Source: Nitrospirota bacterium (GTDB lineage: Bacteria; Nitrospirota; Nitrospiria; Nitrospirales; Nitrospiraceae). Taken from it: a DNA stretch of 64,000 nucleotides. How positions within the stretch are numbered: the first letter of the stretch is position 1; each line of letters starts with the position of its first letter. The notes beneath the pieces are model-generated. The model was not told the origin of the DNA, made no database searches, and was given only the letters and a program-made list of their open reading frames with translations. Made by a program: the position numbers and the translations under genes. Positions 1 to 64,000 of the stretch are shown one piece after another. The stretch covers positions 496,001 to 560,000 of the forward strand of contig JAPLLG010000007.1 in assembly GCA_026387665.1 (NCBI GenBank), written 5' to 3'.

Positions 1-1
1 C

Positions 2-94
2 AAGTGGAAGATCTTCATCCACCTGACCTTCATCGGCTCCGCCATCCTCCTCGCCTGGACAGACAAGATCATGCAGAAAGACCGGAAACACTGA
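2..94 (+). CDS. C-terminal end of a membrane protein (partial)
   Basis: The reading frame is open from the window edge and ends at a TGA after 30 codons. It contains a hydrophobic run (IFIHLTFIGSAILLAW) followed by a charged tail ending DRKH, as expected for a last membrane helix with a cytoplasmic end. The rest of the gene lies upstream of the window, so no function can be given. Its end faces the end of the HerA-like gene (convergent). Confidence 0.45.
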   Translation, partial: KWKIFIHLTFIGSAILLAWTDKIMQKDRKH

Positions 95-143
95 CGGAGC
101 GCATCAGCTGTCCTTCGATTCTCGCATTTCACAAACGACGACG

Positions 144-2600
144 TTACTCCCAAGCAGAGGTCAACCCGCCCCCGGCATCCTGCCACTGAGGCACCCAGGC
201 CAGCGCGACGAGCTTCACGGCGATATTGCTCTTGGTGGGCTTGAGGGAGACGATCTCTAGTTTTTCGGTGAGTGGATCGATGGATGCGATCAATGCGTCT
301 GTCTCGGTCTTAAATTGCGCTTCGAGGTCGGAAAGCTGCTGCTGCAGCGCTTCTCTATTCTCCTCAGCTTGCCCCACATCCTGCGACTCCTTGATCGCCC
401 GCCCTGCTCCGCGAATCGCCGTCGTCGCCTTGCCAATAGTGCTCGCGCTAATCGTCTTCCGTCCCATGACGGCGCCCAAAATCGTCGCGCCAACCGAAAT
501 CGCTGCCTGAAGCTGGCTGGTGCGAGACTCAATCTGCTGCCGTTCGACCATCTGCTGAGCCCGGCGGATACGGTCTTGGAGCGAAGTCATCTTCGGCATG
601 TACTTCTGCCTCAAACTTTCTAATTGCGCGTCTCGTTGCTCCCGCCCTGACTGCTGGAGCCTGACACGGAAATCCCGCTCCGACTCGCCAGGCCTGGAGA
701 TCTCTTTCGTCCCGGGACTTCTCAAGAGATCGACTTTCTCGTTCCGAAAAAGCCAACCGGAGAAATCTTTCCCCCAGGCCTCATAGCTCTTGGCCTTCCC
801 TGCAGCGACGGGAAGACTCGCAAACTGCGCGCCCTCCGCCGGCGCTTGCTCCAGATCCGGCAGAGCCAACGCTGCCTCTGCCGCATGGTCCCAATCCACC
901 GGCACAGCCCCCTCTGCGATCGGCGCGAGCACCGTGACATCCTGCGCCACATCCACCCCGGCCTTACCATCGGAGAACCGGACTTGCGCCCCTCCCAGCA
1001 ACATCGGCTGATAGACCAATCGACTGCCGCTCGGCTGCACGCCGCGAATAGGAACGAATTGTTGCGGCACATCGGGAGGGAGCAGAGGGCGTGAGACGTG
1101 AGACGTGAAAGGTGAAACGTGGGCCATGTCAGCTGAAAATTCCGGCTGCGCGCTCACTACCTTACCTTTCACGTCTAACGTTTCACGTTTCACGGGATCC
1201 ATGAGTGCCTTGATCTGCGTCCTCGTCAAGGGCCCACGTAGATAGGACAGAGTCCAGCGTGACTGAAAAACCTCCGGCGCATCTTCATGCACATTGTTCA
1301 AGAGAAAGACTCTGCTCCCCAATCCTGCAAGAAGCTGTTCCATCTGTTGCTTGTCGAATTTCTTGCCGGAGCTGGCGGCAGCGCCTTCAAGTCCTTCAAG
1401 CACCCGCGCCTTATCTCGCTCTGTCTGAAGTCGTCCGATGAGCCAGGTGCCGGTGTTGGCCAACCCCCTATAATCCAGATCGACCGGGTTCTGCGTGGCC
1501 AGCACAACTCCAAGCCCATAGGCCCGCGCCTGCTTGAGGAGAGTCATCAACGGCGCTTTCGACGGAGGATTCGCCACAGGAGGGAAGTAGCCGAAGATCT
1601 CATCCATGTAGAGGATGGCGCGCAGACTGGTCGTCCCGGATTGCCCCCTGACCCAACCAAGGGTCTGGCTCAAGAGGAGGGTCACAAAGAACATCCGCTC
1701 CGCGTCGCTTAAATGCGCAATAGAGAAAATGGCGATCCTCGGTTTGCCAGACGGGCTATGCAGCATCTGGCCGACATCCAGCGCTTCCCCTTCGAGCCAG
1801 GCGGAAAAACCTGGCGCAGCAAGCAGATTATTGAGCTGCATCGCCAAGGCAAATCGCTCTTTCGAGGGATAGAACGAATCGAGATCGAGCACGCCGACTT
1901 TCGACAGAGGCGGGGTTTGAATCTGCTGGATGAGCGAAGCCAGATCGAGATCTTGCCCCTTCCGCCAAGACTGGTCCAGGATCGTCGAGAGCAGGATATG
2001 TTCGCGGCTCTTGATCGGGTCCGCTTCGACTCCGATCAATCCGAGCAAACTGGTCGTCGTGGTGCTCACCCGCTCGCGCAGCAGTTCGACATCGTCCAGA
2101 ATTTCCTGAGCAGGCGCGGCAAACGACTTCATGATGGAAACCGGAAGCCCCGCATTGCTCCCCGGCGTGTAGACGACGAACTCGGCCGCATCTTTGAGCT
2201 TCTGGATCCGCTCGCCGCTTTGGCCCCACTCGCTCAAGCCTTGTTTCCACAGCTCCGCCTGTTGGGTCGCAAAGTCGCCAGGGGAGAGCCCTTTCTTGCG
2301 CGCATCGTCTTCATTGATCCAGGGCGCGAAATCTTCGCCGCGGAGCTGCGGAAACGTCAGCAGCAAATTGGCCAGATCCCCTTTGGGATCGATTACGATA
2401 GCGGGAATGCCGTCGATCGCTGCTTCTTCGAGGAGCCCGAGACAGAGGCCGGTCTTGCCGCTGCCGGTCATCCCGACACAAACCGCATGGGTGACCAGAT
2501 CTTTCGAGTCGTAGAGCAACCAGCCTGGCTTCGTTTTTTTCTTAGCCAGGTCATACGGACGTCCGAGGTAGAACACTCCGAGTTTCTCAAAGTCTTGCAC
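144..2600 (-). CDS. HerA-like / DUF853-type P-loop ATPase
   Basis: This is an 818-residue ATPase of the HerA/FtsK superfamily, whose members act as hexameric DNA or protein translocases. The Walker A motif GMTGSGKT is at residues 43-50, followed by the family-typical VIDPKGD. A Walker B (ILYMDEIFGYFPP) lies near residue 330 and a TQNPVDLDY sensor-like motif follows. The C-terminal third has a charged coiled-coil stretch (SLRQKYMPKM onward) and a glycine-rich hydrophobic patch. Residues about 468-504 are encoded by a short-unit inverted repeat (1091-1194) that keeps the frame and lies between the ATPase core and the C-terminal region. No nuclease neighbour (NurA) is visible. The substrate is unknown. 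The ATPase call is firm; the biological role is not. Confidence 0.85.
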   Translation of the reverse strand: MQDFEKLGVFYLGRPYDLAKKKTKPGWLLYDSKDLVTHAVCVGMTGSGKTGLCLGLLEEAAIDGIPAIVIDPKGDLANLLLTFPQLRGEDFAPWINEDDARKKGLSPGDFATQQAELWKQGLSEWGQSGERIQKLKDAAEFVVYTPGSNAGLPVSIMKSFAAPAQEILDDVELLRERVSTTTTSLLGLIGVEADPIKSREHILLSTILDQSWRKGQDLDLASLIQQIQTPPLSKVGVLDLDSFYPSKERFALAMQLNNLLAAPGFSAWLEGEALDVGQMLHSPSGKPRIAIFSIAHLSDAERMFFVTLLLSQTLGWVRGQSGTTSLRAILYMDEIFGYFPPVANPPSKAPLMTLLKQARAYGLGVVLATQNPVDLDYRGLANTGTWLIGRLQTERDKARVLEGLEGAAASSGKKFDKQQMEQLLAGLGSRVFLLNNVHEDAPEVFQSRWTLSYLRGPLTRTQIKALMDPVKRETLDVKGKVVSAQPEFSADMAHVSPFTSHVSRPLLPPDVPQQFVPIRGVQPSGSRLVYQPMLLGGAQVRFSDGKAGVDVAQDVTVLAPIAEGAVPVDWDHAAEAALALPDLEQAPAEGAQFASLPVAAGKAKSYEAWGKDFSGWLFRNEKVDLLRSPGTKEISRPGESERDFRVRLQQSGREQRDAQLESLRQKYMPKMTSLQDRIRRAQQMVERQQIESRTSQLQAAISVGATILGAVMGRKTISASTIGKATTAIRGAGRAIKESQDVGQAEENREALQQQLSDLEAQFKTETDALIASIDPLTEKLEIVSLKPTKSNIAVKLVALAWVPQWQDAGGGLTSAWE
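1091..1194. repeat. Short-unit inverted array inside the HerA-like gene
   Basis: The left array is built of GTGAGACGTGA / GTGAAACGTG units (1091-1121) and the right array of CACGTTTCACG-type units (1165-1194). They are reverse complements separated by about 43 bases. The unit is almost the same as in the intergenic array at 35925-36008. Here the array is translated in frame, giving repetitive residues such as VKRETLDVKGK and HVSPFTSHVSR. It belongs to the same structural class as the arrays at 13862, 25190, 35925 and 47504. Confidence 0.8.
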
Positions 2601-2761
2601 AGGGCCACGCTCCTTTCCGTCGCTTTGCCTGACCTGACAACCCGACAGGCGCCGTCATTCTAGTAAGGGGGCCTGTGGACTGCAAGATCAGGAGCCGACC
2701 GGCGGCGAACCTGAAAAATACGTTGCCCTCTCCATACGATTCAGTGCAGGATGCACTGCCC

Positions 2762-3685
2762 ATGCGTCCCTTGGTACTGACCGCTCTACATCTCGCACTG
2801 CCCATCGCCACGCTACTCGGATGGCTTCAGCCCTGCTGGGCTGAAGCCACTGCGCAAAGCACCCACTGGGGGGCCCTCGCCTTTCCCGATCATGATCGTA
2901 CTCTGGCACTGGGTTTCACCACCGACCGTTTCACAGAATTTGACGGGGCCGGCAAGCGCTACAACGACATGCGGCAAACCGATGGTTTTAACTTTTGGTC
3001 GCTGAGCTGGACGGAACGCCTGGAGCGATTCAAAGGCTGGAATACCAATCTCACGGTCGGCGCTGGTCCCACGGGTGATAGGTTTAGCCGGTATCTCCAG
3101 AACGATGTCGTGCATAAGCTTCGGGGGCAGACCCCGGTGCCGGTCGGCGCGACACGCGATACAACGGACTTCATGGCCAGCGGGACCCTGACGAAGTGGA
3201 CGGGGCTCGGGGGGAGTGACGATGTGTTCTTCTACGGCGTCGGCGGAGCGGCAGGGTCCCTCTACTACGAGCCCTATGCCCAGATGGGCTTCAGGCGACT
3301 CTCTCTGTTGGAGTTCGTGCCCGTGGTGTCCGACTACGTACGCTTCTCCGCATTGGGCCGTGCCGGCCGCCCCTTCAGCGGAGCCGCGTTCCACCAAGTT
3401 GCCAACCATTCCTACCTCGGACAGGCGTCCATCGGTATCGGCAACTACCGGCGAAAAGACTGCGACATCCCTATAGAACTCGAGGTCGGCCTGACCGTGG
3501 ATTCAGGCCTGTTCGTGGACCATCGCGGGAATTCCTTGGAAGAACGGTTCGTGACGGTGGCACTCCACATCTCAGCCGTTACAATTGAAACGTGGAATGA
3601 CCTCATCAACCAGAAGGACTACGGCCCAACCTTCGGCGCCCGCGTGACCCTGGACGTGCTCTACCTCTACGACCGGCTCCACTAG
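2762..3685 (+). CDS. Exported protein, possible outer-membrane beta-barrel
   Basis: This 307-residue protein starts with a signal peptide (MRPLVLTALHLALPIATLLG, cleavage near CWAEA), which is why I chose the ATG at 2762 over the upstream start of the open frame at 2675. The mature part has alternating aromatic/hydrophobic and polar residues and many Gly and Tyr (for example ASIGIGNYRR and FGARVTLDVLYLYDRLH at the end), resembling a small outer-membrane barrel that ends in amphipathic strands. I do not recognise a specific family. The stop codon is followed after one base by a stop-tail palindrome. Confidence 0.7.
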   Translation: MRPLVLTALHLALPIATLLGWLQPCWAEATAQSTHWGALAFPDHDRTLALGFTTDRFTEFDGAGKRYNDMRQTDGFNFWSLSWTERLERFKGWNTNLTVGAGPTGDRFSRYLQNDVVHKLRGQTPVPVGATRDTTDFMASGTLTKWTGLGGSDDVFFYGVGGAAGSLYYEPYAQMGFRRLSLLEFVPVVSDYVRFSALGRAGRPFSGAAFHQVANHSYLGQASIGIGNYRRKDCDIPIELEVGLTVDSGLFVDHRGNSLEERFVTVALHISAVTIETWNDLINQKDYGPTFGARVTLDVLYLYDRLH

Positions 3686-3686
3686 T

Positions 3687-3810
3687 GCGGATGCTGAAAA
3701 AGTCCGCCAGCTTCGTTCTCGCATCGTTCAGACCCTCAACGTACCCCAGAGGGTACGCCTCGGCCCTTCACTCGCTGCGGCCTTGCTGGATGGCCTTTTT
3801 GAGCATCCGC
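3687..3810 (-). repeat. Stop-tail palindrome, copy 1
   Basis: This 124-bp imperfect palindrome begins GCGGATGCTGAAAAAG and ends CTTTTTGAGCATCCGC, with an inner hairpin GTACCC-CAGA-GGGTAC. It is in reverse orientation relative to the other copies in the window. It begins one base after the stop at 3685 and lies between two convergent genes. Its long stem with A- and T-tracts at the ends could act as a two-way terminator (inference). Confidence 0.9.
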
Positions 3811-3870
3811 AAAAGCATTCCCCCGTTGTACCACGCACAGACCATCATTCCTGAACCCCGCTAGCCGCCC

Positions 3871-4200
3871 TCACCATTCTTTGAAGATCACGAAGACGCC
3901 ACCGGCCATTAAGGCAAACCCAGCCAAATAGTTCCACTTCAGCGGCTCCTTCAAATACCACACCGAGAAGACGCAGAAGACGACGAGGGTAATGACCTCT
4001 TGAATGGTCTTCAACTGAGCGGCATTGAATTCGTAATGCCCGATGCGGTTGGCCGGCACTTGGAAACAATATTCGAAGAAGGCAATTCCCCAGCTCGCCA
4101 GAATCACGATCCACAAAGGCGAATCTTTATATTTCAGATGCCCATACCAGGCGAAGGTCATGAAGATGTTGGAGATGGTCAACAGAAGAATGGTGTGCAT
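3871..4200 (-). CDS. DMT-superfamily membrane protein, DUF486
   Basis: This 109-residue protein has four predicted membrane helices and the DUF486 pattern: an N-terminal TISNIFMTFAWYGHLK, then SWGIAFFEYCFQVPANRIG, then QLKTIQEVITL, and a last helix ending VFVIFKEW. The length is normal for the family. The family is related to small drug/metabolite transporters but its substrate is not established. The gene stands alone, with a short-unit array plus four-helix-bundle gene upstream. Confidence 0.88.
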   Translation of the reverse strand: MHTILLLTISNIFMTFAWYGHLKYKDSPLWIVILASWGIAFFEYCFQVPANRIGHYEFNAAQLKTIQEVITLVVFCVFSVWYLKEPLKWNYLAGFALMAGGVFVIFKEW

Positions 4201-4244
4201 CCGGTCATTCCTCCTCGTAGATCAATGCCCACTGTACATGCTCG

Positions 4245-4725
4245 TCAACCGTCATTCGTCATTCGTAGAAGAATCCGATACGCCCTTGTTGCCCACTTGG
4301 CCGATACTTCGAATATAGCCATTGAGAAGCTGCACAAAACGCTGCAGTTGGTTTCGAAGACCGTCGCATTGCTTATCGGCAACATACCCCAGATCTCTGC
4401 ACGCGATTAAGTGGTCCAGAAGTTCATAGGCCGATCCACGGGCAATGCGGCAGAATTGGATATTCTCTTTGTAATGAAACCGCCCGTAGCCTTCAGCGAT
4501 ATTTGCCGTAAGCGAGATCGCGGCTGTTCTGACTTGCTGACCCAAGCAATACTGCTCTTGTTTGGGGAAACCGGACGTCAAAGCATACAGCTCTCCCCTG
4601 ATCTGCCTGCCCACCTTCCAAACATCCAAATCCTCAAAGGATTTGATGGAGCTCATAACCTTCCTCAATGGACGTTTCACGTCTCCGTCTTTCCCGCTTG
4701 ACGAATGACGTGTGACGATTGACGC
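4245..4725. mobile_element. Four-helix-bundle gene bracketed by short-unit inverted arrays (IVS-like unit 1)
   Basis: The left array has CGTCATTCGTCATTCGT (4250-4266) and the right has ACGAATGACGTGTGACGATTGACG-type units (about 4699-4725). They are inverted relative to each other, with the four-helix-bundle gene between them. The right array stops one base before the uvrA stop codon. 23S rRNA intervening sequences have the same plan: complementary ends with an S23-type ORF in the loop. Mobility is inferred from the similar unit at 8089-8555, not shown. Confidence 0.5.
4252..4656 (-). CDS. Four-helix-bundle protein (S23 / IVS-encoded family)
   Basis: This 134-residue protein starts MSSIKSFEDLDVWK and carries the family signature: SFEDLDVWKVGRQI at the start, QYCLGQQVRTAAISLTANIA and EGYGRF in the middle, then a helix with ARGSAYELLDHLI. 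The family was first seen as ORFs inside 23S rRNA intervening sequences and is related to Avd of diversity-generating retroelements. It forms small pentameric, basic helical bundles thought to bind nucleic acid. I chose the ATG at 4656 because GAGGAAGG precedes it. The last residues (about NKGVSDSSTNDE) are encoded by the left inverted array. No reverse transcriptase or rRNA is nearby. A second member lies at 8120-8557. Confidence 0.85.
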   Translation of the reverse strand: MSSIKSFEDLDVWKVGRQIRGELYALTSGFPKQEQYCLGQQVRTAAISLTANIAEGYGRFHYKENIQFCRIARGSAYELLDHLIACRDLGYVADKQCDGLRNQLQRFVQLLNGYIRSIGQVGNKGVSDSSTNDE

Positions 4726-4726
4726 T

Positions 4727-7234
<2,508 letters not shown>

Positions 7235-7305
7235 AAGGGACGGGATTATACCATGCAGACCGGCTCGCCTTGACAAACTTGGAAGGCCGATGCTACCACC
7301 CTCTC

Positions 7306-8088
7306 ATGGTCCAGACCTCTACACCACCAGTTCAGAAGGGGACGGACACCCCGGCTGCCCCGCTCGCCGTCTCGACCTGGTCTGGCCAGGCCCGCGAACA
7401 GGCGGTTCAGCGGATGTTCACCGCGATCGCCGGCGTCTATGACCTCAACAACACGCTCTTGAGTTTCGGGCTCCACCATCGCTGGAAGAAAATCACCGCC
7501 TCCTATGTGCCGGTCACGACGGGTGGCAGGGCCCTCGACGTGGGAGCTGGCACAGCAGACCTGGCCCTCTTGATCGAACCCCGCATGGGGGTCAATGGGC
7601 GGGTCATTGCCTCAGACTTGAACCATGCCATGCTGGTCGAAGGACTGAAGAAAGTCACGAACCGGGGCCTGGGGCAACGAATCACCTGTCTCGAGGCCAA
7701 TGCCGAACATCTGGGATTTCCCGATGGGACCTTCCATGCCGTGACGACGGGGTTTTGCATGAGGAACGTCGGCAATCTCAAGCAGGCGGTCACGGAAATT
7801 CACCGGATCTTACAGCCGGGCGGGCGGTTTGTCTGTCTGGAGTTTTCCCGGCCGGTCTTCGGATGGCTGCGGGCCCTGTACGATTGGTATTCGTTCCGGC
7901 TGCTTCCCTGGATCGGCACCAAGGTGGCGCATGACACGACCGGCGTCTACGAATATCTCCCTGCTTCCATCAGGAACTTCCCGGACCAGGAACGGTTGAA
8001 ACAGACACTCCTCGATGCAGGCTTCCGCCAAGTTACCTATCGCAACCTGACCGGTGGGATCGTGGCGATCCATGTGGCAACCAAATGA
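7306..8088 (+). CDS. ubiE/menG: Demethylmenaquinone / quinone C-methyltransferase
   Basis: This SAM-dependent methyltransferase acts late in menaquinone or ubiquinone synthesis. It shows the family N-terminus [23 protein letters not shown] motif [12 protein letters not shown] (near residue 78), the GFCMRNVGN motif, LEFSRP and a C-terminal [16 protein letters not shown]. It is 261 residues from the ATG at 7306. An upstream TTG in frame at 7270 lacks family similarity and I rejected it. The gene faces away from uvrA, and its stop is immediately followed by the short-unit array of the second IVS-like unit. Confidence 0.93.
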
Positions 8089-8555
8089 AGTGCTGAGTCC
8101 TGAGTGCTAGGTGCTGAGCATGGTGAAGAAAGTTGAGCGCTTTGAAGACCTTATCGCGTGGCAGAGAGCAAGGCTGTTGACACAAACCGTCTATACTATG
8201 ACCAGAGAACGCACGTTCGCAAAAGACATCGGCTTATCCAGCCAAGCTCAACGTGCTGCGGTATCCATCATGGCCAATATTGCAGAGGGTTTTGAACGAA
8301 ATCGTCCTGGAGAATTCCATCAGTTCTTGTCCGTTGCGAAAGGCTCTTGTGCCGAGGTTCGATCTCACCTCTACGCCGCACATGATGCGGGATACCTCGC
8401 ACAAGATCGCTTCACAGAGCTACTCATTCAGGCTGAGGAAGTGGGACGGATTATCGGAGGGCTAAGAATTTCCGTCGCGGGCCAAAAGAAGCAACTCCGC
8501 GACAGCAGTGGCGCTCCTTCATCAACTCAGCACTCAGCACAAAGCACTCAGCACT
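8089..8555. mobile_element. Four-helix-bundle gene bracketed by short-unit inverted arrays (IVS-like unit 2)
   Basis: The left array carries AGTGCTGAGTCCTGAGTGCT-type units (8089-8119) and the right array CTCAGCACTCAGCAC units repeated (8526-8555), in inverted orientation. The unit begins one base after the ubiE stop. It ends so that the four-helix-bundle stop overlaps the start of the radical SAM gene (TAATG). The array unit differs in sequence from unit 1 but the plan is the same. It appears to be inserted into an otherwise continuous gene string. Confidence 0.55.
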
Positions 8556-8557
8556 AA
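8120..8557 (+). CDS. Four-helix-bundle protein (S23 / IVS-encoded family)
   Basis: This 145-residue relative of the protein at 4252-4656 shows VERFEDLIAWQRARLL, SSQAQRAAVSIMANIA, EGFERN and FLSVAKGSCAEVRSHL. The last residues, rich in Ser, Gln and His (about SSTQHSAQSTQH), are translated from the right inverted array and so are not part of the conserved fold. A GTG 9 bases upstream is also in frame, but the ATG at 8120 fits the family. Its stop codon overlaps the next gene's start by one base, suggesting translational coupling with the radical SAM gene. Confidence 0.85.
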   Translation: MVKKVERFEDLIAWQRARLLTQTVYTMTRERTFAKDIGLSSQAQRAAVSIMANIAEGFERNRPGEFHQFLSVAKGSCAEVRSHLYAAHDAGYLAQDRFTELLIQAEEVGRIIGGLRISVAGQKKQLRDSSGAPSSTQHSAQSTQH

Positions 8558-10185
8558 TGGAATCAATTCTTTACATCTTCCTCCCTTGTAAGAAGGTCTA
8601 CCCCATTGGGGTGACCTATCTGGCTGATTTCATCCATCGGCGCAAGCCGGAGGTGCGGCAGCGCATCTTGGATCTCTCCCTTTTTCCCGAAAACCAGCGA
8701 AGCGCCGCGGTCCGTGATGCGGCCACCGAATTCAAGCCGGACCTCGTCTGCTTTTCCTGGCGCGATATTCAGATCTTCTCCCCGCACGAGGGAGATTCCT
8801 CGCTGGAACACGCGTTTAACTTTTACTTTGCGAGCAACCCCCTCAAGCGGATCACCGCCTCCTTTGCGGGGCTGCAACAGCTTTACCGCTACTACAGCCA
8901 TATCCGTGCGGCGCTCTCCTACCCCTGGTTGATCGCAAAGGAGTTCCCGCGGGCGCAGATCATGATCGGCGGCGGAGCCTTTACCGCCTTTGCCGATCAG
9001 CTCATCCAGAAACTTCCGGAAGGCACCATCGGAATTCTTGGCGAGGGCGAAGACGCGATTCTCAAGGTAGTCGAAGGCCAGTCGCTGGAGCACGAACGGT
9101 ACATCCTTCGGGAAGGAAAGACCGTTCGAAAGGGCCAGCAGGGAGCGCCGGCCCTCCTCGATACGCTCACGGTTGACTTGCCCTATCTGACCTCGATCTT
9201 CCCCCAATATACGGAATATCTGGGAGAATCCATCGGTGTCCAATCGAAACGGGGCTGCCCCTACGACTGCGCCTTCTGCCTCTATCCCTACATTGAAGGG
9301 AAGCGGGTCCGCTATCGGCCCCCCTCCCTGGTCGTCCAGGATATTTCGCAGCACTACCATCAATGGGGTGCCAGGCGTTTCTGGTTCACCGATGCCCAGT
9401 TCATTACAGGGAAAGAAGCCTATCCCCAATGTACGGAGATCCTGGAGCGGATTCTCGCAGAGAAGCTGGAAATCGAGTGGTCCGGCTACATCAGGACATC
9501 GCTGATCACCCCGGAGCTGGCCAAGCTCATGGTCCGGTCCGGTGTCGGCGACCTCGAAGTCGCTATTACGTCCGGCTCCCAAGAGGTGCTGAATGATCTG
9601 CACATGGGGTTCAAGCTGGAGAAGCTCTACGACGGCTGTCGCTACCTGGCAGAAGCGGGATTCAAGGGGAAGGTCATCCTCAATTATTCGCTGAACAGCC
9701 CCAAAGAGACCGAGGAGTCGCTGCTCCAAAGCGTGGAGTCCTACAAAAAAGTCGCCGCGATCCTGGGTGAAGAGCGAGTGTTCCCCCTCATGTTCTTTTT
9801 AGGCATTCAGCCGAACACGGATCTGGAACAACGGCTGCTGGAAGAGGGCTACCTCTCGGCCGGCTATAACCCCCTGATGCTGACCCCGACGAGTATCAGG
9901 AAGCTCCTCTATAACCCGGCACCGCTCAACTCCTTCATCGCCAAGGCCTGCCTCAGGGCCTGGGAGCGCAAAGAAGGCAGCAGAGACCCCCGGAAATGGA
10001 CCGGCTCTCTCTCTCAAACTCCAAAAGAATCAGGCCCTTATGCCGATAAGAGTTTGATCAGGGGTATCGAAGGAAATTCCGGCCGCGATGCCCTCTTGTC
10101 CCTGGAAGAGATCCTGCGCTCCCGGCAATCGCTGCGTTCCGCAAAGGATTCTGGCGACAAATCCGCTGTCACACGGGGGGTCTAA
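8557..10185 (+). CDS. B12-binding-type radical SAM protein
   Basis: This 542-residue protein has an N-terminal cobalamin-binding-like domain (PIGVTYLADFIHRRKP, then PDLVCFSWRD, and a long insertion) and a radical SAM core with CPYDCAFC giving Cys 233, 237 and 240 for the 4Fe-4S cluster. The segment IMIGGGAFTAF followed by GILGEGEDAI is typical of B12/rSAM proteins of the BchE/Hpn type. Substrates in this class range from lipids to tetrapyrroles and I cannot assign one. The C-terminal 50 residues are polar and poorly conserved in appearance. It is coupled to the preceding four-helix-bundle gene by TAATG overlap. Confidence 0.88.
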   Translation: MESILYIFLPCKKVYPIGVTYLADFIHRRKPEVRQRILDLSLFPENQRSAAVRDAATEFKPDLVCFSWRDIQIFSPHEGDSSLEHAFNFYFASNPLKRITASFAGLQQLYRYYSHIRAALSYPWLIAKEFPRAQIMIGGGAFTAFADQLIQKLPEGTIGILGEGEDAILKVVEGQSLEHERYILREGKTVRKGQQGAPALLDTLTVDLPYLTSIFPQYTEYLGESIGVQSKRGCPYDCAFCLYPYIEGKRVRYRPPSLVVQDISQHYHQWGARRFWFTDAQFITGKEAYPQCTEILERILAEKLEIEWSGYIRTSLITPELAKLMVRSGVGDLEVAITSGSQEVLNDLHMGFKLEKLYDGCRYLAEAGFKGKVILNYSLNSPKETEESLLQSVESYKKVAAILGEERVFPLMFFLGIQPNTDLEQRLLEEGYLSAGYNPLMLTPTSIRKLLYNPAPLNSFIAKACLRAWERKEGSRDPRKWTGSLSQTPKESGPYADKSLIRGIEGNSGRDALLSLEEILRSRQSLRSAKDSGDKSAVTRGV

Positions 10186-10343
10186 ATCCCGTCCACCTGC
10201 CCCATTCGATACCTTGCATTCCATTTTGGGCCGATGTTATCATCCCTGTTCCTTGAGACTGAGGAAGCACGTCAACCATTTGTAAGCTTTGACAATTACT
10301 CTCGTTCGCCCTGGCCTGGAGGGCATCCGGAGGAGACTTTTCA

Positions 10344-12467
10344 ATGTATAAGACGATCTACGTGCCGGTTGATAACTCCGACCATTCCAACACCGCCGTC
10401 GACATTGGAGTGCACTTCGCCAAAGCCTTCGGCTCCAAGATCGTGGGCAGCCACGTCTATGCGGCCAAAATGCATGACAAACGCTTCAAACAGATGGAAG
10501 CGGGCTTGCCCGAAGAGTATCACGATGAAAAAGAGCTCGACCGGCAGCGCCAAATCCACGACTCGCTGATTACCCGCGGTCTCCAGATCATCACCGACTC
10601 CTACCTCGACTACGTCGATAAGAAATGCGCGGAAAACAACCTGCCGATCGAGCGGCGCTCGCTCGAAGGCCGGAACTGGAAGGTCCTGGCAGAAGACATC
10701 AATTCCAATGCCTACGATCTGGTGATCATGGGCGCCTTGGGCGTGGGCGCGGTGAAGGACAGCGTGATCGGCAGCAACACCGAGCGCGTGCTCCGTCGCG
10801 TGCGCAATTCAGACATGCTGATCGTCAAGCAGACCCAGCCCATGACCAGCGGCAAAATCGTAGTCGCGGTGGACGGCAGCCCCTATTCATTCGGTGGACT
10901 CATGACCGGCCTGGCATTAGGCAAGGCCTTCAACATGCCGGTCGAAGCCATCTCCGCCTTCGATCCCTATTTCCACTATGCCGCCTTCCATAGCATCTCG
11001 GGCGTCCTCAACGAGGAAGCCGGCAAAGTGTTCCGGTTCAAGGAACAGGAAAAGCTCCACGAAGAAATCATCGACAGCGGCCTTGCGAAGATCTACCAGT
11101 CGCACCTCGATATCTGCCGCGAAATCGCGCAGGCCGAGCAGACCGACGTCAAGACCACCCTCCTGGACGGCAAGGCCTTCGAAAAGATCATTCAATATGT
11201 CCGCAAGGACATCCCGGCCTTGCTCATCGTCGGACGGATCGGCGTACATAGCGACGAGGATATGGACATCGGCAGCAACACGGAAAACCTCTTGCGCGCC
11301 GCGCCCTGCAATATCCTGGTCTCGAACAGAAAGTACGTGCCTCCGATCGATACCTTGGCGGAATACACCATCGCCTGGACGGAAGAAGCTCTCCGCCGGA
11401 TGGAAAAGATTCCGATCTTCGCCAGAGGCGTGGCCAAAACGGCCATCCATCGTTATGCCATCGAAAAGGGCCACACCATCATCAGCAATACGGTCGTCGA
11501 TACGGCCATCGGCCACATCCTGCCCAAGGGCGCGATGGACGCCATGCGCGCATTGGGTGGCAGCCTCGAAGCGGCCGGCATCGACCGCGACAAGATGCAG
11601 GCGGACGAGTCCGTGGCCAAGGATCTGATGGGCTCGACGCTGAGCGGCATGATGACCGAGATCGTGGAAGAAAAGCCGAAAGTCAGTGAAGCGACCCAAG
11701 GCTATCTGGACCGGATGAACCAGAACTACTTTGTCTGCGATGGTTGCGGCTACATCGGCAAGGGCGAAACGCCCGTAAAGTGCCCCGTCTGCGCCGCAGG
11801 CGGCGACCGTTTCAAACTCGTCGACAAGACCATCTTCGAATCGGCCGCGAACGCCGAAGGCGCCCTCGAAACGGACCTGTCCTACGATGACGTCCCCATG
11901 CAATGGACGAAGGACGCCAAAGAAGGAATCCGTGCGGTCCCTGCCGGCTTCCAACGCCGGCGCGCCAAAGCCAAAATCGAAAAGACCGCTCGCAAGCTCG
12001 GCATGACCACGATCACGCTGGAATATGCAGCTCCCATCATTCAGGAAGCAGCCTCTGAAGACTACACCCCCATTTTCGCGAACAAGGGAACCGGCGCCTC
12101 AACCGAAGCCCAAGCCACCGTGGCCGCTGTCACAAACGGCGCCAACGGCGCGGCTGCCTCCCACGAGAACGGTCACGAAAACGGGAATGGCCAGACAGCG
12201 GAAGCGGCTCCTGCCTCTCCCTATACCTGGTCGCCAGATGCGCAGGCCAGGCTGGAACGGGCTCCGGAAGGGTTCATGCGCGAATGTACCCGCGCCCTGA
12301 TCGAAAAACATGCGGAGAAGATCGGCGTGACGACCATCACGGCCGAAGTGGCCAATGAGGGGATCGAGCAGGCCAAGGACTACATGGCGGACGCCATGAA
12401 GACCGGCAATCTGAAGGACATGATCGCCAACCTGACCGGCGCGCCGAAGTCAGGGGCCGGTCGCTAA
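10344..12467 (+). CDS. Two-domain universal stress protein fused to rubredoxin-like and three PCP_red domains
   Basis: The 707 residues fall into clear parts. USP domain 1 (about 1-162) and USP domain 2 (about 170-328) each carry the ATP-binding G-2x-G-9x-GSN motif (near 130-145 and 298-312). A first PCP_red-like domain is at about 343-385. A rubredoxin-like zinc/iron knuckle has Cys 465, 468, 480 and 483. A second PCP_red domain (MQWTKDAKEGIRAVPAGF) is at about 519-562. A Gly/Asn/His-rich linker follows, then a third PCP_red domain (YTWSPDAQARLERAPEGF) at about 627-670. PCP_red is known from the C-terminus of light-independent protochlorophyllide reductase subunits. A strong ribosome site GGAGGAGA precedes the ATG. 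The stop overlaps the next gene's start (TAATG), so the two products are probably made together. The function is unknown. Confidence 0.9.
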   Translation: MYKTIYVPVDNSDHSNTAVDIGVHFAKAFGSKIVGSHVYAAKMHDKRFKQMEAGLPEEYHDEKELDRQRQIHDSLITRGLQIITDSYLDYVDKKCAENNLPIERRSLEGRNWKVLAEDINSNAYDLVIMGALGVGAVKDSVIGSNTERVLRRVRNSDMLIVKQTQPMTSGKIVVAVDGSPYSFGGLMTGLALGKAFNMPVEAISAFDPYFHYAAFHSISGVLNEEAGKVFRFKEQEKLHEEIIDSGLAKIYQSHLDICREIAQAEQTDVKTTLLDGKAFEKIIQYVRKDIPALLIVGRIGVHSDEDMDIGSNTENLLRAAPCNILVSNRKYVPPIDTLAEYTIAWTEEALRRMEKIPIFARGVAKTAIHRYAIEKGHTIISNTVVDTAIGHILPKGAMDAMRALGGSLEAAGIDRDKMQADESVAKDLMGSTLSGMMTEIVEEKPKVSEATQGYLDRMNQNYFVCDGCGYIGKGETPVKCPVCAAGGDRFKLVDKTIFESAANAEGALETDLSYDDVPMQWTKDAKEGIRAVPAGFQRRRAKAKIEKTARKLGMTTITLEYAAPIIQEAASEDYTPIFANKGTGASTEAQATVAAVTNGANGAAASHENGHENGNGQTAEAAPASPYTWSPDAQARLERAPEGFMRECTRALIEKHAEKIGVTTITAEVANEGIEQAKDYMADAMKTGNLKDMIANLTGAPKSGAGR

Positions 12468-13852
12468 TGGGACGGTCTCTCCCGGTCCTGAACTTTCCGG
12501 CTCTGTCAGGAACGCTCGGCTCCATCCAGCAGCAAGTGACGCAGTTCTTTACCCCTGCCTCGACGGCTCCTGCGCCGCACGACGGCCGGACCGTCGATGA
12601 CTTCAAGCCCTATCTGCTCGCGCTGAATCTCACGAAACGCTGCAATCTCAAGTGCGACCATTGCTATCTCGACGCGACGACGAAGTCTGCCGGCGGGGAC
12701 GACGAACTCTCGACCGAAGAATGTTTCAAACTCATCGATCAGATTGCCGAGGTCAACAAGGGCTGCCTCATCGTGATCACGGGAGGCGAACCGCTCGTCC
12801 GCCCGGACATTCTCGACATCGCGCGCCATGCTGTGAAACACGGCTTCATGGTGGTCTTCGGGACCAACGGCATGTTGATCAACGACCAGATGGCGAAGAA
12901 CTTGGTCGAGATCGGCGTGATGGGCATGGGCATCAGCATCGACTCGCTCGACCCCCAGAAACATAATCAGTTCCGTGGCGTCCCTGGCGCATGGGAGTCC
13001 GCACTCGCCGGCATCGAGGCCTGCAAGCGAAACGGGCTGGCCTTCCAGGTGCACTTCAGCGCGCAGCCCATGAATTACCAGGAGCTGCCAGCCGTCATCG
13101 ATTGGGCGCACCAGCTCGGCGCCAAGGTCCTCAATGTCTTCTTCATGGTCTGCACAGGCCGCGGCGAAGAGCTGACCGACATCACCCCGGCCCAATACGA
13201 AGAAGTGCTCGGCTATCTGGTCAACTGCCAGGATAACTACAAAGGCATGCTCGTCAGAGCCCGCTGCGCCCCGCACTTCAAACGACTAGCCTACGAGAAA
13301 GATCCGAATTCTCCGATCACCAAAGCGACCGGCTATATGGGCGGCGGCTGTCTCGCCGGCACCAACTATGCGCGTGTGACCCCGAACGGCGAATTGACCC
13401 CTTGCCCCTACATGCCTCTATCAGCCGGGAACATCCGTGAAACCAGCTTCGCCGATCTCTGGGAGAAGTCCGACGTCTTCAATTCCTTCCGCTATCCGCA
13501 GCTCAAAGGCAAATGCGGCGATTGCGAATATACCGACATCTGCGGCGGCTGCCGGGCGCGCCCCTACGTCGATCACGGAGACTGGCTGGACGAAGATGAA
13601 TGGTGTCTCTACACGCCGAAGGGCGGAGAGAAGATCAAAGTCGCTTTCAATACGCCTGAAGAAGGCGATATCGCCTGGGATACGGACTCGGAGTCACGGC
13701 TGAACAAGATCCCCTACTTCTTGCGAGCCATGGTGAAAAAAGGCGTCGAAAAGCACGCACGCGAGAATAGCATCCCCCTGATTACCATTGAGTTGATGGA
13801 AGAACTTCGCAAGAAACGATTCGGCAACGACGCGCCGATGTTCCGGCCATAG
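12467..13852 (+). CDS. Radical SAM / SPASM protein with C-terminal PCP_red-like domain
   Basis: This 461-residue protein has the radical SAM motif NLTKRCNLKCDHCYLDA (Cys 59, 63, 66), the glycine motif TGGEPL, and a SPASM region with many cysteines (GGGCLAG, LTPCPYMP, GKCGDCEYTDICGGCRARP, WCLY) able to hold auxiliary clusters. This resembles haem-modifying (NirJ/AhbD-like) and peptide-modifying enzymes. The tail (about 405-455: SESRLNKIPYFLRAMVKKGV, then ITIELM) looks like another PCP_red domain, matching those of its coupled partner. The shared domain suggests the two proteins meet physically or share a ligand (inference). Confidence 0.88.
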   Translation: MGRSLPVLNFPALSGTLGSIQQQVTQFFTPASTAPAPHDGRTVDDFKPYLLALNLTKRCNLKCDHCYLDATTKSAGGDDELSTEECFKLIDQIAEVNKGCLIVITGGEPLVRPDILDIARHAVKHGFMVVFGTNGMLINDQMAKNLVEIGVMGMGISIDSLDPQKHNQFRGVPGAWESALAGIEACKRNGLAFQVHFSAQPMNYQELPAVIDWAHQLGAKVLNVFFMVCTGRGEELTDITPAQYEEVLGYLVNCQDNYKGMLVRARCAPHFKRLAYEKDPNSPITKATGYMGGGCLAGTNYARVTPNGELTPCPYMPLSAGNIRETSFADLWEKSDVFNSFRYPQLKGKCGDCEYTDICGGCRARPYVDHGDWLDEDEWCLYTPKGGEKIKVAFNTPEEGDIAWDTDSESRLNKIPYFLRAMVKKGVEKHARENSIPLITIELMEELRKKRFGNDAPMFRP

Positions 13853-13943
13853 TGCTGCGCCTTGAGTACTGAGTGCTGAGCGAAATCTCTCAACTATGAA
13901 TCAGCTTCCGCCATACACAACTCAGCACTGGGGGCTTAGGACT
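13853..13943. repeat. Short-unit inverted array without ORF
   Basis: TTGAGTACTGAGTGCTGAG (13862-13880) faces CTCAGCACTGGGGGCTTAGG (13921-13940) across about 40 bases. The units match those around the four-helix-bundle gene at 8120, so this looks like an ORF-less version of that unit. It fills nearly the whole gap between the radical SAM stop and the CopD-like start. Confidence 0.75.
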
Positions 13944-13948
13944 AAAAA

Positions 13949-14461
13949 ATGGACGCTCTGCAAAGCCTCTTCACAGACCTCAATACGCTGACCCCGATCA
14001 TCAACCATTGGTTTCACTTGTTGTCGGCGGTCATCTGGATCGGCGGGCTCGCCTTCCTCGTCATGGCCGTGACTCCTGGACTGAAGAAAGCGGTCGCCAA
14101 GGAACAGATCAAGCCGATCACCGACGCGTTCTATCAGCATTATAAGAAAGTGGCGGGCGTCCTGCTCGTCGTCTTGCTCGTGACCGGTGGCATCAACTTC
14201 CACTACGTCAATCAGGTCATCACCTCGCAAACCGGCAGCGGAATCCAGCACCACGCGAAATACCTGACCGTCTTCTTCATCAAACTATTTCTCGTGCTCG
14301 GCCTGTTGACCCTCTTCCTCTACACCGTGCTCTTCAAATCAGACGAAGCAGAAGAAGGCGAAGAAGCATCCTACGAAGTGATCCCGTTCCAACGGGCCGC
14401 GCTCTGGATCGGCTTCTTCATCCTCCTCTGCGCCGCTGCGATGAAACATCTGCATCAATAG
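13949..14461 (+). CDS. CopD-like four-helix membrane protein
   Basis: This 170-residue integral membrane protein has four hydrophobic segments. The first contains NHWFHLLSAVIWIGGLAFLV, a pattern with His in and near the helix that is typical of the CopD / copper-export and related haem-binding membrane families. Further His residues sit at FHYVN and IQHHAKYLT, and the C-terminus is AAAMKHLHQ. Those could bind copper or haem. It follows the USP/PCP_red and radical SAM genes on the same strand after a short-unit array, so it may belong to the same operon. The ligand is not known. Confidence 0.75.
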   Translation: MDALQSLFTDLNTLTPIINHWFHLLSAVIWIGGLAFLVMAVTPGLKKAVAKEQIKPITDAFYQHYKKVAGVLLVVLLVTGGINFHYVNQVITSQTGSGIQHHAKYLTVFFIKLFLVLGLLTLFLYTVLFKSDEAEEGEEASYEVIPFQRAALWIGFFILLCAAAMKHLHQ

Positions 14462-14754
14462 GTCACGTTCCATCTCCTACGCCCACTCGTTTTCATCGAT
14501 GGCACTCCCCTGCGTCTGTATCTCACAGGATAAATGCGTGTCTGTTCAGATACGCCTTGATCCATAAACTCATCTCTCCCGCTTACCTACTGAACCAAAA
14601 CTACTCAATAGGTTACATCACAAGACCTAAGTGTTTTCAGTTAGAAAGCTCTGGTACGGGGGTTGCTGTATCGCTGTAGCCATCCCATCGCCAACCGGAA
14701 GAGGAGCCAGGTCGATGGTCGGAAGCTGGAAGATGCTTGGCAAAGCGAAATGCT

Positions 14755-14904
14755 GGTGGGTCCCCCCTCAACAAGTGATTGCCTGTCACGCTGGAGGGAC
14801 CACCTCCGGATTGTGCCCATCCGGAGCCCTCCCACCGCCACGCGCTCTGCCATCAGGGCCGCGTTGCTCCTCAGCGGCGCGGCCCTTCAGCCTGACAAGG
14901 GGCT
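14755..14904. ncRNA. Candidate structured RNA in a 517-base gene-free stretch
   Basis: The interval 14462-14978 has no convincing gene. Inside it are four adjacent hairpins. GGTGGGTCCCCCC (14755-14767) pairs with GGAGGGACCACC (14793-14804). CTCCGGAT-TGTGCCC-ATCCGGAG (14804-14826) is perfect. AGGGCCGCG (14855) pairs with CGCGGCCCT (14878-14886). AGCC pairs with GGCT (14889-14904). I do not recognise RNase P RNA, tmRNA, 6S, SRP or a named riboswitch. It could be a free RNA or a leader for the ribbon-helix-helix gene that follows. Strand is unresolved. Confidence 0.35.
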
Positions 14905-14978
14905 CCCGAACTGCGAATCATTAACACCGTATAGACAAATGGACCGACTCACTCACACATAAACTTGCGAGGGACAAA

Positions 14979-15395
14979 ATGTCGCTAACCCACCAGACCA
15001 GTTCACGCAACTTGCCCAAGGAACAACCTGTCAGGCCGACGAACCAGACGACCAGGGCGAGTACGGCTGAAATACCGCCGCCGCGAATGGTCCGGCTGAC
15101 CGTCAGCCTCCCAGGGGAACTCGTCGATCGTCTACGCAATGCCGTGTATTGGAGTCCTGGGTTGACGCTCGCCTGGCTGATCGCCAAGTCTCTACGAACT
15201 TCTCTGGCAGAAATGGAGTCCTTGCGGCAGGGGCCCTTTCCACAACGAACGACCGCACTCCGCGCGGGACGCCCTCGATTGGTCGGTCAGATCATGAGCC
15301 TGCCCATTCGGGCCAGCCTCCCCGGCAATGGAGCAGCCAGACCGGCTGAGGTCCTGACAAAAGCCAGACTGGAGTCGCAACCGTCCATTAAGTGA
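14979..15395 (+). CDS. Ribbon-helix-helix-like DNA-binding protein
   Basis: This 138-residue basic protein has a central segment RMVRLTVSLPGELVDRLRNA, which fits a ribbon-helix-helix strand plus first helix. A second helix-like segment (SPGLTLAWLIAKSLRTSL) and PFPQR / LRAGRP motifs follow, as seen in plasmid- and island-borne regulators. The N-terminal 35 residues and the C-terminal tail are low-complexity. GAGGGACAAA precedes the ATG as a ribosome site. No partner toxin, ParA or relaxase is nearby. A lone receiver gene follows at 15502. Confidence 0.65.
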   Translation: MSLTHQTSSRNLPKEQPVRPTNQTTRASTAEIPPPRMVRLTVSLPGELVDRLRNAVYWSPGLTLAWLIAKSLRTSLAEMESLRQGPFPQRTTALRAGRPRLVGQIMSLPIRASLPGNGAARPAEVLTKARLESQPSIK

Positions 15396-15501
15396 TATGC
15401 AGGGATTCGATATTTCTTGCATTGAGCAAAACACGCGCTGCATGCCTCTTGAGCTTTAGGCCAAGAACCTCCAGGACGCTCTATTCCTAGAAGAGAGGCA
15501 G

Positions 15502-15906
15502 ATGAACATCCAGACTGGCCGTCCGGCTATCCTCCTCGTCGATGACGATCCCGACATTTTAACTGCGCTACATGACCTCCTCGAACATGACGGATTTCTC
15601 GTGACCGCAGTGTCAACGTGCCGCGATGCGCTGGCCCAAGTGAGAACAGTCAAATTTGCCGCAGTCTTACTCGATATTGGGCTCCCCGATGGAGATGGGC
15701 TCTCCGTGCTTGAGACCATCCAGGCTTTTGCCCCCTCACTCCCCGTGATTATTCTCACCGCTTTTACCTCGCAGGACTACCGAGCAAAGTCTTTGTCCAG
15801 AGGCGCGTTCTCCTACCTCACCAAACCCTATAATCGAGATGAGCTACGCACAGTTCTACGACGAGCCGTTGAAATGAGCCGGCCTCCATCGCCGTCCGAC
15901 AACTAG
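15502..15906 (+). CDS. Stand-alone response-regulator receiver domain
   Basis: This 134-residue CheY-like protein shows the acidic pair in LLVDDDPD, the phospho-acceptor Asp in VLLDIGLPDGDG (near residue 57), the conserved Thr in ILTAFTS and the Lys in LTKPYN. There is no output domain, so signalling must go through a protein partner. No histidine kinase gene is adjacent. GAGAGGCAG before the ATG can serve as ribosome site. The stop is followed by a degenerate stop-tail palindrome. Confidence 0.93.
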   Translation: MNIQTGRPAILLVDDDPDILTALHDLLEHDGFLVTAVSTCRDALAQVRTVKFAAVLLDIGLPDGDGLSVLETIQAFAPSLPVIILTAFTSQDYRAKSLSRGAFSYLTKPYNRDELRTVLRRAVEMSRPPSPSDN

Positions 15907-15907
15907 C

Positions 15908-16032
15908 AGGGTGTTGAACATGGCGGGACTTGAGCTGAGCTCTGAGCGATCAACTCGGAACGCTGACATGAGAATCAGCTTCCTCGTTCATCGCTCACCA
16001 TTCAGGGCTTCCTGGCTGGCGGACTTTTCAGA
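15908..16032 (+). repeat. Degenerate stop-tail palindrome
   Basis: The right end GCTGGCGGACTTTTCAGAAC matches the conserved right arm of the stop-tail family, and GTGTTGAACATGGCGGGACT at the left is a weakened left arm. The middle is replaced by other short inverted segments, including CTGAGCTCTGAGCGATCA against TGAGAATCAG and CATCGCTCA. It lies between convergent genes, just after the receiver stop codon. Confidence 0.5.
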
Positions 16033-16037
16033 ACTTG

Positions 16038-16787
16038 TTACGAGTGCGGTCGCTTGGAAGCTGTCAGAGCCCGTTTGAAAACCGTGCGGAGGCCGAAATA
16101 GGCAAAGGAGTCTTTGAGGTTGGAGTACAGCCGCTTGAAAATTCCCATGTCCGGATTGGTCACATATTCCATCGTGAGGGCGATGCGTTCTTCCCCCTCG
16201 CCGAGTGGAGTCACCGCATGCCAGAGCTTATCTCCATTGAAGATCACGAGATCGCCTGGATGAGTGATCAGCTCAAGATGTTTCGGTGATTTGACCGGAT
16301 CATCCTTAAAGAGCTCACAGACCAGCTTGCATTGCGTCGACTGATCGACGAGTCCCATCAAAATGGTATAGCGAGCCCCCTTGTAGTAGGAGGTATCGTA
16401 GTGAAACCCGATATGGTCACCCGGCTCCGTGTAGTAATAGAGCGCGCAGGAATGGGGATCGCTCTCGGGACAGAGGTTCAACTTGGTTTTCACCAGACGG
16501 CTCAAGAACTCGATGAAGGCCTCGGAGCGATACAGATCGAGAAAACGCGGGGCCTTCTCCATCACCGTGTAGTAGCTCACACTCCCGCCTTTTTTGTGGC
16601 CGGGAATGTAGTTGCGATTCAGCTCGCCCTTCACCCCCTGCGCCTGCGGAACGAGATACTCTTCCACTACCAACCGGGGAAGAAACTGCGGAATGAACAG
16701 AAACTCGTTCTGGTCCCAATACTCGGAGGAGAGCCGGTCGACATCCAACCGTTTGACTGCTTCATCGACTGCTTCAATTAAAGACAT
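16038..16787 (-). CDS. 2-oxoglutarate/Fe(II)-dependent dioxygenase-like protein
   Basis: This 249-residue protein has the double-stranded beta-helix signature: GDHIGFHYDTSYY supplies the HxD iron ligands near residues 128-130, WHAVTPLGEGEERIAL the distal His, and the following Arg would bind 2-oxoglutarate. PGDLVIFNGDKLWHA is typical of prolyl-hydroxylase-like enzymes. I chose the ATG at 16787 because AGGTGA lies six bases upstream. An in-frame start 33 bases earlier has no such site. It is the last gene after lolA on the minus strand. The substrate is unknown. Confidence 0.8.
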   Translation of the reverse strand: MSLIEAVDEAVKRLDVDRLSSEYWDQNEFLFIPQFLPRLVVEEYLVPQAQGVKGELNRNYIPGHKKGGSVSYYTVMEKAPRFLDLYRSEAFIEFLSRLVKTKLNLCPESDPHSCALYYYTEPGDHIGFHYDTSYYKGARYTILMGLVDQSTQCKLVCELFKDDPVKSPKHLELITHPGDLVIFNGDKLWHAVTPLGEGEERIALTMEYVTNPDMGIFKRLYSNLKDSFAYFGLRTVFKRALTASKRPHS

Positions 16788-16844
16788 TGGATTCACCTGT
16801 TCCTCACTCGTCCCGTTCACGGCCTCTGATCCATCCCGCAGGCC

Positions 16845-17570
16845 TTACTGGGGGACGCTGAATACGGGAGCTTTCACCACTTCCACATCGGCCGGCAACT
16901 TCAACTCGAAGAATGCATCGCCAAGCCCCACGTTGGACTGGAGCGACGCAAACTCAAAGCTCGCCACATTGCCGCTCATTTCATACAACGTGACCGTCCG
17001 GATGAAATAGGTCTTGGGAAACACTTCCAGCACGATCCGTTGCACCGATCGTCCCGCCTCGCCCTCTTGAGACTTCGGCAGAAGGGTGAGCAGCCTGAGT
17101 CCTCCCGCACCACGACCATTCCCCGGCGTCGGCTCAATGCGGAACGACTGCTCCAACTTCGCAGCCCCGAGCAAAAGTTCCAATGGAGCCTTCGAGGCAG
17201 CCATCTGTGTCAGCTTGCCCACCAAGACCTGCTTGTGCTCCGGCACATACACTTTGACATCATCATGATTGACGTAAATGTCCTCGATCGACGGATCGAG
17301 ATAACTCCACCGCAACCGGCCAGGTTTTTTGATCGAGACCTTCCCCGAAGAAGTGATAGGCCGATCGAATCCCTCAATCCTGGTCTTCTGCGTAAAGTCC
17401 GCCTGAAGATCCTTGGTCTTTTCATAGCGTGCCTGGAGCTGCTTGACCACCTCCCGCACTTCCTTCAGCGCGACCGCATCACTCTCCTCAGCGCCAACGA
17501 ACGGCACTGGCAAGAGAGCTCCCAGGCAAACGCATACAAGCCCTAACCTCACCACCCCATACCATCTCAT
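16845..17570 (-). CDS. lolA: Outer-membrane lipoprotein carrier LolA
   Basis: LolA is the periplasmic chaperone that carries lipoproteins from the LolCDE complex to the outer membrane. The 241-residue protein has a signal peptide ending VGA and the family pattern LQARYEKTKDLQADFTQKT, GKVSIKKPGRLRWSYLDP and the beta-strand rich body LELLLGAAKL. It overlaps ftsK by four bases (ATGA). An ftsK-lolA order is common in other bacteria, which supports the call. Confidence 0.93.
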   Translation of the reverse strand: MRWYGVVRLGLVCVCLGALLPVPFVGAEESDAVALKEVREVVKQLQARYEKTKDLQADFTQKTRIEGFDRPITSSGKVSIKKPGRLRWSYLDPSIEDIYVNHDDVKVYVPEHKQVLVGKLTQMAASKAPLELLLGAAKLEQSFRIEPTPGNGRGAGGLRLLTLLPKSQEGEAGRSVQRIVLEVFPKTYFIRTVTLYEMSGNVASFEFASLQSNVGLGDAFFELKLPADVEVVKAPVFSVPQ

Positions 17571-19981
17571 GCCTCTTCCTCTGCTCCCACCGGCCCACGC
17601 CGCCCCACAACCTCTCTCCGCCCATCGCGGCCAGCCGCGCCCACGATGCCGTCTGTCTCCATTTGCTCGATCATCCTGGCCGCGCGAGGATAGCCCACCC
17701 GCAACCGTCGCTGAATCAGCGACGCGGAAGCCTGGCCGGTCGACAGAACCAATTCTTTGGCCTGCTCGTATACTTCATCCAGCGCCTCTTCCTCTTTCGC
17801 ATCTTCCTGTTTCAGCGCGATCTGTAACTCTTGATTATAGGCAGGCTTGGCCTGATCCTTCACGAACTCCACCACGCGCCGGACATCCTCATCCGACACA
17901 AATGACCCGTGCCCTCTCATAAGACGTCCGGTTCCCGAAGCCATATAGAGCATATCGCCGCGGCCCAGGAGCGCTTCCGCACCGTTGGCATCCAGAATAG
18001 TGCGTGAATCCGTCTTTGACGAGACCTGAAAGGCAATGCGGGCAGGAAAGTTCGCTTTAATCAAACCGGTCAGCACATCGACCGACGGGCGCTGCGTCGC
18101 CAGCACGAGATGGATGCCGGAGGCACGGGCCATCTGCGCCAACCGCGCAATCTTGTCTTCCACTTCCTTCGGCGCCACCATCATCAAATCCGCCAGCTCA
18201 TCGATCATCACGACGATATAGGGCAAGGGCTCCGGCGGAGTCTTCGGCGGCATGAACGATCCGGGACTCCCTTCAGGAAGGGCCGTCTCTCCGGCAGAGA
18301 GCCGCTCTTCCTCGGACAGAAACTGAATGGGCAATTCCGGCTGGTCAGCCTTGGCCGCCGACTCCGTCTCCAACACCCCCTGCGTCCCTGCGACCTTTCG
18401 ATTGTAGGCATCGATGTTCCGCACCCCTGCCTCGGACAGCAACTGATAGCGCCGCTCCATTTCCGCCACGACCCAACTGAGTCCGCGCGCCGCCGACTTG
18501 GGATCGGTGATGACCGGACGTAACAGGTGCGGAATGCCGTCGTAGGTCTGGAACTCCAATCGCTTGGGATCGATCAGCAGCAGCTTGACCTCATCAGGCC
18601 TGGCGGAAAACAGCAGACTCAGGAGCATCGTATTGAGACCGACGCTTTTCCCTGCTCCCGTAGCGCCAGCAACCAACAAGTGCGGCATCGTTTTCAAGTC
18701 GGCAATCAAAGGGGCGCCGAAAATATCTTTTCCCAGAGCCAAACTAAGCTTCGATTTGGCGCGTGAGAAGGCCTCACTCGTCACCACTTCTTTCATCGAC
18801 ACCATTTCGCGATAGAGGTTCGGCACCTCGATCCCGACCACCGATTTCCCCGGCACCGGCGCGACGATTCGGAGACTGACCGCCTTCAAGGCCAAGGCCA
18901 GGTCGTCGGCCAGATTCACAATGCGCGCGACTTTGGTGCCAGCCGCCGGCTCGAACTCATACATCGTCACGACCGGTCCGGGACGAACCTCCGTCACTTT
19001 TCCCGCAATGCCAAAACTCAGCAGGGCGCGAGTCAACACATCGGATTGCGCCTTGATTTCCTCCTCCGTGACACGACCCAGGGGAGCGGAGGGATCGCTC
19101 AAGAGCAGCACCGGATCCGGCAGGGTATAGTCCCCCGCCTTCGCCTGGGAGACAAAGACCGGATGATCGAGCTCCGCCTCGCTCGTCTCCACTGGTTCAG
19201 GCGTCGGTTGCCGCGACGGCTGAATGACCGGCCAATCGAATTCCTGTTCCGCTGCCGCTTCAGGCAACGTCTCCTCGATGACCGCGCGAATGGATTTCGA
19301 CGACTTCTGTTTCGCTTTCTTGGGAGACTCAGGGACCGGCTCTACCACCGACCGTTCCGGAATCCACCCGCGCACCCGCGTAAACAACGCGCTGCCCCAG
19401 ACTGGGAGCTTCAAGACAATCTCCGACAGAGAAATCGGTGTCGTGAAGAGCAGCGAGATTAACAGACCCGCCATGATCAGAATATGGGCGCCGGTACTGG
19501 CGAAATAGGCTCGCAGGCCCTCGGCCAGCACTTGTCCGAAGAGGCCTCCCGCCATGCCGCGATAAATGAAACCGCTTGAGAGGGTCGGCACCGCCGTGAT
19601 TTCAAGATGGAGAAAACCGCTGAGAAACAGGAGCGCCGCCAGCGACGCGCCGGCGTTCCGCAGCCGAATCGACAGGGCGCTCTGGGTGAAACAACGGACA
19701 CCCATTAAGCCAAGTAGAAGGGGAAAGAAATAGGCTGCGCCACCAATCAACGAGAAAAGCGTCGACGCAAAGAAATCCCCGACCGATCCGATCAGGTTCC
19801 GCGCAGGGGCCGAAGCGGCTGCCACTGATTTTAATTCATGGGGTACGAAGGATACGAGGCTGAGAAGCGTGAGCAGGCTCAACGCGATCAGGGCGACTCC
19901 GATCACTTCTCGCTTGATGTGTGACGGGGGAGAGGCGGCGCGGCGGGCTTCGCCCCGCTTGGCCGAGGTGGTAACAGCCAT
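17567..19981 (-). CDS. ftsK: DNA translocase FtsK
   Basis: FtsK pumps chromosomal DNA at the division septum and activates dimer resolution. The 804-residue protein has about four N-terminal membrane segments (for example LIALSLLTLLSLVSFV), a proline/glutamate-rich linker around residues 210-270, a beta domain (VTEVRPGPVVTMYEFEPA), Walker A GATGAGKSVGLN (near 440), Walker B YIVVMIDELADLMM, LATQRPSVDVLTG, and a C-terminal winged-helix gamma domain (ASASLIQRRLRVGYPRAARM) that reads polar KOPS sequences in known members. It is translationally coupled to lolA. Confidence 0.97.
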   Translation of the reverse strand: MAVTTSAKRGEARRAASPPSHIKREVIGVALIALSLLTLLSLVSFVPHELKSVAAASAPARNLIGSVGDFFASTLFSLIGGAAYFFPLLLGLMGVRCFTQSALSIRLRNAGASLAALLFLSGFLHLEITAVPTLSSGFIYRGMAGGLFGQVLAEGLRAYFASTGAHILIMAGLLISLLFTTPISLSEIVLKLPVWGSALFTRVRGWIPERSVVEPVPESPKKAKQKSSKSIRAVIEETLPEAAAEQEFDWPVIQPSRQPTPEPVETSEAELDHPVFVSQAKAGDYTLPDPVLLLSDPSAPLGRVTEEEIKAQSDVLTRALLSFGIAGKVTEVRPGPVVTMYEFEPAAGTKVARIVNLADDLALALKAVSLRIVAPVPGKSVVGIEVPNLYREMVSMKEVVTSEAFSRAKSKLSLALGKDIFGAPLIADLKTMPHLLVAGATGAGKSVGLNTMLLSLLFSARPDEVKLLLIDPKRLEFQTYDGIPHLLRPVITDPKSAARGLSWVVAEMERRYQLLSEAGVRNIDAYNRKVAGTQGVLETESAAKADQPELPIQFLSEEERLSAGETALPEGSPGSFMPPKTPPEPLPYIVVMIDELADLMMVAPKEVEDKIARLAQMARASGIHLVLATQRPSVDVLTGLIKANFPARIAFQVSSKTDSRTILDANGAEALLGRGDMLYMASGTGRLMRGHGSFVSDEDVRRVVEFVKDQAKPAYNQELQIALKQEDAKEEEALDEVYEQAKELVLSTGQASASLIQRRLRVGYPRAARMIEQMETDGIVGAAGRDGRREVVGRRGPVGAEEEA

Positions 19982-20061
19982 GATCGCGATGCTAGCACAG
20001 GGAATCAGTCATTTCAAACGAAGACCGGCAGAAAGCGCCCCCAGGAGGCTCCCGCAGCCCC

Positions 20062-20856
20062 TCAGCCAAACACCGCAGCCAGCCGGAGGAAGTCTTCGAC
20101 CGACAGGGTCTCGGCCCGGCGGGTCGGAACAATCTCCAATCGCTGCAAGGCCTCGGTGATACGGGTCAGCTCATAGCCTTCGTCCCGCAAGGAATTGATC
20201 AGCGTTTTCCTTCGATGCGCAAAGGCCGCCTTCACGAGGGCACGAAACGCGACTTCTGCCTCCTGGCTGAGCCTCCGGTCCTCTTTCGCGCGCAGCAGCA
20301 CCACTGCTGAGACGACCTCCGGCCTGGGGCGGAAACATTGGGCTGAGACGCGAAACGATTTCGTGATGTCGGCTGCATACTGCGCCATCACGGAAAGGAC
20401 CCCATAGTCGGATCCGCCAGGCTTGGCCACCAATCGATCTGCCACTTCTGATTGCAGCATGAGCACCATCCGGGGAAACCGTCCCCGCTGGTCGAGCAAG
20501 CGAAAGAGTAGAGGGGTCGAAATGTAGTACGGCAGATTGGCGACGACGATCGTCCCTGCCGGGAGCTGTTCGACCGGATAGGCCAGCGCGTCCGCGCAGA
20601 CCAACTCCACATTGGGAAGCTCCGCCTGCCTGGTCTCAAGATAGGCATGGAGCCGTGGATCCAATTCGATCGCCGTCACATGGCCGGCCGCCTGGCTCAG
20701 CGCCTCCGTCAGGATGCCGCGGCCTGGGCCAATTTCCAGCACATGGTCGCTGGGGCCCAGCTCCGCCAAGGCGACGATTTTACGCACGATGTTGGGATCG
20801 ATGAGAAAGTTTTGGCCGAGCCGCTTGATCGGTGGAGGGAGATCAGGAATCGACAC
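20062..20856 (-). CDS. rsmA: 16S rRNA dimethyladenosine transferase RsmA (KsgA)
   Basis: RsmA dimethylates two adjacent adenines near the 3' end of 16S rRNA during small-subunit assembly. The 264-residue protein has GQNFLIDPNIVRKI at the start, SAM motif I LEIGPGRGILTEAL, the catalytic-site motif NLPYYISTP, and the C-terminal helical domain (FAHRRKTLINSL). It lies three bases after the end of the small hypothetical gene and 80 bases before ftsK in the operon. Confidence 0.97.
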   Translation of the reverse strand: MSIPDLPPPIKRLGQNFLIDPNIVRKIVALAELGPSDHVLEIGPGRGILTEALSQAAGHVTAIELDPRLHAYLETRQAELPNVELVCADALAYPVEQLPAGTIVVANLPYYISTPLLFRLLDQRGRFPRMVLMLQSEVADRLVAKPGGSDYGVLSVMAQYAADITKSFRVSAQCFRPRPEVVSAVVLLRAKEDRRLSQEAEVAFRALVKAAFAHRRKTLINSLRDEGYELTRITEALQRLEIVPTRRAETLSVEDFLRLAAVFG

Positions 20857-20859
20857 CAG

Positions 20860-21186
20860 TTAATTCCCGCCGGATGGACGAGGCGCGGCTTGCGCCAGTT
20901 GCTTCGACAGATCCACCAGGGGTGTTTTGAAATAGTCGATGAGGTCGGTGAACTCTTCCACCAGATCGTTCGTGAACGAAGGCCCCGGCTGCAGGGAGGC
21001 AAACTTCTGCCCTTCCTTCTGGCCCAGGGACTCCGTGAGCAGCGCCACCGTCCTGGTTTTCCATTTTGCCAATCGTTCAGCCCCTGCCACGGTATTGAGC
21101 GTCTCCATCGTATCCGTGAAAATCGCATCCAACTCTTTCAACTGCTGCTGCACCAGCGCAAGCCCTCGCTTCATATCGTCTGTCAT
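20860..21186 (-). CDS. Small helical protein of unknown function
   Basis: This 108-residue protein is predicted to be mostly helical and amphipathic (MKRGLALVQQQLKELDAIFT, then LVEEFTDLIDYFKTPLVDLS) with no cysteine, signal peptide or membrane segment. I do not recognise a family. It overlaps pdxA by four bases (ATGA) and sits three bases before rsmA, so it is translated with these housekeeping genes. That tight coupling is the main evidence that it is real. Confidence 0.75.
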   Translation of the reverse strand: MTDDMKRGLALVQQQLKELDAIFTDTMETLNTVAGAERLAKWKTRTVALLTESLGQKEGQKFASLQPGPSFTNDLVEEFTDLIDYFKTPLVDLSKQLAQAAPRPSGGN

Positions 21187-22235
21187 CTGGCCCCCTTCTT
21201 CCGTAACGAGACGGACCTCACTGCCGATCGACCCTTGGCAAGCGTGGCGGCCAGCGTGATCGCCTCGACCAGACTACCAGGATCTGCGATGCCTTTCCCT
21301 ACGATATCAAACGCCGTCCCGTGATCGACCGAGGTCCGGATGATCGGCAACCCCACCGTCAAATTCACGCAGGTGCCGAACGCGACCAGCTTCAAGGGAA
21401 TCAACCCCTGATCGTGATAGAGGGCCACCACCCCGTCGTAATCGCCCCTGGCGGCCTTGCCAAACAGAGTATCGGCCGGCAAGGGATCGCTGGCACGAAT
21501 GCCCTGGGCCTGCGCCGCGCGGGCCGCAGGAAGAATGATCCGCTCCTCTTCGTCCCCGAATAGGCCATGTTCTCCCGCATGGGGATTCAACGCCGCGACA
21601 CCGACTCTCGGCTTCTTGATCCCGAACAGGTCACGCAACGCCACATGGGCCAGCCTGATGGCTTTTTCGATCTTGGCCTGCGTGAGGAGCGAGGACAAGT
21701 CTTTGATCGCAACATGAGTCGTCACGAACATGATCCGGAGCGGGCCTCCGACGATCATCATGCCGGAGTCCTGCGTCTTGGTCAGATCTGCCAGCAGTTC
21801 CGTATGACCGGGGAAATGGCAGCCCGCCATCTTGATCGCTTCTTTATTGATCGGGGCCGTGACCATGCCGTCGATACAGCCGAGCTGCGAGAGCTCCACC
21901 GCTTTCTTGATAAATAGGACAGAGGCGGCCCCGGTCACAGAAGCGGCGACTCCCCTTGTAAACCGCCCAAGGGGACGATCAAGCGGGTCCAGCACCGCGA
22001 GCTGATTCGACCGCGGAAACACCGCTTCATGCCCCTCCACTCGCACCACTTCCATCTTCAGCTTCAGACTCTTCACCGTCTGCTGCATCACAGAAAAGGA
22101 GCCGATGACCAGCGGACGGCAGAGCCGTCGCACTTTCGTCCCGGCCAAGGCCTTCGCAATCACCTCAGGGCCGATCCCAGCCGGATCTCCCATCGTGATA
22201 CCGAGAAGCGGCTTCTCTTTCGTCTTCGCGCTCAT
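21183..22235 (-). CDS. pdxA: 4-hydroxythreonine-4-phosphate dehydrogenase PdxA
   Basis: PdxA carries out an NAD-dependent step of pyridoxal 5'-phosphate synthesis by the DXP-dependent route. The 350-residue protein shows GITMGDPAGIGPEVIAKAL at the start, the metal-binding GHTELLADLT, LNPHAGEHGLFGDEE, and the C-terminal LYHDQGLIPLKLVAF and RTSVDHGTAFDIVGKG. All are standard for the family. It follows the exchanger gene by 21 bases on the minus strand. Confidence 0.97.
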   Translation of the reverse strand: MSAKTKEKPLLGITMGDPAGIGPEVIAKALAGTKVRRLCRPLVIGSFSVMQQTVKSLKLKMEVVRVEGHEAVFPRSNQLAVLDPLDRPLGRFTRGVAASVTGAASVLFIKKAVELSQLGCIDGMVTAPINKEAIKMAGCHFPGHTELLADLTKTQDSGMMIVGGPLRIMFVTTHVAIKDLSSLLTQAKIEKAIRLAHVALRDLFGIKKPRVGVAALNPHAGEHGLFGDEEERIILPAARAAQAQGIRASDPLPADTLFGKAARGDYDGVVALYHDQGLIPLKLVAFGTCVNLTVGLPIIRTSVDHGTAFDIVGKGIADPGSLVEAITLAATLAKGRSAVRSVSLRKKGAR

Positions 22236-22256
22236 CCCACATCACCCATCACGGAT

Positions 22257-23267
22257 CTACAGCCAGTACAGATACAACACATACCCGATATACAAAAGAG
22301 AACTCCCGCCCAGCAGCCAGGGCCGCCAGAGACCGCTCCACGCAGCCTGCGCCAACAAGAAGGTACTCGCCACCACGGCCAGCACCATGGTGATCAATGC
22401 AGTCGGGGCCAGAGCCCAATCCGTGCCTAATAGACCGATTGAAACAGGGATCGTCCCCTGAAAGACCATCGCGCCTGTGACATTCCCCACCGCTAAACGA
22501 TCTTTCTTCCGGTAGAGCCAGAGAAAACTGTTCGACATCTCCGGCAACTCGGTCGCCAACGGCGCTACGAGCAGGGCCAGGATCAAGGGAGAAATCGACA
22601 GGGCCTCGGCAATAGTTTCTGCGGCGAGCACAAAGAGGTGCGCGCCGAGCGCAAGACCGGCCAAGCCAAGAGCCGCTTGAAGACCGATGAATCCGAACGA
22701 CGGGACTGCTGCCTTTCTAGCAAAGAACAGAGGCTCCAGTGCGCTACCCTCGCCCCCCTCCTCCTCGGCCACCTCGCTAAACTTCAGTTTGACGTAATAG
22801 AGATAGAGGCTGACCAACCCGACAGCGGCCAGAATATGCACCAGCTTGGAGGGAATAAACACGCAAGCCAGTGCGACGCTGTAGGCCACTACGAAAAATG
22901 AAAGGTCGCTCGTCACATCGGGATAGTTCAATCGGAACGCAGCCGTTCGCTTCCCCAGTCTGGCATAGACCACCAGCAGGATGGCCAAAATGGGAATCAC
23001 CAAGGTGCTCAACATAAAAGGCGCGCCGAGGATCGCCCCCAACCCCACCTCCGCTTCGGCCCGGCTGGCCCCGAAGAAAATGGCGATGATCGGAATCGAC
23101 GTTTCTGGCAGCGTGGTGCCGATGGCGGCCAACACACCGCCAACCGCGCCTTCGGACAGATTGAATCGCTTGCCCAGCCACTCAATGGCATTGGTGAACA
23201 GCGTGCAGGCGCCCAAGGTCACCGCGACGGAGACGAGAAACAGGAGGCTGTAGAGTAGAACTGTCAT
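22257..23267 (-). CDS. Sodium/calcium-exchanger family membrane protein
   Basis: This roughly 336-residue protein has about ten hydrophobic segments and two alpha-repeat regions: GGVLAAIGTTLPETSIPIIA in the first half and LILALLVAPLATELPEMSNS in the second. These hold the ion-coordinating Glu residues of CaCA exchangers. The start at 23267 overlaps larC by four bases (ATGA); the longer open frame upstream is shadow coding. Coupling to larC raises the possibility that the ion is nickel or another divalent metal, but calcium is equally possible. Confidence 0.85.
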   Translation of the reverse strand: MTVLLYSLLFLVSVAVTLGACTLFTNAIEWLGKRFNLSEGAVGGVLAAIGTTLPETSIPIIAIFFGASRAEAEVGLGAILGAPFMLSTLVIPILAILLVVYARLGKRTAAFRLNYPDVTSDLSFFVVAYSVALACVFIPSKLVHILAAVGLVSLYLYYVKLKFSEVAEEEGGEGSALEPLFFARKAAVPSFGFIGLQAALGLAGLALGAHLFVLAAETIAEALSISPLILALLVAPLATELPEMSNSFLWLYRKKDRLAVGNVTGAMVFQGTIPVSIGLLGTDWALAPTALITMVLAVVASTFLLAQAAWSGLWRPWLLGGSSLLYIGYVLYLYWL

Positions 23268-24469
23268 GGCCGGCCCGTCGCTTTGCCCACCCGCCGGTTG
23301 GCGTAGGCACGGGCCGCATCGTCGAGCACAGTCTTCACGGGACGGCCCGTTCGTTCGGCAATCCGCTTGCAATCAAGATATTCCGGGGCCGCCTTACTCG
23401 TTCTGTCGTCCACATCGGCAATCTTCATGCGCACGACTCCTCCAGGGACCTTCACTGACATGAATCGCCGGGGGAGGATCTGCCGCATGACCTCACAGAC
23501 CCGGATTCCCAATGCCGTCGTTTCCTGAAACACCACATCCAATACCTGATCCAGCTGGGCCTGGGCCACCAGACAGGTCAGCACAACGCCGGGCCTGCCC
23601 CGCTTCATAATGACCGGCGCGAGGGTCACATCCAGCGCCCCGCGGGACAACAACTGCTCCATCACATGCTCATAGATCTGCGGGTTCACATCGTCAAGAT
23701 TGGTTTCGACCTGCAGCACCGTATCCTGCTCGCGCAGCCCCTTGGATGACGGTCGCGCCAGAAACACCCGCAAGGCATTCGGCCAGCCCTCGGGATTGGC
23801 ATCGCCCGCTCCATACCCAATGGCCGTCGGCGTCATCACCGGCATAGGACCGAACTCCGAGGTCAGAATACGCAACAGCGCCATGCCGGTCGGCGTCGTC
23901 AGCTCCCTGGCAGGGCCCGCACTGTAAATCGGAATCCCTTTGGCTAAAATGGCCACTGCCGGACCGGGCGCGGGCAAGATCCCATGCGCCGATTGCAATG
24001 TCCCGGTTCCGACATTGACCGGAGAGGCCGTCACACGAGTCACACCCAACAAGTCGCAGCCAATCAGGCCGCCTACGATATCGACAAACGAATCCAGCAC
24101 GCCCACTTCATGGAAATGCACATGGTCCTTGGCCACACGATGGGCATGCCCTTCCGCCTCTGCCAAGAGATCGAATACGGACCGGCTTTGCTGCTTGATC
24201 TTGTCCGAGAGCCGGCTCGCAGAGAGGATCGCATGGATCCGGCGAAGCGAAAGGGGCTTGCGCAATCCTGTCGCAATCACCACATCCACTTTCGTGGCAT
24301 GGATCGCCCCTCGCTGCACCCGCCGCTTCCGGAGCGTCACCCCTGAAAGCCGAAGCTGCTTCAGCCCGTTTACCAAATCGGAAAACGGCACGCCCACATC
24401 CACGAGCGCGCCGAGGGTCATATCGCCGCTGATGCCGGAATAACAATCAAAATGAAGATGCGAACCCAC
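23264..24469 (-). CDS. larC: Nickel-pincer cofactor synthesis protein LarC
   Basis: LarC inserts nickel into the pincer nucleotide made by LarB and LarE, the cofactor of lactate racemase and related enzymes. The protein starts HLHFDCYSGISGDMTLGALV, the DUF111/LarC signature, and includes HFHEVGVLDSFVDIVGGLIG and QVETNLDDVNPQIYEHVMEQ. I chose the GTG at 24469 because GAAAGGA lies just upstream and the family begins right before HLHFDC. An in-frame ATG at 24505 adds 12 residues. Some LarC proteins are made by programmed frameshift; this one is a single open frame of about 401 residues. Confidence 0.93.
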   Translation of the reverse strand: MGSHLHFDCYSGISGDMTLGALVDVGVPFSDLVNGLKQLRLSGVTLRKRRVQRGAIHATKVDVVIATGLRKPLSLRRIHAILSASRLSDKIKQQSRSVFDLLAEAEGHAHRVAKDHVHFHEVGVLDSFVDIVGGLIGCDLLGVTRVTASPVNVGTGTLQSAHGILPAPGPAVAILAKGIPIYSAGPARELTTPTGMALLRILTSEFGPMPVMTPTAIGYGAGDANPEGWPNALRVFLARPSSKGLREQDTVLQVETNLDDVNPQIYEHVMEQLLSRGALDVTLAPVIMKRGRPGVVLTCLVAQAQLDQVLDVVFQETTALGIRVCEVMRQILPRRFMSVKVPGGVVRMKIADVDDRTSKAAPEYLDCKRIAERTGRPVKTVLDDAARAYANRRVGKATGRP

Positions 24470-24639
24470 GTGCGTCCTTTCTCTGCCCGATTCAACCAAC
24501 GCCATCTTACCCAAGGCGCGTACGAACGGCAATCAACTCAGTCCAAGCGTTGACAGCCTCCCAACGCTGTGTTATCCCCACTGCATTGGCCCACCGACCG
24601 GGCGCGTCACAACAATAGATCCTTGCCGCACAGAACCCT

Positions 24640-25191
24640 ATGACCATCTTTCAGCCCTTCAATAGGCCCTCCTCGACAGTACTCGGATCATGGACCGGTC
24701 GCGCCTCCCGATTACTGCTCTGCGCGACGCTGCTCCTCTGGATCCCGGCTGTCGCCTCGGCAAAATCGAAACCCCATCAGGGCCCACGCCATGAGCCGGA
24801 GCTCAGGATCCTCGACCTGAAAGTCTCCCCCAACCCCTATACGACTGCGTCCGGCTCCTTGCAGTTTTCCGTCTTGATCCAACTCCCCAAAGAGCTGAAC
24901 GGCGCCACGCTGCTGGAAGTCTCCTCTTTCATTACCTCGCCCTCGAAAAATTCGCTCCGGTTTCTCACGGCTCGCACAGCGCTGGAGCCGCACGCAGCCG
25001 CAACCGACGGCGGCGCGCCTCCGCAAGTGTCTGTCGTGCTGACCTGGGACGGGCTGGACCAGAAGAAAGTCACGGCGGGAGCAGGCCTCTATCACTTCGA
25101 AGTGCGGCCCAAGTTGCTGGCGAACGGCGAGAAGGGCCCCAGAACTCAAATGGTTGGCTGGCCAAAACGCGGAACGATCGAAGTCAAATAG
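24640..25191 (+). CDS. Exported protein of unknown function
   Basis: This 183-residue protein has an N-terminal signal (RLLLCATLLLWIPAVASA) and a mature domain with a FlgD-like or Ig-like pattern: ILDLKVSPNPYTTASGSLQF near the start and a Gly-rich strand GLYHFEVRPKL near the end. Such folds are found in periplasmic and cell-surface proteins. I cannot name a specific function. It is the only plus-strand gene between larC and larB and is followed by a short-unit array. Confidence 0.65.
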   Translation: MTIFQPFNRPSSTVLGSWTGRASRLLLCATLLLWIPAVASAKSKPHQGPRHEPELRILDLKVSPNPYTTASGSLQFSVLIQLPKELNGATLLEVSSFITSPSKNSLRFLTARTALEPHAAATDGGAPPQVSVVLTWDGLDQKKVTAGAGLYHFEVRPKLLANGEKGPRTQMVGWPKRGTIEVK

Positions 25192-25272
25192 CCGACAGCT
25201 CTCAGCTCTCAGCTCTCACATTCTTGCTGCTCTTCGGCTTTGCTGATCGCTGAGGGCTGACAGCTGTCGGCT
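25190..25272. repeat. Short-unit inverted array at the end of larB
   Basis: AGCCGACAGCTCTCAGCTCT (25190) faces GCTGAGGGCTGACAGCTGTC (25249), with outer arms AGCCGACAGCT and AGCTGTCGGCT exactly complementary. Tandem CTCTCAGCT units make up the left half. It begins inside the stop of the exported protein and runs into the 3' end of larB, supplying the codons for the last 23 or so residues of LarB. Confidence 0.8.
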
Positions 25273-26017
25273 CTCCCAATAGGTTGATCCGGTGCGCCAG
25301 ACAGCCTGCCCCGAATCCATTATCGATATTCATCACTCCGACTCCCGCCGCGCAGGAATTCAACATCGTCAATAGAGCCGCAAGTCCGCCGAAACTCGCG
25401 CCATAGCCTCGGCTCGTCGGCACAGCCACGACCGGGCAGGGCGCCAATCCTCCGACCACGCTGGGCAAGACTCCATCCATCCCTGCCACCACCACGACGA
25501 CCCGGGCCTGCATCAACCGGCCCTGACGCTCCAGCAGCCGATGAATCCCTGCCACCCCCACGTCATAGAGCGTTTCAACCTTGCTCCCCATCACCTCCGC
25601 CGTCACTCTCGCTTCTTCCGCGACAGGAATGTCCGACGTGCCGGCTGTAATCACCAGGACATGGCCCTGGAGCCGCTGCTTGGGGTCGCGAATCGACACG
25701 ATGCGAGCCTCGTCATGATAGACCGCTCGCTTATCCAGCCGTTTGATCAATGTCGCCACCTGGCGAGTCGCGCGCGTGGCCAAGAGGGGACGATGATGTT
25801 TCAACAGGGCCTTGGCAATGGCGCGAATCTGAGCCGTCGTCTTCCCCTCGCAGAAAATGACTTCGGGGAATCCCTGCCGTATCGACCGATGGTGATCCAG
25901 CGACGCGAATCCCAGATCTTCATAGGGCAAGGTGCGGAGCTGATCGAGCGCCGTTGCCACTGGCAGAGTGCCGGCTTGCACCTTGGTCAACAGTCGTTCA
26001 AGCGACTTCTGGTTCAT
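25202..26017 (-). CDS. larB: Nickel-pincer cofactor synthesis protein LarB
   Basis: LarB carboxylates nicotinic acid adenine dinucleotide and splits its phosphoanhydride, the first step to the nickel-pincer cofactor. It resembles PurE. The 271-residue protein has GKTTAQIRAI, ITAGTSDIPVAEEARVTAEV, VVVAGMDGVLPSVVGGL, VPTSRGYGAS and MNIDNGFGAG. The final 23 or so residues (AVSPQRSAKPKSSKNVRAES at the end) are encoded by the repeat at 25190-25272 and look like an added tail. The start overlaps gpsA by four bases. No larE is seen in the window. Confidence 0.95.
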   Translation of the reverse strand: MNQKSLERLLTKVQAGTLPVATALDQLRTLPYEDLGFASLDHHRSIRQGFPEVIFCEGKTTAQIRAIAKALLKHHRPLLATRATRQVATLIKRLDKRAVYHDEARIVSIRDPKQRLQGHVLVITAGTSDIPVAEEARVTAEVMGSKVETLYDVGVAGIHRLLERQGRLMQARVVVVVAGMDGVLPSVVGGLAPCPVVAVPTSRGYGASFGGLAALLTMLNSCAAGVGVMNIDNGFGAGCLAHRINLLGEPTAVSPQRSAKPKSSKNVRAES

Positions 26018-27036
26018 GCCTGCCCCTTCTCCGGCTTCGCATCACGTTCCATCAGATCGGTCACAGCCTGGCGGCAGGATTTTCCTTCGAACAACACTTC
26101 GTTGATCTCACGGACGATCGGCATCTCGACTCCATGGCGCTGGGCCAACCCGGACGCAGCCTTGGCAGTCCGCACCCCTTCGGCCACCGCCTTCATACTG
26201 CCGAGGATGGCCTCCAGCTTTTCGCCTTTCCCCAGCCTCATACCGACTGTATGATTTCGGCTCAAGGTCCCGGTACAGGTGAGGACGAGATCGCCCACGC
26301 CGGAAAGTCCGTAGAACGTTCGCGCATCGGCGCCCATCGCATGTCCGAGCCGGACGATTTCCGCCAGTCCCCTCGTAATCAAAGCGGCTCGCGCATTGTG
26401 GCCGAGACCGAGTCCATCGACGACCCCGGCAGCCAAGGCCATCACGTTCTTCAAGGCCCCGCCCAGTTGGACGCCGATCATATCGCTATCCGCATACACT
26501 CGTAGCGCCGGCGTCATCAAGGCCGCCTGAAAGGCGCTGACCAGCGGCGCCTCCAGCCCTGCGAGACAAAGAGCTGTAGGTTGGCCCTGGCTCACCTCTG
26601 CCGCAAAGCTCGGCCCGGACAAGACCATCAGCTTCGAGTGCAACGTCGTGGGAAGGACATCCTCCATCACTTGCGTCATCAATTTGAACGTCTCTTCTTC
26701 GATCCCCTTCGTCGCGCTGATCACGGGCAGAGAAAGGGGCAAGAGGGGAGCAAGCTGCTGGAGGACGAGCCGGGCCACATGCGACGGTACGACAAAGAGG
26801 AGGCCATCGCAATCGCTCACGACCTGCGCCAGGGAATCGGTCGCGCTGAGCGAGGGAGGCAAGATCACACCAGGCAGGAAGACCCGATTCTCGTGCGTCT
26901 GATTGATCGCATCGACCACGTCCTGCTCATAGGCCCAGAGCCTGACATGAAGTCCTTTTCCCGCCATATGTTTGGCGAGGGCCGTGCCCCAGGCGCCGGC
27001 GCCGATCACCCCGATACGATTGACAGTCTGCATCAT
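26014..27036 (-). CDS. gpsA: Glycerol-3-phosphate dehydrogenase GpsA
   Basis: GpsA reduces dihydroxyacetone phosphate to sn-glycerol-3-phosphate with NAD(P)H for membrane lipid synthesis. The 340-residue protein has the Rossmann motif IGVIGAGAWGTALAKHMAGK, the catalytic Lys in GALKNVMALAAGVVDGLGLG, NARAALITRGLAEI, and FYGLSGVGDLVLTCTGTLSR. Two adjacent Met codons (27036 and 27033) can start it. larB follows with a four-base overlap, a pairing I do not know from model organisms. Confidence 0.97.
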   Translation of the reverse strand: MMQTVNRIGVIGAGAWGTALAKHMAGKGLHVRLWAYEQDVVDAINQTHENRVFLPGVILPPSLSATDSLAQVVSDCDGLLFVVPSHVARLVLQQLAPLLPLSLPVISATKGIEEETFKLMTQVMEDVLPTTLHSKLMVLSGPSFAAEVSQGQPTALCLAGLEAPLVSAFQAALMTPALRVYADSDMIGVQLGGALKNVMALAAGVVDGLGLGHNARAALITRGLAEIVRLGHAMGADARTFYGLSGVGDLVLTCTGTLSRNHTVGMRLGKGEKLEAILGSMKAVAEGVRTAKAASGLAQRHGVEMPIVREINEVLFEGKSCRQAVTDLMERDAKPEKGQA

Positions 27037-27196
27037 TAAAAAAAAGAATGAGTTCCGACCAGGATTTCTGAATCAATCATCTGGCGCGCGGATTATAGGA
27101 AGCCCTTCTTTCCTCTGTCAATGAAAGCCCGTCAGACCAGGCAACACTGAAGTCTACTAGCAAAGTGCGATGGTTCCGTGTAGCCTAGCCCCACGT

Positions 27197-27562
27197 ATGA
27201 AGATTTGCCCATCCTGTCGACGCGAACTTCCGGAGATCAGTCGCTACTGCACCCAATGCGGCCAACGGCTTCATGCAGACCACGTTGAGCCCTCTCCGCC
27301 GCCAACGGCGCCAGCCGAACCACAAACGGACCAGCTGAATCTCCAATGTATTTACGGCATGGTGGTGGCCCTGTGCCTCGCCATCCTCTTCCCACCCTGG
27401 GAAGCGCCGCCCTCACAACCGCCTGAGTTTCTCGGCATGCATTTCGTCCTCGCGCCACCCACAGCAGAAGCCATCGTTAGCCGATTGCTGCTCACGATTG
27501 AGCTCGTCACCATCGCCATCGCCGGCCTCTATGGCTCGTTCTTCTTTCGAAGCAAACTCTAA
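27197..27562 (+). CDS. Zinc-ribbon membrane protein
   Basis: This 121-residue protein starts MKICPSCRRELPEISRYCTQ, with a double CxxC zinc ribbon (CPSC, CTQC), then a proline-rich linker, then two hydrophobic segments (IYGMVVALCLAILFPPW and LLLTIELVTIAIAGLYGSFF). Ribbon-plus-helix proteins of this kind are common and mostly unassigned. I start it at the ATG at 27197, right before the ribbon. It is convergent with the next gene, separated by a stop-tail palindrome. Confidence 0.7.
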   Translation: MKICPSCRRELPEISRYCTQCGQRLHADHVEPSPPPTAPAEPQTDQLNLQCIYGMVVALCLAILFPPWEAPPSQPPEFLGMHFVLAPPTAEAIVSRLLLTIELVTIAIAGLYGSFFFRSKL

Positions 27563-27603
27563 ATCGACAAGCGTGCTCTTTTTCTCCTGACTCTGCATTC
27601 GCA

Positions 27604-27722
27604 GGCTGCTCAAAATGTCCGATAGCAAGGCCGCAGGCGAGCAAGCACCGGAGGCGTACCCTTGGGGTACGTTGAGGATGATTGCGAACCGAAAATGCAG
27701 CTAGCGGGCATTTTCAGAAGCC
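27604..27722 (+). repeat. Stop-tail palindrome, copy 2 (GATAGC subtype)
   Basis: The left end GGCTGCTCAAAATGTCCGAT pairs with the right end (AGCTAGCGGGCATTTTCAGA), and the core holds GTACCCTTGGGGTAC. It differs from most copies in having GATAGC/GCTAGC in place of GTCCAGC/GCTGGC; the change occurs on both arms. It lies between convergent genes. Confidence 0.88.
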
Positions 27723-27729
27723 GCGGAGA

Positions 27730-28530
27730 TCAATCGAGGGCCAGCGTCAGACACTTCGCCGATCCACCCGACTTCATGAACTCGTCGAGGGGGACGGGAT
27801 GGAGGCGGTAGCCACGCGCATCGAGGAGCTGCTCAGTATGAGGACAACCTGTCGGCAACGTAACATGTTGCCCGACACAGACGGCATTGCAGGCAAACTT
27901 CAGCGCCTCATCTTCTGGAATTGCCAGCCTCCGCTCCGGCGCAATCCGCTCGGCAATCGCCGCTCGCCCATACCGATCGAACGCAGCGGGATAATACAGC
28001 AGCTCGCCACCACTTAAAGGGCAGAAACAGGTATCGAGGTGATAGAACCGGCTGTCCACCAGCTCGAGCGGAAGAATCTCTCTGGTGAACCACTCGCTGA
28101 TGATCGAGAACGCCCGGATATCCGACCTCTGTCTGTAGCCGCCAAACCAGCCATCGGGAAAGCCAAGGAGGTCACCCGCCCCTTCAAAGACCAGCCCCTT
28201 CTCCAACGTCAGGACATCGTAACCGTGCGTACGAAACCAATCCTCGAAGTACGCCTCTTCCTTCTGCCGTTCGGCATAACGAAAACGGCTCGGCACCGCT
28301 TTGCGACCCATCACGACCCCGGCATTAGCCGTGAAGACCAGATCCGGCAGACCAGGAATCGGCTGCATCCGTTCCAGCCGCGCGCCCACTTCCTGCTCCA
28401 GCACCTGCATGAGGTGATGCCACTGGCGAACGGCCTGGCCTGAATCGACGGCGTTCGAACGGCGCATCCAGGGGTTGATCTCGTATTCGATCCCGAAATA
28501 GTCCGGCGGACAAACCAACAAGCGACTCAT
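27730..28530 (-). CDS. Amidinotransferase-fold hydrolase, arginine dihydrolase-like
   Basis: This 266-residue protein is of the guanidino-group modifying family (DDAH, arginine deiminase, ArgZ). It has VCPPDYFGIEYEINPWMRR, the substrate motif DLVFTANAG, GDLLGF, HLDTCFCPL with the catalytic His/Asp region, and the nucleophilic Cys in SGGSAKCLTL near the end. I chose the ATG at 28530, preceded by GAGG; the longer frame upstream is not family-like. Its neighbour matches the C-terminal half of the cyanobacterial ArgZ/AgrE enzyme, of which this would be the N-terminal half. It therefore probably acts on arginine, although dimethylarginine cannot be excluded. Confidence 0.85.
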   Translation of the reverse strand: MSRLLVCPPDYFGIEYEINPWMRRSNAVDSGQAVRQWHHLMQVLEQEVGARLERMQPIPGLPDLVFTANAGVVMGRKAVPSRFRYAERQKEEAYFEDWFRTHGYDVLTLEKGLVFEGAGDLLGFPDGWFGGYRQRSDIRAFSIISEWFTREILPLELVDSRFYHLDTCFCPLSGGELLYYPAAFDRYGRAAIAERIAPERRLAIPEDEALKFACNAVCVGQHVTLPTGCPHTEQLLDARGYRLHPVPLDEFMKSGGSAKCLTLALD

Positions 28531-28615
28531 AACCTCTACCTTGCAGACTGTAAAAACTGAGCACATACGCAAACCCGGATGGAATATCCCGTATGATGCT
28601 GGGGGGAAAATAATA

Positions 28616-28740
28616 GCAGGATGCTCAAAATGGCCGTCCAGCAAGGCCGCAGCGAGCGAAGAGGCGAGGCGTACCTTTGAGGTACGTTGAGCCTCTGAGC
28701 GAAGCGAGAACGAAGCTGGCGGACTTTTTCAGCATCCTGC
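28616..28740 (+). repeat. Stop-tail palindrome, copy 3
   Basis: The ends GCAGGATGCTCAAAATGG and GACTTTTTCAGCATCCTGC are complementary, with an inner GTACCTTTGAGGTAC hairpin. The element supplies the last three codons and the TGA stop of the minus-strand gene 28729-29970 (reading GCAGGATGCTGA). It separates the two arginine-degradation genes. Confidence 0.9.
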
Positions 28741-29970
28741 AAGCTCACGCGCCAGTTCGCGTAAGAACGACGCGGCGTCCATGACCAGCCCCACAGCCTG
28801 AAAACTCCCTCGATCCGCGAGTTTCGTCGGGACGGCCGGATTCACATCAACACAGACCGATGGGACCGTGGCAGGCAACAGATTGCCCGTCGCCACCGCG
28901 TGCAGCGTCGAAGCAACGAGCAAAGCCAGTCCAATACCAGGAATTGCGGCGCGCATGGCGGCTTGAGCTTCGACCGAATCCGTAATCACGCCGGGCAACG
29001 GACCGTCATCGCGAATCGTGCCGGCCATAACGACCTGGGCCCCACGCCTGACGCAGGCAGCCATAATGCCTGTCTTGACGACTCCCGACCTCACCGCTGC
29101 CTCGATGCTGCCGATGGCCCTGATCCGATTAATGGTTCGCAGGTGGTGTTCATGCCCATGCGGCACGACACGACCAGCCACATGGCCATAGCCAAGGGAC
29201 GTGCCATAGAGATCGACTTCCATATCATGAGCGGGCAGGGCATTCCCGCAGAACAAGACTTGGATGAATTCTTCATCGATGAGCCACGTTAGCGCCTCTC
29301 GCCCGCCGGCGTGAACAATCGCCGGGCCTCCCGCCAGCAGCACCTTACTGCCGGCTTTCCCCTCCCGGAACCCTGCTCGCAACTGCACCAGACGCTTGGC
29401 GATGTCACCGATAATATGCCCGTGGGGACGCTCAGCCGAGACCTGCGATTCCATGAAACTGAACACATCTCGGTCGCGCGGCCGTTGCAGCGGGATCACT
29501 CGCACACCCTCACGACCGGTCACAATCAGATCTCCACGCTTCACCTCTCCCATCGGAACAGTCCGCGCAGTCAGACGAGCCCGATCCACGCGAATACCCA
29601 GGTCCATCTCGATCCCCTCCACCTCCACCCACTGGTCGCGCACTCGCACCTGGGTGGATAAATGGGTGGTCGCGTAGAACTCGTCAGGAAAGATGCCGTC
29701 CGCCGGTGCTTCAGTCAGCCGGCAATCCCGTTCACTCTCGACCGACGCGCCGTGGGGTTGAATGGCATGGAGAATCTCACTGAGCAGCTTTGCGGACGAG
29801 GCCCACACGATGATTCGCGCGCGCGACGGCTCCTCGCGGGTCTTGCCGATCTGTACGTCCTGAAGGTCGAAGGTCCCGCCCAACATCAGGATCGTATCCA
29901 GGACCTTCGCCAGGATCAGCGAATCGATGATGTGCCCCTGCAGCACGACGGTTTCTTGGTTTTGCATCAT
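28729..29970 (-). CDS. LOR/SDH-domain protein (TIGR00300), ornithine cyclodeaminase-like
   Basis: This 413-residue protein matches the TIGR00300 'LOR/SDH' family: an N-terminal VVLQGHIIDSLILAKVLDTI, FPDEFYATTHLSTQVRV, KVLLAGGPAIVHAGG, VLFCGNALPAHDMEVDLYGT and GVITDSVEAQAAMR. Members in methanogens act as ornithine cyclodeaminases, and the domain forms the C-terminal half of cyanobacterial AgrE, which turns arginine to ornithine and then proline. Here it is a separate gene followed by the arginine dihydrolase-like gene. Proline formation from arginine with ammonia release is the likely pathway (inference). The last residues and stop come from the stop-tail palindrome. Confidence 0.88.
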   Translation of the reverse strand: MMQNQETVVLQGHIIDSLILAKVLDTILMLGGTFDLQDVQIGKTREEPSRARIIVWASSAKLLSEILHAIQPHGASVESERDCRLTEAPADGIFPDEFYATTHLSTQVRVRDQWVEVEGIEMDLGIRVDRARLTARTVPMGEVKRGDLIVTGREGVRVIPLQRPRDRDVFSFMESQVSAERPHGHIIGDIAKRLVQLRAGFREGKAGSKVLLAGGPAIVHAGGREALTWLIDEEFIQVLFCGNALPAHDMEVDLYGTSLGYGHVAGRVVPHGHEHHLRTINRIRAIGSIEAAVRSGVVKTGIMAACVRRGAQVVMAGTIRDDGPLPGVITDSVEAQAAMRAAIPGIGLALLVASTLHAVATGNLLPATVPSVCVDVNPAVPTKLADRGSFQAVGLVMDAASFLRELARELAGC

Positions 29971-29983
29971 TCAACACCACTCA

Positions 29984-30014
29984 GGGCTAAAGGCAAGAGG
30001 CTAAAGACTAGAGG
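29984..30014. repeat. Half of a short-unit array upstream of the LOR/SDH gene
   Basis: Units GGCTAAAGGCAAGAGGCTAA and AGACTAGAGGC form a direct tandem array like those elsewhere, but I see no clear inverted partner within 100 bases. It lies just upstream of the start codon at 29970. Confidence 0.4.
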
Positions 30015-30171
30015 CACGCAGTTCGTCGCCGAAATCCAATGCCCCGTGCCACGTAATGATAACACCTATGAATGACAACTTCGATGTTCTTGAGCGCCAT
30101 CTTACCTCGTACCGCGCGCCGAAAACTTACAGAGCACTACATCACGTCCTCAAGGTGTAGCAAGTCCCGCA

Positions 30172-30290
30172 GGCTGCTGAAAATGCCCGATAGCAAGGCC
30201 GTAGGCGAGCAAGCACCGGAGGCGTACCCTTGGGGTACGTTGAGGATGATTGCGAACCGAGAACGAAGCTAGCGGGCATTTTCAGCAGCC
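30172..30290 (+). repeat. Stop-tail palindrome, copy 4 (GATAGC subtype)
   Basis: GGCTGCTGAAAATGCCCGAT at the left pairs almost perfectly with the right end (CGGGCATTTTCAGCAGCC). The core holds GTACCCTTGGGGTAC. It shares the GATAGC/GCTAGC arm variant with copy 2 and ends two bases before the truD stop codon. Confidence 0.92.
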
Positions 30291-30292
30291 AA

Positions 30293-31318
30293 TCACTCGG
30301 TCTTCATGAGTTCACGGAGTATATTCGTTGCATAGGCGCCAGGGGGAAGCGAAAAAGAAAGCGTGAGCACAGTACCGTCCAAGCTCCAGTCCAAATCGGC
30401 CAGGGACGTTCGGAGCGAACGCCGCTCACCGCGAAACCCGCAGGCCTTCGCCGCTTCCGTAAGACTCTCAGGTGTGGCCCCGCTCTCAGCGACCACGGCT
30501 CGTTCGATCTCGCCCTGTTCTCCTCCGGCCCACGACACCCGCGATCCGAACAAAATACCGGTAGGACTGATCTCGAACTGATCGGCCCGATGTTGTTCAA
30601 TCGTGGCATCCTCCACCAGAAAACAGGCGCCATTTTCCATCTTCATGGCCCAGTCTCCCACTAGGATGCGATCGATCCGATCCAGCCGCCTGGCCAGCAT
30701 GGCATTGAAGAAGTGCGACTGATAGGCATTGAGGTACCACATGCGCTTGGACCGGCTCAGCTTGTTGCGACGGACTGGGTCCACCAGTAATTCGGCTCCC
30801 GTCTGGTAGTTCAACCCGCTCCGTCCCTGCCGTTGCGGACCGAAATAGTTCGGCACACCCCGTCGCACCAAGAGGTTCAAGGCCTGGGGCACCGTCTCGC
30901 GGGCATGCAGGGCGACATCCCTGATCACCAATCGAAAATGATTGCCCGCATGATGTCCCGTCCGCAACCGATTGCGATGCAGGCCCAGCACCTCCACCGA
31001 TAGGAGTTGTTCATCCACTTTCAATCGATCCAACCGGTCAGGCGTGATCCCCAGCAGCGAGATCATCTGCGTGGTCACGGCCCTCGCGTCTTTGAGGCCG
31101 GCCACACCAATCGCTTGCGCTTTCACCCCCAAAGTCGAAGAGAGTCGCAGGACGAGATCCGGCGTCGACAGGAGACGTTTTCTGATCTTGAGGTAGAGAT
31201 GCTCCCCCTCGCCGCAAGGAAGATAGAGCGGTCGTTCCTCGACCTGAAAGTCTTCCGGAAGCGTCCGCATCTGTCCGCCGATGCCCGGCAGTTCTGCGGT
31301 CAAAAATGGCATGGTCAT
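30293..31318 (-). CDS. truD: tRNA pseudouridine(13) synthase TruD
   Basis: TruD makes pseudouridine at position 13 of tRNAGlu and related RNAs. The 341-residue protein has MRTLPEDFQVEERPLYLPCG, the catalytic Asp in GVAGLKDARAVTTQ (Asp 77), HAGNHFRLVIRD, GVPNYFGPQRQGRSG and NAYQSHFFNAMLARRL. All are family hallmarks. The length is normal. It is followed directly by a stop-tail palindrome. Confidence 0.95.
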   Translation of the reverse strand: MTMPFLTAELPGIGGQMRTLPEDFQVEERPLYLPCGEGEHLYLKIRKRLLSTPDLVLRLSSTLGVKAQAIGVAGLKDARAVTTQMISLLGITPDRLDRLKVDEQLLSVEVLGLHRNRLRTGHHAGNHFRLVIRDVALHARETVPQALNLLVRRGVPNYFGPQRQGRSGLNYQTGAELLVDPVRRNKLSRSKRMWYLNAYQSHFFNAMLARRLDRIDRILVGDWAMKMENGACFLVEDATIEQHRADQFEISPTGILFGSRVSWAGGEQGEIERAVVAESGATPESLTEAAKACGFRGERRSLRTSLADLDWSLDGTVLTLSFSLPPGAYATNILRELMKTE

Positions 31319-31414
31319 GGTGTCACAAGCCCCTTCTTCATTCGCGCGCGATCCCCCTTACCCCTCGATCAACCCCGATGAGGAGTGAGGAGACTCGCAT
31401 GGTATACTGTCCCT

Positions 31415-32089
31415 ATGTCTGTTCGCCCAGCCTCCAACATCACAACCAGTCCAGCAAATCATCCTCGACTGATCCAACGGATTGCCGCTCGGCCGCTGAC
31501 GGCAGGGCTCATCGTCACCCTTCTACTGCTAGCGCTCTTCCCATGCGACTCGTCGAGCAAAGAGAACCGGATCTTTGAACGGTTTACCCGCCACATCGGC
31601 CAGCAGATCCATAAAGACAAACAGGCCTTTGCGCAAGCGAGCAGCTGCATGGCCTGGTTTTATCACAAAGCGAAAACACCACCGCCCCCCACTGCACAGG
31701 GAATCAGCTGGCAAGCCGCATCCCAGACAGAAGTGGATTGTCCCCGCGCCTATCCAGGCGGGATGGACGAAGCGCGAGACGATTTTTCCAAGACCCAATC
31801 GTTGCTCTCCGTCAGTCTGACCTTCTACGAATTCGCCCTGGTCGCAGACAGGAATGACGATGCGATCTATAGTCACACGGAACTTCAAGATCTCTTCCGG
31901 ACCCTCGCCCTCCCTTACGATGAGAGGGACCTGGCCCAGACACAGGTTGCATCACTTATGGAGCGCTTCAACAGCTGGTACCGCAGCCGCAATATGGATG
32001 CCTTGATGCAGGGCATGAGCGACCTCTATGAACGGGGCTATCGCGTCACCCCCTCCGATCGCGCCGAACTAAATAGGGTGATGGGATGA
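31415..32089 (+). CDS. Membrane-anchored or exported protein, unknown function
   Basis: This 224-residue protein begins at the ATG at 31415 with a polar lead and a hydrophobic segment (LTAGLIVTLLLLALFPC) that may be a signal anchor or lipoprotein-type signal. The remainder is helical and charged with one short conserved-looking core (FYEFALVADRNDDAIYSHTE, an acidic stretch that could bind a cation in EF-hand style). I do not recognise a family. The stop overlaps the next gene's start (ATGA), so it is cotranslated with the metallophosphoesterase. Confidence 0.65.
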   Translation: MSVRPASNITTSPANHPRLIQRIAARPLTAGLIVTLLLLALFPCDSSSKENRIFERFTRHIGQQIHKDKQAFAQASSCMAWFYHKAKTPPPPTAQGISWQAASQTEVDCPRAYPGGMDEARDDFSKTQSLLSVSLTFYEFALVADRNDDAIYSHTELQDLFRTLALPYDERDLAQTQVASLMERFNSWYRSRNMDALMQGMSDLYERGYRVTPSDRAELNRVMG

Positions 32090-32949
32090 GACCCCGCCAA
32101 CGGCCCTGGGCCGATCGTGTCCGTGCCTTCATCGGACATTCTCTGAGTAAGCCCCTCTATCGGCTCTTTAGTCTCGTGCCCCACTGGGGAATCGGACTGT
32201 CCGGGCATGACGTTTCCCGGCTCACCTATGTACATAGCCCCTTAGCCGGCAAGCGGGCCGTCCATCTGACCGATCTACATCTCGACCACTATCAGCCGCG
32301 CCACGATCTCATCGTCGCAGCCGTCGGCGAACTCCGCCCCGACTGGATCTTCATCACCGGCGACCTGCTCAACGTGCCGGAGGGACTGCCCCATATGTTT
32401 CGCTTTCTCGCCGGCCTGCGCGAGGTCGCGCCAGTCTTCATCACCCTGGGCAACCATGACCACTACAGCGGCGTGCCGATCGATCACTACGCCGAACTCG
32501 CCGACCGCCACAAGATCACCCTCTTGATCAATCAGGCCACCTTTATTCAAACAGACGATGGTGAGATCGCCATCGTCGGCGTCGACGATCCCTCGCTGCA
32601 TCGGGCCGACTTGAGCTGTCTGCCCCCGCGCGCTGAAAACCGCTTCACCCTCTTACTGGCCCATGCGCCGAACATCCTCGATCAGTTGGAAAACCACCAT
32701 GCCGTCGATCTGATCCTTTGCGGCCATAGCCACGGAGGCCAATGCCGTATCCCCGGCGTGCCAACGGTCTGGCTCCCGCCAGGCTGCGGCGGACGGATCG
32801 ATGGACATCACGGAGAGCCGGGCCGCCGGCTCTATGTCAATCGCGGGCTCGGCTGGTCGTTTCTTCCCTTGCGGTGGAACTGCGCACCGGAGATCGCCTG
32901 CATCGAATGGGTCCACGAAGAACAGCCGGACCGACCCCTGACTACTTGA
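32086..32949 (+). CDS. Metallophosphoesterase (YaeI-like)
   Basis: This 287-residue binuclear-metal phosphoesterase has motifs DLHLDH, GDLLN, GNHDH, the ILCGHSHGGQCR segment and a C-terminal YVNRGLGW, in the order of the YkuE/YaeI group. Known relatives act on phospholipid-type substrates such as UDP-diacylglucosamine-related compounds or lipid phosphates. There is no membrane segment except a weak N-terminal amphipathic region. The end overlaps the convergent HEAT-repeat gene by eight bases. Confidence 0.88.
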   Translation: MRPRQRPWADRVRAFIGHSLSKPLYRLFSLVPHWGIGLSGHDVSRLTYVHSPLAGKRAVHLTDLHLDHYQPRHDLIVAAVGELRPDWIFITGDLLNVPEGLPHMFRFLAGLREVAPVFITLGNHDHYSGVPIDHYAELADRHKITLLINQATFIQTDDGEIAIVGVDDPSLHRADLSCLPPRAENRFTLLLAHAPNILDQLENHHAVDLILCGHSHGGQCRIPGVPTVWLPPGCGGRIDGHHGEPGRRLYVNRGLGWSFLPLRWNCAPEIACIEWVHEEQPDRPLTT

Positions 32950-33676
32950 TCCGCTCCAGCGCCTCCCGCGATCGGCTCCTGACCGTTTGATCCCAATCAT
33001 CTTTCATGACCACCGTCAGCTTTTCCTTCGCCTCACTAGCACGCAGCCGCCCCAACCCTAAAGCCGCACTAGAACGCACATAGGCATGGTCGTCCTCCAG
33101 CGCCTTTAACAACATGGGGACGACGGTCTTATCGTTCAAGACGCCCAGATGGCTGGCGGCCATCCCGCGAATCCGGTGCTGCTTGTCATCTAGCGCCCGC
33201 TGCAAGGTCGTGGCAAAAAGATCGCGCAATGCGGGGATCACAGGCTCCAACCCTTTGGCTTGGTACTCATTCACTTCGATCAGCGCAAAGGCGATCTCCA
33301 GTTTCTTGTCCCGCCCCTTCGCCTGTTCGAACAAGGCTAAGAGCGTCGCCCGATCGCGCCGTTTCGCCAGACGGCGCTTGATCGCCTGAGCCAGCATCCA
33401 CAGGCCGGCCACAACCACCAACCCGGCAAATGCCATGGGAATGGCTTGATCGATCACATATTCCTGGGTCTCCAGCGGTAGACGCTTCCAGACCCAGACG
33501 CAGGTGATGATCAATCCGATGAGGACCACGAGGGCGGTCGGATTGGTCCGTCCTGATTCGTTTCGTCGCATAGGATCTGCATCATAGGGAGGCAACCGTT
33601 GCCCCGTCAACGGAGGAGCGGCAGGAGCTCGGCGCTCCGGTCTCTCTCGTTCTTCTCGTCGTTTCTCAGGTCTCAC
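32942..33676 (-). CDS. HEAT-repeat membrane protein
   Basis: This 244-residue protein has two hydrophobic segments (LVVLIGLIITCVWVWKRL and IPMAFAGLVVVAGLWMLAQA) followed by a basic linker and HEAT/PBS-lyase-like repeats (VVPMLLKALEDDHAYVRSSA, then ALGLGRLRASEAKEKL). It is probably a protein-interaction scaffold at the inner membrane. The first 35 residues are Arg/Pro-rich and may not be translated; an alternative start is the ATG at 33571. No partner is evident. Confidence 0.75.
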   Translation of the reverse strand: MRPEKRREERERPERRAPAAPPLTGQRLPPYDADPMRRNESGRTNPTALVVLIGLIITCVWVWKRLPLETQEYVIDQAIPMAFAGLVVVAGLWMLAQAIKRRLAKRRDRATLLALFEQAKGRDKKLEIAFALIEVNEYQAKGLEPVIPALRDLFATTLQRALDDKQHRIRGMAASHLGVLNDKTVVPMLLKALEDDHAYVRSSAALGLGRLRASEAKEKLTVVMKDDWDQTVRSRSREALERIK

Positions 33677-33700
33677 CGACCAGACCGACCATCCTCGTCC

Positions 33701-33727
33701 TCACGTTTTACGTCTGACGCGTCACGC
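33701..33727. repeat. Half of a short-unit array
   Basis: TCACGTTTTACGTCTGACGC followed by GTCACGC repeats the units of the arrays at 1091 and 35980. No inverted partner is seen nearby, so it may be a decayed or half copy. It lies just upstream of the HEAT-repeat gene start. Confidence 0.4.
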
Positions 33728-33852
33728 GCCCCCTTCCCCCCCTCTCTCCTACCTGAAAAAACTTGAAGAGAAAATTTTACTCGCCGCTCAAACTCTGATA
33801 TACCAATCACACACTGTTCAACATTTTTACACCGAAGGGGGGTGGAGTTCAG

Positions 33853-33912
33853 ATGGCAACGAAGAAAGCAGCAAAGAAGCCCGCGAAGAAAGCGGCGAAG
33901 AAGAAGAAGTAG
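33853..33912 (+). CDS. Lysine/alanine-rich micro-protein
   Basis: The 19-codon frame ATG...TAG gives MATKKAAKKPAKKAAKKKK, a pure Lys/Ala/Pro peptide of histone H1 C-terminal type. GGTGGAG lies just upstream of the ATG and a strong hairpin follows the stop (33920-33947), so it looks like a complete transcription unit. Such peptides may bind DNA or RNA by charge. It could also be the shortened remnant of a longer lysine-rich protein. A related start (MATKKAARK) recurs at 34307. Confidence 0.5.
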   Translation: MATKKAAKKPAKKAAKKKK

Positions 33913-33919
33913 TGCGATT

Positions 33920-33947
33920 GAGGGGGCGGCGGCCACGTCGCCTCCTC
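33920..33947 (+). terminator. Hairpin terminator after the lysine-rich micro-gene
   Basis: GAGGGGGCGGCG pairs with CGTCGCCTCCTC around a GCCA loop (two G-U pairs on the plus strand), followed by a pyrimidine-rich CTTCTCTCC run. The T-tract is weak. The same GCCA-loop design recurs at 34253-34280. Confidence 0.6.
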
Positions 33948-34252
33948 ACTTCTCTCCTCCTCGATATCTCTCAGATCCGATCCGCATCTCACGCATAGCT
34001 GACCACTCGAAAGATTTTTCCGCAGAGCGTCCCCTACGCTCAACTATCCGACAGAACATTCGTCACAGAAGAGTGACTTCGTCCAAGACCGGACCTTCCT
34101 CGGTATGAGAGGAGCTCGTGTGCCTGGATCAAACCGGTTCTGCCGTCGACGCGAATACTTAGAACTCTGTGCCGATGAAAAGTCTGACGAAGCAGGAAGA
34201 GATGTGAGGCAGGCGACGGTCACGAACAAAAGAAGACCGCAGGCAAAAAAAT

Positions 34253-34280
34253 GGGGAGGTGATGGCCACATCACCTCCCC
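34253..34280. terminator. Perfect hairpin terminator
   Basis: GGGGAGGTGATG and CATCACCTCCCC form a 12-bp perfect stem with a GCCA loop, flanked by an A-tract on the left and GTCTTTCTT on the right, so it may stop transcription from both sides. The frame ending just before and in it (KKTAGKKMGR, stop at 34260-34262) resembles the end of a lysine-rich protein. That suggests a decayed duplicate of the 33853 unit. The stretch 33948-34252 otherwise holds no gene I can support. Confidence 0.7.
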
Positions 34281-34306
34281 GTCTTTCTTGCACCAGGGGA
34301 GAGCCC

Positions 34307-34375
34307 ATGGCGACCAAGAAAGCAGCCCGCAAATCATATCATGAACATTCCCCCGAAAGAAGAATGAATATTTGA
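34307..34375 (+). CDS. Possible micro-ORF, second lysine-rich start
   Basis: A 22-codon frame starts MATKKAARKSYHEHS, sharing its first seven residues and upstream GGGGAGAG with the micro-gene at 33853. The lysine run then gives way to unrelated residues. It is either a tiny gene or a truncated copy. No terminator follows within 40 bases. Confidence 0.3.
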   Translation: MATKKAARKSYHEHSPERRMNI

Positions 34376-34481
34376 ATACAATCAATGTCTTACAATATAG
34401 GCCTCCCGAGAGACCTGGCCGAGGAGAGGAGTCGCCAAGGCCCCTCGCAACGAAGATTATGGGCTGGAACTGGCAGCGCCG

Positions 34482-34709
34482 TCATCGGCAAACTGTGAGC
34501 CAGACATAGGGAATCAGGTAATAGCCTGCCACGGACAGTACAATGCCAAGCGCCGCCCCGAGCAACCCGGTCACATAGAGCCCGGCGAACGGGAAGAGAA
34601 GCACGATCAGGATCATCAGAATCGCAAGGAACCGATGGCCCTCGTAGAAAATCTGGCGCTGGTCACTGGTAAGCGACTCGGCAAAAGACAATTTAGGGCG
34701 AAGCGGCAT
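34482..34709 (-). CDS. Small two-helix membrane protein
   Basis: This 75-residue protein begins MPLRPKLSFAESLTSDQRQ and has two hydrophobic helices (FLAILMILIVLLFPFAGLYV and LLGAALGIVLSVAGYYLIPY). No family is recognised. The open frame extends further upstream, but that part is the translated variable-arm hairpin at 34738-34833 and I excluded it. No strong ribosome site is visible. Confidence 0.6.
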   Translation of the reverse strand: MPLRPKLSFAESLTSDQRQIFYEGHRFLAILMILIVLLFPFAGLYVTGLLGAALGIVLSVAGYYLIPYVWLTVCR

Positions 34710-34737
34710 AGGACACAGTATAGTCCAGACAAGGAGC

Positions 34738-34833
34738 GGAATGGAGGCTGTTGATCTCCTGTGCTCGCGCAACGCGCGGCCTCAGAAGGCCCTCGTTGGA
34801 CGCGCGCAATAGGAAATCAACAGCCCCCATTCC
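34738..34833 (-). repeat. Variable-arm hairpin A
   Basis: The 22-bp outer arms (GGAATGGAGGCTGTTGATCT.. and ..ATCAACAGCCCCCATTCC) pair with two A-C/C-A mismatches that become G-U on the minus strand. The inner core read on the minus strand is TTGCGCGCGTC-CAACG-AG-GGCCTTCTGAGGCC-GCG-CGTTG-CGCGAGCACA. The inner stems are CAACG/CGTTG and GGCCT/AGGCC with a TCTG loop. It lies between divergent genes. Confidence 0.9.
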
Positions 34834-34904
34834 TGAGAGAGAAAGAAAGAGACATAAGAGACCGAAAATGCCAGAGCGACAAGTTCGTTCTCCTTCCGCC
34901 GCAA

Positions 34905-34945
34905 GGGCGGCCTGGTCGATCCTCGATTGCGCGCGTCGAACGATA
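34905..34945 (+). repeat. Half variable-arm hairpin (5' half only)
   Basis: GGGCGGCCTGGTCGATCCTC followed by GATTGCGCGCGTCGAACGAT is the left arm and left core of the variable-arm family. The matching right half is absent; a complete element starts 30 bases later. The arm closely resembles that of copy C (GGCCTGGTCGATCTCC). Confidence 0.7.
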
Positions 34946-34973
34946 TTCTTCCGTTTCTCTACACTTTATCCTA

Positions 34974-35071
34974 AGGGGAGCAGCCGGACCGTCCTTTACT
35001 GCGCGCATCGGACGAGCACAGCTTTATCGTGCGCGTTCTGCGAGCAAAAAGGATGGTCCGGCTGCTCCCCT
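34974..35071 (+). repeat. Variable-arm hairpin F
   Basis: The outer arms GGGGAGCAGCCGGACCGTCC (34975) and GGATGGTCCGGCTGCTCCCC (35051) pair over 23 bp with one G-T. The core is ACTGCGCGCATC-GGACG-AGCAC...GTGCG-CGTTC-TGCGAGCA. The inner stem GGACG/CGTTC has a G-U pair on the same (plus) strand, and the tip stem is GCAC/GTGC. Confidence 0.9.
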
Positions 35072-35166
35072 CCCACCCCTTGACGCATATTCCTATGCAG
35101 CCTATTCTCCCGCATGGCCTACGTCCGCAATCAATTCGTGCGACTGGCCTCATGCAACGGAATTCT

Positions 35167-35919
35167 ATGCGTCTAACGATTCTCGGATCCGGCACGAACA
35201 TCCACCAGACCCGCGCCGCCTCCGGCTATTTTCTGCGCACCGACCAGCCACTCCTGCTCGACTTCGGGCCCCGCACCTTGATGAATCTGCTGAAGGCCGG
35301 CGTGGATCGCCACAGCATTACCCATATCCTCTTTTCCCATTACCATGCCGACCACTTCGCCGACTTCATCCCATTTTTCTTCGATGCGGTCTTCTATTCG
35401 AATCACATCGGGACCAGACCGGACCTGACCCTGATCGGGCCACGCGGCACCAAGGAGCTGTTTCGCACGTTGATACAGACCCTGCCGGGATTCAACAAGG
35501 CCCGGTTCGCGGTGCGTTACAAAGAGGTATCGGACCGGCCCTTCATGATCGGCCGCACCAAGATTTGCCCCAGGACGGTCGTCCACAGTCCCCGCCTGCA
35601 CTCTGTCGGTTATCGAATTGAATATGGCAACAAGGCCCTGGCCTATTCGGGAGACGCGCAATATTGCGAAAACCTCGTCCGCCTCTGCGGCGACGCCAAC
35701 CTGGCCCTGCTCGATTGCTCGTTCCCCGCCAATAAGCCTGGGCTCGGACATCTCCACGCGGGGGAATGTGGATTAGTGGCGAAAGAAGCGGGCGTCACGC
35801 GCCTCGTCCTCTCGCATTTCCATCCGATTGCTGACCGATACAATGTAAGGGAACAAGCGGGAGAAGCGTTCGGGGGGAAGATCGTGGCAGGGAAGGACTT
35901 GATGACGATCAAGCTCTAA
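35167..35919 (+). CDS. Metallo-beta-lactamase-fold hydrolase (RNase Z-like)
   Basis: This 250-residue protein has the MBL zinc motif SHYHADHFADF, with further ligands at YSGDAQ (Asp) and SHFHP (His). GSGTNIHQTRAASGYFLRTD at the start is typical of the RNase Z / phosphonate-hydrolase branch. It lacks the long flexible arm needed for tRNA processing as far as I can see, so another substrate is likely. I start it at 35167; the upstream frame crosses the hairpin element. It is convergent with the SirB1-like gene. Confidence 0.85.
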   Translation: MRLTILGSGTNIHQTRAASGYFLRTDQPLLLDFGPRTLMNLLKAGVDRHSITHILFSHYHADHFADFIPFFFDAVFYSNHIGTRPDLTLIGPRGTKELFRTLIQTLPGFNKARFAVRYKEVSDRPFMIGRTKICPRTVVHSPRLHSVGYRIEYGNKALAYSGDAQYCENLVRLCGDANLALLDCSFPANKPGLGHLHAGECGLVAKEAGVTRLVLSHFHPIADRYNVREQAGEAFGGKIVAGKDLMTIKL

Positions 35920-35924
35920 AGAAC

Positions 35925-36008
35925 CGTGAAACGTGAGAAGTGAAACGCTGGATTGCTGAGTCCTGTCCCTCAAAAACATTTTACGTCTGACGTTTCACAT
36001 CTAACGTA
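35925..36008. repeat. Short-unit inverted array between convergent genes
   Basis: CGTGAAACGTGAGAAGTGAA (35925) faces TTTACGTCTGACGTTTCACA (35980) across about 30 bases. The units are the same as in the array inside the HerA-like gene (1091-1194). It begins five bases after one stop codon and ends right at the other. Confidence 0.78.
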
Positions 36009-36896
36009 TTAGAGTCCACCCTCTTTCTCGCCGCCACCCAGGATCTCGATGAATTTCGTCAGGCGGGCTTTCTTGAGGGGCTCATCGAGCTTGGTATAGA
36101 TGGCCAGGAGGTTCTTGATCATGCGGGAGAGAATGGCGCGCACGGGACTGTGCTGCAGATACTTCTCGTCGAATCCATAGCCGGCTTCCGTGAGAAACCG
36201 CTGGCAGTTCTTCTCGGTCAGCAAGGCTCCGCCGTTGAAACAATCGACGAAGACCTTGTACCGGTCCGATTCGTACTTCACCAAAAAATGACCCGGCATC
36301 CCGATCCCATGCACCGGAAGCCCCATCCGCTTCCCGATGAGGAGGTACAGAGTCGAGAGGCTGATGGGAATGCCAGTCCGGCGGTCGATCACGCAGTTGA
36401 GGTAGCTATTCTCCAACTCGTAGTAGTTCTTCGTGTTGCCCTTGAAGCCCTGCTCCGTAAAGAGGTACCGATTCAACGTCTTGATCGTTTCCTCGCCTGA
36501 TGCCCGCGAACCGAGCCGGTCCTGTACTTCCTGCGCCATCTCATCCAGCTGTCTGGCATAGGAGGAAACCGTGAGGGCGGGATAGGCGTAGCGGGCGACC
36601 AGAAAGGCGCCCTGTTCGAGATCCATCGACCCATCCGGCAAGGCCGCCAGCTGCGTCAGTTCATCCTCGAGATTGCCGCCGCGGATTTCCTCCAGCACTG
36701 ACAGCAGACGATCGGCCATTTCCGGCTGTTCGATTTCCGCTTCTTGCAGGAGGGGTACGGCAGAGGGACCGATGTCGATGAGTTTACCGCTGATGGTCCG
36801 GACGATCCGCTCGTCTTCATCGGACAGCAGCCGGATCAAGGCCCGAATTTGGCTCTCGTTGACCAGCATGGTGGGACTCCCGAACAGCCCGCCCAT
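36009..36896 (-). CDS. SirB1-family transglutaminase-like protein
   Basis: This 295-residue protein has the SirB1 region: NSYLNCVIDRRTGIPISLST, LIGKRMGLPVHGIGMPGHFL and VFVDCFNGG. It contains the Cys/His pattern of the transglutaminase-like fold, and an N-terminal HEAT-like part (DEDERIVRTISGKLIDIGPS). The enzymatic role of this family is not settled. Its start overlaps the stop of the ABC permease gene (TAATG), so it is coupled to the transporter. A downstream ATG at 36869 is an alternative. Confidence 0.85.
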   Translation of the reverse strand: MGGLFGSPTMLVNESQIRALIRLLSDEDERIVRTISGKLIDIGPSAVPLLQEAEIEQPEMADRLLSVLEEIRGGNLEDELTQLAALPDGSMDLEQGAFLVARYAYPALTVSSYARQLDEMAQEVQDRLGSRASGEETIKTLNRYLFTEQGFKGNTKNYYELENSYLNCVIDRRTGIPISLSTLYLLIGKRMGLPVHGIGMPGHFLVKYESDRYKVFVDCFNGGALLTEKNCQRFLTEAGYGFDEKYLQHSPVRAILSRMIKNLLAIYTKLDEPLKKARLTKFIEILGGGEKEGGL

Positions 36897-37675
36897 TAGC
36901 CCATCGCCCGACGGAACGCTTTGGCGCTCCCATAGAGACAGATGGCGTCGAAAATTATCATGACGACCACGACCATCGCGACGTGAGGCAGGGCCTCAGT
37001 CCAGCCGGAGAGGATCAGCGGCCGCACCGCATCGATCGCCCAGGTCATCGGATTGAACCGCGCTAAAAATCCCATCCAGGCCGGCATCCCCGCCAAGGGC
37101 ACCAGGGCCGAGCTCAAGAAAATCATCGGCAGCGACAGGAAGCCCAGAACCGAAAAGAAGTCGCCGTGGCTTTTCACAGAAAAGGCCATGGCCATAGAAA
37201 TCGCCGTGAGCCCGACGCCGAAGAGCATCCCGATCAGCAAGATCGCCGCAACGCCCAGGAGCCCCGTCGCAGGCTGGACGCCGAACAGGAAGGCCACCCC
37301 GAGGATCACAAGCACTTGGAGCGAGGTAATCGTCATCACGAAGATAAAACGGCTCAGGATCACCGAGCTCCGGTGGATCGGCGTGGTCATCAACCGTTCC
37401 AGGAACCCGTTCTCTTTATCGAATAACAGATCGACGCCGCCGGCGAGCCCGTTGTTCAGCACCGTCATGACGACCACGCCAGCCGTCAGAAAGTTGATGT
37501 AGTTCGGGGCCTGCGTCACTTGCACATCCGCGGCCTTCTGAAACAAATTGCCGAAGAAGATCAGCCAAAACAGCATCGGCTGCACGAGCGTAAACAGCAT
37601 GCTGAATTTCTCGCGGCTGAGCCGCCGGACCCACCGCATCGTCAACGCATGAATTTCTTGCCAATACTGGGCCAC
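36896..37675 (-). CDS. ABC-2 type transporter permease (DrrB-like)
   Basis: This 259-residue inner-membrane protein has six hydrophobic segments and the ABC-2 pattern: an N-terminal amphipathic region (LTMRWVRRLSREKFSML), NFLTAGVVVMTVLNNGLAGG, DLLFDKENGFLERLMTTPIH, LSSALVPLAGMPAWMGFLAR and NPMTWAIDAVRPLIL. It forms an exporter with the ATPase encoded just upstream. The drug-exporter-like architecture does not fix the substrate. It is nine bases after the ATPase gene. Confidence 0.93.
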   Translation of the reverse strand: MAQYWQEIHALTMRWVRRLSREKFSMLFTLVQPMLFWLIFFGNLFQKAADVQVTQAPNYINFLTAGVVVMTVLNNGLAGGVDLLFDKENGFLERLMTTPIHRSSVILSRFIFVMTITSLQVLVILGVAFLFGVQPATGLLGVAAILLIGMLFGVGLTAISMAMAFSVKSHGDFFSVLGFLSLPMIFLSSALVPLAGMPAWMGFLARFNPMTWAIDAVRPLILSGWTEALPHVAMVVVVMIIFDAICLYGSAKAFRRAMG

Positions 37676-37684
37676 CGTATCTCC

Positions 37685-38662
37685 TTATGATCCTGTCTGA
37701 ATGTCTTGAACCGATTCGGTCATGGACCGCCCCGTATGGGCGATGAACACGTCGTCCAGCCGCGGCCGGTGGTATTCGATAAACTCTAGGCGACAATCCA
37801 GTCGATTGGCGGACTCGAGGATCGCGGACAGGGCCTTCTCCGGCGAATCGACCCGGATATCCAGGCCGGCCGGCGTGGCCTTGACCGCGCGCATCGCGGG
37901 TTGTCCCGTTAACGCAGACACCAACACAGGGATCTTGCTCTGGTCCTTCAAGGTCAACGACACGATATCGCCGCCCAGTCCGACCTTCAGCTCGGTCGGC
38001 GAGCCGAGCGTCTTGATCTTCCCGCCATCAATGATAGCCAGGCGATCACAGAGCTGGTCCGCTTCGTCCAAATAGTTCGTCGTCATCACGATCGTCATAC
38101 CGCGCCCCTTCAACATCCGCACATAGTCCCAAATGCGGAGGCGGCTCTGCACATCCAGGCCCAGGGTCGGCTCGTCGAGGAACAGGATCTTAGGATTCGG
38201 CAAGAGGCCACAGGCAATGTCGAGCTTCCGCTTCATGCCCCCGGAATAGGTTTTCGCCGGACGATCGGCCGCCTCTTCCAATTCCACGAGCTTCAGCAGC
38301 TCGGCGATGCGCTTCGCGGCTTCCGCCTTCGACAAATGGTAGAGCGCGCCGAGGAGTTCGAGATGCTCCCGCCCGGTAAGGAAGCGATCGATGGCCCGTT
38401 CCTGCGGCACATAGCCGATCAGTTGCCGGACGACGTCCGCGTCGCGCACCGTATCGTGGCCTAAAATGCTGGCGGATCCGGACGTCGGCGTCAGCAACGT
38501 GATGAGCGTCCGGAGCGTGGTGCTTTTCCCCGCTCCGTTCGGTCCGAGGAGGCCGAAGATCTCGCCTTCATAGACCTGAAACGACAAATCGGCAACGGCG
38601 ACATGGCCGCCATCATAGGTTTTGGTAAGCCGGGAAACCTCAATAGCAATTGCGCGATCCAT
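37685..38662 (-). CDS. ABC transporter ATPase (DrrA-like)
   Basis: This 325-residue ATPase has Walker A GPNGAGKST (near residue 40), the Q-loop GYVPQERAIDRFLTG, the signature YSGGMKRKLDIA, Walker B ILFLDEPTLGLD and an H-loop-equivalent TTNYLDEADQLCDR (Asn/Tyr, as in DrrA-type ATPases). The C-terminal extension of about 90 residues is usual for DrrA. Its start overlaps the stop of the LON-domain gene by one base, and it pairs with the permease encoded downstream. Confidence 0.95.
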   Translation of the reverse strand: MDRAIAIEVSRLTKTYDGGHVAVADLSFQVYEGEIFGLLGPNGAGKSTTLRTLITLLTPTSGSASILGHDTVRDADVVRQLIGYVPQERAIDRFLTGREHLELLGALYHLSKAEAAKRIAELLKLVELEEAADRPAKTYSGGMKRKLDIACGLLPNPKILFLDEPTLGLDVQSRLRIWDYVRMLKGRGMTIVMTTNYLDEADQLCDRLAIIDGGKIKTLGSPTELKVGLGGDIVSLTLKDQSKIPVLVSALTGQPAMRAVKATPAGLDIRVDSPEKALSAILESANRLDCRLEFIEYHRPRLDDVFIAHTGRSMTESVQDIQTGS

Positions 38663-39354
38663 CAGCCCCAGCCCTTCGCACCGGACTGGTCCTGCATCAT
38701 GAACTCGATAAGGTCGCTAAGACGGCGGGCTTGTTGATGGAGACTGTCTGCCTCCAACAGAAACTGCTTTTCCAAGGGCGTACACTCCAAGTAGGTGGAC
38801 AAGGTGTTGACGAAAATCTCGTCGCTGACTTCTTTGTGAAAAAACTCCTGCCAGGTCGGCATATCGTCGTGGGACCGGAGATAGGACTCCAGGAGAGTAC
38901 AGAGGCGTTGGCGGACCGCCGGATCGAGCACCGTCGCTGCGCCTCGTGGCCTAACGGCAATCGTCGCCTCGCGATAGGGCTTGTCGTGCCACTCGCTCTC
39001 GATCTCAAACCGTTCCAGCCCTTGCAGGAGGATGTTGGATCGACCGTCGGCCAGCGGTTGCACGCTCACCAATCGACCGACGCAGCCCATCGGGAACACG
39101 GGCGGATGACCATAGTAGTCCGTTTCCCATCCCTCTTTGAGCAGGGCCATACCGATACATTGTCCGCTGCTCGCTGCCTCTGAGACCATGGCGCGGTAAC
39201 GGGGCTCGAAGATATGCAGGGGGAGATAGGTCTTGGGGAAGAGCACGACGTTCGGAAGCGGGAACACCGGAATCCGTGCAGGAATGGAAAACGGCGGCAC
39301 AATGTCGCCCTGGTCACGTCCCTGCGGCTCTCGCTCGTGATCGGTCTGCATCAC
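38662..39354 (-). CDS. LON N-terminal-domain protein
   Basis: This 230-residue protein consists of a Lon protease substrate-binding domain without ATPase or protease: PVFPLPNVVLFPKTYLPLHI, FEPRYRAMVSEA, CVGRLVSVQPLADGRSNILL and LQGLERFEI. Stand-alone LON domains are widespread and their role is unclear. It is first in an operon with an ABC exporter and a SirB1-like protein. Confidence 0.92.
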   Translation of the reverse strand: MMQTDHEREPQGRDQGDIVPPFSIPARIPVFPLPNVVLFPKTYLPLHIFEPRYRAMVSEAASSGQCIGMALLKEGWETDYYGHPPVFPMGCVGRLVSVQPLADGRSNILLQGLERFEIESEWHDKPYREATIAVRPRGAATVLDPAVRQRLCTLLESYLRSHDDMPTWQEFFHKEVSDEIFVNTLSTYLECTPLEKQFLLEADSLHQQARRLSDLIEFMMQDQSGAKGWG

Positions 39355-39519
39355 TCACGATAGCTGATGGTTGACAAAATTGTCAACGGCGAGCGCGGGG
39401 TATATTCTACCCGGTGAATTGCCGGAAACCCTCATCAATACAGGAGATTTGTGCCACCTGTCGAAGCATGTTATAAGCGCGATCGACGATTCCATCACCT
39501 CACGGAGCCTCCGTCACCC

Positions 39520-40653
39520 ATGCACGAATTGCGGCGTCACCTTCGACCTATTCTGCTCCTGGCAAGCAGTCTGCTCATGGTCCTGCCGGGGCTCGCGAAC
39601 GATACCGCGGAGGAATTCACCATCGCCACGGGAGGCTATCGCTATTCCTTCCCGCGCGATCACGGCGCGCATGAGGCCTTTCGCACTGAATGGTGGTACT
39701 ACACTGGCCAACTCACAGCGAAAAACGGCCGGTCGTTCGGTTATCAACTCACCTTCTTCCGCCGGGGCATGATGCACGAGCACGTGAAGACCCTCCCGTC
39801 GCAGTGGGCCGTCACCCAACTGTACCTGGCCCATTTTGCCGTGAGCGATCTCAGTAAGGGCCGTTTTCACTATGCGGAGAAAATCAGCCGGGCCGGCTTG
39901 GGCAAGGCCGGTGCGGATCATGATCGGCTCCATGTCTGGGTCGATCGCTGGGGCGCCGAATCGTCAGCTACCATGCCAAGCACCCAGACCCTCCGGGCTG
40001 CGAATGAGGACCTGGCGCTCCAGCTCACGGTTTCGCAAGAAAAACCACTTGTCGTGCATGGCTCCGATGGGATCAGCCGCAAAGGCTCGGCTGCGGGCCA
40101 AGCCTCCCATTACTATTCCTTCACCAGACTGGCCACGACCGGTCAGCTCACGATCGGCACCGAATCGTTCGACGTGACCGGCACGAGCTGGATGGACCAT
40201 GAGTTCGGCTCCGCCGATCTCGACAAGAGTCTGGCCGGATGGGACTGGTTCAGCCTGCAACTCGACGACCAAATAGAACTGATGCTCTATCGACTCCGCC
40301 GGGCCGATGGATCGGCCGATCCTGTCTCAAGCGGGACCCTCATCGACCGAGAGGGACGCGGGCACCATCTGTCGATCGGAGATTTCACTCTCGAACCGTT
40401 GAGTTATTGGACCAGTCCAACGAGCAAGGCCCGCTATCCGCAGCGTTGGCGCCTGACTATTCCCTCGCAGCAACTCTCGCTGGAACTCGCTCCCCTCATG
40501 GCAGGGCAGGAGCTCTCCACCACGCGCAGCACGCAAGTGACCTATTGGGAGGGTGCCATCGAGACCACCGGCACCTCACAGGGAAAGCCGATCAAGGGCC
40601 AGGGGTACATGGAGCTGACGGGCTACGCGGAACGATTCGCGAAGAAGCTGTAG
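39520..40653 (+). CDS. Secreted AttH / carotenoid-hydratase (CrtC)-like lipocalin protein
   Basis: This protein of about 377 residues has a signal peptide (LRPILLLASSLLMVLPGLAN) followed by FRTEWWYYTGQLTAKNGRSF, FGYQLTFFRR, the repeated double-lipocalin pattern, and VTGTSWMDHEFGSADLDKSL, which is characteristic of AttH/CrtC-like proteins. Known members act on hydrophobic polyenes or are of unknown function. I start it at 39520 where the signal peptide begins. No carotenoid genes are nearby. A stop-tail palindrome follows at 40729. Confidence 0.87.
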   Translation: MHELRRHLRPILLLASSLLMVLPGLANDTAEEFTIATGGYRYSFPRDHGAHEAFRTEWWYYTGQLTAKNGRSFGYQLTFFRRGMMHEHVKTLPSQWAVTQLYLAHFAVSDLSKGRFHYAEKISRAGLGKAGADHDRLHVWVDRWGAESSATMPSTQTLRAANEDLALQLTVSQEKPLVVHGSDGISRKGSAAGQASHYYSFTRLATTGQLTIGTESFDVTGTSWMDHEFGSADLDKSLAGWDWFSLQLDDQIELMLYRLRRADGSADPVSSGTLIDREGRGHHLSIGDFTLEPLSYWTSPTSKARYPQRWRLTIPSQQLSLELAPLMAGQELSTTRSTQVTYWEGAIETTGTSQGKPIKGQGYMELTGYAERFAKKL

Positions 40654-40728
40654 CCGGCTGCGAAAAACTCGGTGAAAGAGAAGAATATGGCTGAAATGCT
40701 TCATATGGCATAGAGACCTCAATAGTCT

Positions 40729-40851
40729 CAGGAGGCTCAAAAAGGCCGTCTAGCAAGGCCGCAGCGAGCAAATAGGCGAGGCGTACCCTTGTGGTACGTT
40801 GAGCCTCTTTGTGAAGCGAGAACGCCGCTGGCGGTCTTTTTCAGCATCCTG
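40729..40851 (+). repeat. Stop-tail palindrome, copy 5
   Basis: CAGGAGGCTCAAAAAGGCCG at the left and CGGTCTTTTTCAGCATCCTG at the right are complementary apart from a few bases, with an inner GTACCCTTGTGGTAC. It lies in the 290-base gap between the convergent AttH-like and higA genes, whose remainder holds nothing recognisable. Confidence 0.9.
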
Positions 40852-40945
40852 TTAGCCGGATGATGAAGAAATGGGCTGACGCATCAGGGGAGAGCAATTG
40901 CCTACATGAGGTTCTCGACTACCGCGAGAGCGGAAATGATCGCTG

Positions 40946-41230
40946 CTACACCGCAAGCTTGGTGACACGAAGCTCTTTGCGGCGCTGCTCCGCGTGCCAC
41001 AAGTCATACTGGCTTTGCTGATTGAGCCAGCTTTCGGACGACGTGCCGAACGCCATCGACAGGCGAACCGCCATCTCGGGACTAATCCCTGCCCGGCCGT
41101 TCAAGATGGCAGAGAGGGTTTTCCGGCTGATTCCCAATCCTTGGGCAGCCTGAGTAACACTCAAGCTGAGCGGCTCTAAACACAAGTGTTTGATGATGGT
41201 CCCTGGGTGAGGGGGATTGTGCATGCGCAT
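40946..41230 (-). CDS. higA: HigA-type antitoxin (XRE helix-turn-helix)
   Basis: This 94-residue protein starts [20 protein letters not shown], the standard HigA/VapI opening, with the helix-turn-helix [19 protein letters not shown] and [19 protein letters not shown] followed by [12 protein letters not shown]. It normally represses its own operon and neutralises the HigB RNase. Here the upstream HigB is only a C-terminal remnant fused in frame with HigA, so the pair is probably inactive or HigA acts alone. Confidence 0.93.
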
Positions 41231-41338
41231 AGAGCGACCTCGCCAGTGATAATCCTCGTAATCGACAACCTCTGCGTCCTTGCCGACAAACCGAAATGTG
41301 ATCCGCCAATTCCCACTGACCGACAGTTCAGAGGAACG
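41231..41338 (-). pseudogene. higB: HigB toxin remnant, 5' part lost
   Basis: Thirty-six codons directly upstream of, and in frame with, higA read [20 protein letters not shown] and DYEDYH, which is the HigB C-terminus. The N-terminal two thirds is missing. The remnant begins exactly at the arm of variable-arm hairpin B (41338). No stop codon separates it from higA ([11 protein letters not shown]), so the normal HigB stop has also been lost. Confidence 0.85.
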
Positions 41339-41448
41339 GGGTCTGATTGATCTCCTGTGCTCGCGCGACGCGCACGCAAGACTTATTGTACTTTGACACT
41401 ATGGTCGGTGCTCGTCGCATGCGCGCAGTGGGAGATCAATCAGACCCC
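41338..41448 (-). repeat. Variable-arm hairpin B
   Basis: The outer arms GGGGTCTGATTGATCTCC and GGAGATCAATCAGACCCC are perfectly complementary over 18 bp. The minus-strand core is ACTGCGCGCATG-CGACG-AGCACCG...CGTGCG-CGTCG-CGCGAGCACA with a long tip of about 30 bases. The tip and core resemble copy C. The element replaces the 5' part of higB. Confidence 0.92.
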
Positions 41449-41549
41449 ACTCCCCAAAAGAGGGAATGAACAAACGCTGCTCCCTTCGATCAAATTGCTC
41501 TACCATCTAACGTTCGAGCTGAGAGGGCACTAACGGCTTGAGTGAGGGG

Positions 41550-42092
41550 TTAGACATTGTTGCGCACGCTACGCCAAAGGATAACTTGGTACCCTTTGTA
41601 CCTGCGGACAATGAGATAGATGGACCGAAAACACCCAAGATCAGCGATTGCTGTTGACTCCCAGACCTTTTGCATGAAGCGTGGAGTGTCTTGCCCATAA
41701 AGTGGGTACTGCACAGATACGACCAGATAACCTGGCCCATACTTGTCGCGAAATGGCTCATAAGATTTTTTCTCGAGCTTCTTCTTAACCGTTGCAACAA
41801 AGTGTGCGGAAAACTGGGCGTCTGGCCCGATGATTACTTCATCGGGCATAGGCCGGTGTTGTTCTCCAGGTGTGGCGAACGACCATATGTCTTCTGCGAA
41901 CGGACGATTCATGAGCGCAGACGTGACCTCGACCCAGCTGGTCCTTCTATTGGACTGAATGATCGCTTCTGGAGGATTAGGCTCGGCAATGACGTGATAG
42001 CGTGATCGATGCCTTCGATTCAACTCTGAAAGAAAGGTCTCAATGTTGAAGCGCTCATGGGACTCTTGGATTGCACGACGACTGACCACCAT
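41550..42092 (-). CDS. Protein of unknown function
   Basis: This 180-residue soluble protein has no signal or membrane segment. Visible features include an N-terminal helical part (FNIETFLSELNRRHRSRYHV), WVEVTSALMNRPFAEDIWSF, a Lys-rich helix (FVATVKKKLEKKSYEPFRDK) and YGPGYLVVSVQYPLYG. The EV...D/E...K layout (WVEVTSA, then a strand and VSVQ) distantly resembles restriction-endonuclease-like folds, but I cannot support it. It lies in an accessory-looking stretch with higA and several hairpin elements. Confidence 0.6.
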   Translation of the reverse strand: MVVSRRAIQESHERFNIETFLSELNRRHRSRYHVIAEPNPPEAIIQSNRRTSWVEVTSALMNRPFAEDIWSFATPGEQHRPMPDEVIIGPDAQFSAHFVATVKKKLEKKSYEPFRDKYGPGYLVVSVQYPLYGQDTPRFMQKVWESTAIADLGCFRSIYLIVRRYKGYQVILWRSVRNNV

Positions 42093-42240
42093 GCCACCCC
42101 TAACTATTAAGTAAACTGCTGGGCCAGCTAAAAAGACTTGCGGGATAGCCCCTGTTAACTCTTGGCCCCTTGATCGAGCTCGGCCTAAACATTCCTACTT
42201 TACGAGCAGATGTCAATCCTCGCTTGCCCAGATAGACCGC

Positions 42241-42361
42241 AAGGAGTGGCCTGGTCGATCTCCCATTGCGCGCATGCACCGAGCACCGCCCTTAATCTGA
42301 CACTTCGATCAATCTTGTGTGCGGGGTGCGCGAGCACGGGAGATTGACCGGGCCGCTCCTT
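42241..42361 (+). repeat. Variable-arm hairpin C
   Basis: The 24-bp outer arms (AAGGAGTGGCCTGGTCGATC.. / ..GATTGACCGGGCCGCTCCTT) have three mismatches, all G-T on the plus strand. The core is CATTGCGCGCATG-CACC-GAGCAC...GTGTGCGG-GGTG-CGCGAGCAC with inner stem CACC/GGTG. It lies in the 464-base gap between divergent genes together with copy D. The rest of that gap shows nothing else. Confidence 0.92.
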
Positions 42362-42428
42362 TCTTAATCTCTGCTCCTTGACTCAACGGAGCAAAAACAA
42401 AAAGGCCTGGCCCCTTATTTCACCTTGC

Positions 42429-42524
42429 AGCGAGGCGGCTGCGGAGTCTCAACTGCGCGCGTCGAACGAGGCCCTTCTGAGGGCGCGCGTTCCGCGAGCA
42501 CAGAGACTTGCCAGCCGCCTCGCT
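42429..42524 (+). repeat. Variable-arm hairpin D
   Basis: The outer arms are AGCGAGGCGGCTG and CAGCCGCCTCGCT (13 bp) plus AGTCTC/GAGACT after a small internal loop. The core is ACTGCGCGCGTC-GAACG-AG-GCCCTTCTGAGGGC-GCG-CGTTC-CGCGAGCACA. The tip stem is GCCCT/AGGGC, where copies A and G have GGCCT/AGGCC, a two-sided change. Confidence 0.92.
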
Positions 42525-42556
42525 CCCCCCCGCGCCTTGACTCAACGGCGACGCCT

Positions 42557-43606
42557 ATGATTAGGTCCACGACTGTCATGCTGATTCGTACTGCCGCCAC
42601 ATTTGCCGCGCTGGCTCTTCTCATCTTCTGCCTCGGCTGCCAGAAGGACAGTGAGGCAATCGTCTCCATCGCGCTCCATCCGACCAACGTCAACATCCTC
42701 TATGTGGCGACAAACGATGCGGTCTACAAATCGCGCGACGGAGGCCAACTGTGGGAGCGGTTCCCCAGTTTCAGCGCCAGACGCGTGACGACACTTGCCA
42801 TCGATCCTCAGTTCCCGGCGACCATCTATGCCGGCACGATGGCCGACGCCGTCTATAAGAGTCCAGATGGCGGGCAACATTGGCTCCCGCACAATGTCGG
42901 CCTCAAAGAGCACGTCTCTTTCATCAATGAATTCGTCTTTCACCCGACCGACCACGATCAAATCTACGCGGCCACGACCGTCGGCGCCTTTTACACCAAA
43001 GACGGAGGGCGCGAATGGGAAGAACGCATGGCCGGAATGAAGGAGGTCCATATCGTGGTCTCCATCGCCATTCACCCGCGCGATCCCCGCGTCCTCTACG
43101 CGGGAACCACGGGGGGGATCTATCGGTCCGACAACGCGGCAATGGGGTGGAAAAAGATCAACAACGGGCTGATTCCCGAACAGGAGCTGATGGGGGGAAT
43201 GGCGCTGGGGGTCAATGCGATCGCCTTCGATGTGATCAGCTCGGACATCGTCTATGCCGGAACGACGAAGGGCCTCTTCCGAACCGATACGCGCGGCGAA
43301 CAATGGGAGCGGATCGGACAATCGCTCCCCGATCCGTTCGTGAGCAGCATCCTCATCGACCCGATCGAGCCCAAGACTCTCTATATCGGAGGACCAGGGG
43401 GAGTCTGGAAGAGCCCCGACAGCGGACAGACTTGGACCGCGATCAACCACGGACTAGGCTCGCTGAACATTCGCACGCTCGCGATGAGCCAACGCGACCC
43501 GCACATCCTCTATGTCGGCACGAACGGCAGCGGTCTCTACCGCTCGACCGACGCCGGCGCGACCTGGACTCCGATCCCCCTTACAGCCACGCCAGCTCGA
43601 AGTTAG
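42557..43606 (+). CDS. Exported BNR/WD40-like repeat protein
   Basis: This 349-residue protein has an N-terminal signal (TAATFAALALLIFCLGCQ, perhaps a lipoprotein) and about seven repeats of the sialidase/Ycf48-like propeller type: YVATNDAVYKSRDGGQLWER, IYAGTMADAVYKSPDGGQHW, LYAGTTGGIYRSDN, LYIGGPGGVWKSPDSGQTW and LYVGTNGSGLYRSTDAGATW (Asp-box motifs). Such propellers bind proteins or glycans at the cell surface. The open frame extends upstream through hairpin D; I start at the ATG at 42557 near the signal peptide. An ATG at 42578 is also possible. Confidence 0.88.
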   Translation: MIRSTTVMLIRTAATFAALALLIFCLGCQKDSEAIVSIALHPTNVNILYVATNDAVYKSRDGGQLWERFPSFSARRVTTLAIDPQFPATIYAGTMADAVYKSPDGGQHWLPHNVGLKEHVSFINEFVFHPTDHDQIYAATTVGAFYTKDGGREWEERMAGMKEVHIVVSIAIHPRDPRVLYAGTTGGIYRSDNAAMGWKKINNGLIPEQELMGGMALGVNAIAFDVISSDIVYAGTTKGLFRTDTRGEQWERIGQSLPDPFVSSILIDPIEPKTLYIGGPGGVWKSPDSGQTWTAINHGLGSLNIRTLAMSQRDPHILYVGTNGSGLYRSTDAGATWTPIPLTATPARS

Positions 43607-43620
43607 CCTCAAAATTCCAA

Positions 43621-43744
43621 GGGCTGCTCAAAAAGGCCGTCCAGCAAGGCCGCAACCGATGAAAGCACCGGAGGCGTAGCCTCTGGGCTACGTTGAGGAT
43701 GCTTTCGAGGTGAGAACGCCGCTGGCGGACTTTTTCAGCAGCCC
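43621..43744 (+). repeat. Stop-tail palindrome, copy 6
   Basis: GGGCTGCTCAAAAAGGCCGT and GCGGACTTTTTCAGCAGCCC pair at the ends. The inner hairpin is GTAGCC-TCTG-GGCTAC, compared with GTACCC/GGGTAC in other copies, so both sides changed together. It fills the gap between two convergent genes. Confidence 0.93.
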
Positions 43745-43745
43745 G

Positions 43746-44228
43746 CTAGTAGCTGCTCTTGGGCGACGACTCGCTATGCCGATACCGGCTGCTGTAAGAC
43801 AGCATCTGATCCGATAGGGCCTTCCACTCGTCCCCTGTCATCAGGTCCTTCATCTTGAAGCGGAGCGAGAGAATCTTCGCGGCCGACTGCATCCGCTGGT
43901 TGCTCGCGTCATCCAACGCCTTGGTGAACTCCTCCGGGGTCGCCGCATAGTTCGCGTTTAACTCATACAGCCGGCGGTGGGATGCACGAGCTTGTTCGCG
44001 GCTCGCCCGCAATTCCGCGACAACATCGTTCACGATCGCCTTCACTTGCTGGGCCTTCCCCTGATCCTTGACGGTACGATCGATCAAGGCCGCCATATCC
44101 TGCTGCCCCTTCTGCCAATAGCTCTCACCTTTCCCTTCACCGCCCATCTCATGATGATGGTGCCCCGAACAACCGGCCAAGGCGAACACTGCTACGAGTC
44201 CGAGCACATAATGTTGCATGCGTTTCAT
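43746..44228 (-). CDS. Periplasmic lipoprotein, Spy/CpxP-like helical fold
   Basis: This 160-residue protein starts MKRMQHYVLGLVAVFALAGC with a clear lipobox (LAGC), then a His cluster (SGHHHHEMGGEG) that may bind metal. A long helical region follows (RASREQARASHRRLYELNAN, FTKALDDASNQRMQSAAKIL, LMTGDEWKALSDQM) in the style of periplasmic heavy-metal sensor or Spy-type chaperones. I start it at 44228 because the signal begins there. The stop is adjacent to the stop-tail palindrome. Confidence 0.75.
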   Translation of the reverse strand: MKRMQHYVLGLVAVFALAGCSGHHHHEMGGEGKGESYWQKGQQDMAALIDRTVKDQGKAQQVKAIVNDVVAELRASREQARASHRRLYELNANYAATPEEFTKALDDASNQRMQSAAKILSLRFKMKDLMTGDEWKALSDQMLSYSSRYRHSESSPKSSY

Positions 44229-44317
44229 GCGACCCTCCCTGAAATATGAATGTAAGACACCGACCACAAGCTTGTTGTCACAATGGCTGCTCTTCCCGTA
44301 TCATCGTGCCACCTACT

Positions 44318-44662
44318 ATGCCTGAACCGACTACGACCTCAACCGATTATACCCTGACGCTCCGGGAGGAGTTCCGGCATCACCTCGAAACCTTCTACGC
44401 CCAGCTCAAACTGGCGCCACCTTACGAGAGCGTCGAAAAGGCCATCCGCTCCCTCACCACTTCGGTTCATTCGTTATCGCCGGTCGAGCGAGCCAGTCTG
44501 GAGACCGACACCACAGCCAGATGGCAACACTTCCGGCAGGCTTTTGAATCGTCCGGCCTCAGCAAAAAACATCGCGGCATCATTGCAGGCCTCGCCCGCA
44601 ACCGCTCCAGCCTGAATCTCCCAGCCGAGTATGATCAGTTCCTGAGCCTATATCTTCCCTGA
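44318..44662 (+). CDS. Small helical protein of unknown function
   Basis: This 114-residue acidic-to-neutral protein is predicted helical throughout (LREEFRHHLETFYAQLKLAP, VEKAIRSLTTSVHSLSPVER, GIIAGLARNRSSLNLPAEYD). There is no signal, cysteine or known motif. I start it at 44318, because the upstream part of the frame has no ribosome site and atypical residues. Coding status rests on length and composition only. Confidence 0.5.
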   Translation: MPEPTTTSTDYTLTLREEFRHHLETFYAQLKLAPPYESVEKAIRSLTTSVHSLSPVERASLETDTTARWQHFRQAFESSGLSKKHRGIIAGLARNRSSLNLPAEYDQFLSLYLP

Positions 44663-44820
44663 TCCGCATCTTTCGCGAGGGTTTTTGCCTCAATTGCTCG
44701 ACCCCTGACTCAAGCGAAACGGGCGGGAAAAGCGCGACAGGCAGGGACCAGAAATTCAAATTTCTGGGCTCGAACAGTCGTTCACTTCACCCGTCTCGCC
44801 CTTCTCGCGAGTCACGCTTG
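44663..44820. other. Gene-free gap with a 20-bp palindrome
   Basis: The near-perfect palindrome CCAGAAATTCAAATTTCTGG (44748-44767) sits between two convergent genes. GC-rich flanks (GGGCGGGA left, TCTCGCCC right) could extend it to a longer hairpin. It could be a two-way terminator or a protein-binding site. It does not match the three repeat families. Confidence 0.4.
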
Positions 44821-45432
44821 TTACGCGCGTCCCTCAAGCACTTCCCGCAGTTCTTGATACACCACCGTCAGCCTGGCATTCTCCAACCGGTATGCGAACA
44901 CCACTGTAATCGCCCCGGATAGTACAAAGACAAGCCCCAACCCGACAATCCCGAAGGCTAACACTACTCCGCCGGCTGAGCTCAGTTCGCCTTCAAGAAA
45001 CAGGGCGATCAAAGCCCCCACCGTGCCGACCAGCACCAGAACGAACCAGATACCGGTGAACAAAGCCGACGACCAGGGCGTGAGCTTTCGGTAGAGCACC
45101 GAAATTTCGTCGCCTTCGGGAGCGAGGGAGATCAACCCTTTCAACGGCCACAAGGTTCGAAATCCGATCGCGAACAGCCGGTATTTCTGACGAATCACAA
45201 TCTGGTTGAGGGAGGGAAAGAACCGCGCGGTCCCGTGCGGTAAGGTCAACAGGCCGCCTGCATCGAACCGATCGGCCAGCTGCATCATCGTCGTATGGGT
45301 GAAGCGATCCTGCGTGCGGGCGACCCCGCATCCGTACCGACTCGCATCCGGCGTGAGGCGCACGAAGTAGAGCCAGTCTCCGAGAATGAGACCGAGACAT
45401 AAGACCCCGGCGAAGAAACCAGCGAGAATCAT
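44821..45432 (-). CDS. Membrane protein of unknown function
   Basis: This 203-residue protein has one N-terminal helix (ILAGFFAGVLCLGLILGDWL) and two central helices (ALFTGIWFVLVLVGTVGALI and VVLAFGIVGLGLVFVLSGAI). Between them is a soluble loop with FFPSLNQIVIRQKYRLFAIG, and a charged C-terminal tail follows. No family recognised. It stands alone between convergent and divergent neighbours. Confidence 0.65.
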   Translation of the reverse strand: MILAGFFAGVLCLGLILGDWLYFVRLTPDASRYGCGVARTQDRFTHTTMMQLADRFDAGGLLTLPHGTARFFPSLNQIVIRQKYRLFAIGFRTLWPLKGLISLAPEGDEISVLYRKLTPWSSALFTGIWFVLVLVGTVGALIALFLEGELSSAGGVVLAFGIVGLGLVFVLSGAITVVFAYRLENARLTVVYQELREVLEGRA

Positions 45433-45664
45433 GCTCGTACCTATCCCATAGGGGCCCAGGCTGAATCAAGTCACGGAACCAAGGGTATCTGTTGACTCAC
45501 CACGGCGAGTTGGCTACAGTAGCGCGGTTTGCTGGTCGGGCGGGGCTCCTCGCTCCAGTCAGATGCTCTGCCGTACAAATTCCCCCACTGGAGCTGCGAT
45601 CTTCGCATCATCCCTGCTCCGGCTGGGTCCTGTAAGTCGCACAAGCTGTGGAGTCGGAGGTGAG

Positions 45665-46387
45665 ATGGATTTAGCAAAAGTTGAACGAGTCTATACGTCC
45701 TACGCCGGGATCTACGATCGGATTTTCGGCAAAGTGTTCCACGAGGGACGTGAGTCGGTCATCCGGAATCTGGACGTCCAGCCGGACGAAAAAATCCTTG
45801 AAGTGGGAGTCGGCACCGGGTTGGCCCTGCCGATGTACCCGCGCCACTGTCAAATCGTCGGAATCGATTTCTCGGAAGGCATGTTGGAGAAAGCACGGCA
45901 GCGGGCGGCAGAACACCGGATGGACCATGTGCAGCTCCACCGGATGGATGCCGGCGCCATGGATTTCGCAGACGATAGCTTCGACACCGTCGTGGCAGCC
46001 TACGTCGTCACCGCCGTTCCCGACTACCGCAAGCTGATCAATGAAATGGTCCGTGTCTGCCGGCCGGGCGGGCGCATCATCATGCTCAACCACTTCAGCA
46101 CAGACAATAAGGTCATCGCCGCGATGGAGCGAGTCATTTCTCCGATCACGAAACATTTGGGATGGCGGACAGACCTCTCCCTTCAGACGGTGCTTGAGGG
46201 CACGTCGCTGCACGTCGCCCGGACGCAAAGCGTAAACCCCTTGCGGTTCTGGGTCTTAGTGGAATGTGTAAACGAGAAGAACGGAAAGACCCACGCCAGT
46301 ACTGTGAAGAATGGAAACGGCGCCGCCTATGCCCACAGCAACGGCACCCGTCTATCGGAGCATGCCAACGGAGAAGCCCTCGCGTAA
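45665..46387 (+). CDS. SAM-dependent methyltransferase, phospholipid N-methyltransferase-like
   Basis: This 240-residue class I methyltransferase has VERVYTSYAGIYDRIFGKVF, motif I ILEVGVGTGLALPMYP, MDAGAMDFADDSFDTVVAAY and VCRPGGRIIMLNHF, in the arrangement of the rhodobacterial PmtA group that makes phosphatidylcholine, and of UbiE-like enzymes. The last 35 residues are Asn/His/Gly-rich and likely disordered. GGAGGTGAG right before the ATG at 45665 fixes the start. The substrate is uncertain. Confidence 0.8.
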   Translation: MDLAKVERVYTSYAGIYDRIFGKVFHEGRESVIRNLDVQPDEKILEVGVGTGLALPMYPRHCQIVGIDFSEGMLEKARQRAAEHRMDHVQLHRMDAGAMDFADDSFDTVVAAYVVTAVPDYRKLINEMVRVCRPGGRIIMLNHFSTDNKVIAAMERVISPITKHLGWRTDLSLQTVLEGTSLHVARTQSVNPLRFWVLVECVNEKNGKTHASTVKNGNGAAYAHSNGTRLSEHANGEALA

Positions 46388-46394
46388 CGGGCGG

Positions 46395-46598
46395 CTAAAA
46401 CAAGGGCTGCTGCTGCTTGAGCCCTTCGACCTCGCGCACTAATTCTTCCACGCGATCCTGTAAACGGACATTCTCGCGCCGCAGCAAGTCCAGACGATCC
46501 AGCAGCTGTTCCTGCTGGATCTCTGTCCACTGCAGCGTGCGTTTCAGCCCTTCCAGCTCCAGCTGGATCTGGTCACGATTATCTGACGGAAATGCCAT
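46395..46598 (-). CDS. Short coiled-coil protein
   Basis: This 67-residue protein is almost wholly heptad-patterned (LELEGLKRTLQWTEIQQEQL, then LDLLRRENVRLQDRVEELVR) and ends KQQQPLF, a form reminiscent of SlyX-like or small cytoplasmic coiled coils. No known function. It is convergent with the methyltransferase, and the gap is only seven bases. Confidence 0.7.
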   Translation of the reverse strand: MAFPSDNRDQIQLELEGLKRTLQWTEIQQEQLLDRLDLLRRENVRLQDRVEELVREVEGLKQQQPLF

Positions 46599-46779
46599 AT
46601 CTCTTTCACCCTACAAGGAAAAATTCTTGCGCCTAGTATAAATCTAGAAACAGCGGGCGTCCATCACGACCTTTGAGACGATGTTCGTCACAAGGGCCTC
46701 AGCTTGAAGTCCCCACCCAAATCGGGTATCTCTCCAATCCATCGCAGCCAAAGCCTAGTTCGACGGCCTTGAGGTGTCA

Positions 46780-47457
46780 ATGCGCGCGGTCTGCCTCCAA
46801 CATGTCCCCTTTGAAGGCCCTGGCGCCTTTGCTGCCGCCCTCACCAAACGTGGCAGCGCGATCGAGTCCTGTCTGGTTCCATTGCAAGGGCTGCCTCAGG
46901 ATGCGGGAGACCTCCTGATCGTTATGGGCGGGCCGATGTCCGTGAACGATCCCCAGCCCTGGATTGCGGAAGAAACCTCGTTTATTCGGTCAGCGCTATT
47001 GGCAGGCAAGCCGGTGCTCGGCATCTGTCTGGGCAGTCAGTTCATGGCCAAGGCCTTGGGAGCAAGGGTGCGGGCCGGCAAGGAACTGGAAATCGGGATG
47101 ACGCCAGTCCATCTGACCGAGGAAGGCAAGCAAGACCAAGTGTTCGGTTCATGCCCTGAAGCTTTCGATGTCTTCGAGTGGCACGGGGAAGTCTTCGACC
47201 TGCCTAACGATTGCGTACCGCTGGCTGGCTCTGAGATTGCCCCGTTGCAGGCCTTTCGCTATGGCCCTCGCGCCTATGGACTCCTGTTCCATCTGGAGAT
47301 GGAAGAACGCGGAATCGAATCGTTATGCCGAGAATGTGCGCCAGATCTCACGAAAGCGCGCGTGACGGCGCACGAAGTCACGGCGACAGCGCTACCGCTC
47401 CTTCCTGCCCTGCACCGGACGGCGGACCGGCTCATCAGCCACCTCCTCGCCTCTTAA
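46780..47457 (+). CDS. Class I glutamine amidotransferase
   Basis: This 225-residue stand-alone amidotransferase domain of GuaA type has the nucleophile elbow PVLGICLGSQFMAKALGARV and the catalytic His-x-Glu at LLFHLEMEE. IVMGGPMSVNDP and EWHGEVFDLP match GMP-synthase-like amidotransferases of unknown acceptor. GAGG just upstream supports the ATG at 46780 over a GTG six bases earlier. Confidence 0.9.
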   Translation: MRAVCLQHVPFEGPGAFAAALTKRGSAIESCLVPLQGLPQDAGDLLIVMGGPMSVNDPQPWIAEETSFIRSALLAGKPVLGICLGSQFMAKALGARVRAGKELEIGMTPVHLTEEGKQDQVFGSCPEAFDVFEWHGEVFDLPNDCVPLAGSEIAPLQAFRYGPRAYGLLFHLEMEERGIESLCRECAPDLTKARVTAHEVTATALPLLPALHRTADRLISHLLAS

Positions 47458-47503
47458 CGTTGATTGCAGCCTCATTCCTGCTGTAGTCTTAGCCCCTATT
47501 GTC

Positions 47504-47583
47504 AAACGTTCGAACGTCATCAAGTCGAACGTCTGCCGGAGTCCCACCCCGACTTGAAGACTTGATGACCTGACGACTTTAGA
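47504..47583. repeat. Short-unit inverted array upstream of dapL
   Basis: CGAACGTCATCAAGTCGAAC (47511) faces GACTTGAAGACTTGATGACC (47551), with GTCATCAAGTC and GACTTGATGAC exactly complementary. The units differ from those of the other arrays but the plan is the same. It lies about 30 bases before the dapL start, so it is in the leader of that gene. Confidence 0.7.
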
Positions 47584-47613
47584 CCGATTGATTGACGAAA
47601 GGAGCCTGTTTGC

Positions 47614-48789
47614 ATGTCTGGTTTCCCAATTGAAGTGGCCACCCGAATCAAGACCCTCCCCCCCTATCTCTTTGCCGCCATCGACAAGATGAAGCAGGCA
47701 GCGATGGCCAAGGGAGTCGATATCATTAACTTAGGCATCGGCGATCCAGACCTGCCGACGCCAGCCCCGATTATCGAAAGCCTGGCGCAGGCCGCCAAGA
47801 ACCCGAAGCACCATCAATATCCCTCCTATGAAGGCATGTTGTCGTTCCGGACAGCCGTGGCCGATTGGTACAAGCGCCGGTTCAACGTCACGCTGAACCC
47901 TGCCGACGAAGTGCTGACGCTGATCGGCTCGAAGGAAGGGATCGGCCATATCCACCTGGCCTTCGTCGATCCAGGCGATATCGTCCTGGTTCCAAGCCCG
48001 GGCTATCCGGTCTATCCGGTCGGCACCGGCTTCTGCGGCGGCATCTCGCACATCATGCCCCTCACCAAGGCCAACGGGTTCCTGCCGGATCTCGATGCAA
48101 TCCCGAAGGACGTGGCGAAGAAAGCCAAGTTGATGTGGTTAAACTCCCCGAACAACCCGACCTCGGTCATCATGAGTAAGGACTACTTCAAGCGAGTGGT
48201 GGAGTTCGCGCAGGAGAACCAGATCATCGTCTGCCACGATGCGGCCTATTCTGAGATTTATTACGACGGCAAACCTCCCGTCAGCTTCATGGAAATCGAT
48301 GGGGCGAAGGACGTCGGCGTGGAGTTCCATTCGCTTTCCAAGACCTACAACATGACGGGCTGGCGTCTCGGATTCGTCGTCGGCAACAAAGACGTGTTGG
48401 CCGGGCTGGGCAAGGTCAAGAGCCAGCTGGACTCAGGCTGTTTTCAGGCCATTCAGGAAGCCGGGATCACCGCGCTCAGCCTGGATGACTCCGTGACCGA
48501 CGAGCTTCGAAAGATCTATCAAGAACGGCGCGACACCTTGGTGCCGGGCCTCAAGCAACTCGGACTGGAGGTCGATCCGCCTCCAGCCGCCTTCTACATC
48601 TGGGTCACGGTACCGAAGGGCTACAGCTCCGCGTCCTTCACGGCTCACTTACTGGAGAAAGCGGGAATCGTCACGACGCCTGGCAACGGCTTCGGGGCGC
48701 CAGGCGAAGGCTATATCCGGATGACCGTCTGCACGACGAAAGAACGATTGGCGGAGGCAGTGGAGCGGATTAGAAAAGTAGGATTTTAG
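47614..48789 (+). CDS. dapL: LL-diaminopimelate aminotransferase-type enzyme
   Basis: This 391-residue class I PLP aminotransferase starts with RIKTLPPYLFAAIDKMK, the DapL-type opening, and has the conserved IINLGIGDPDLPTP, YPSYEGMLSFRTAVADWY, LNSPNNPTSVIM, and the PLP-Lys in SLSKTYNMTGWRLGFVVGN (near residue 243). DapL converts tetrahydrodipicolinate straight to LL-diaminopimelate. The lysA-dapA-dapB genes at the end of the window supply the other steps, which supports this over a generic aspartate aminotransferase. AAAGGAG precedes the ATG. Confidence 0.85.
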   Translation: MSGFPIEVATRIKTLPPYLFAAIDKMKQAAMAKGVDIINLGIGDPDLPTPAPIIESLAQAAKNPKHHQYPSYEGMLSFRTAVADWYKRRFNVTLNPADEVLTLIGSKEGIGHIHLAFVDPGDIVLVPSPGYPVYPVGTGFCGGISHIMPLTKANGFLPDLDAIPKDVAKKAKLMWLNSPNNPTSVIMSKDYFKRVVEFAQENQIIVCHDAAYSEIYYDGKPPVSFMEIDGAKDVGVEFHSLSKTYNMTGWRLGFVVGNKDVLAGLGKVKSQLDSGCFQAIQEAGITALSLDDSVTDELRKIYQERRDTLVPGLKQLGLEVDPPPAAFYIWVTVPKGYSSASFTAHLLEKAGIVTTPGNGFGAPGEGYIRMTVCTTKERLAEAVERIRKVGF

Positions 48790-48795
48790 ACTGGG

Positions 48796-48891
48796 GACGA
48801 GATGCCGAGGCGAGGGCTTGCTCGCGGAACGCGCACGATCAGAATGTGCTCGTTCGACGCGCGCAGTCGCCTCTCGCCCCGGCACCTCGTC
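48796..48891 (-). repeat. Variable-arm hairpin E
   Basis: GACGAGATGCCGAGGCGAG and CTCGCCCCGGCACCTCGTC form the outer stem with two A-C mismatches that are G-U on the minus strand. The minus-strand core is ACTGCGCGCGTC-GAACG-AGCACATTCTGATCGTGCG-CGTTC-CGCGAGCA. It lies between dapL and folK, genes read in the same direction. Confidence 0.92.
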
Positions 48892-48934
48892 TCACCGTGC
48901 ACCACGATCATCCTTCAGAAGAGAGTAAGAAAAG

Positions 48935-49492
48935 ATGGGACGCGAGACGGTGTTCATCGGGTTTGGCTCCAATGTCGGCGATCGGCTCGATTTCTGCGAT
49001 CGGGCCGTGACCCTGTTGAGCCTCTTGCCCCACTCCCAGCTCCTGGGCGTGTCGCTGCTCTATGAAACAGAGCCAGTGAATGACCATGCCCAACCGGGGG
49101 ACGGATGGTTCTTGAACGGCGTCGTGCAGATCGAAACGGATATCACGCCGAACAGCCTCTTAACGATTCTGAGAGAGATCGAGCGAGCACTCGGACGGGA
49201 TGAAGAGAGTCGATCAGGTCCCAGGACCATCGATCTGGATATTTTGTTCTACGGCCAACGGATCATCGAGGAGCCGGATCTCGTTGTGCCTCATCCTCGC
49301 ATGCACCAACGCCGGTTCGTCCTCATGCCGCTCAGCGAACTTGATCCGATGTTCCTCCATCCCTCACTTCAGCGCACGGTCAGCCAGCTGCTCGCCGAGG
49401 CGGGGAAACAGCCGGAAGTCCGTCTCCTCTTTCCCCAACCCTCGACCCGCTATGGTTCACACCCGGCTTGCAGCCAGTCCCCAGGCTCATGA
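48935..49492 (+). CDS. folK: HPPK, 6-hydroxymethyl-dihydropterin pyrophosphokinase
   Basis: FolK adds pyrophosphate from ATP to 6-hydroxymethyl-dihydropterin in folate synthesis. The 185-residue protein has FIGFGSNVGDRLDFCDRA, LYETEPVND, WFLNGVVQIET, SGPRTIDLDILFYG and VPHPRMHQRRFVL. Length and motifs are standard. The stop overlaps the panC start by four bases (ATGA), and a folK-panC order is a common arrangement. Confidence 0.96.
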   Translation: MGRETVFIGFGSNVGDRLDFCDRAVTLLSLLPHSQLLGVSLLYETEPVNDHAQPGDGWFLNGVVQIETDITPNSLLTILREIERALGRDEESRSGPRTIDLDILFYGQRIIEEPDLVVPHPRMHQRRFVLMPLSELDPMFLHPSLQRTVSQLLAEAGKQPEVRLLFPQPSTRYGSHPACSQSPGS

Positions 49493-50334
49493 AGATTCTT
49501 CGCACCCCACGATCCATGGCCGCCTGGAGCGAACGGCTCCGCAAGGAAGGCGTTACTATCGGGTTCGTGCCCACGATGGGCGCGCTGCATGACGGCCACC
49601 GCTCCCTCATCCGAGCCGCGCGACTGCGCTGCGATGCCCTCGTCGTGAGCATCTTCGTGAACCCGACCCAGTTCGGCCCGACCGAAGACTTGGCCAAATA
49701 TCCTCGCCCGATTACCCACGATCGCGCGCTCTGTCGCGCAGAAGGGGTGGATGTCTGTTTCGAACCGACGCTAAGCGCGATGTATCCCGAGGGCTTTCAA
49801 ACCGTCGTGACGGTCCCGGAGATTGCGCAGCGATGGGAAGGAGAAGCCAGACCCCATCACTTCGCCGGCGTCGCCACGGTCGTGACGAAACTCTTCGGGA
49901 TCGTGCGGCCCCATCTGGCCCTGTTCGGCCAGAAGGATTACCAGCAGGCCGCGCTGATCAAGAGGCTCGTGGCCGATCTGAACCTCGGAGTGACCATCGA
50001 CGTCCGGCCCACGATACGGGAGAAGGACGGGCTCGCAATGAGTTCCCGCAACCGGTACCTCTCCCCCGATGACCGACGCGCCGCCACCATCCTCTACCGG
50101 GCATTTCAAGCCGGTCGCCAGGCTATCGAGGAAGGGTCAAGAACTGCCTCGACGGTCGAACGCATCATGAAAAAAATGGTCGCGCAAGAACCGACGGCGC
50201 ACATCGAGTACCTCGCCCTCTGCGATCCGACAAGCTTGGAGCCGCTCAAACAGGTTAAAGGCCGAATCCTCTTGCTCGGCGCGATTCGAATCGGCAAGGT
50301 TCGCCTCATCGACAATATGTTGACAGGACGCTGA
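49489..50334 (+). CDS. panC: Pantothenate synthetase PanC
   Basis: PanC joins pantoate and beta-alanine with ATP to make pantothenate for coenzyme A. The 281-residue protein has PTMGALHDGHRSLIRAA (HxGH motif), VVSIFVNPTQFGP, FGQKDYQQAALIKR, and VRPTIREKDGLAMSSRNRYL (KMSKS-like region). I start it at 49489, overlapping folK. A variable-arm hairpin begins right after the stop. Confidence 0.97.
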   Translation: MKILRTPRSMAAWSERLRKEGVTIGFVPTMGALHDGHRSLIRAARLRCDALVVSIFVNPTQFGPTEDLAKYPRPITHDRALCRAEGVDVCFEPTLSAMYPEGFQTVVTVPEIAQRWEGEARPHHFAGVATVVTKLFGIVRPHLALFGQKDYQQAALIKRLVADLNLGVTIDVRPTIREKDGLAMSSRNRYLSPDDRRAATILYRAFQAGRQAIEEGSRTASTVERIMKKMVAQEPTAHIEYLALCDPTSLEPLKQVKGRILLLGAIRIGKVRLIDNMLTGR

Positions 50335-50437
50335 AAGGTGGTCGGAGTAGCTGGGACGATCCCTGTGCTCGCGCAACGCGCGGCCTCAGAAGGCCCTCGT
50401 TGGACGCGCGCAGTTGGGATCATCCCAGCCACCCCTT
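50335..50437 (-). repeat. Variable-arm hairpin G, adjacent to the panC stop
   Basis: GCTGGGACGATCCC and GGGATCATCCCAGC pair with one C-A that is G-U on the minus strand; weaker outer pairing (AAGG/CCTT) extends it to the first base after the panC stop. The minus-strand core is ACTGCGCGCGTC-CAACG-AG-GGCCTTCTGAGGCC-GCG-CGTTG-CGCGAGCACA, almost identical to copy A. Confidence 0.92.
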
Positions 50438-50446
50438 AAGTAAGTG

Positions 50447-50490
50447 ACGGTTCGCACGGCCTTGCTGATCGAACTTTTTGAGCGTCCTGC
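50447..50490. repeat. Fragment of a stop-tail palindrome
   Basis: CGGCCTTGCTGATCGAACTT and TTTGAGCGTCCTGC match one arm of the family (as in copy 1, GCGGCCTTGCTGG...CTTTTTGAGCATCC). The other arm is absent. Confidence 0.6.
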
Positions 50491-50547
50491 AAGACAGCCT
50501 ACTTGAAACGGATTTTAATTGGATGCCGCGTAGGCAAATCGCCCCGC

Positions 50548-51057
50548 TTACTCGTGGGAACTGAGGTAGGAGCGTTGACTGACTAAGAGGCCGAGGACGA
50601 CTTGGCCAAGACGGCGGTGATATTCCGGCTGGAGGCTCAAAAACTTGATCCCAGTTGAGGTCGGGCGGATGGAACAGACCAGCGCCCGTTCAATACGAAT
50701 CGTGTCTTCCTCCACCGTTGGCTTCAACCGCAATTCGACAATGGTCCCCTTCGAGAGCCCTGTCGCCTGCAGGGTACAGCCATCCATTGAAATGTCGGTG
50801 ATTCGGTTGGTCGCGGCCGGCTGATTACGGTCGAGGACCTGGGCATCGATGGAGGCAGCCAATCTGGTGTATTGGCGTCGATCGGATGCCTGCGTCTCGT
50901 GGCGCGCACCGGGCGAGAAGGACCGGAAGTGATTCGTGCAGAGCTGACAGCGAAACGACAGTACATTTACGAGGCCCAACAGGCGCGCGACCCTGTCACC
51001 CTGGGACACCACGCGCACGAAGGGGGATCCGCAACTGGGACAGTGCAGCTCCTTCAT
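50548..51057 (-). CDS. PilZ-domain protein with N-terminal zinc ribbon
   Basis: This 169-residue protein has a zinc ribbon (MKELHCPSCGSPF, RCQLCTNHF) and then a PilZ domain starting SDRRQYTRLAASIDAQVLDR with TDISMDGCTLQATGLS, the RxxxR and D/NxSxxG motifs that bind cyclic di-GMP in known members. It is probably a c-di-GMP effector. The start at 51057 overlaps the MazG-like gene by four bases. The zinc ribbon plus PilZ arrangement is less common than PilZ alone. Confidence 0.9.
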   Translation of the reverse strand: MKELHCPSCGSPFVRVVSQGDRVARLLGLVNVLSFRCQLCTNHFRSFSPGARHETQASDRRQYTRLAASIDAQVLDRNQPAATNRITDISMDGCTLQATGLSKGTIVELRLKPTVEEDTIRIERALVCSIRPTSTGIKFLSLQPEYHRRLGQVVLGLLVSQRSYLSSHE

Positions 51058-51455
51058 GAACCGGAAGGGATATCGCGTTGCGTCAAACCCTGCTCCGCAA
51101 GAATCGGTTCGATCCGCGCCGGCGAATAGCTGGCCGGCTTCACCCATTTCCCGTCTTCGCGCTTGTGCCCGCCGACTTTGCTCATGTTGGAGCGATGAAC
51201 CTCCCGAAAGACCGGATCCATATCGATGCCATAGGACACAGCCGTGCCGTAGACGACGTAGAGGAGGTCGGCCATCTCCTTGGCGATGGACGACAAATCG
51301 CCTGAGGCCAGCGCCTCTTTCAACTCGTCGAATTCTTCCTGAATCAGTTTGACCCGCAGCTCGCGCGTCCGCCCATCGACGACCGTCGGAGCGGGACTGA
51401 CGACAATATCGAATGCCCGGTGGAAGTCATCCACCATCGCCTGCTCGTGGATCAT
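51054..51455 (-). CDS. MazG-like nucleoside-triphosphate pyrophosphohydrolase
   Basis: This 133-residue protein shows the all-alpha NTP-PPase motif IQEEFDELKEALASGD ... EMADLLYVVYGTAVSYGID (ExxE...ExxD metal ligands), followed by VFREVHRSNMSKVGGHKRED as in phosphoribosyl-ATP pyrophosphohydrolase-like domains. It probably hydrolyses non-standard or excess nucleotides. It lies between rmuC and the PilZ gene and overlaps the latter. Confidence 0.9.
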   Translation of the reverse strand: MIHEQAMVDDFHRAFDIVVSPAPTVVDGRTRELRVKLIQEEFDELKEALASGDLSSIAKEMADLLYVVYGTAVSYGIDMDPVFREVHRSNMSKVGGHKREDGKWVKPASYSPARIEPILAEQGLTQRDIPSGS

Positions 51456-51464
51456 ACACACTCC

Positions 51465-52856
51465 TTATTCACTCTCAAAGGGCAAGGCCTTGCGTGAGAC
51501 GAACTCAATCGGGTCCAACAGGGGAAGCTCTTTCTCCGACGACACGCCCAGCTCCTTGAACCGACGGGCTGCCGGCAAGATCCTGGTTTCGAGCGACCCG
51601 ACCGCCTTGTTGTAGGCCAGGACACTCTTCCCCAGCGCCTGTCCGACATCGTTCAAATGTTCCGTCAACACGGCCATCCGCTCGTAGAGGTCCTTCCCTA
51701 ACCGCCCGGCTTCCTCGGCATGCTCGGTCATTTTCTCCTGTCGCCATCCGTAGGCGACCGCCCGAAGGAGCGCCATCAACGTCGTTGGAGTGGCCAGGAC
51801 CACGCTCCGAAGAAACCCATCTTCGATCAATCGCGGGTCATGCTCCAACGCGGCGCCCAAAAACTGTTCGCCCGGCAAGAAGAGCACGACAAACTCCGGC
51901 GCCTGCGCAAATTGATTCCAGTAGGCCTTCAAGCTCAACTCGTCCATACGGGATCGGACTTGAGCCGCATGGCGGCGCATCCCTTCGAGCCGCAGCTCTT
52001 CGGTTGCCGCTTCATGCGCGTCTAGGTAACCGGCCAGCACAGTCTTGGCATCCACGATGATCTGCCGCCCACCAGGCAACTGAACCACCATGTCGGGACG
52101 GAGCCGGCCGCCATCGACCGTGATGGATTCCTGCTCAAAAAAATCGCAATGGGCCACCATGCCGGACAACTCGGCCACGCGCTTGAGCGTAATCTCGCCC
52201 CATTGGCCGCGGACGGCCGGCGCGCGCAACGCCTTCACGAGGTTGCCGGTCTCCGACTGCAGCTTCTGCTGCGATTCAGCCAGGAGCTTGAGATGCTGAT
52301 CGAGACCTCCATAGGCCGCTTGCCGCGATTGCTCCAACTGTCTGAGCTGATCGTCGTATCGATGCAGCGAGTCTTGCAGGGGTTTGACCAAACTGTCGAT
52401 CGCCTGTTGCCGCTGGGCGAGATCGCCCTTGGCCTCGGCTTGGAGGGTTTCGAATGAGCTGCGGGCGAGGTTCAGGAAGGCTTCGTTGTTCTGTTTGAGG
52501 GCTTCGCCGGACAGGGCCTGGAAGGTCTCGGCCAATTCCAGTCTCGCCTGGCCCAGCAGCGTCTTTTGTTCGTTGAGATGGAGCGCAGCCTCCGCAGCCC
52601 TGGTCTCCGCCACGGCACGGGCCTGGGAAGCCTCCGCAAGATTCTGTCTCACCTGATCGAGATCGAGGCGATCTTGTAACGATTGACGGCGCAATTCCTC
52701 CGCCAGCGACTCGGCCCGCTGCGCCCGTTCGCCGGTCGTGAGCAATTGCCCCTGCCACTTTGCGCGGACGCGGGCCGCCATCCAAAACCCGACGAGCAAC
52801 GCGCCGAGGAGACTTCCGACAAGAGCCCCGAGGCTAAAGGCCATGCCATCAATCAT
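51465..52856 (-). CDS. rmuC: DNA recombination protein RmuC
   Basis: This 463-residue protein has an N-terminal membrane helix (LGALVGSLLGALLVGFWMAA), a long coiled coil (about 40-200), and the nuclease-like RmuC core: GQWGEITLKRVAELSGM, LPGGRQIIVDAKTVLAGYLD, PEFVVLFLPGEQFL and VVLATPTTLMALLRAVAYGW. In Escherichia coli it limits recombination between inverted repeats. That is notable here because the region is rich in them, but no direct link is shown. It heads a three-gene operon. Confidence 0.95.
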   Translation of the reverse strand: MIDGMAFSLGALVGSLLGALLVGFWMAARVRAKWQGQLLTTGERAQRAESLAEELRRQSLQDRLDLDQVRQNLAEASQARAVAETRAAEAALHLNEQKTLLGQARLELAETFQALSGEALKQNNEAFLNLARSSFETLQAEAKGDLAQRQQAIDSLVKPLQDSLHRYDDQLRQLEQSRQAAYGGLDQHLKLLAESQQKLQSETGNLVKALRAPAVRGQWGEITLKRVAELSGMVAHCDFFEQESITVDGGRLRPDMVVQLPGGRQIIVDAKTVLAGYLDAHEAATEELRLEGMRRHAAQVRSRMDELSLKAYWNQFAQAPEFVVLFLPGEQFLGAALEHDPRLIEDGFLRSVVLATPTTLMALLRAVAYGWRQEKMTEHAEEAGRLGKDLYERMAVLTEHLNDVGQALGKSVLAYNKAVGSLETRILPAARRFKELGVSSEKELPLLDPIEFVSRKALPFESE

Positions 52857-52950
52857 AGGTGGCCATCCCGGTCATACCGACGACCGATACTCAAGCCCGT
52901 TGTTGGGTGGTGCGATGAGGGAATAATAATTTCGGAGCGTACGAAAACTA

Positions 52951-55605
52951 TCACGAAAGGTCAAGGGCGCCAGACACGCCTCTTCCCTTCTCCCGGATGA
53001 TGATTTCCCCTCGCTCCCCATCCAGACTGATTCGATCGCCTTCTTGAAGTCTAGCCGTGAGGCCCGGCACATTTGCAATGGCCGGCAATCCGTACTCGCG
53101 GGCGATGATGGCGCCATGGGAGAGCGTGCCGCCCATCTCAGCGACCAGCCCCGCTGCCACACCGAACAGGGGTGCCAGGCCTGGGTCGATGACCGAAACC
53201 ACAAGAATGTCGCCTCGTCTGACGCGGCCCCAATCCTCCATCGACCGGACAATACGAACCGGCCCCTCAACCAATCCCCCGCTGATCGGGATACCATGCA
53301 AGAGCCCCTCGGGCACCGCAGTCGAAAACCTGCCCAGGCCGCGGACCGCATCTCGCCAATCCCGGATCGTGTCCGGAACATTGACTGCGGCATACCGGTC
53401 TCGATCGGCTCGGCGAGTCTGGATTCGTTCCAGCCAATCGCGTGACCCTCTTGCTAACAAGTCGGCTCGTTCGTTGTTCGTGAGATAAAAGATATCCTCC
53501 CGCGTCGAGAGGAGCCCCTCCTCGACCAATTGCTCACCGAGGCGCAGCAGAAGGCTGCGCACTGCGGCCGAGTAATACATCAAATGATGCCGGTTCGCCT
53601 CCCGGAGGGCGAAGAACCGGCAGAGCCTGCGATACAACCAAGAAAAAATGGCCCGCCGATGGAGTCGCCAACCGAACCGGGCGCGAATCTCTGCCAAGGC
53701 CCCTTCCCGTATCACGGTCTGTCGCTGAAAAATATCGGCAGGGGTGACGCCGGCGGGAGAGAGAATCTGTGTTCGCAAGACCGCCAGCAACAATTCCGGT
53801 CGGTCGGAAAACCGGGGCGACTGGACGTCCGACTCGCCGACCCCTCGGTGGCCATAGTCGTCGAGATAGCAATTGAAGGCACGGAGAAATGCCGTCCCCT
53901 CCAACCTACGCCGAACCTCACGCTGGTCCCACCCTTCCGCGGTGAACAGGGACAGAACGAAAGGATCGCGTCGAGCCCTGTCCGCTAATTCCGCCAACCG
54001 CACAATCTGCTGCGCGCTGATCACCGTCGCCTGCCCCTGGAGCGCCCCGTTCAGCAAGGCTCTCCAGTCTTTACCCAGCCAGCGAGGCAGCAAACCGCCT
54101 AACGCTTGCAAACACTGCGACACCCCTCCCGCAATGGCAAAGGTCAGTTCGTGACGATCAAGCCATCGCTCGATCTCATCGAGGCGCAACGCGAGGTCTT
54201 CGCAGGAGACAAGACTGAGCCGCTCGGCGCGATGCTCGTCCGCCATCGCCTTCATCTCCGCGAACCAGGCCGGTCCCTGTCGCACCGCCCGTCTCATCTC
54301 GACCATCATCACGAAGCCGGCACGGACGAAGGCCAACCATCCAAGGGGACGGACCTCCGGCACCCTGGCAAGCGAGTCCCCTCCCATCTGCTCCATCAGC
54401 AAGAAGGGATCTCCCCGCAGTTGTGCAATGAGCATATGGAACAGGGTCATATTGATGTAGGGCCGGCCCTGAAATATGCGGACCGATGAAACCCCGTCGG
54501 GAATTCGGCAGCCCAGGCGCCGATAGGGTGTCAGGATGTAGCGCTCCATGAACTGTTCGAGAAACGACAGGGCAAGCGGGCTCGGCAGCTCCGGCAGGGT
54601 TTCCTTGAAGTTGGCCCGCGACCATTCGCAGTCATCATCGGTCAGTTGGGGGGACCGAGCTCTCCCTGAAATGGGGCGGGCTTGAAGCAGCCACAGGCCG
54701 CGATCGTCGCAGAGCCATTCGAGGTCCACCGGATGGCCAAACGTTTGTTCAATCCGCTTGGCGGTACGGGCCAAGTCAAACAGTTGATCGTCCGACAGGG
54801 TTGCGCGGCCCAGGGCCTCATCCAGCAAGGGCATGTCGCGAAGGCCTTGCCCGGTCATCCGCAAGGCATGAGTTTGGCCGGCGATCCTCCTGTCGCAAAT
54901 CAGGATAGGCTGACCCTGCTCGTCCATCTCCACCACATACTGGTCCGGCGTCGTTCGTCCCTCCACGAGGGCTGCCGCAAGCCCCGCCACCGCATCGATC
55001 ACCACCTGAGTCGTCCGTCCTGTAATCGGATGGATGGAATAGGCCACACCGGCTGCTTGCGCCTCTAACATCGGCTGGAGCAGAACCGCCATGGCCGGGG
55101 CATCGCGCAAGCCGGACGTCGCATGATAATTCAACACCCGCTCATCCCACATCGACAGCCAGAGGTCTTTCATCGCCAGACCGATCTCCTCCGGCGGAAT
55201 GCCAAGGCGCGTGAGGTAGATCCCTGCAAAACTTGCGGAAGCTCCATCCTCGTTCGTGGCCGACGACCTCACGGCCCAGCGCTTCCGCAACGGCGAATCC
55301 AGCAACCGCGCCTGCTCAAGGATCCGAGCTGTCAGTTCCGCGATGTCAGAATTTTTGATGGTGGTGCGGCACTGGGAAAGGATCTTCTGACGTTCCGCCC
55401 CGAACGTATGCAGGGCTGCGCTCCATCGTTCCGCCGGAGAAAACCCCGTCGAGCGGAGCGCGCGCTCGTACGCGACCGTCGTCACGCAAAACCCTGGGGG
55501 AACGGAGAATCCTCCCGCAAGCAGGCGAGCTAAGCCAACGGCTTTCCCTCCAACAAGAGCTGGGTGCGTGCAGGCAGCCAAAGGAAGAAAGAGAGGGCGA
55601 TCCAT
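52951..55605 (-). CDS. PEP synthase / rifampin phosphotransferase-like enzyme
   Basis: This 884-residue protein has an N-terminal ATP-grasp part (VGGKAVGLARLLAGGFSVPP, WAVRSSATNEDGASASFAGI, DLEWLCDDRGLWLLQARPIS), a long middle region, and a C-terminal swivelling phosphohistidine domain with GGTLSHGAIIAREYGLPAIA (His near 828). The TIM-barrel PEP domain of true PEP synthase is not seen, so the architecture matches the rifampin-phosphotransferase and other two-domain dikinases. The phosphate acceptor is unknown. It is followed by rmuC downstream. Confidence 0.87.
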   Translation of the reverse strand: MDRPLFLPLAACTHPALVGGKAVGLARLLAGGFSVPPGFCVTTVAYERALRSTGFSPAERWSAALHTFGAERQKILSQCRTTIKNSDIAELTARILEQARLLDSPLRKRWAVRSSATNEDGASASFAGIYLTRLGIPPEEIGLAMKDLWLSMWDERVLNYHATSGLRDAPAMAVLLQPMLEAQAAGVAYSIHPITGRTTQVVIDAVAGLAAALVEGRTTPDQYVVEMDEQGQPILICDRRIAGQTHALRMTGQGLRDMPLLDEALGRATLSDDQLFDLARTAKRIEQTFGHPVDLEWLCDDRGLWLLQARPISGRARSPQLTDDDCEWSRANFKETLPELPSPLALSFLEQFMERYILTPYRRLGCRIPDGVSSVRIFQGRPYINMTLFHMLIAQLRGDPFLLMEQMGGDSLARVPEVRPLGWLAFVRAGFVMMVEMRRAVRQGPAWFAEMKAMADEHRAERLSLVSCEDLALRLDEIERWLDRHELTFAIAGGVSQCLQALGGLLPRWLGKDWRALLNGALQGQATVISAQQIVRLAELADRARRDPFVLSLFTAEGWDQREVRRRLEGTAFLRAFNCYLDDYGHRGVGESDVQSPRFSDRPELLLAVLRTQILSPAGVTPADIFQRQTVIREGALAEIRARFGWRLHRRAIFSWLYRRLCRFFALREANRHHLMYYSAAVRSLLLRLGEQLVEEGLLSTREDIFYLTNNERADLLARGSRDWLERIQTRRADRDRYAAVNVPDTIRDWRDAVRGLGRFSTAVPEGLLHGIPISGGLVEGPVRIVRSMEDWGRVRRGDILVVSVIDPGLAPLFGVAAGLVAEMGGTLSHGAIIAREYGLPAIANVPGLTARLQEGDRISLDGERGEIIIREKGRGVSGALDLS

Positions 55606-55620
55606 TGAAACGGATAGTAC

Positions 55621-56961
55621 CTACCGCACGAGGAGGAGGTAAAGGTCATTCACATTCGTGCCGGTGGGACCAGTAACGATGAGCTGCTGAAGCTTCTTCA
55701 AGGCCGGATAGGTATTGTGTCGCTTCAGGGCTCCTACGAGATTTATCTGAAGCCGCTGCGCGCGGGCCACCGTGTTGCCATCGACCACGGCTCCAGCCGC
55801 ATCGGTTGGACCATCAGTCCCATCGGTGCCGATCGCTACGACCCACACCTTGGCCAGACCGGCTATTTCCAGCGCGGCGGCGGTCGCGAATTCCTGTGCC
55901 CGCCCGCCTCTGCCCTTTCCCGTCACGGTCACGGTGGTTTCACCACCCGCGACGAGGCAGCAAGATTTCTGCAACGGTCTGCCTTTGCGCAACAGAGTCT
56001 TCGCCATGGCGCCGAACCGCTGCCCCGCTTCACGAGCCTCTCCGGTTATGGCTTCATGCACAATGGTCCGAAAACCAGCCTCCCTGGCTGCGCGGGCGAC
56101 AGCCCTGACCGCAACTCCGTTATTCCCGACAAGATGATGGTGGACTCGACGGAACAGGGGGGAGCCTGGCTTCGGGGTTTCACTCACAAGGCCCCGGCAG
56201 CCCCGGTCGAGATGCTGCCGCACTCGCTGCGGAACCGTCATCCAGATACGATAGCGCTTCAAAATCGCAATCGCGTCGCGATACGTCGTGGGGTCTGGAA
56301 CCGTCGGCCCCGATGCGATGGTGCTGAGATCGTCACCCAACACATCGGAGAGGATCAGCGTCACCACGGTGGCCTCTGTCGACTCGGCGAGACGTCCACC
56401 TTTAATGCGCGAGAGGTGTTTGCGAACGGTGTTAATGTCACGGATGGTCGCGCCGCAGCGCAGAAGTTTTTCCGTAGTCCGGTGCTTGTCGGCTAACGTC
56501 ACCCCTGCGACAGGGGCAGGCAAGAGACTGGAGGCGCCGCCGGACAGGAGCACGATCAAGAGATCGCGCCGCCCGAGTGCTGCCACCATCGCACAGAGCT
56601 TGACTGCCGCACGTTGGCCGGACCGGTCTGGAACCGGGTGGCCTGCTTCCGCCACGAGGATCCGTTTCATGGGCAGGCCATGACCCTGTTTCACGACAAC
56701 AAACCCGCTGTGCAACCAATGGCCCAGCCGCTGCTCTACCGCACGGGCCATCGAAGCCGTGGCCTTTCCGGATCCGACCACGACCACCCGTTCATAGTTG
56801 CTCAGATCGTACCGGCGACGGCCGATGGTGAGAACCGCTCCGTCCCGGGAAATAGCGCGGCCGACCGCCTCATGGGCGTCGACCGCGTCCAGTCCTCGAC
56901 TGAGTATTTTTTTTAGCAGTGGCTTGATAGGAGAGGAAGGAATCTGCATCGCGTTTGTCAT
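55621..56961 (-). CDS. Glycerate 2-kinase (MOFRL family)
   Basis: This 446-residue GckA/TtuD-type kinase has VVVVGSGKATASMARAVEQR, GHPVPDRSG, VLLSGGASSLLPAPVAGVTL, RKHLSRIKGGRLAE, TLILSDVLGDDLSTIASGPT and the MOFRL-domain motif GGETTVTVTGKGRGGRAQEF. It phosphorylates glycerate to 2-phosphoglycerate. Neighbouring PEP-utilising and transaldolase genes suit central carbon metabolism. Start is at 56961 or the ATG 12 bases later. Confidence 0.92.
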   Translation of the reverse strand: MTNAMQIPSSPIKPLLKKILSRGLDAVDAHEAVGRAISRDGAVLTIGRRRYDLSNYERVVVVGSGKATASMARAVEQRLGHWLHSGFVVVKQGHGLPMKRILVAEAGHPVPDRSGQRAAVKLCAMVAALGRRDLLIVLLSGGASSLLPAPVAGVTLADKHRTTEKLLRCGATIRDINTVRKHLSRIKGGRLAESTEATVVTLILSDVLGDDLSTIASGPTVPDPTTYRDAIAILKRYRIWMTVPQRVRQHLDRGCRGLVSETPKPGSPLFRRVHHHLVGNNGVAVRAVARAAREAGFRTIVHEAITGEAREAGQRFGAMAKTLLRKGRPLQKSCCLVAGGETTVTVTGKGRGGRAQEFATAAALEIAGLAKVWVVAIGTDGTDGPTDAAGAVVDGNTVARAQRLQINLVGALKRHNTYPALKKLQQLIVTGPTGTNVNDLYLLLVR

Positions 56962-56983
56962 GGACTAGCGGGACACGACTTCA

Positions 56984-57106
56984 CAAGATGCTCAAAAAGT
57001 TTGTCCAGCAAGGCCGCAGCGAGTGAAGGCCCGAGGCGTACCCTTGGGGTACGTTGAGGGCCTGAACGATGCGAGAACGATGCTGGCGAACTTTTTCAGC
57101 ATCTTG
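56984..57106 (+). repeat. Stop-tail palindrome, copy 7
   Basis: CAAGATGCTCAAAAAGTTTG and CGAACTTTTTCAGCATCTTG pair at the ends, with inner GTACCCTTGGGGTAC. The last base pairs (CAAGATG/CATCTTG) differ from other copies (GCAGGATG/CATCCTGC) on both sides. It lies immediately after the stop of the lytic transglycosylase gene (minus strand). Confidence 0.93.
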
Positions 57107-57110
57107 CGTG

Positions 57111-58178
57111 CTAGGGAGTCTTCTCCTGCTTAAAGCACCGAGTCGGACAGCTTTGCCGCGGAACTCGCATCTGATAGACCCCGCGAGGGAGCGCATCCTT
57201 TTTAAACTCAGGATTCAACATCTTGAGTTCCAGGAAGTAGGTCCCGAACTCCTCGGCAATGGAGGTGAGGGCTCGCTGGGAATCTTTCACGTTAATGGTA
57301 ACCGTTTCGGTTTCCATCGGCATGTAGAGGTCCTTCTTGCTGAGCCCCAAGTACTTCTCCGGCTGCGAGTAGATTTCCTTGGCGGCAATGATGCGCGGAA
57401 CATAGCGCATCGTTTCCCGCGGCCCATGCATCTTCCAATAATCGGTAATGTTCTGTTCCTTCAAGAGCCGACGCACTCGCTCTTCGCCGGCATTGTACGA
57501 GGCCATGGCCATGAACCAATCGTTTTTCTCAAAGTCCTTGAGGTAACGCAAATACTTGACTGCCGCTTCCGTCGACATTTCCAAATTGCGACGCTCGTCG
57601 CGAACCTCGTCGCTCTTGAGGCGATAGCGCTTCCCGGTAGAGGGAATGAACTGCCAGGGGCCCGAGGCTTTCGCCTTTGAATAGGCGGCGGCCACGCACT
57701 TGCTCTCCACCAGCAACATGTACTTGAGATCGTCCGGCAACCCGGCCTCGGCCAGCTGTTTTTCGGCTGGAGGGAAACAACGCCCGGTGCGCTTGGCCAG
57801 AATGATGCTTTCGCCCTGATCTTCCAAGAACTGATAGAACTCGTACTCAATACGCTCACGCACCTGCCAATTATCGAGCGGGACCGGCTTGCCGGCAAAG
57901 GTCAATTTATCAGGCAGCTTGAACGAACTGAGGAAGTAGCGGTCGCCTTCTCGCTTAATTTCAGGAAGGATGACAAGGCGCCCCTCTGACTCGTTTGGGT
58001 TATCAAGGGGGTCGATCAAAACCAGATCGCGATCAAGCTCACCATTCACTCCAGCATGCGGCGTACTGTCCTTCACCACAGGCTGTTCAGCCTGCGGTTG
58101 GGCTCCCGTCGGGACCGGAAGCGTGACGGCCATCCACAACCCACTGAGCACTAGTGCGCGCCGAACCCACGTCGTCAT
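57111..58178 (-). CDS. Lytic transglycosylase, MltD-like
   Basis: This 355-residue periplasmic protein has a signal peptide (LVLSGLWMAVTLPVPTGAQP) and an SLT domain: the catalytic Glu in YMLLVESKCVAAAYSKAKAS, GPWQFIPSTGKRYRL, NLEMSTEAAVKYLRYL and AMASYNAGEERVRRLL. A C-terminal segment (LPRGVYQMRVPRQS) hints at a single LysM-like or related domain. It cuts peptidoglycan to form anhydromuramic ends. Confidence 0.9.
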   Translation of the reverse strand: MTTWVRRALVLSGLWMAVTLPVPTGAQPQAEQPVVKDSTPHAGVNGELDRDLVLIDPLDNPNESEGRLVILPEIKREGDRYFLSSFKLPDKLTFAGKPVPLDNWQVRERIEYEFYQFLEDQGESIILAKRTGRCFPPAEKQLAEAGLPDDLKYMLLVESKCVAAAYSKAKASGPWQFIPSTGKRYRLKSDEVRDERRNLEMSTEAAVKYLRYLKDFEKNDWFMAMASYNAGEERVRRLLKEQNITDYWKMHGPRETMRYVPRIIAAKEIYSQPEKYLGLSKKDLYMPMETETVTINVKDSQRALTSIAEEFGTYFLELKMLNPEFKKDALPRGVYQMRVPRQSCPTRCFKQEKTP

Positions 58179-58299
58179 GCCAATCCTATCTCCTGTATAT
58201 ATCGAAAGAACGATCCAACATTACGTCCTCATGCTATCAGCACGGCGAAAGCCCGGCAAGCAGGATCGACTTTCATATTCATGCTAGACTGCACCGACT

Positions 58300-59010
58300 A
58301 TGCGCGCCCTTACTCTCCTCAACGATCGCATCGCCGGCTGCACCGTCTGCCCTCGGCTCGTCGCCTACCGGAAAACGGTCGCGGCAGAAAAGCGAAAGCA
58401 GTTTGAAGACTGGACCTATTGGGGAAAACCGGTCCCAGGATTCGGAGACCCCCAGGCCCGCCTCTACGTGCTCGGACTTGCGCCGGCCGCCCATGGCGGC
58501 AATCGAACCGGACGGATGTTTACCGGCGATCGCAGCGGAGATTGGCTGTATGATGCCTTGCATCGATTCGGCTTCGCCAATCAAGCCGCCTCGCACCACC
58601 GGGACGATGGGCTGAAGCTGTCGGATTGCTACATCGGCGCGACGGTCCGCTGTGCACCGCCGGATAATAAGCCGGCTCCGGAAGAGTTCACGGCCTGCCG
58701 CCCCTATCTGCGGGAGGAACTGCGGCTGTTACGGAACACCCGGGTGGTGGTGGCGCTGGGCAAGATTGCCTTCGACCACTATCTGAGGGCTTGTCGCGAT
58801 GAGGGGCTGTCGCTCCCCTCACCGCTCCCGAAATTTTCCCATGGAGTCGTCAAGGTGCTTCCCTGGGGCATCACATTAATCGGCTCGTACCATCCGAGCC
58901 AGCAAAACACCTTCACCGGACTCTTGACCCGCCCGATGTTTCATCACATCTTCGCGACGGCCCGCCAGCGACTCACCGAATCAACAGGCACACGAACCAG
59001 CAAGTCCTAG
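58300..59010 (+). CDS. Family 5 uracil-DNA glycosylase (UDGb-like)
   Basis: This 236-residue protein opens with the cysteine pattern IAGCTVCPRLVAYRKTVA of 4Fe-4S-containing UDGs (further Cys at CAPPDN and ACRPYLR). The catalytic-loop motif is VLGLAPAAHGGNRTGRMFTG, with TVRCAPPDNKP, VALGKIAFDHYL and the DNA-intercalation motif SYHPSQQNTFTGLLT. The GLAPAAHG form is that of family 5, which removes uracil and hypoxanthine. It starts a divergent pair with the transglycosylase. Confidence 0.93.
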   Translation: MRALTLLNDRIAGCTVCPRLVAYRKTVAAEKRKQFEDWTYWGKPVPGFGDPQARLYVLGLAPAAHGGNRTGRMFTGDRSGDWLYDALHRFGFANQAASHHRDDGLKLSDCYIGATVRCAPPDNKPAPEEFTACRPYLREELRLLRNTRVVVALGKIAFDHYLRACRDEGLSLPSPLPKFSHGVVKVLPWGITLIGSYHPSQQNTFTGLLTRPMFHHIFATARQRLTESTGTRTSKS

Positions 59011-59031
59011 TCTACGTTCTCAGTTGCGCAC

Positions 59032-59160
59032 GGCAGGCTGCTCAAAATGGCCGTCCAGCAAGGCCGCAGCCGACGAGCGCACCGGAGGCGTAGCCTTGGG
59101 CTACGTTGAGGATGCGTTCGAGGCGAGAACGATGCTGGCGGACTTTTTCAGCATCCTGCC
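59032..59160 (+). repeat. Stop-tail palindrome, copy 8
   Basis: GGCAGGCTGCTCAAAATGGC and GGACTTTTTCAGCATCCTGC pair at the ends. The inner hairpin is GTAGCCTTGGGCTAC, with the C-to-G change on both arms relative to GTACCC/GGGTAC. It lies between convergent genes. Confidence 0.93.
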
Positions 59161-59165
59161 ATACC

Positions 59166-59813
59166 CTACTTCTTGGTCTGTGCTTCCCAATCCGCCAAAA
59201 ACTTCTTGAGGCCGCTGTCGGTCAATGGATGCTTCACCATCTGCTGAAAGATCGAGAAGGGCATCGTACAAATGTGCCCCCCGATCAGCGCCGCCTCGAC
59301 CACATGCTGAGGATGGCGCACACTGGCAACCAATACCTGGGTTTTATAATCGTAATTGCGGTAGATGGTCAGAATCTGGCGGATCAGCTCCATCCCGTTC
59401 GAGCTGATGTCGTCGAGCCGGCCGATGAAGGGGGACACGCACCAGGCGCCGGCTTTCGCCGCCAGGAGGGCTTGCGTTGGAGAGAAGCAGAGCGTGACAT
59501 TCACTTTGATCCCCTCGGCGGCCATGCGCTTGGTAGCCTTCAACCCCTCCGCAATCAAGGGCACCTTCACGACGATATTCTTATGGATCTTCGCGAGCTC
59601 CATCCCTTCCTTCACCATGGCATCGGCCTCGAGGCTGACGACTTCTGCACTAATCGGCCCATCTACGATGCTGCAAATCTCAATCAACATTTCCTTGAAG
59701 CTGCGCCCTTCCTTTGCCACGAGCGACGGGTTCGTGGTCACTCCGTCGAGCAGTCCCAGGCTGGCCGCTTCCTGAATTTCTTTCACGTTGGCGGTATCAA
59801 GAAAAAATTTCAT
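59166..59813 (-). CDS. Transaldolase, fructose-6-phosphate aldolase-like
   Basis: This 215-residue TIM-barrel enzyme of the short transaldolase group starts [20 protein letters not shown] and has [13 protein letters not shown], the Schiff-base Lys in [15 protein letters not shown] (Lys 83), [12 protein letters not shown] and [19 protein letters not shown]. It moves dihydroxyacetone units in the pentose phosphate pathway or cleaves fructose-6-phosphate; the two activities cannot be told apart by eye. Confidence 0.95.
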
Positions 59814-60010
59814 GAGTTTATCCTTTCATGCGAGATGAGAAGTTCGTGTATGCATTTGATGGCGGTCATTCTATGAAGAACTCAAACGATGCGCAACGGT
59901 CGGCCGGATCGCCAGGTTTGACAGGTCTCTGCCTGGCAGTTAAGATTCGTGTGTGACCGGCCTGTTGATTGACTATCTATCGACCGACGCTTACGACGAG
60001 GAGACCTGCT

Positions 60011-60322
60011 ATGAAACGATCTGCCTGGCTGCTGTCCTTCTGTCTGCTCCTCGCTGCCTGCGGCGGCAGTAACCCCTATCTTGAACAGTCGCTCAAACCG
60101 GCTGAGCTGCAAGGCAAAGATAAAGCCTGGTTTGAAAAGAACTGGGGAACACCAAGCGGCAAAGCCCCGAGATTTTTCGGCGGCGAAACCTGGACTTATT
60201 ACCGTATCGCCGGCGGCAAATCCAGCCTGCCTCTCTTTAATTTCTCGCCCAATGAGTGCCAGATCACGCTCAAGTTTGACAAGGAAGAAAAACTCTCAGA
60301 CTACAATTACTCTGGCTGTTAA
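60011..60322 (+). CDS. Small lipoprotein of unknown function
   Basis: This 103-residue protein has a lipoprotein signal (SAWLLSFCLLLAACGG, lipobox LAAC) and a compact domain with WFEKNWGTPSGKAPRFFGGE, TWTYYRIAG and DYNYSGC. GAGGAGACC precedes the ATG. The fold (SmpA/BamE-like length and 'F...GTP...W.Y' pattern) resembles small outer-membrane assembly lipoproteins, but this is only suggestive. It ends overlapping the convergent YHS gene by four bases. Confidence 0.7.
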   Translation: MKRSAWLLSFCLLLAACGGSNPYLEQSLKPAELQGKDKAWFEKNWGTPSGKAPRFFGGETWTYYRIAGGKSSLPLFNFSPNECQITLKFDKEEKLSDYNYSGC

Positions 60323-60570
60323 CCGGCGAGCTGCTCCTGAAACTTGTGCGCGCAGGATCGGCTGCAGAAGTAATATATCTGCCCCCCGATATCTTCCGTC
60401 ACTGCTACGCCCCTTGGCACAAAAACCCGGCAGACCGGATCCTGCACCATCTGATCCTTGCCTGGGGAGAGCTGTTCTGGCTGGCCCTGGCCCTTGAATT
60501 CCCGCAGGGCTCTCCGAAGAAGGAAATACAGCACTGCAAGTAGCCCAAGAATAAAGATAATTCTATACAT
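60319..60570 (-). CDS. Membrane-anchored YHS-domain protein
   Basis: This 83-residue protein has an N-terminal helix (IIFILGLLAVLYFLLRRAL) and a YHS metal-binding domain: QDPVCRVFVPRG, AVTEDIGGQIYYFCSRSCAH, KFQEQLAG. The Cys residues of VC and CSRSC are the usual ligands. YHS domains often accompany copper or heavy-metal transport. No transporter is adjacent. Confidence 0.85.
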   Translation of the reverse strand: MYRIIFILGLLAVLYFLLRRALREFKGQGQPEQLSPGKDQMVQDPVCRVFVPRGVAVTEDIGGQIYYFCSRSCAHKFQEQLAG

Positions 60571-60783
60571 AGTGGCACCCTTTCATGATGCCACATCCTA
60601 TGGGACAGTTCCTCCTCTGTCAAGAACTCCATAAGCCATTTCATCCGACAATTAACTGCCTTCTATCCGCTATTTCCGCCCAAATGGCCTATATGGCCCT
60701 GTGCGCGGGAGGGCCCACTCCCCAATAAGACCTAGTACTTCAGATGTATATGCCTCTAGCCTGCAACGTGTTAGAGTGTTGCT

Positions 60784-60936
60784 ATGATGACTTGTGATAA
60801 ATGCCGCGGGGCAATGTTACCGGAACGGGCAGTGGATCTGAACGCAGGGCTTGCGATCACAGTGTTTGCATGTTTGAACTGTGGCCGTCGGAAGTCAGCG
60901 GGTCAAGAACCTCGGCCTATTACCGCTCGACATTAA
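60784..60936 (+). CDS. Small zinc-ribbon protein
   Basis: This 50-residue protein reads MMTCDKCRGAMLPERAVDLN onward, with CDKC near the start and CLNC-GRR near residue 33, forming a four-Cys zinc ribbon. Either of two adjacent ATGs can start it. Basic residues follow the second CxxC. Such tiny ribbons are common but unassigned. A ribosome site is weak (TTAGAG). The coding pattern with paired CxxC is the main evidence. Confidence 0.6.
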   Translation: MMTCDKCRGAMLPERAVDLNAGLAITVFACLNCGRRKSAGQEPRPITARH

Positions 60937-61254
60937 TCCGCGCGACAACAGAACCGAGCCCCCTCACGTACGGCGAGCAGAGGGCAGTTGACGCTATCTT
61001 CCATAGCGAGTTGCCCAATGATTGAATCGACTCCCGACTGGGAGTTGATGTTCGTCTCATCTACGGTGATGACCACACGGAGACTGGCCGTTTCCTCACC
61101 TTCGCAACCAGCGAGGGAATGAGAGGATTTGCCGTGTATCCATGCGATATTCCTTCGTCCGCACGCTGGCACGCGCGTAGCGGCCATCCTCCGCAACGCG
61201 CCATCCCGCCACTCAGGCTCTCAGTCTGTCTAGGAAGTGAACACGGGGGGAAAA
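60937..61254. other. Gap of about 320 bases without a clear gene
   Basis: Between the zinc-ribbon stop and the end of dapB I see only short frames on both strands. One plus-strand stretch (GMRGFAVYPCD region) and one minus-strand stretch (SLRVVITVDETNINSQ region) look weakly protein-like but lack starts, ribosome sites or recognisable motifs. No repeat-family member is present. Confidence 0.4.
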
Positions 61255-62058
61255 CTAGCGAAGACTCAGCACATCCATCATGTCGTATAGGCCAGGAGGC
61301 TGCTGAACCACCCACCTGGCAGCTCGCAAGGCGCCCCCCGCGAAGGTATCACGGCTGCTCGCTCGATGCGTGACCTCAATGCGCTCGCCCATCCCGCCAA
61401 AGAGAATCGTATGGTCGCCGACGATGTCGCCGGCACGAATCGTTTGAATCCCGATCTCGCCTTTTTTCCGTTCCCCGATGAGACCTTTTCTGGCATAGAC
61501 GCCGACCTGGTCCAAATCGCGATTCACGGCTTCCGCCAAGACCTCCGCAATCTTGAGCGCCGTCCCGCTCGGCGCATCTTTCTTGAGCCGATGATGGGCT
61601 TCGATCACCTCGATGTCGTATTCGTCCCCCAAGGTTTTCGCCATCTCGCTGATGACCTTGTAGATCAGATTGACGCCCACGCTCATATTGGGAGACATCA
61701 CGCAGGGTACTTGGCTGACAAGCGACTTCACCTCTTCGAGCTGGGCAGGAGAAAACCCCGTCGTGCCGATCACCATCGCCCGCCGATGTTGCGCCGCCAC
61801 GCGCAGGTGATTCAAGGTCGCTTCAGGAGAGGAAAAATCGACGACGACTTCGCCGCGAGCAAGCAACGCCGCGAGATCGTCGGTAATCGGAACGCCCGCG
61901 CGCCCGCAGCCAGCCGTCTCCCCGGCATCGGCGCCCAACGCGCCATGGCCCTTCCCTTCGATCGCACCGGCCAGAGTCAGGACGGTCGAGTCTTTGATCA
62001 GCGCCACCAGCCGACAGCCCATCCGACCGGCAGCCCCTGCAACAATCACATTGGTCAT
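61255..62058 (-). CDS. dapB: 4-hydroxy-tetrahydrodipicolinate reductase DapB
   Basis: DapB reduces the dapA product to tetrahydrodipicolinate with NAD(P)H. The 267-residue protein has VIVAGAAGRMGCRLVALIKD, the VVDFSSPEATLNHL region, VIGTTGFSPAQLEEV, SPNMSVGVNLIYKVI, and the catalytic EAHHRLKKDAPSGTALKIAE. Motifs and length are standard. It follows dapA by 30 bases in the lysine operon. Confidence 0.97.
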   Translation of the reverse strand: MTNVIVAGAAGRMGCRLVALIKDSTVLTLAGAIEGKGHGALGADAGETAGCGRAGVPITDDLAALLARGEVVVDFSSPEATLNHLRVAAQHRRAMVIGTTGFSPAQLEEVKSLVSQVPCVMSPNMSVGVNLIYKVISEMAKTLGDEYDIEVIEAHHRLKKDAPSGTALKIAEVLAEAVNRDLDQVGVYARKGLIGERKKGEIGIQTIRAGDIVGDHTILFGGMGERIEVTHRASSRDTFAGGALRAARWVVQQPPGLYDMMDVLSLR

Positions 62059-62088
62059 AGCATCATCACCTGTACCGGAGGATCCCGG

Positions 62089-62961
62089 CTAAATAAGGCC
62101 TGCGTCCTTTAAGACCCGCGTCAGCTGGTCCTTCGCGTCCGTCGCCATCTCACAGAGCGGCAGCCGCAACTCCGGATCAATCTTCCCCATCATGCCCAAC
62201 GCCGTTTTCACCGGAATCGGATTGGTCTCGTAAAAGAGCGCGGTGAAAAGCGGCGACAGGGCGAAATGAATCCGCCGCGCCTCTTCAACCTGTCCGCTCA
62301 AGAAGGCCTTGACCAATTGCGCCATCTGAAGCGGAACGATGTTTGACGTCACACTGATGACGCCCTTGCCTCCGACCGCCATCATAGGCAGGGTCAGGGC
62401 ATCGTCGCCGGCCAACACGGTCATCCGGTCGCCGCACATATTCGCGATCTCAGAGGCCTGCTGGACCGATCCGCTCCCCTCCTTGATCCCGACAATGCTC
62501 GATAACCCGCAGAGCCTTGCCACAGTGGACGGCAACATGTTCACGCCGGTTCGACCGGGAATGTTATACAACACCTGGGGCAAGTCCACGGATTCCGCAA
62601 TCAACTTGTAATGGCGATACAGCCCTTCCTGGGTCGGCTTGTTGTAGTAGGGCGTGATGATCAAGGCCCCGTCGGCCCCTGCCTCTTTGGCATGCTTCGT
62701 AAGGGATACCGCTTCCGCCGTGCTGTTGGAACCGGTCCCGGCAATCACGGGGACGCGGCGATTGACCACCTCGACGGTCAATTCGACCACCCGATGATGT
62801 TCCTGGTGCGAGAGGGTGGCGGATTCGCCGGTGGTGCCGCAAGGCACGATCCCGTTCGTCCCGTTGGCAATTTGCCATTCGATGAGGTCGCCAAAGGCCC
62901 GTTCGTCAACCTTGCCGTTCCTGAACGGGGTCACGATGGCGATCAATGCACCTGTAAACAT
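62089..62961 (-). CDS. dapA: 4-hydroxy-tetrahydrodipicolinate synthase DapA
   Basis: DapA condenses pyruvate with aspartate semialdehyde, the committed step to diaminopimelate and lysine. The 290-residue protein has IAIVTPFRNGKVDE, VPCGTTGESATLSHQEH, the YNIPGRTGVNM region with the catalytic Tyr, the Schiff-base Lys in SIVGIKEGSGSV, and a conserved C-terminus. It lies between lysA and dapB, all read on the minus strand. Confidence 0.98.
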   Translation of the reverse strand: MFTGALIAIVTPFRNGKVDERAFGDLIEWQIANGTNGIVPCGTTGESATLSHQEHHRVVELTVEVVNRRVPVIAGTGSNSTAEAVSLTKHAKEAGADGALIITPYYNKPTQEGLYRHYKLIAESVDLPQVLYNIPGRTGVNMLPSTVARLCGLSSIVGIKEGSGSVQQASEIANMCGDRMTVLAGDDALTLPMMAVGGKGVISVTSNIVPLQMAQLVKAFLSGQVEEARRIHFALSPLFTALFYETNPIPVKTALGMMGKIDPELRLPLCEMATDAKDQLTRVLKDAGLI

Positions 62962-63000
62962 GCTGGCTCCTTCACAAAGACGCGTCTGCCGCGCCGCTCA

Positions 63001-64000
63001 TCAGTCGAGAAATGCCGGAATCGTTTCGCCTTTGACCAAATCCTCGTAGGTCTCCCTGGTCTTGATGACGTGGATCTCTCCGTCTTTGATCAAGACTTCC
63101 GGCACCCGTGGCCGCGAATTATAGTTAGAGGCCATCACGAAGCCATAGGCGCCGGCGCTCATCACCGCCAGCATATCGCCAGGATTGACCTCCGGGAGCA
63201 ACCTGTCTTTTGCCAGAAAATCGCCCGACTCGCAGACCGGGCCGACGACGTCCACATTATGCTTGGGCCGTTTCATGACCTCTTCCGACAGTGGGCGAAT
63301 CTCGTGATAGGCCCCGTAGAGGCTCGGCCTGATCAGATCGTTCATCGCCGCATCGACGATGATAAACCGTTTCGCTTCGCCGTCCTTCCGATACAGCACC
63401 TTCGTCACGAGAATGCCGGCGTTACCGACGATGACGCGGCCCGGCTCCATGATGAGCGTGACATTCAAATCCTTCAGCAAGGGCGACACGGCATCCGCGA
63501 GGTCCTGCGGCAGCGGCGGCGTTTCGTCCGAATAGGTAATGCCGAGCCCGCCGCCGATATTGACGTACCGGATATTGATGCCCTGTTGTTTCAAGGCTGC
63601 GACCAATGTCACCACCTTCTTCACGGCCTCGACGAAGGGAGTGACTTCGGTCAGTTGCGACCCGATATGTTTATGCACTCCGACGACATCGATGTTGGCG
63701 AGTGACGCGGCCAGCGTGAACTCTTCGAGCGCCCGGTCGGCGGCGATCCCGAACTTGCTCTTCTTGAGGCCGGTCGAAATGTAGGGATGCGTTTTCGGAT
63801 CGATATCGGGATTGATGCGCAGGGCGACCCGCGCCTTGACCCCGACGGACTTCGCCACTTCATTGATCGCCTGCAGCTCAGCCGGAGATTCGACGTTGAA
63901 CATGAGGATATCGGCCCTCAAGGCCTCGCGAATCTCCCCATGGTTCTTGCCGACCCCTGCGAACACGATCTTCGAGGGAGGTACGCCGGCCTTGAGCGCA
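63001..64000 (-). CDS. lysA: Diaminopimelate decarboxylase LysA (N-terminus beyond the window)
   Basis: LysA decarboxylates meso-diaminopimelate to lysine. The visible 332 residues run from KAGVPPSKIVFAGVGKNHGE to the stop and include the PLP-barrel segments RINPDIDPKTHPYISTGLKK, KFGIAADRALEEF, VVGVHKHIGSQL, YVNIGGGLGITYSDETPPLP, MEPGRVIVGNAG, the Cys-bearing VGPVCESGDFLAKDRLLPEV, and AYGFVMASNYNSRPRVPEVL. The start lies outside the window. It is the first visible gene of the lysA-dapA-dapB string. Confidence 0.97.
   Translation of the reverse strand, partial: ALKAGVPPSKIVFAGVGKNHGEIREALRADILMFNVESPAELQAINEVAKSVGVKARVALRINPDIDPKTHPYISTGLKKSKFGIAADRALEEFTLAASLANIDVVGVHKHIGSQLTEVTPFVEAVKKVVTLVAALKQQGINIRYVNIGGGLGITYSDETPPLPQDLADAVSPLLKDLNVTLIMEPGRVIVGNAGILVTKVLYRKDGEAKRFIIVDAAMNDLIRPSLYGAYHEIRPLSEEVMKRPKHNVDVVGPVCESGDFLAKDRLLPEVNPGDMLAVMSAGAYGFVMASNYNSRPRVPEVLIKDGEIHVIKTRETYEDLVKGETIPAFLD

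Follow-up and report, generated by a model that had tools for sequence, protein, structure and literature searches.

The window, a stretch of 64,000 nt, encodes a 707-aa protein (ATG start, 10344-12467, + strand) in which two universal stress protein (USP) domains are followed by a PCP_red unit, a rubredoxin-like four-cysteine knuckle and two further PCP_red units. We propose that this fusion is a component of a modular tetrapyrrole-handling system in non-phototrophic Nitrospirota, in which the USP pair would serve as an ATP-responsive scaffold, and we consider the proposal evenly poised between right and wrong. The next gene encodes a radical SAM/SPASM enzyme that likewise ends in PCP_red, which a preliminary description of this DNA had overlooked. 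The features of the region are given below.

7270-8088, + strand: methyl-plastoquinone methyltransferase MpqE (410 bits, cut-off 335), upstream and probably outside the system
8557-10185, + strand: B12-binding radical-SAM protein, slr0320-like (445 bits, cut-off 775), upstream; its membership in the system is uncertain
10344-12467, + strand: USP-USP-PCP_red-rubredoxin knuckle-PCP_red-PCP_red fusion gene (707 aa)
10344-10826, + strand: USP domain 1 (aa 1-161), from the best Pfam Usp stretch (1-161) and the ATP motif at aa 130
10854-11324, + strand: USP domain 2 (about aa 171-327), from the second Usp stretch and the ATP motif at aa 297; boundaries by alignment
11376-11507, + strand: PCP_red unit 1 of the fusion (aa 345-388), 52 bits
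11730-11816, + strand: rubredoxin-like four-Cys knuckle (aa 463-491; C465, C468, C480, C483), RUBY_RBDX 26.8 bits
11904-12023, + strand: PCP_red unit 2 of the fusion, 39.6 bits
12228-12353, + strand: PCP_red unit 3 of the fusion, 42 bits
12467-13852, + strand: radical SAM/SPASM enzyme with C-terminal PCP_red, AhbD/NirJ2-like by its model matches; CNLKCDHC at aa 59
13676-13810, + strand: PCP_red unit of the radical-SAM enzyme, 56 bits
13949-14461, + strand: CopD/DUF4149-like membrane protein, the third gene; its sequence suggests about four TM helices

The preliminary description had claimed two ATP-motif-bearing USP domains, a four-Cys knuckle and three PCP_red domains in one reading frame, and all of these were detected by Pfam and motif searches. 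Usp scored 109.8 bits in two stretches, above the curated cut-off, and PCP_red (PF08369) scored 112 bits summed over three stretches (cut-off 32.5), each unit being above the cut-off individually, whereas the knuckle passes only barely (RUBY_RBDX, 26.8 bits against 26.5). The PCP_red match is above chance: scored with a purpose-built PCP_red HMM, 2000 shuffles of the fusion reached at most 11 bits, compared with 53-61 bits per real unit. By its sequence pattern, PCP_red might resemble a helix-loop-helix of the histone type. Both USP halves contain the ATP motif G-x2-G-x9-G-S (aa 130 and aa 297), and alignment of ten diverse sequences revealed that its glycines are invariant and its final S nearly so. 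Alignment of the orthologues also revealed a conserved insert in each USP half (RFKQME... and FKEQExLHEE) and showed that the USP part is better conserved than the tail. The sensing of ATP state proposed earlier may hold, its one basis being the conserved ATP motifs. The knuckle has the spacing CxxC-x11-CxxC, with CxxC pairs starting at aa 465 and aa 480, and none of its four Cys varies across 41 Nitrospira-type sequences. An AlphaFold model of the fusion, built on a shallow alignment of 41 close relatives, is of low confidence (mean pLDDT 62.5); in a Foldseek search, the N-terminal half of this low-confidence model resembled tandem USPs, with Rv2623 at the top (E 6.8e-15) and ATP-bound TTHA0350 also matched. 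Neither this model nor that of the radical-SAM protein is good enough to reveal a pocket, and we make no claim about a binding site because both are of low confidence and the alignment is shallow. The preliminary description knew of no characterised example of the architecture, and we found no published function for the fusion in the open-access literature searched.

The fusion was surveyed in a sample of 148 genomes of the phylum Nitrospirota. Every one of the 46 genomes sampled from the two Nitrospira families, f1 (the family of the window genome) and f2 (the second family of its order), has it, truncated at a contig end in one case, as do five of the six genomes sampled elsewhere in the class. 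Identity among orthologues is 80-97% for members of the same order and 60-66% for the class. In other classes it is 51-56%, and there the families f9, f13, f14 and f15 have the fusion, often with fewer PCP_red units or on short contigs. In f9, alignment shows that the fusion is without the knuckle and has retained PCP_red. The host is a Nitrospira: matches that bear names include a MAG labelled N. lenta (99%) and N. defluvii and N. moscoviensis (86-87%). A contig scan for relatives gave at least 80 loci, and all of those listed are labelled as Nitrospira and its close relatives or resemble them. In the families f22 and f23, a USP-USP gene without PCP_red adjoins a radical-SAM-PCP_red gene. The partnership of USP and radical SAM occurs both with and without the PCP_red fusion, and the PCP_red tail may have been added to the USP pair later.

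Gene order links the fusion to the radical-SAM enzyme. The fusion stop and the radical-SAM start share one base (TAATG), and the order of the two genes is kept in all 71 Nitrospira loci with enough downstream sequence. The CopD/DUF4149-like gene is third in 61 of 62 Nitrospira loci, a homologue lies downstream also in several other families, and the protein has an invariant histidine in a W-x-H-L motif. In two genomes of another family of the same class (f5), a gene with four PCP_red units lies directly 3' of the radical-SAM gene. Two further genes of the window were observed. Between mpqE and the slr0320-like gene, 8111-8557 encodes a protein of the 23S rRNA-intervening-sequence type (114.7 bits), and no homologue of it was clustered with it at the other compared loci. 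On the minus strand, 16038-16820 encodes a 2-oxoglutarate/Fe(II) oxygenase, whose best match is the HalD halogenase model (32.8 bits, cut-off 26).

The radical-SAM enzyme matches Radical_SAM (87 bits) and SPASM (43.7 bits) of Pfam, has the CX3CX2C motif as CNLKCDHC at aa 59, and ends in a PCP_red unit that matches 2KRU and 2L09 in sequence comparison. Its top two models are NirJ2 (TIGR04055, 333 bits) and AhbD (TIGR04545, 318 bits). Neither assignment was obtained, since both scores are below the cut-offs of 500, and the enzyme falls outside the AhbD clade in the tree. We also asked whether this enzyme supplies a haem b synthase that Nitrospira would otherwise lack, and rejected this as its general role; HemQ, HemH and HemY are present, and the f22/f23 relatives also own a stronger AhbD match close to ferrochelatase. 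Because it lies outside the AhbD clade and Nitrospira has HemY, HemH and HemQ, the enzyme probably does not make haem b. It may produce a modified haem or provide an oxygen-independent alternative.

Elsewhere, PCP_red is known from ChlB, whose substrate is protochlorophyllide. Here, it was found on haem enzymes. In G137 and G010, PCP_red is N-terminal on a chlorite-dismutase-family protein (L191:8082-9044 and L195:6551-7678) whose best NCBIfam models are HemQ, below their cut-offs. A survey of 296 genomes found the complete PCP_red-HemQ fusion in G137, G278, G244 and G131, and two matches each with long frames in ten f16 genomes including G010; this type of fusion recurs across f6, f7 and f16. 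In Nitrospira, HemQ is unfused, and in the window genome it has its own gene, on a different contig, and lacks PCP_red. The AhbD of G016 (f13; L210:990-2378, minus strand) has a C-terminal PCP_red; it reaches 488 bits (cut-off 500), and the tree places it with AhbD (100/98) on a long branch. Three f13 genomes have an AhbC-like gene above 520 bits, and in G016, HemH, HemQ and HemF were not found and neither HemY nor HemN was over its cut-off; the haem route of G016 is AhbC-type. HemQ and AhbD are unrelated enzymes, and each converts coprohaem into haem b (PMC7242693). Among the inspected PCP_red proteins, the only enzyme partners were AhbD-like radical-SAM proteins, AhbD and HemQ. The fusions of PCP_red to HemQ, AhbD and ChlB thus point, indirectly, to tetrapyrroles. 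In G008, moreover, a radical-SAM protein with four PCP_red units adjoins a second HemY. This second HemY-type protoporphyrinogen oxidase is at L061:3184-4575, and the other HemY of G008 lies with HemN and HemH.

As for the haem pathway of Nitrospira itself, HemY, HemH and HemQ are present, HemF is absent and no HemN is over its cut-off, and the ending is therefore judged from gene content to be coproporphyrin-type. In f2, HemQ is present in the genomes searched and HemY in the two checked, and ferrochelatase (PF00762) was over its cut-off in none of 21 genomes searched. At two f2 loci, L229 (G065) and L231 (G111), HemH is gone between HemE and HemY, as comparison with the window genome (L230, C7:82001-94000) shows. 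One lead for iron insertion in f2 comes from short frames (182-188 aa) that score 12-16 bits.

Five genes of the window genome together carry 12 PCP_red units: three in the fusion, one in the radical-SAM enzyme, four in a 333-aa protein, and two each in a 252-aa and a 164-aa protein. None of the 12 is in a ChlB frame, so a chlorophyll link was rejected; the preliminary description's remark that no chlorophyll gene is seen is borne out for ChlB across the PCP_red units of the genome. It had also presented a single odd protein, and although the fusion is real, it is one member of a multi-gene PCP_red system. The 252-aa type adjoins an Mrp/NUBPL-type ATPase gene in all seven loci observed, and it has a CxxC...CxxC knuckle and, in six of the seven, a CPF motif. 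The CPF of these Mrp-linked proteins (L040:3703-4461, minus strand; L055, L073, L192, L208, L209) resembles a haem regulatory motif. In several Nitrospirales genomes, the gene of the 164-aa type is part of a conserved operon that also holds cytochrome bd-like oxidase genes and usually DUF420. Small single-PCP_red genes were also observed at L197:7003-8999 and L198:6441-8442, directly 3' of a B12-binding radical-SAM gene and clustered with dCTP deaminase-like, HAD and thymidylate-synthase-like genes. A very small lone PCP_red frame lies at about 1370-1555 (+) of L194, just 3' of a His-rich cupin-like gene, in a genome without the USP-PCP_red fusion.

A respiratory link was also found in G087. 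At L063:17-11448, on the minus strand, one cluster holds, in this order, a radical-SAM-PCP_red gene, a USP-USP gene, a bd-like oxidase and two cytochromes c, then a frame that lacks annotation but seems TorD-like on visual inspection, and it continues with the alpha and beta subunits of a type II DMSO reductase and an EB_dh gamma subunit; the USP-USP and radical-SAM domains were assigned by homology to the window pair. For N. moscoviensis, the genes reported to be among the most transcribed include a cluster that comprises a bd-like oxidase, an alternative NXR gamma subunit and two cytochromes c (PMC6606698).

We therefore read the system as follows, because PCP_red is fused to HemQ and AhbD, which both turn coprohaem into haem b, and to ChlB, because the fusion is translationally coupled to a radical-SAM-PCP_red enzyme nearest to the NirJ2 and AhbD models, and because the radical-SAM-4xPCP_red gene of G008 adjoins a second HemY. 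PCP_red units would be small modules for binding or handing over tetrapyrroles, carried by tetrapyrrole enzymes and their partners. The radical-SAM enzyme would most likely modify propionate side chains of porphyrin or haem. The tandem ATP-binding USP part would be its ATP-responsive scaffold and partner, a role suggested by the conserved ATP motifs. PCP_red proteins may then relay a product or intermediate to respiratory haem proteins of the membrane. Cytochrome bd-like oxidases are the leading candidate recipients, because of the 2xPCP_red gene in the oxidase operon and the G087 cluster. The earlier idea that the fusion could hold a tetrapyrrole thus gains indirect support, from the PCP_red-HemQ and PCP_red-AhbD fusions of relatives and the AhbD/NirJ2-like neighbour. 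Several observations count against tetrapyrrole handling. Nitrospira has HemY, HemH and HemQ, and therefore no haem b step is missing; SPASM peptide modifiers are common; the USP partner of f22/f23 is without PCP_red; the PCP_red gene at L197 stands amid non-tetrapyrrole genes; and the PCP_red genes of the window genome are not adjacent to haem genes. A bolder version, which we find rather doubtful, is that the USP-PCP_red scaffold, the radical-SAM-PCP_red enzyme, the 4xPCP_red protein, the 2xPCP_red protein with its Mrp ATPase and the 2xPCP_red protein of the bd operon form an undescribed system of Nitrospirota, dedicated to making and delivering a modified haem for their unusual bd-like respiratory enzymes, PCP_red being a general tetrapyrrole carrier domain and not a chlorophyll domain.

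The main rival is that PCP_red is a protein docking module without tetrapyrrole contact, the radical SAM/SPASM enzyme a peptide or protein maturase of a respiratory subunit, and the USP fusion an adaptor. Peptide modification is a frequent role of SPASM enzymes; the SPASM matches include many peptide maturases and PqqE, and both the occurrence of tandem PCP_red arrays on several proteins encoded by a single genome, which fits mutual docking, and the operon links with respiratory subunits agree with it. We nevertheless regard it as unlikely, though worth serious attention, since the tetrapyrrole enzymes NirJ2 and AhbD are the best models, far above the peptide maturases, and the PCP_red enzyme fusions found are HemQ and AhbD. 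Docking and tetrapyrrole work are also compatible and not exclusive. The fusion might instead be a regulator, in which the USPs sense ATP or low oxygen and steer haem enzymes through the PCP_red tail without any cofactor. The tandem USP fold with its ATP motifs is consistent with this, as is the report that several USPs of N. marina, next to co-regulated operons, go up at low O2 (PMC8115632). This is improbable in our view, however, because an identity of 80-97% in the order and long invariant inserts are high for a stress regulator, and translational coupling to an enzyme fits a working partner.

Two other functions were weighed and appear very improbable. One is methyl-plastoquinone synthesis together with the upstream genes, as mpqE (57 of 60) and the slr0320-like gene (55 of 60) lie upstream in Nitrospira loci and Nitrospira makes methyl-plastoquinones (PMC12324825). 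This adjacency was absent at the inspected f2 loci and at loci of other families of the class, so it does not hold outside f1 while the fusion and the radical-SAM gene persist, and membership in such an operon was rejected. The other, to which we give equally little credence, is that the fusion is an iron-sulphur or metal carrier whose Cys knuckles do the work on a PCP_red scaffold. The 252-aa protein, with its own knuckle and its Mrp/NUBPL neighbour, would suit such a role, but the f9 fusion without the knuckle keeps PCP_red, and the fusions of PCP_red to HemQ and AhbD would be left unexplained. The metal cofactor of the preliminary description could likewise be held solely through the knuckle, which is missing in some relatives.

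PCP_red has so far been an annotation tied to protochlorophyllide reductase. Its presence on both of the unrelated enzymes that make haem b from coprohaem suggests that it has a general part in tetrapyrrole handling, which can be tested directly. Nearly all Nitrospira carry the fusion, and these major nitrite oxidisers and comammox bacteria have uncharacterised cytochrome bd-like oxidases. Thus, it may supply a missing part of the assembly of respiratory cofactors in Nitrospira.

Among known systems, subunit B of DPOR (ChlB/BchB; PDB 2KRU, also 2XDQ and 8VQI) has a C-terminal PCP_red domain that every such unit of the fusion matches, but the fusion has USP domains in place of the nitrogenase-like ChlB body and three PCP_red units in one protein. 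The tandem USPs Rv2623 and TTHA0350 also have two USP folds per chain with ATP motifs in both, although identity is about 16% and the fusion adds conserved inserts in both halves and the PCP_red/knuckle tail. The neighbouring enzyme resembles AhbD and NirJ2 in its radical-SAM motif, its SPASM domain and its best two models, and differs from them in scoring below the cut-offs, in lying outside the AhbD clade and in its C-terminal PCP_red. Finally, the coprohaem decarboxylase HemQ/ChdC is similar in that HemQ-type proteins of f6, f7 and f16 carry an N-terminal PCP_red, whereas the HemQ of the window genome carries none.
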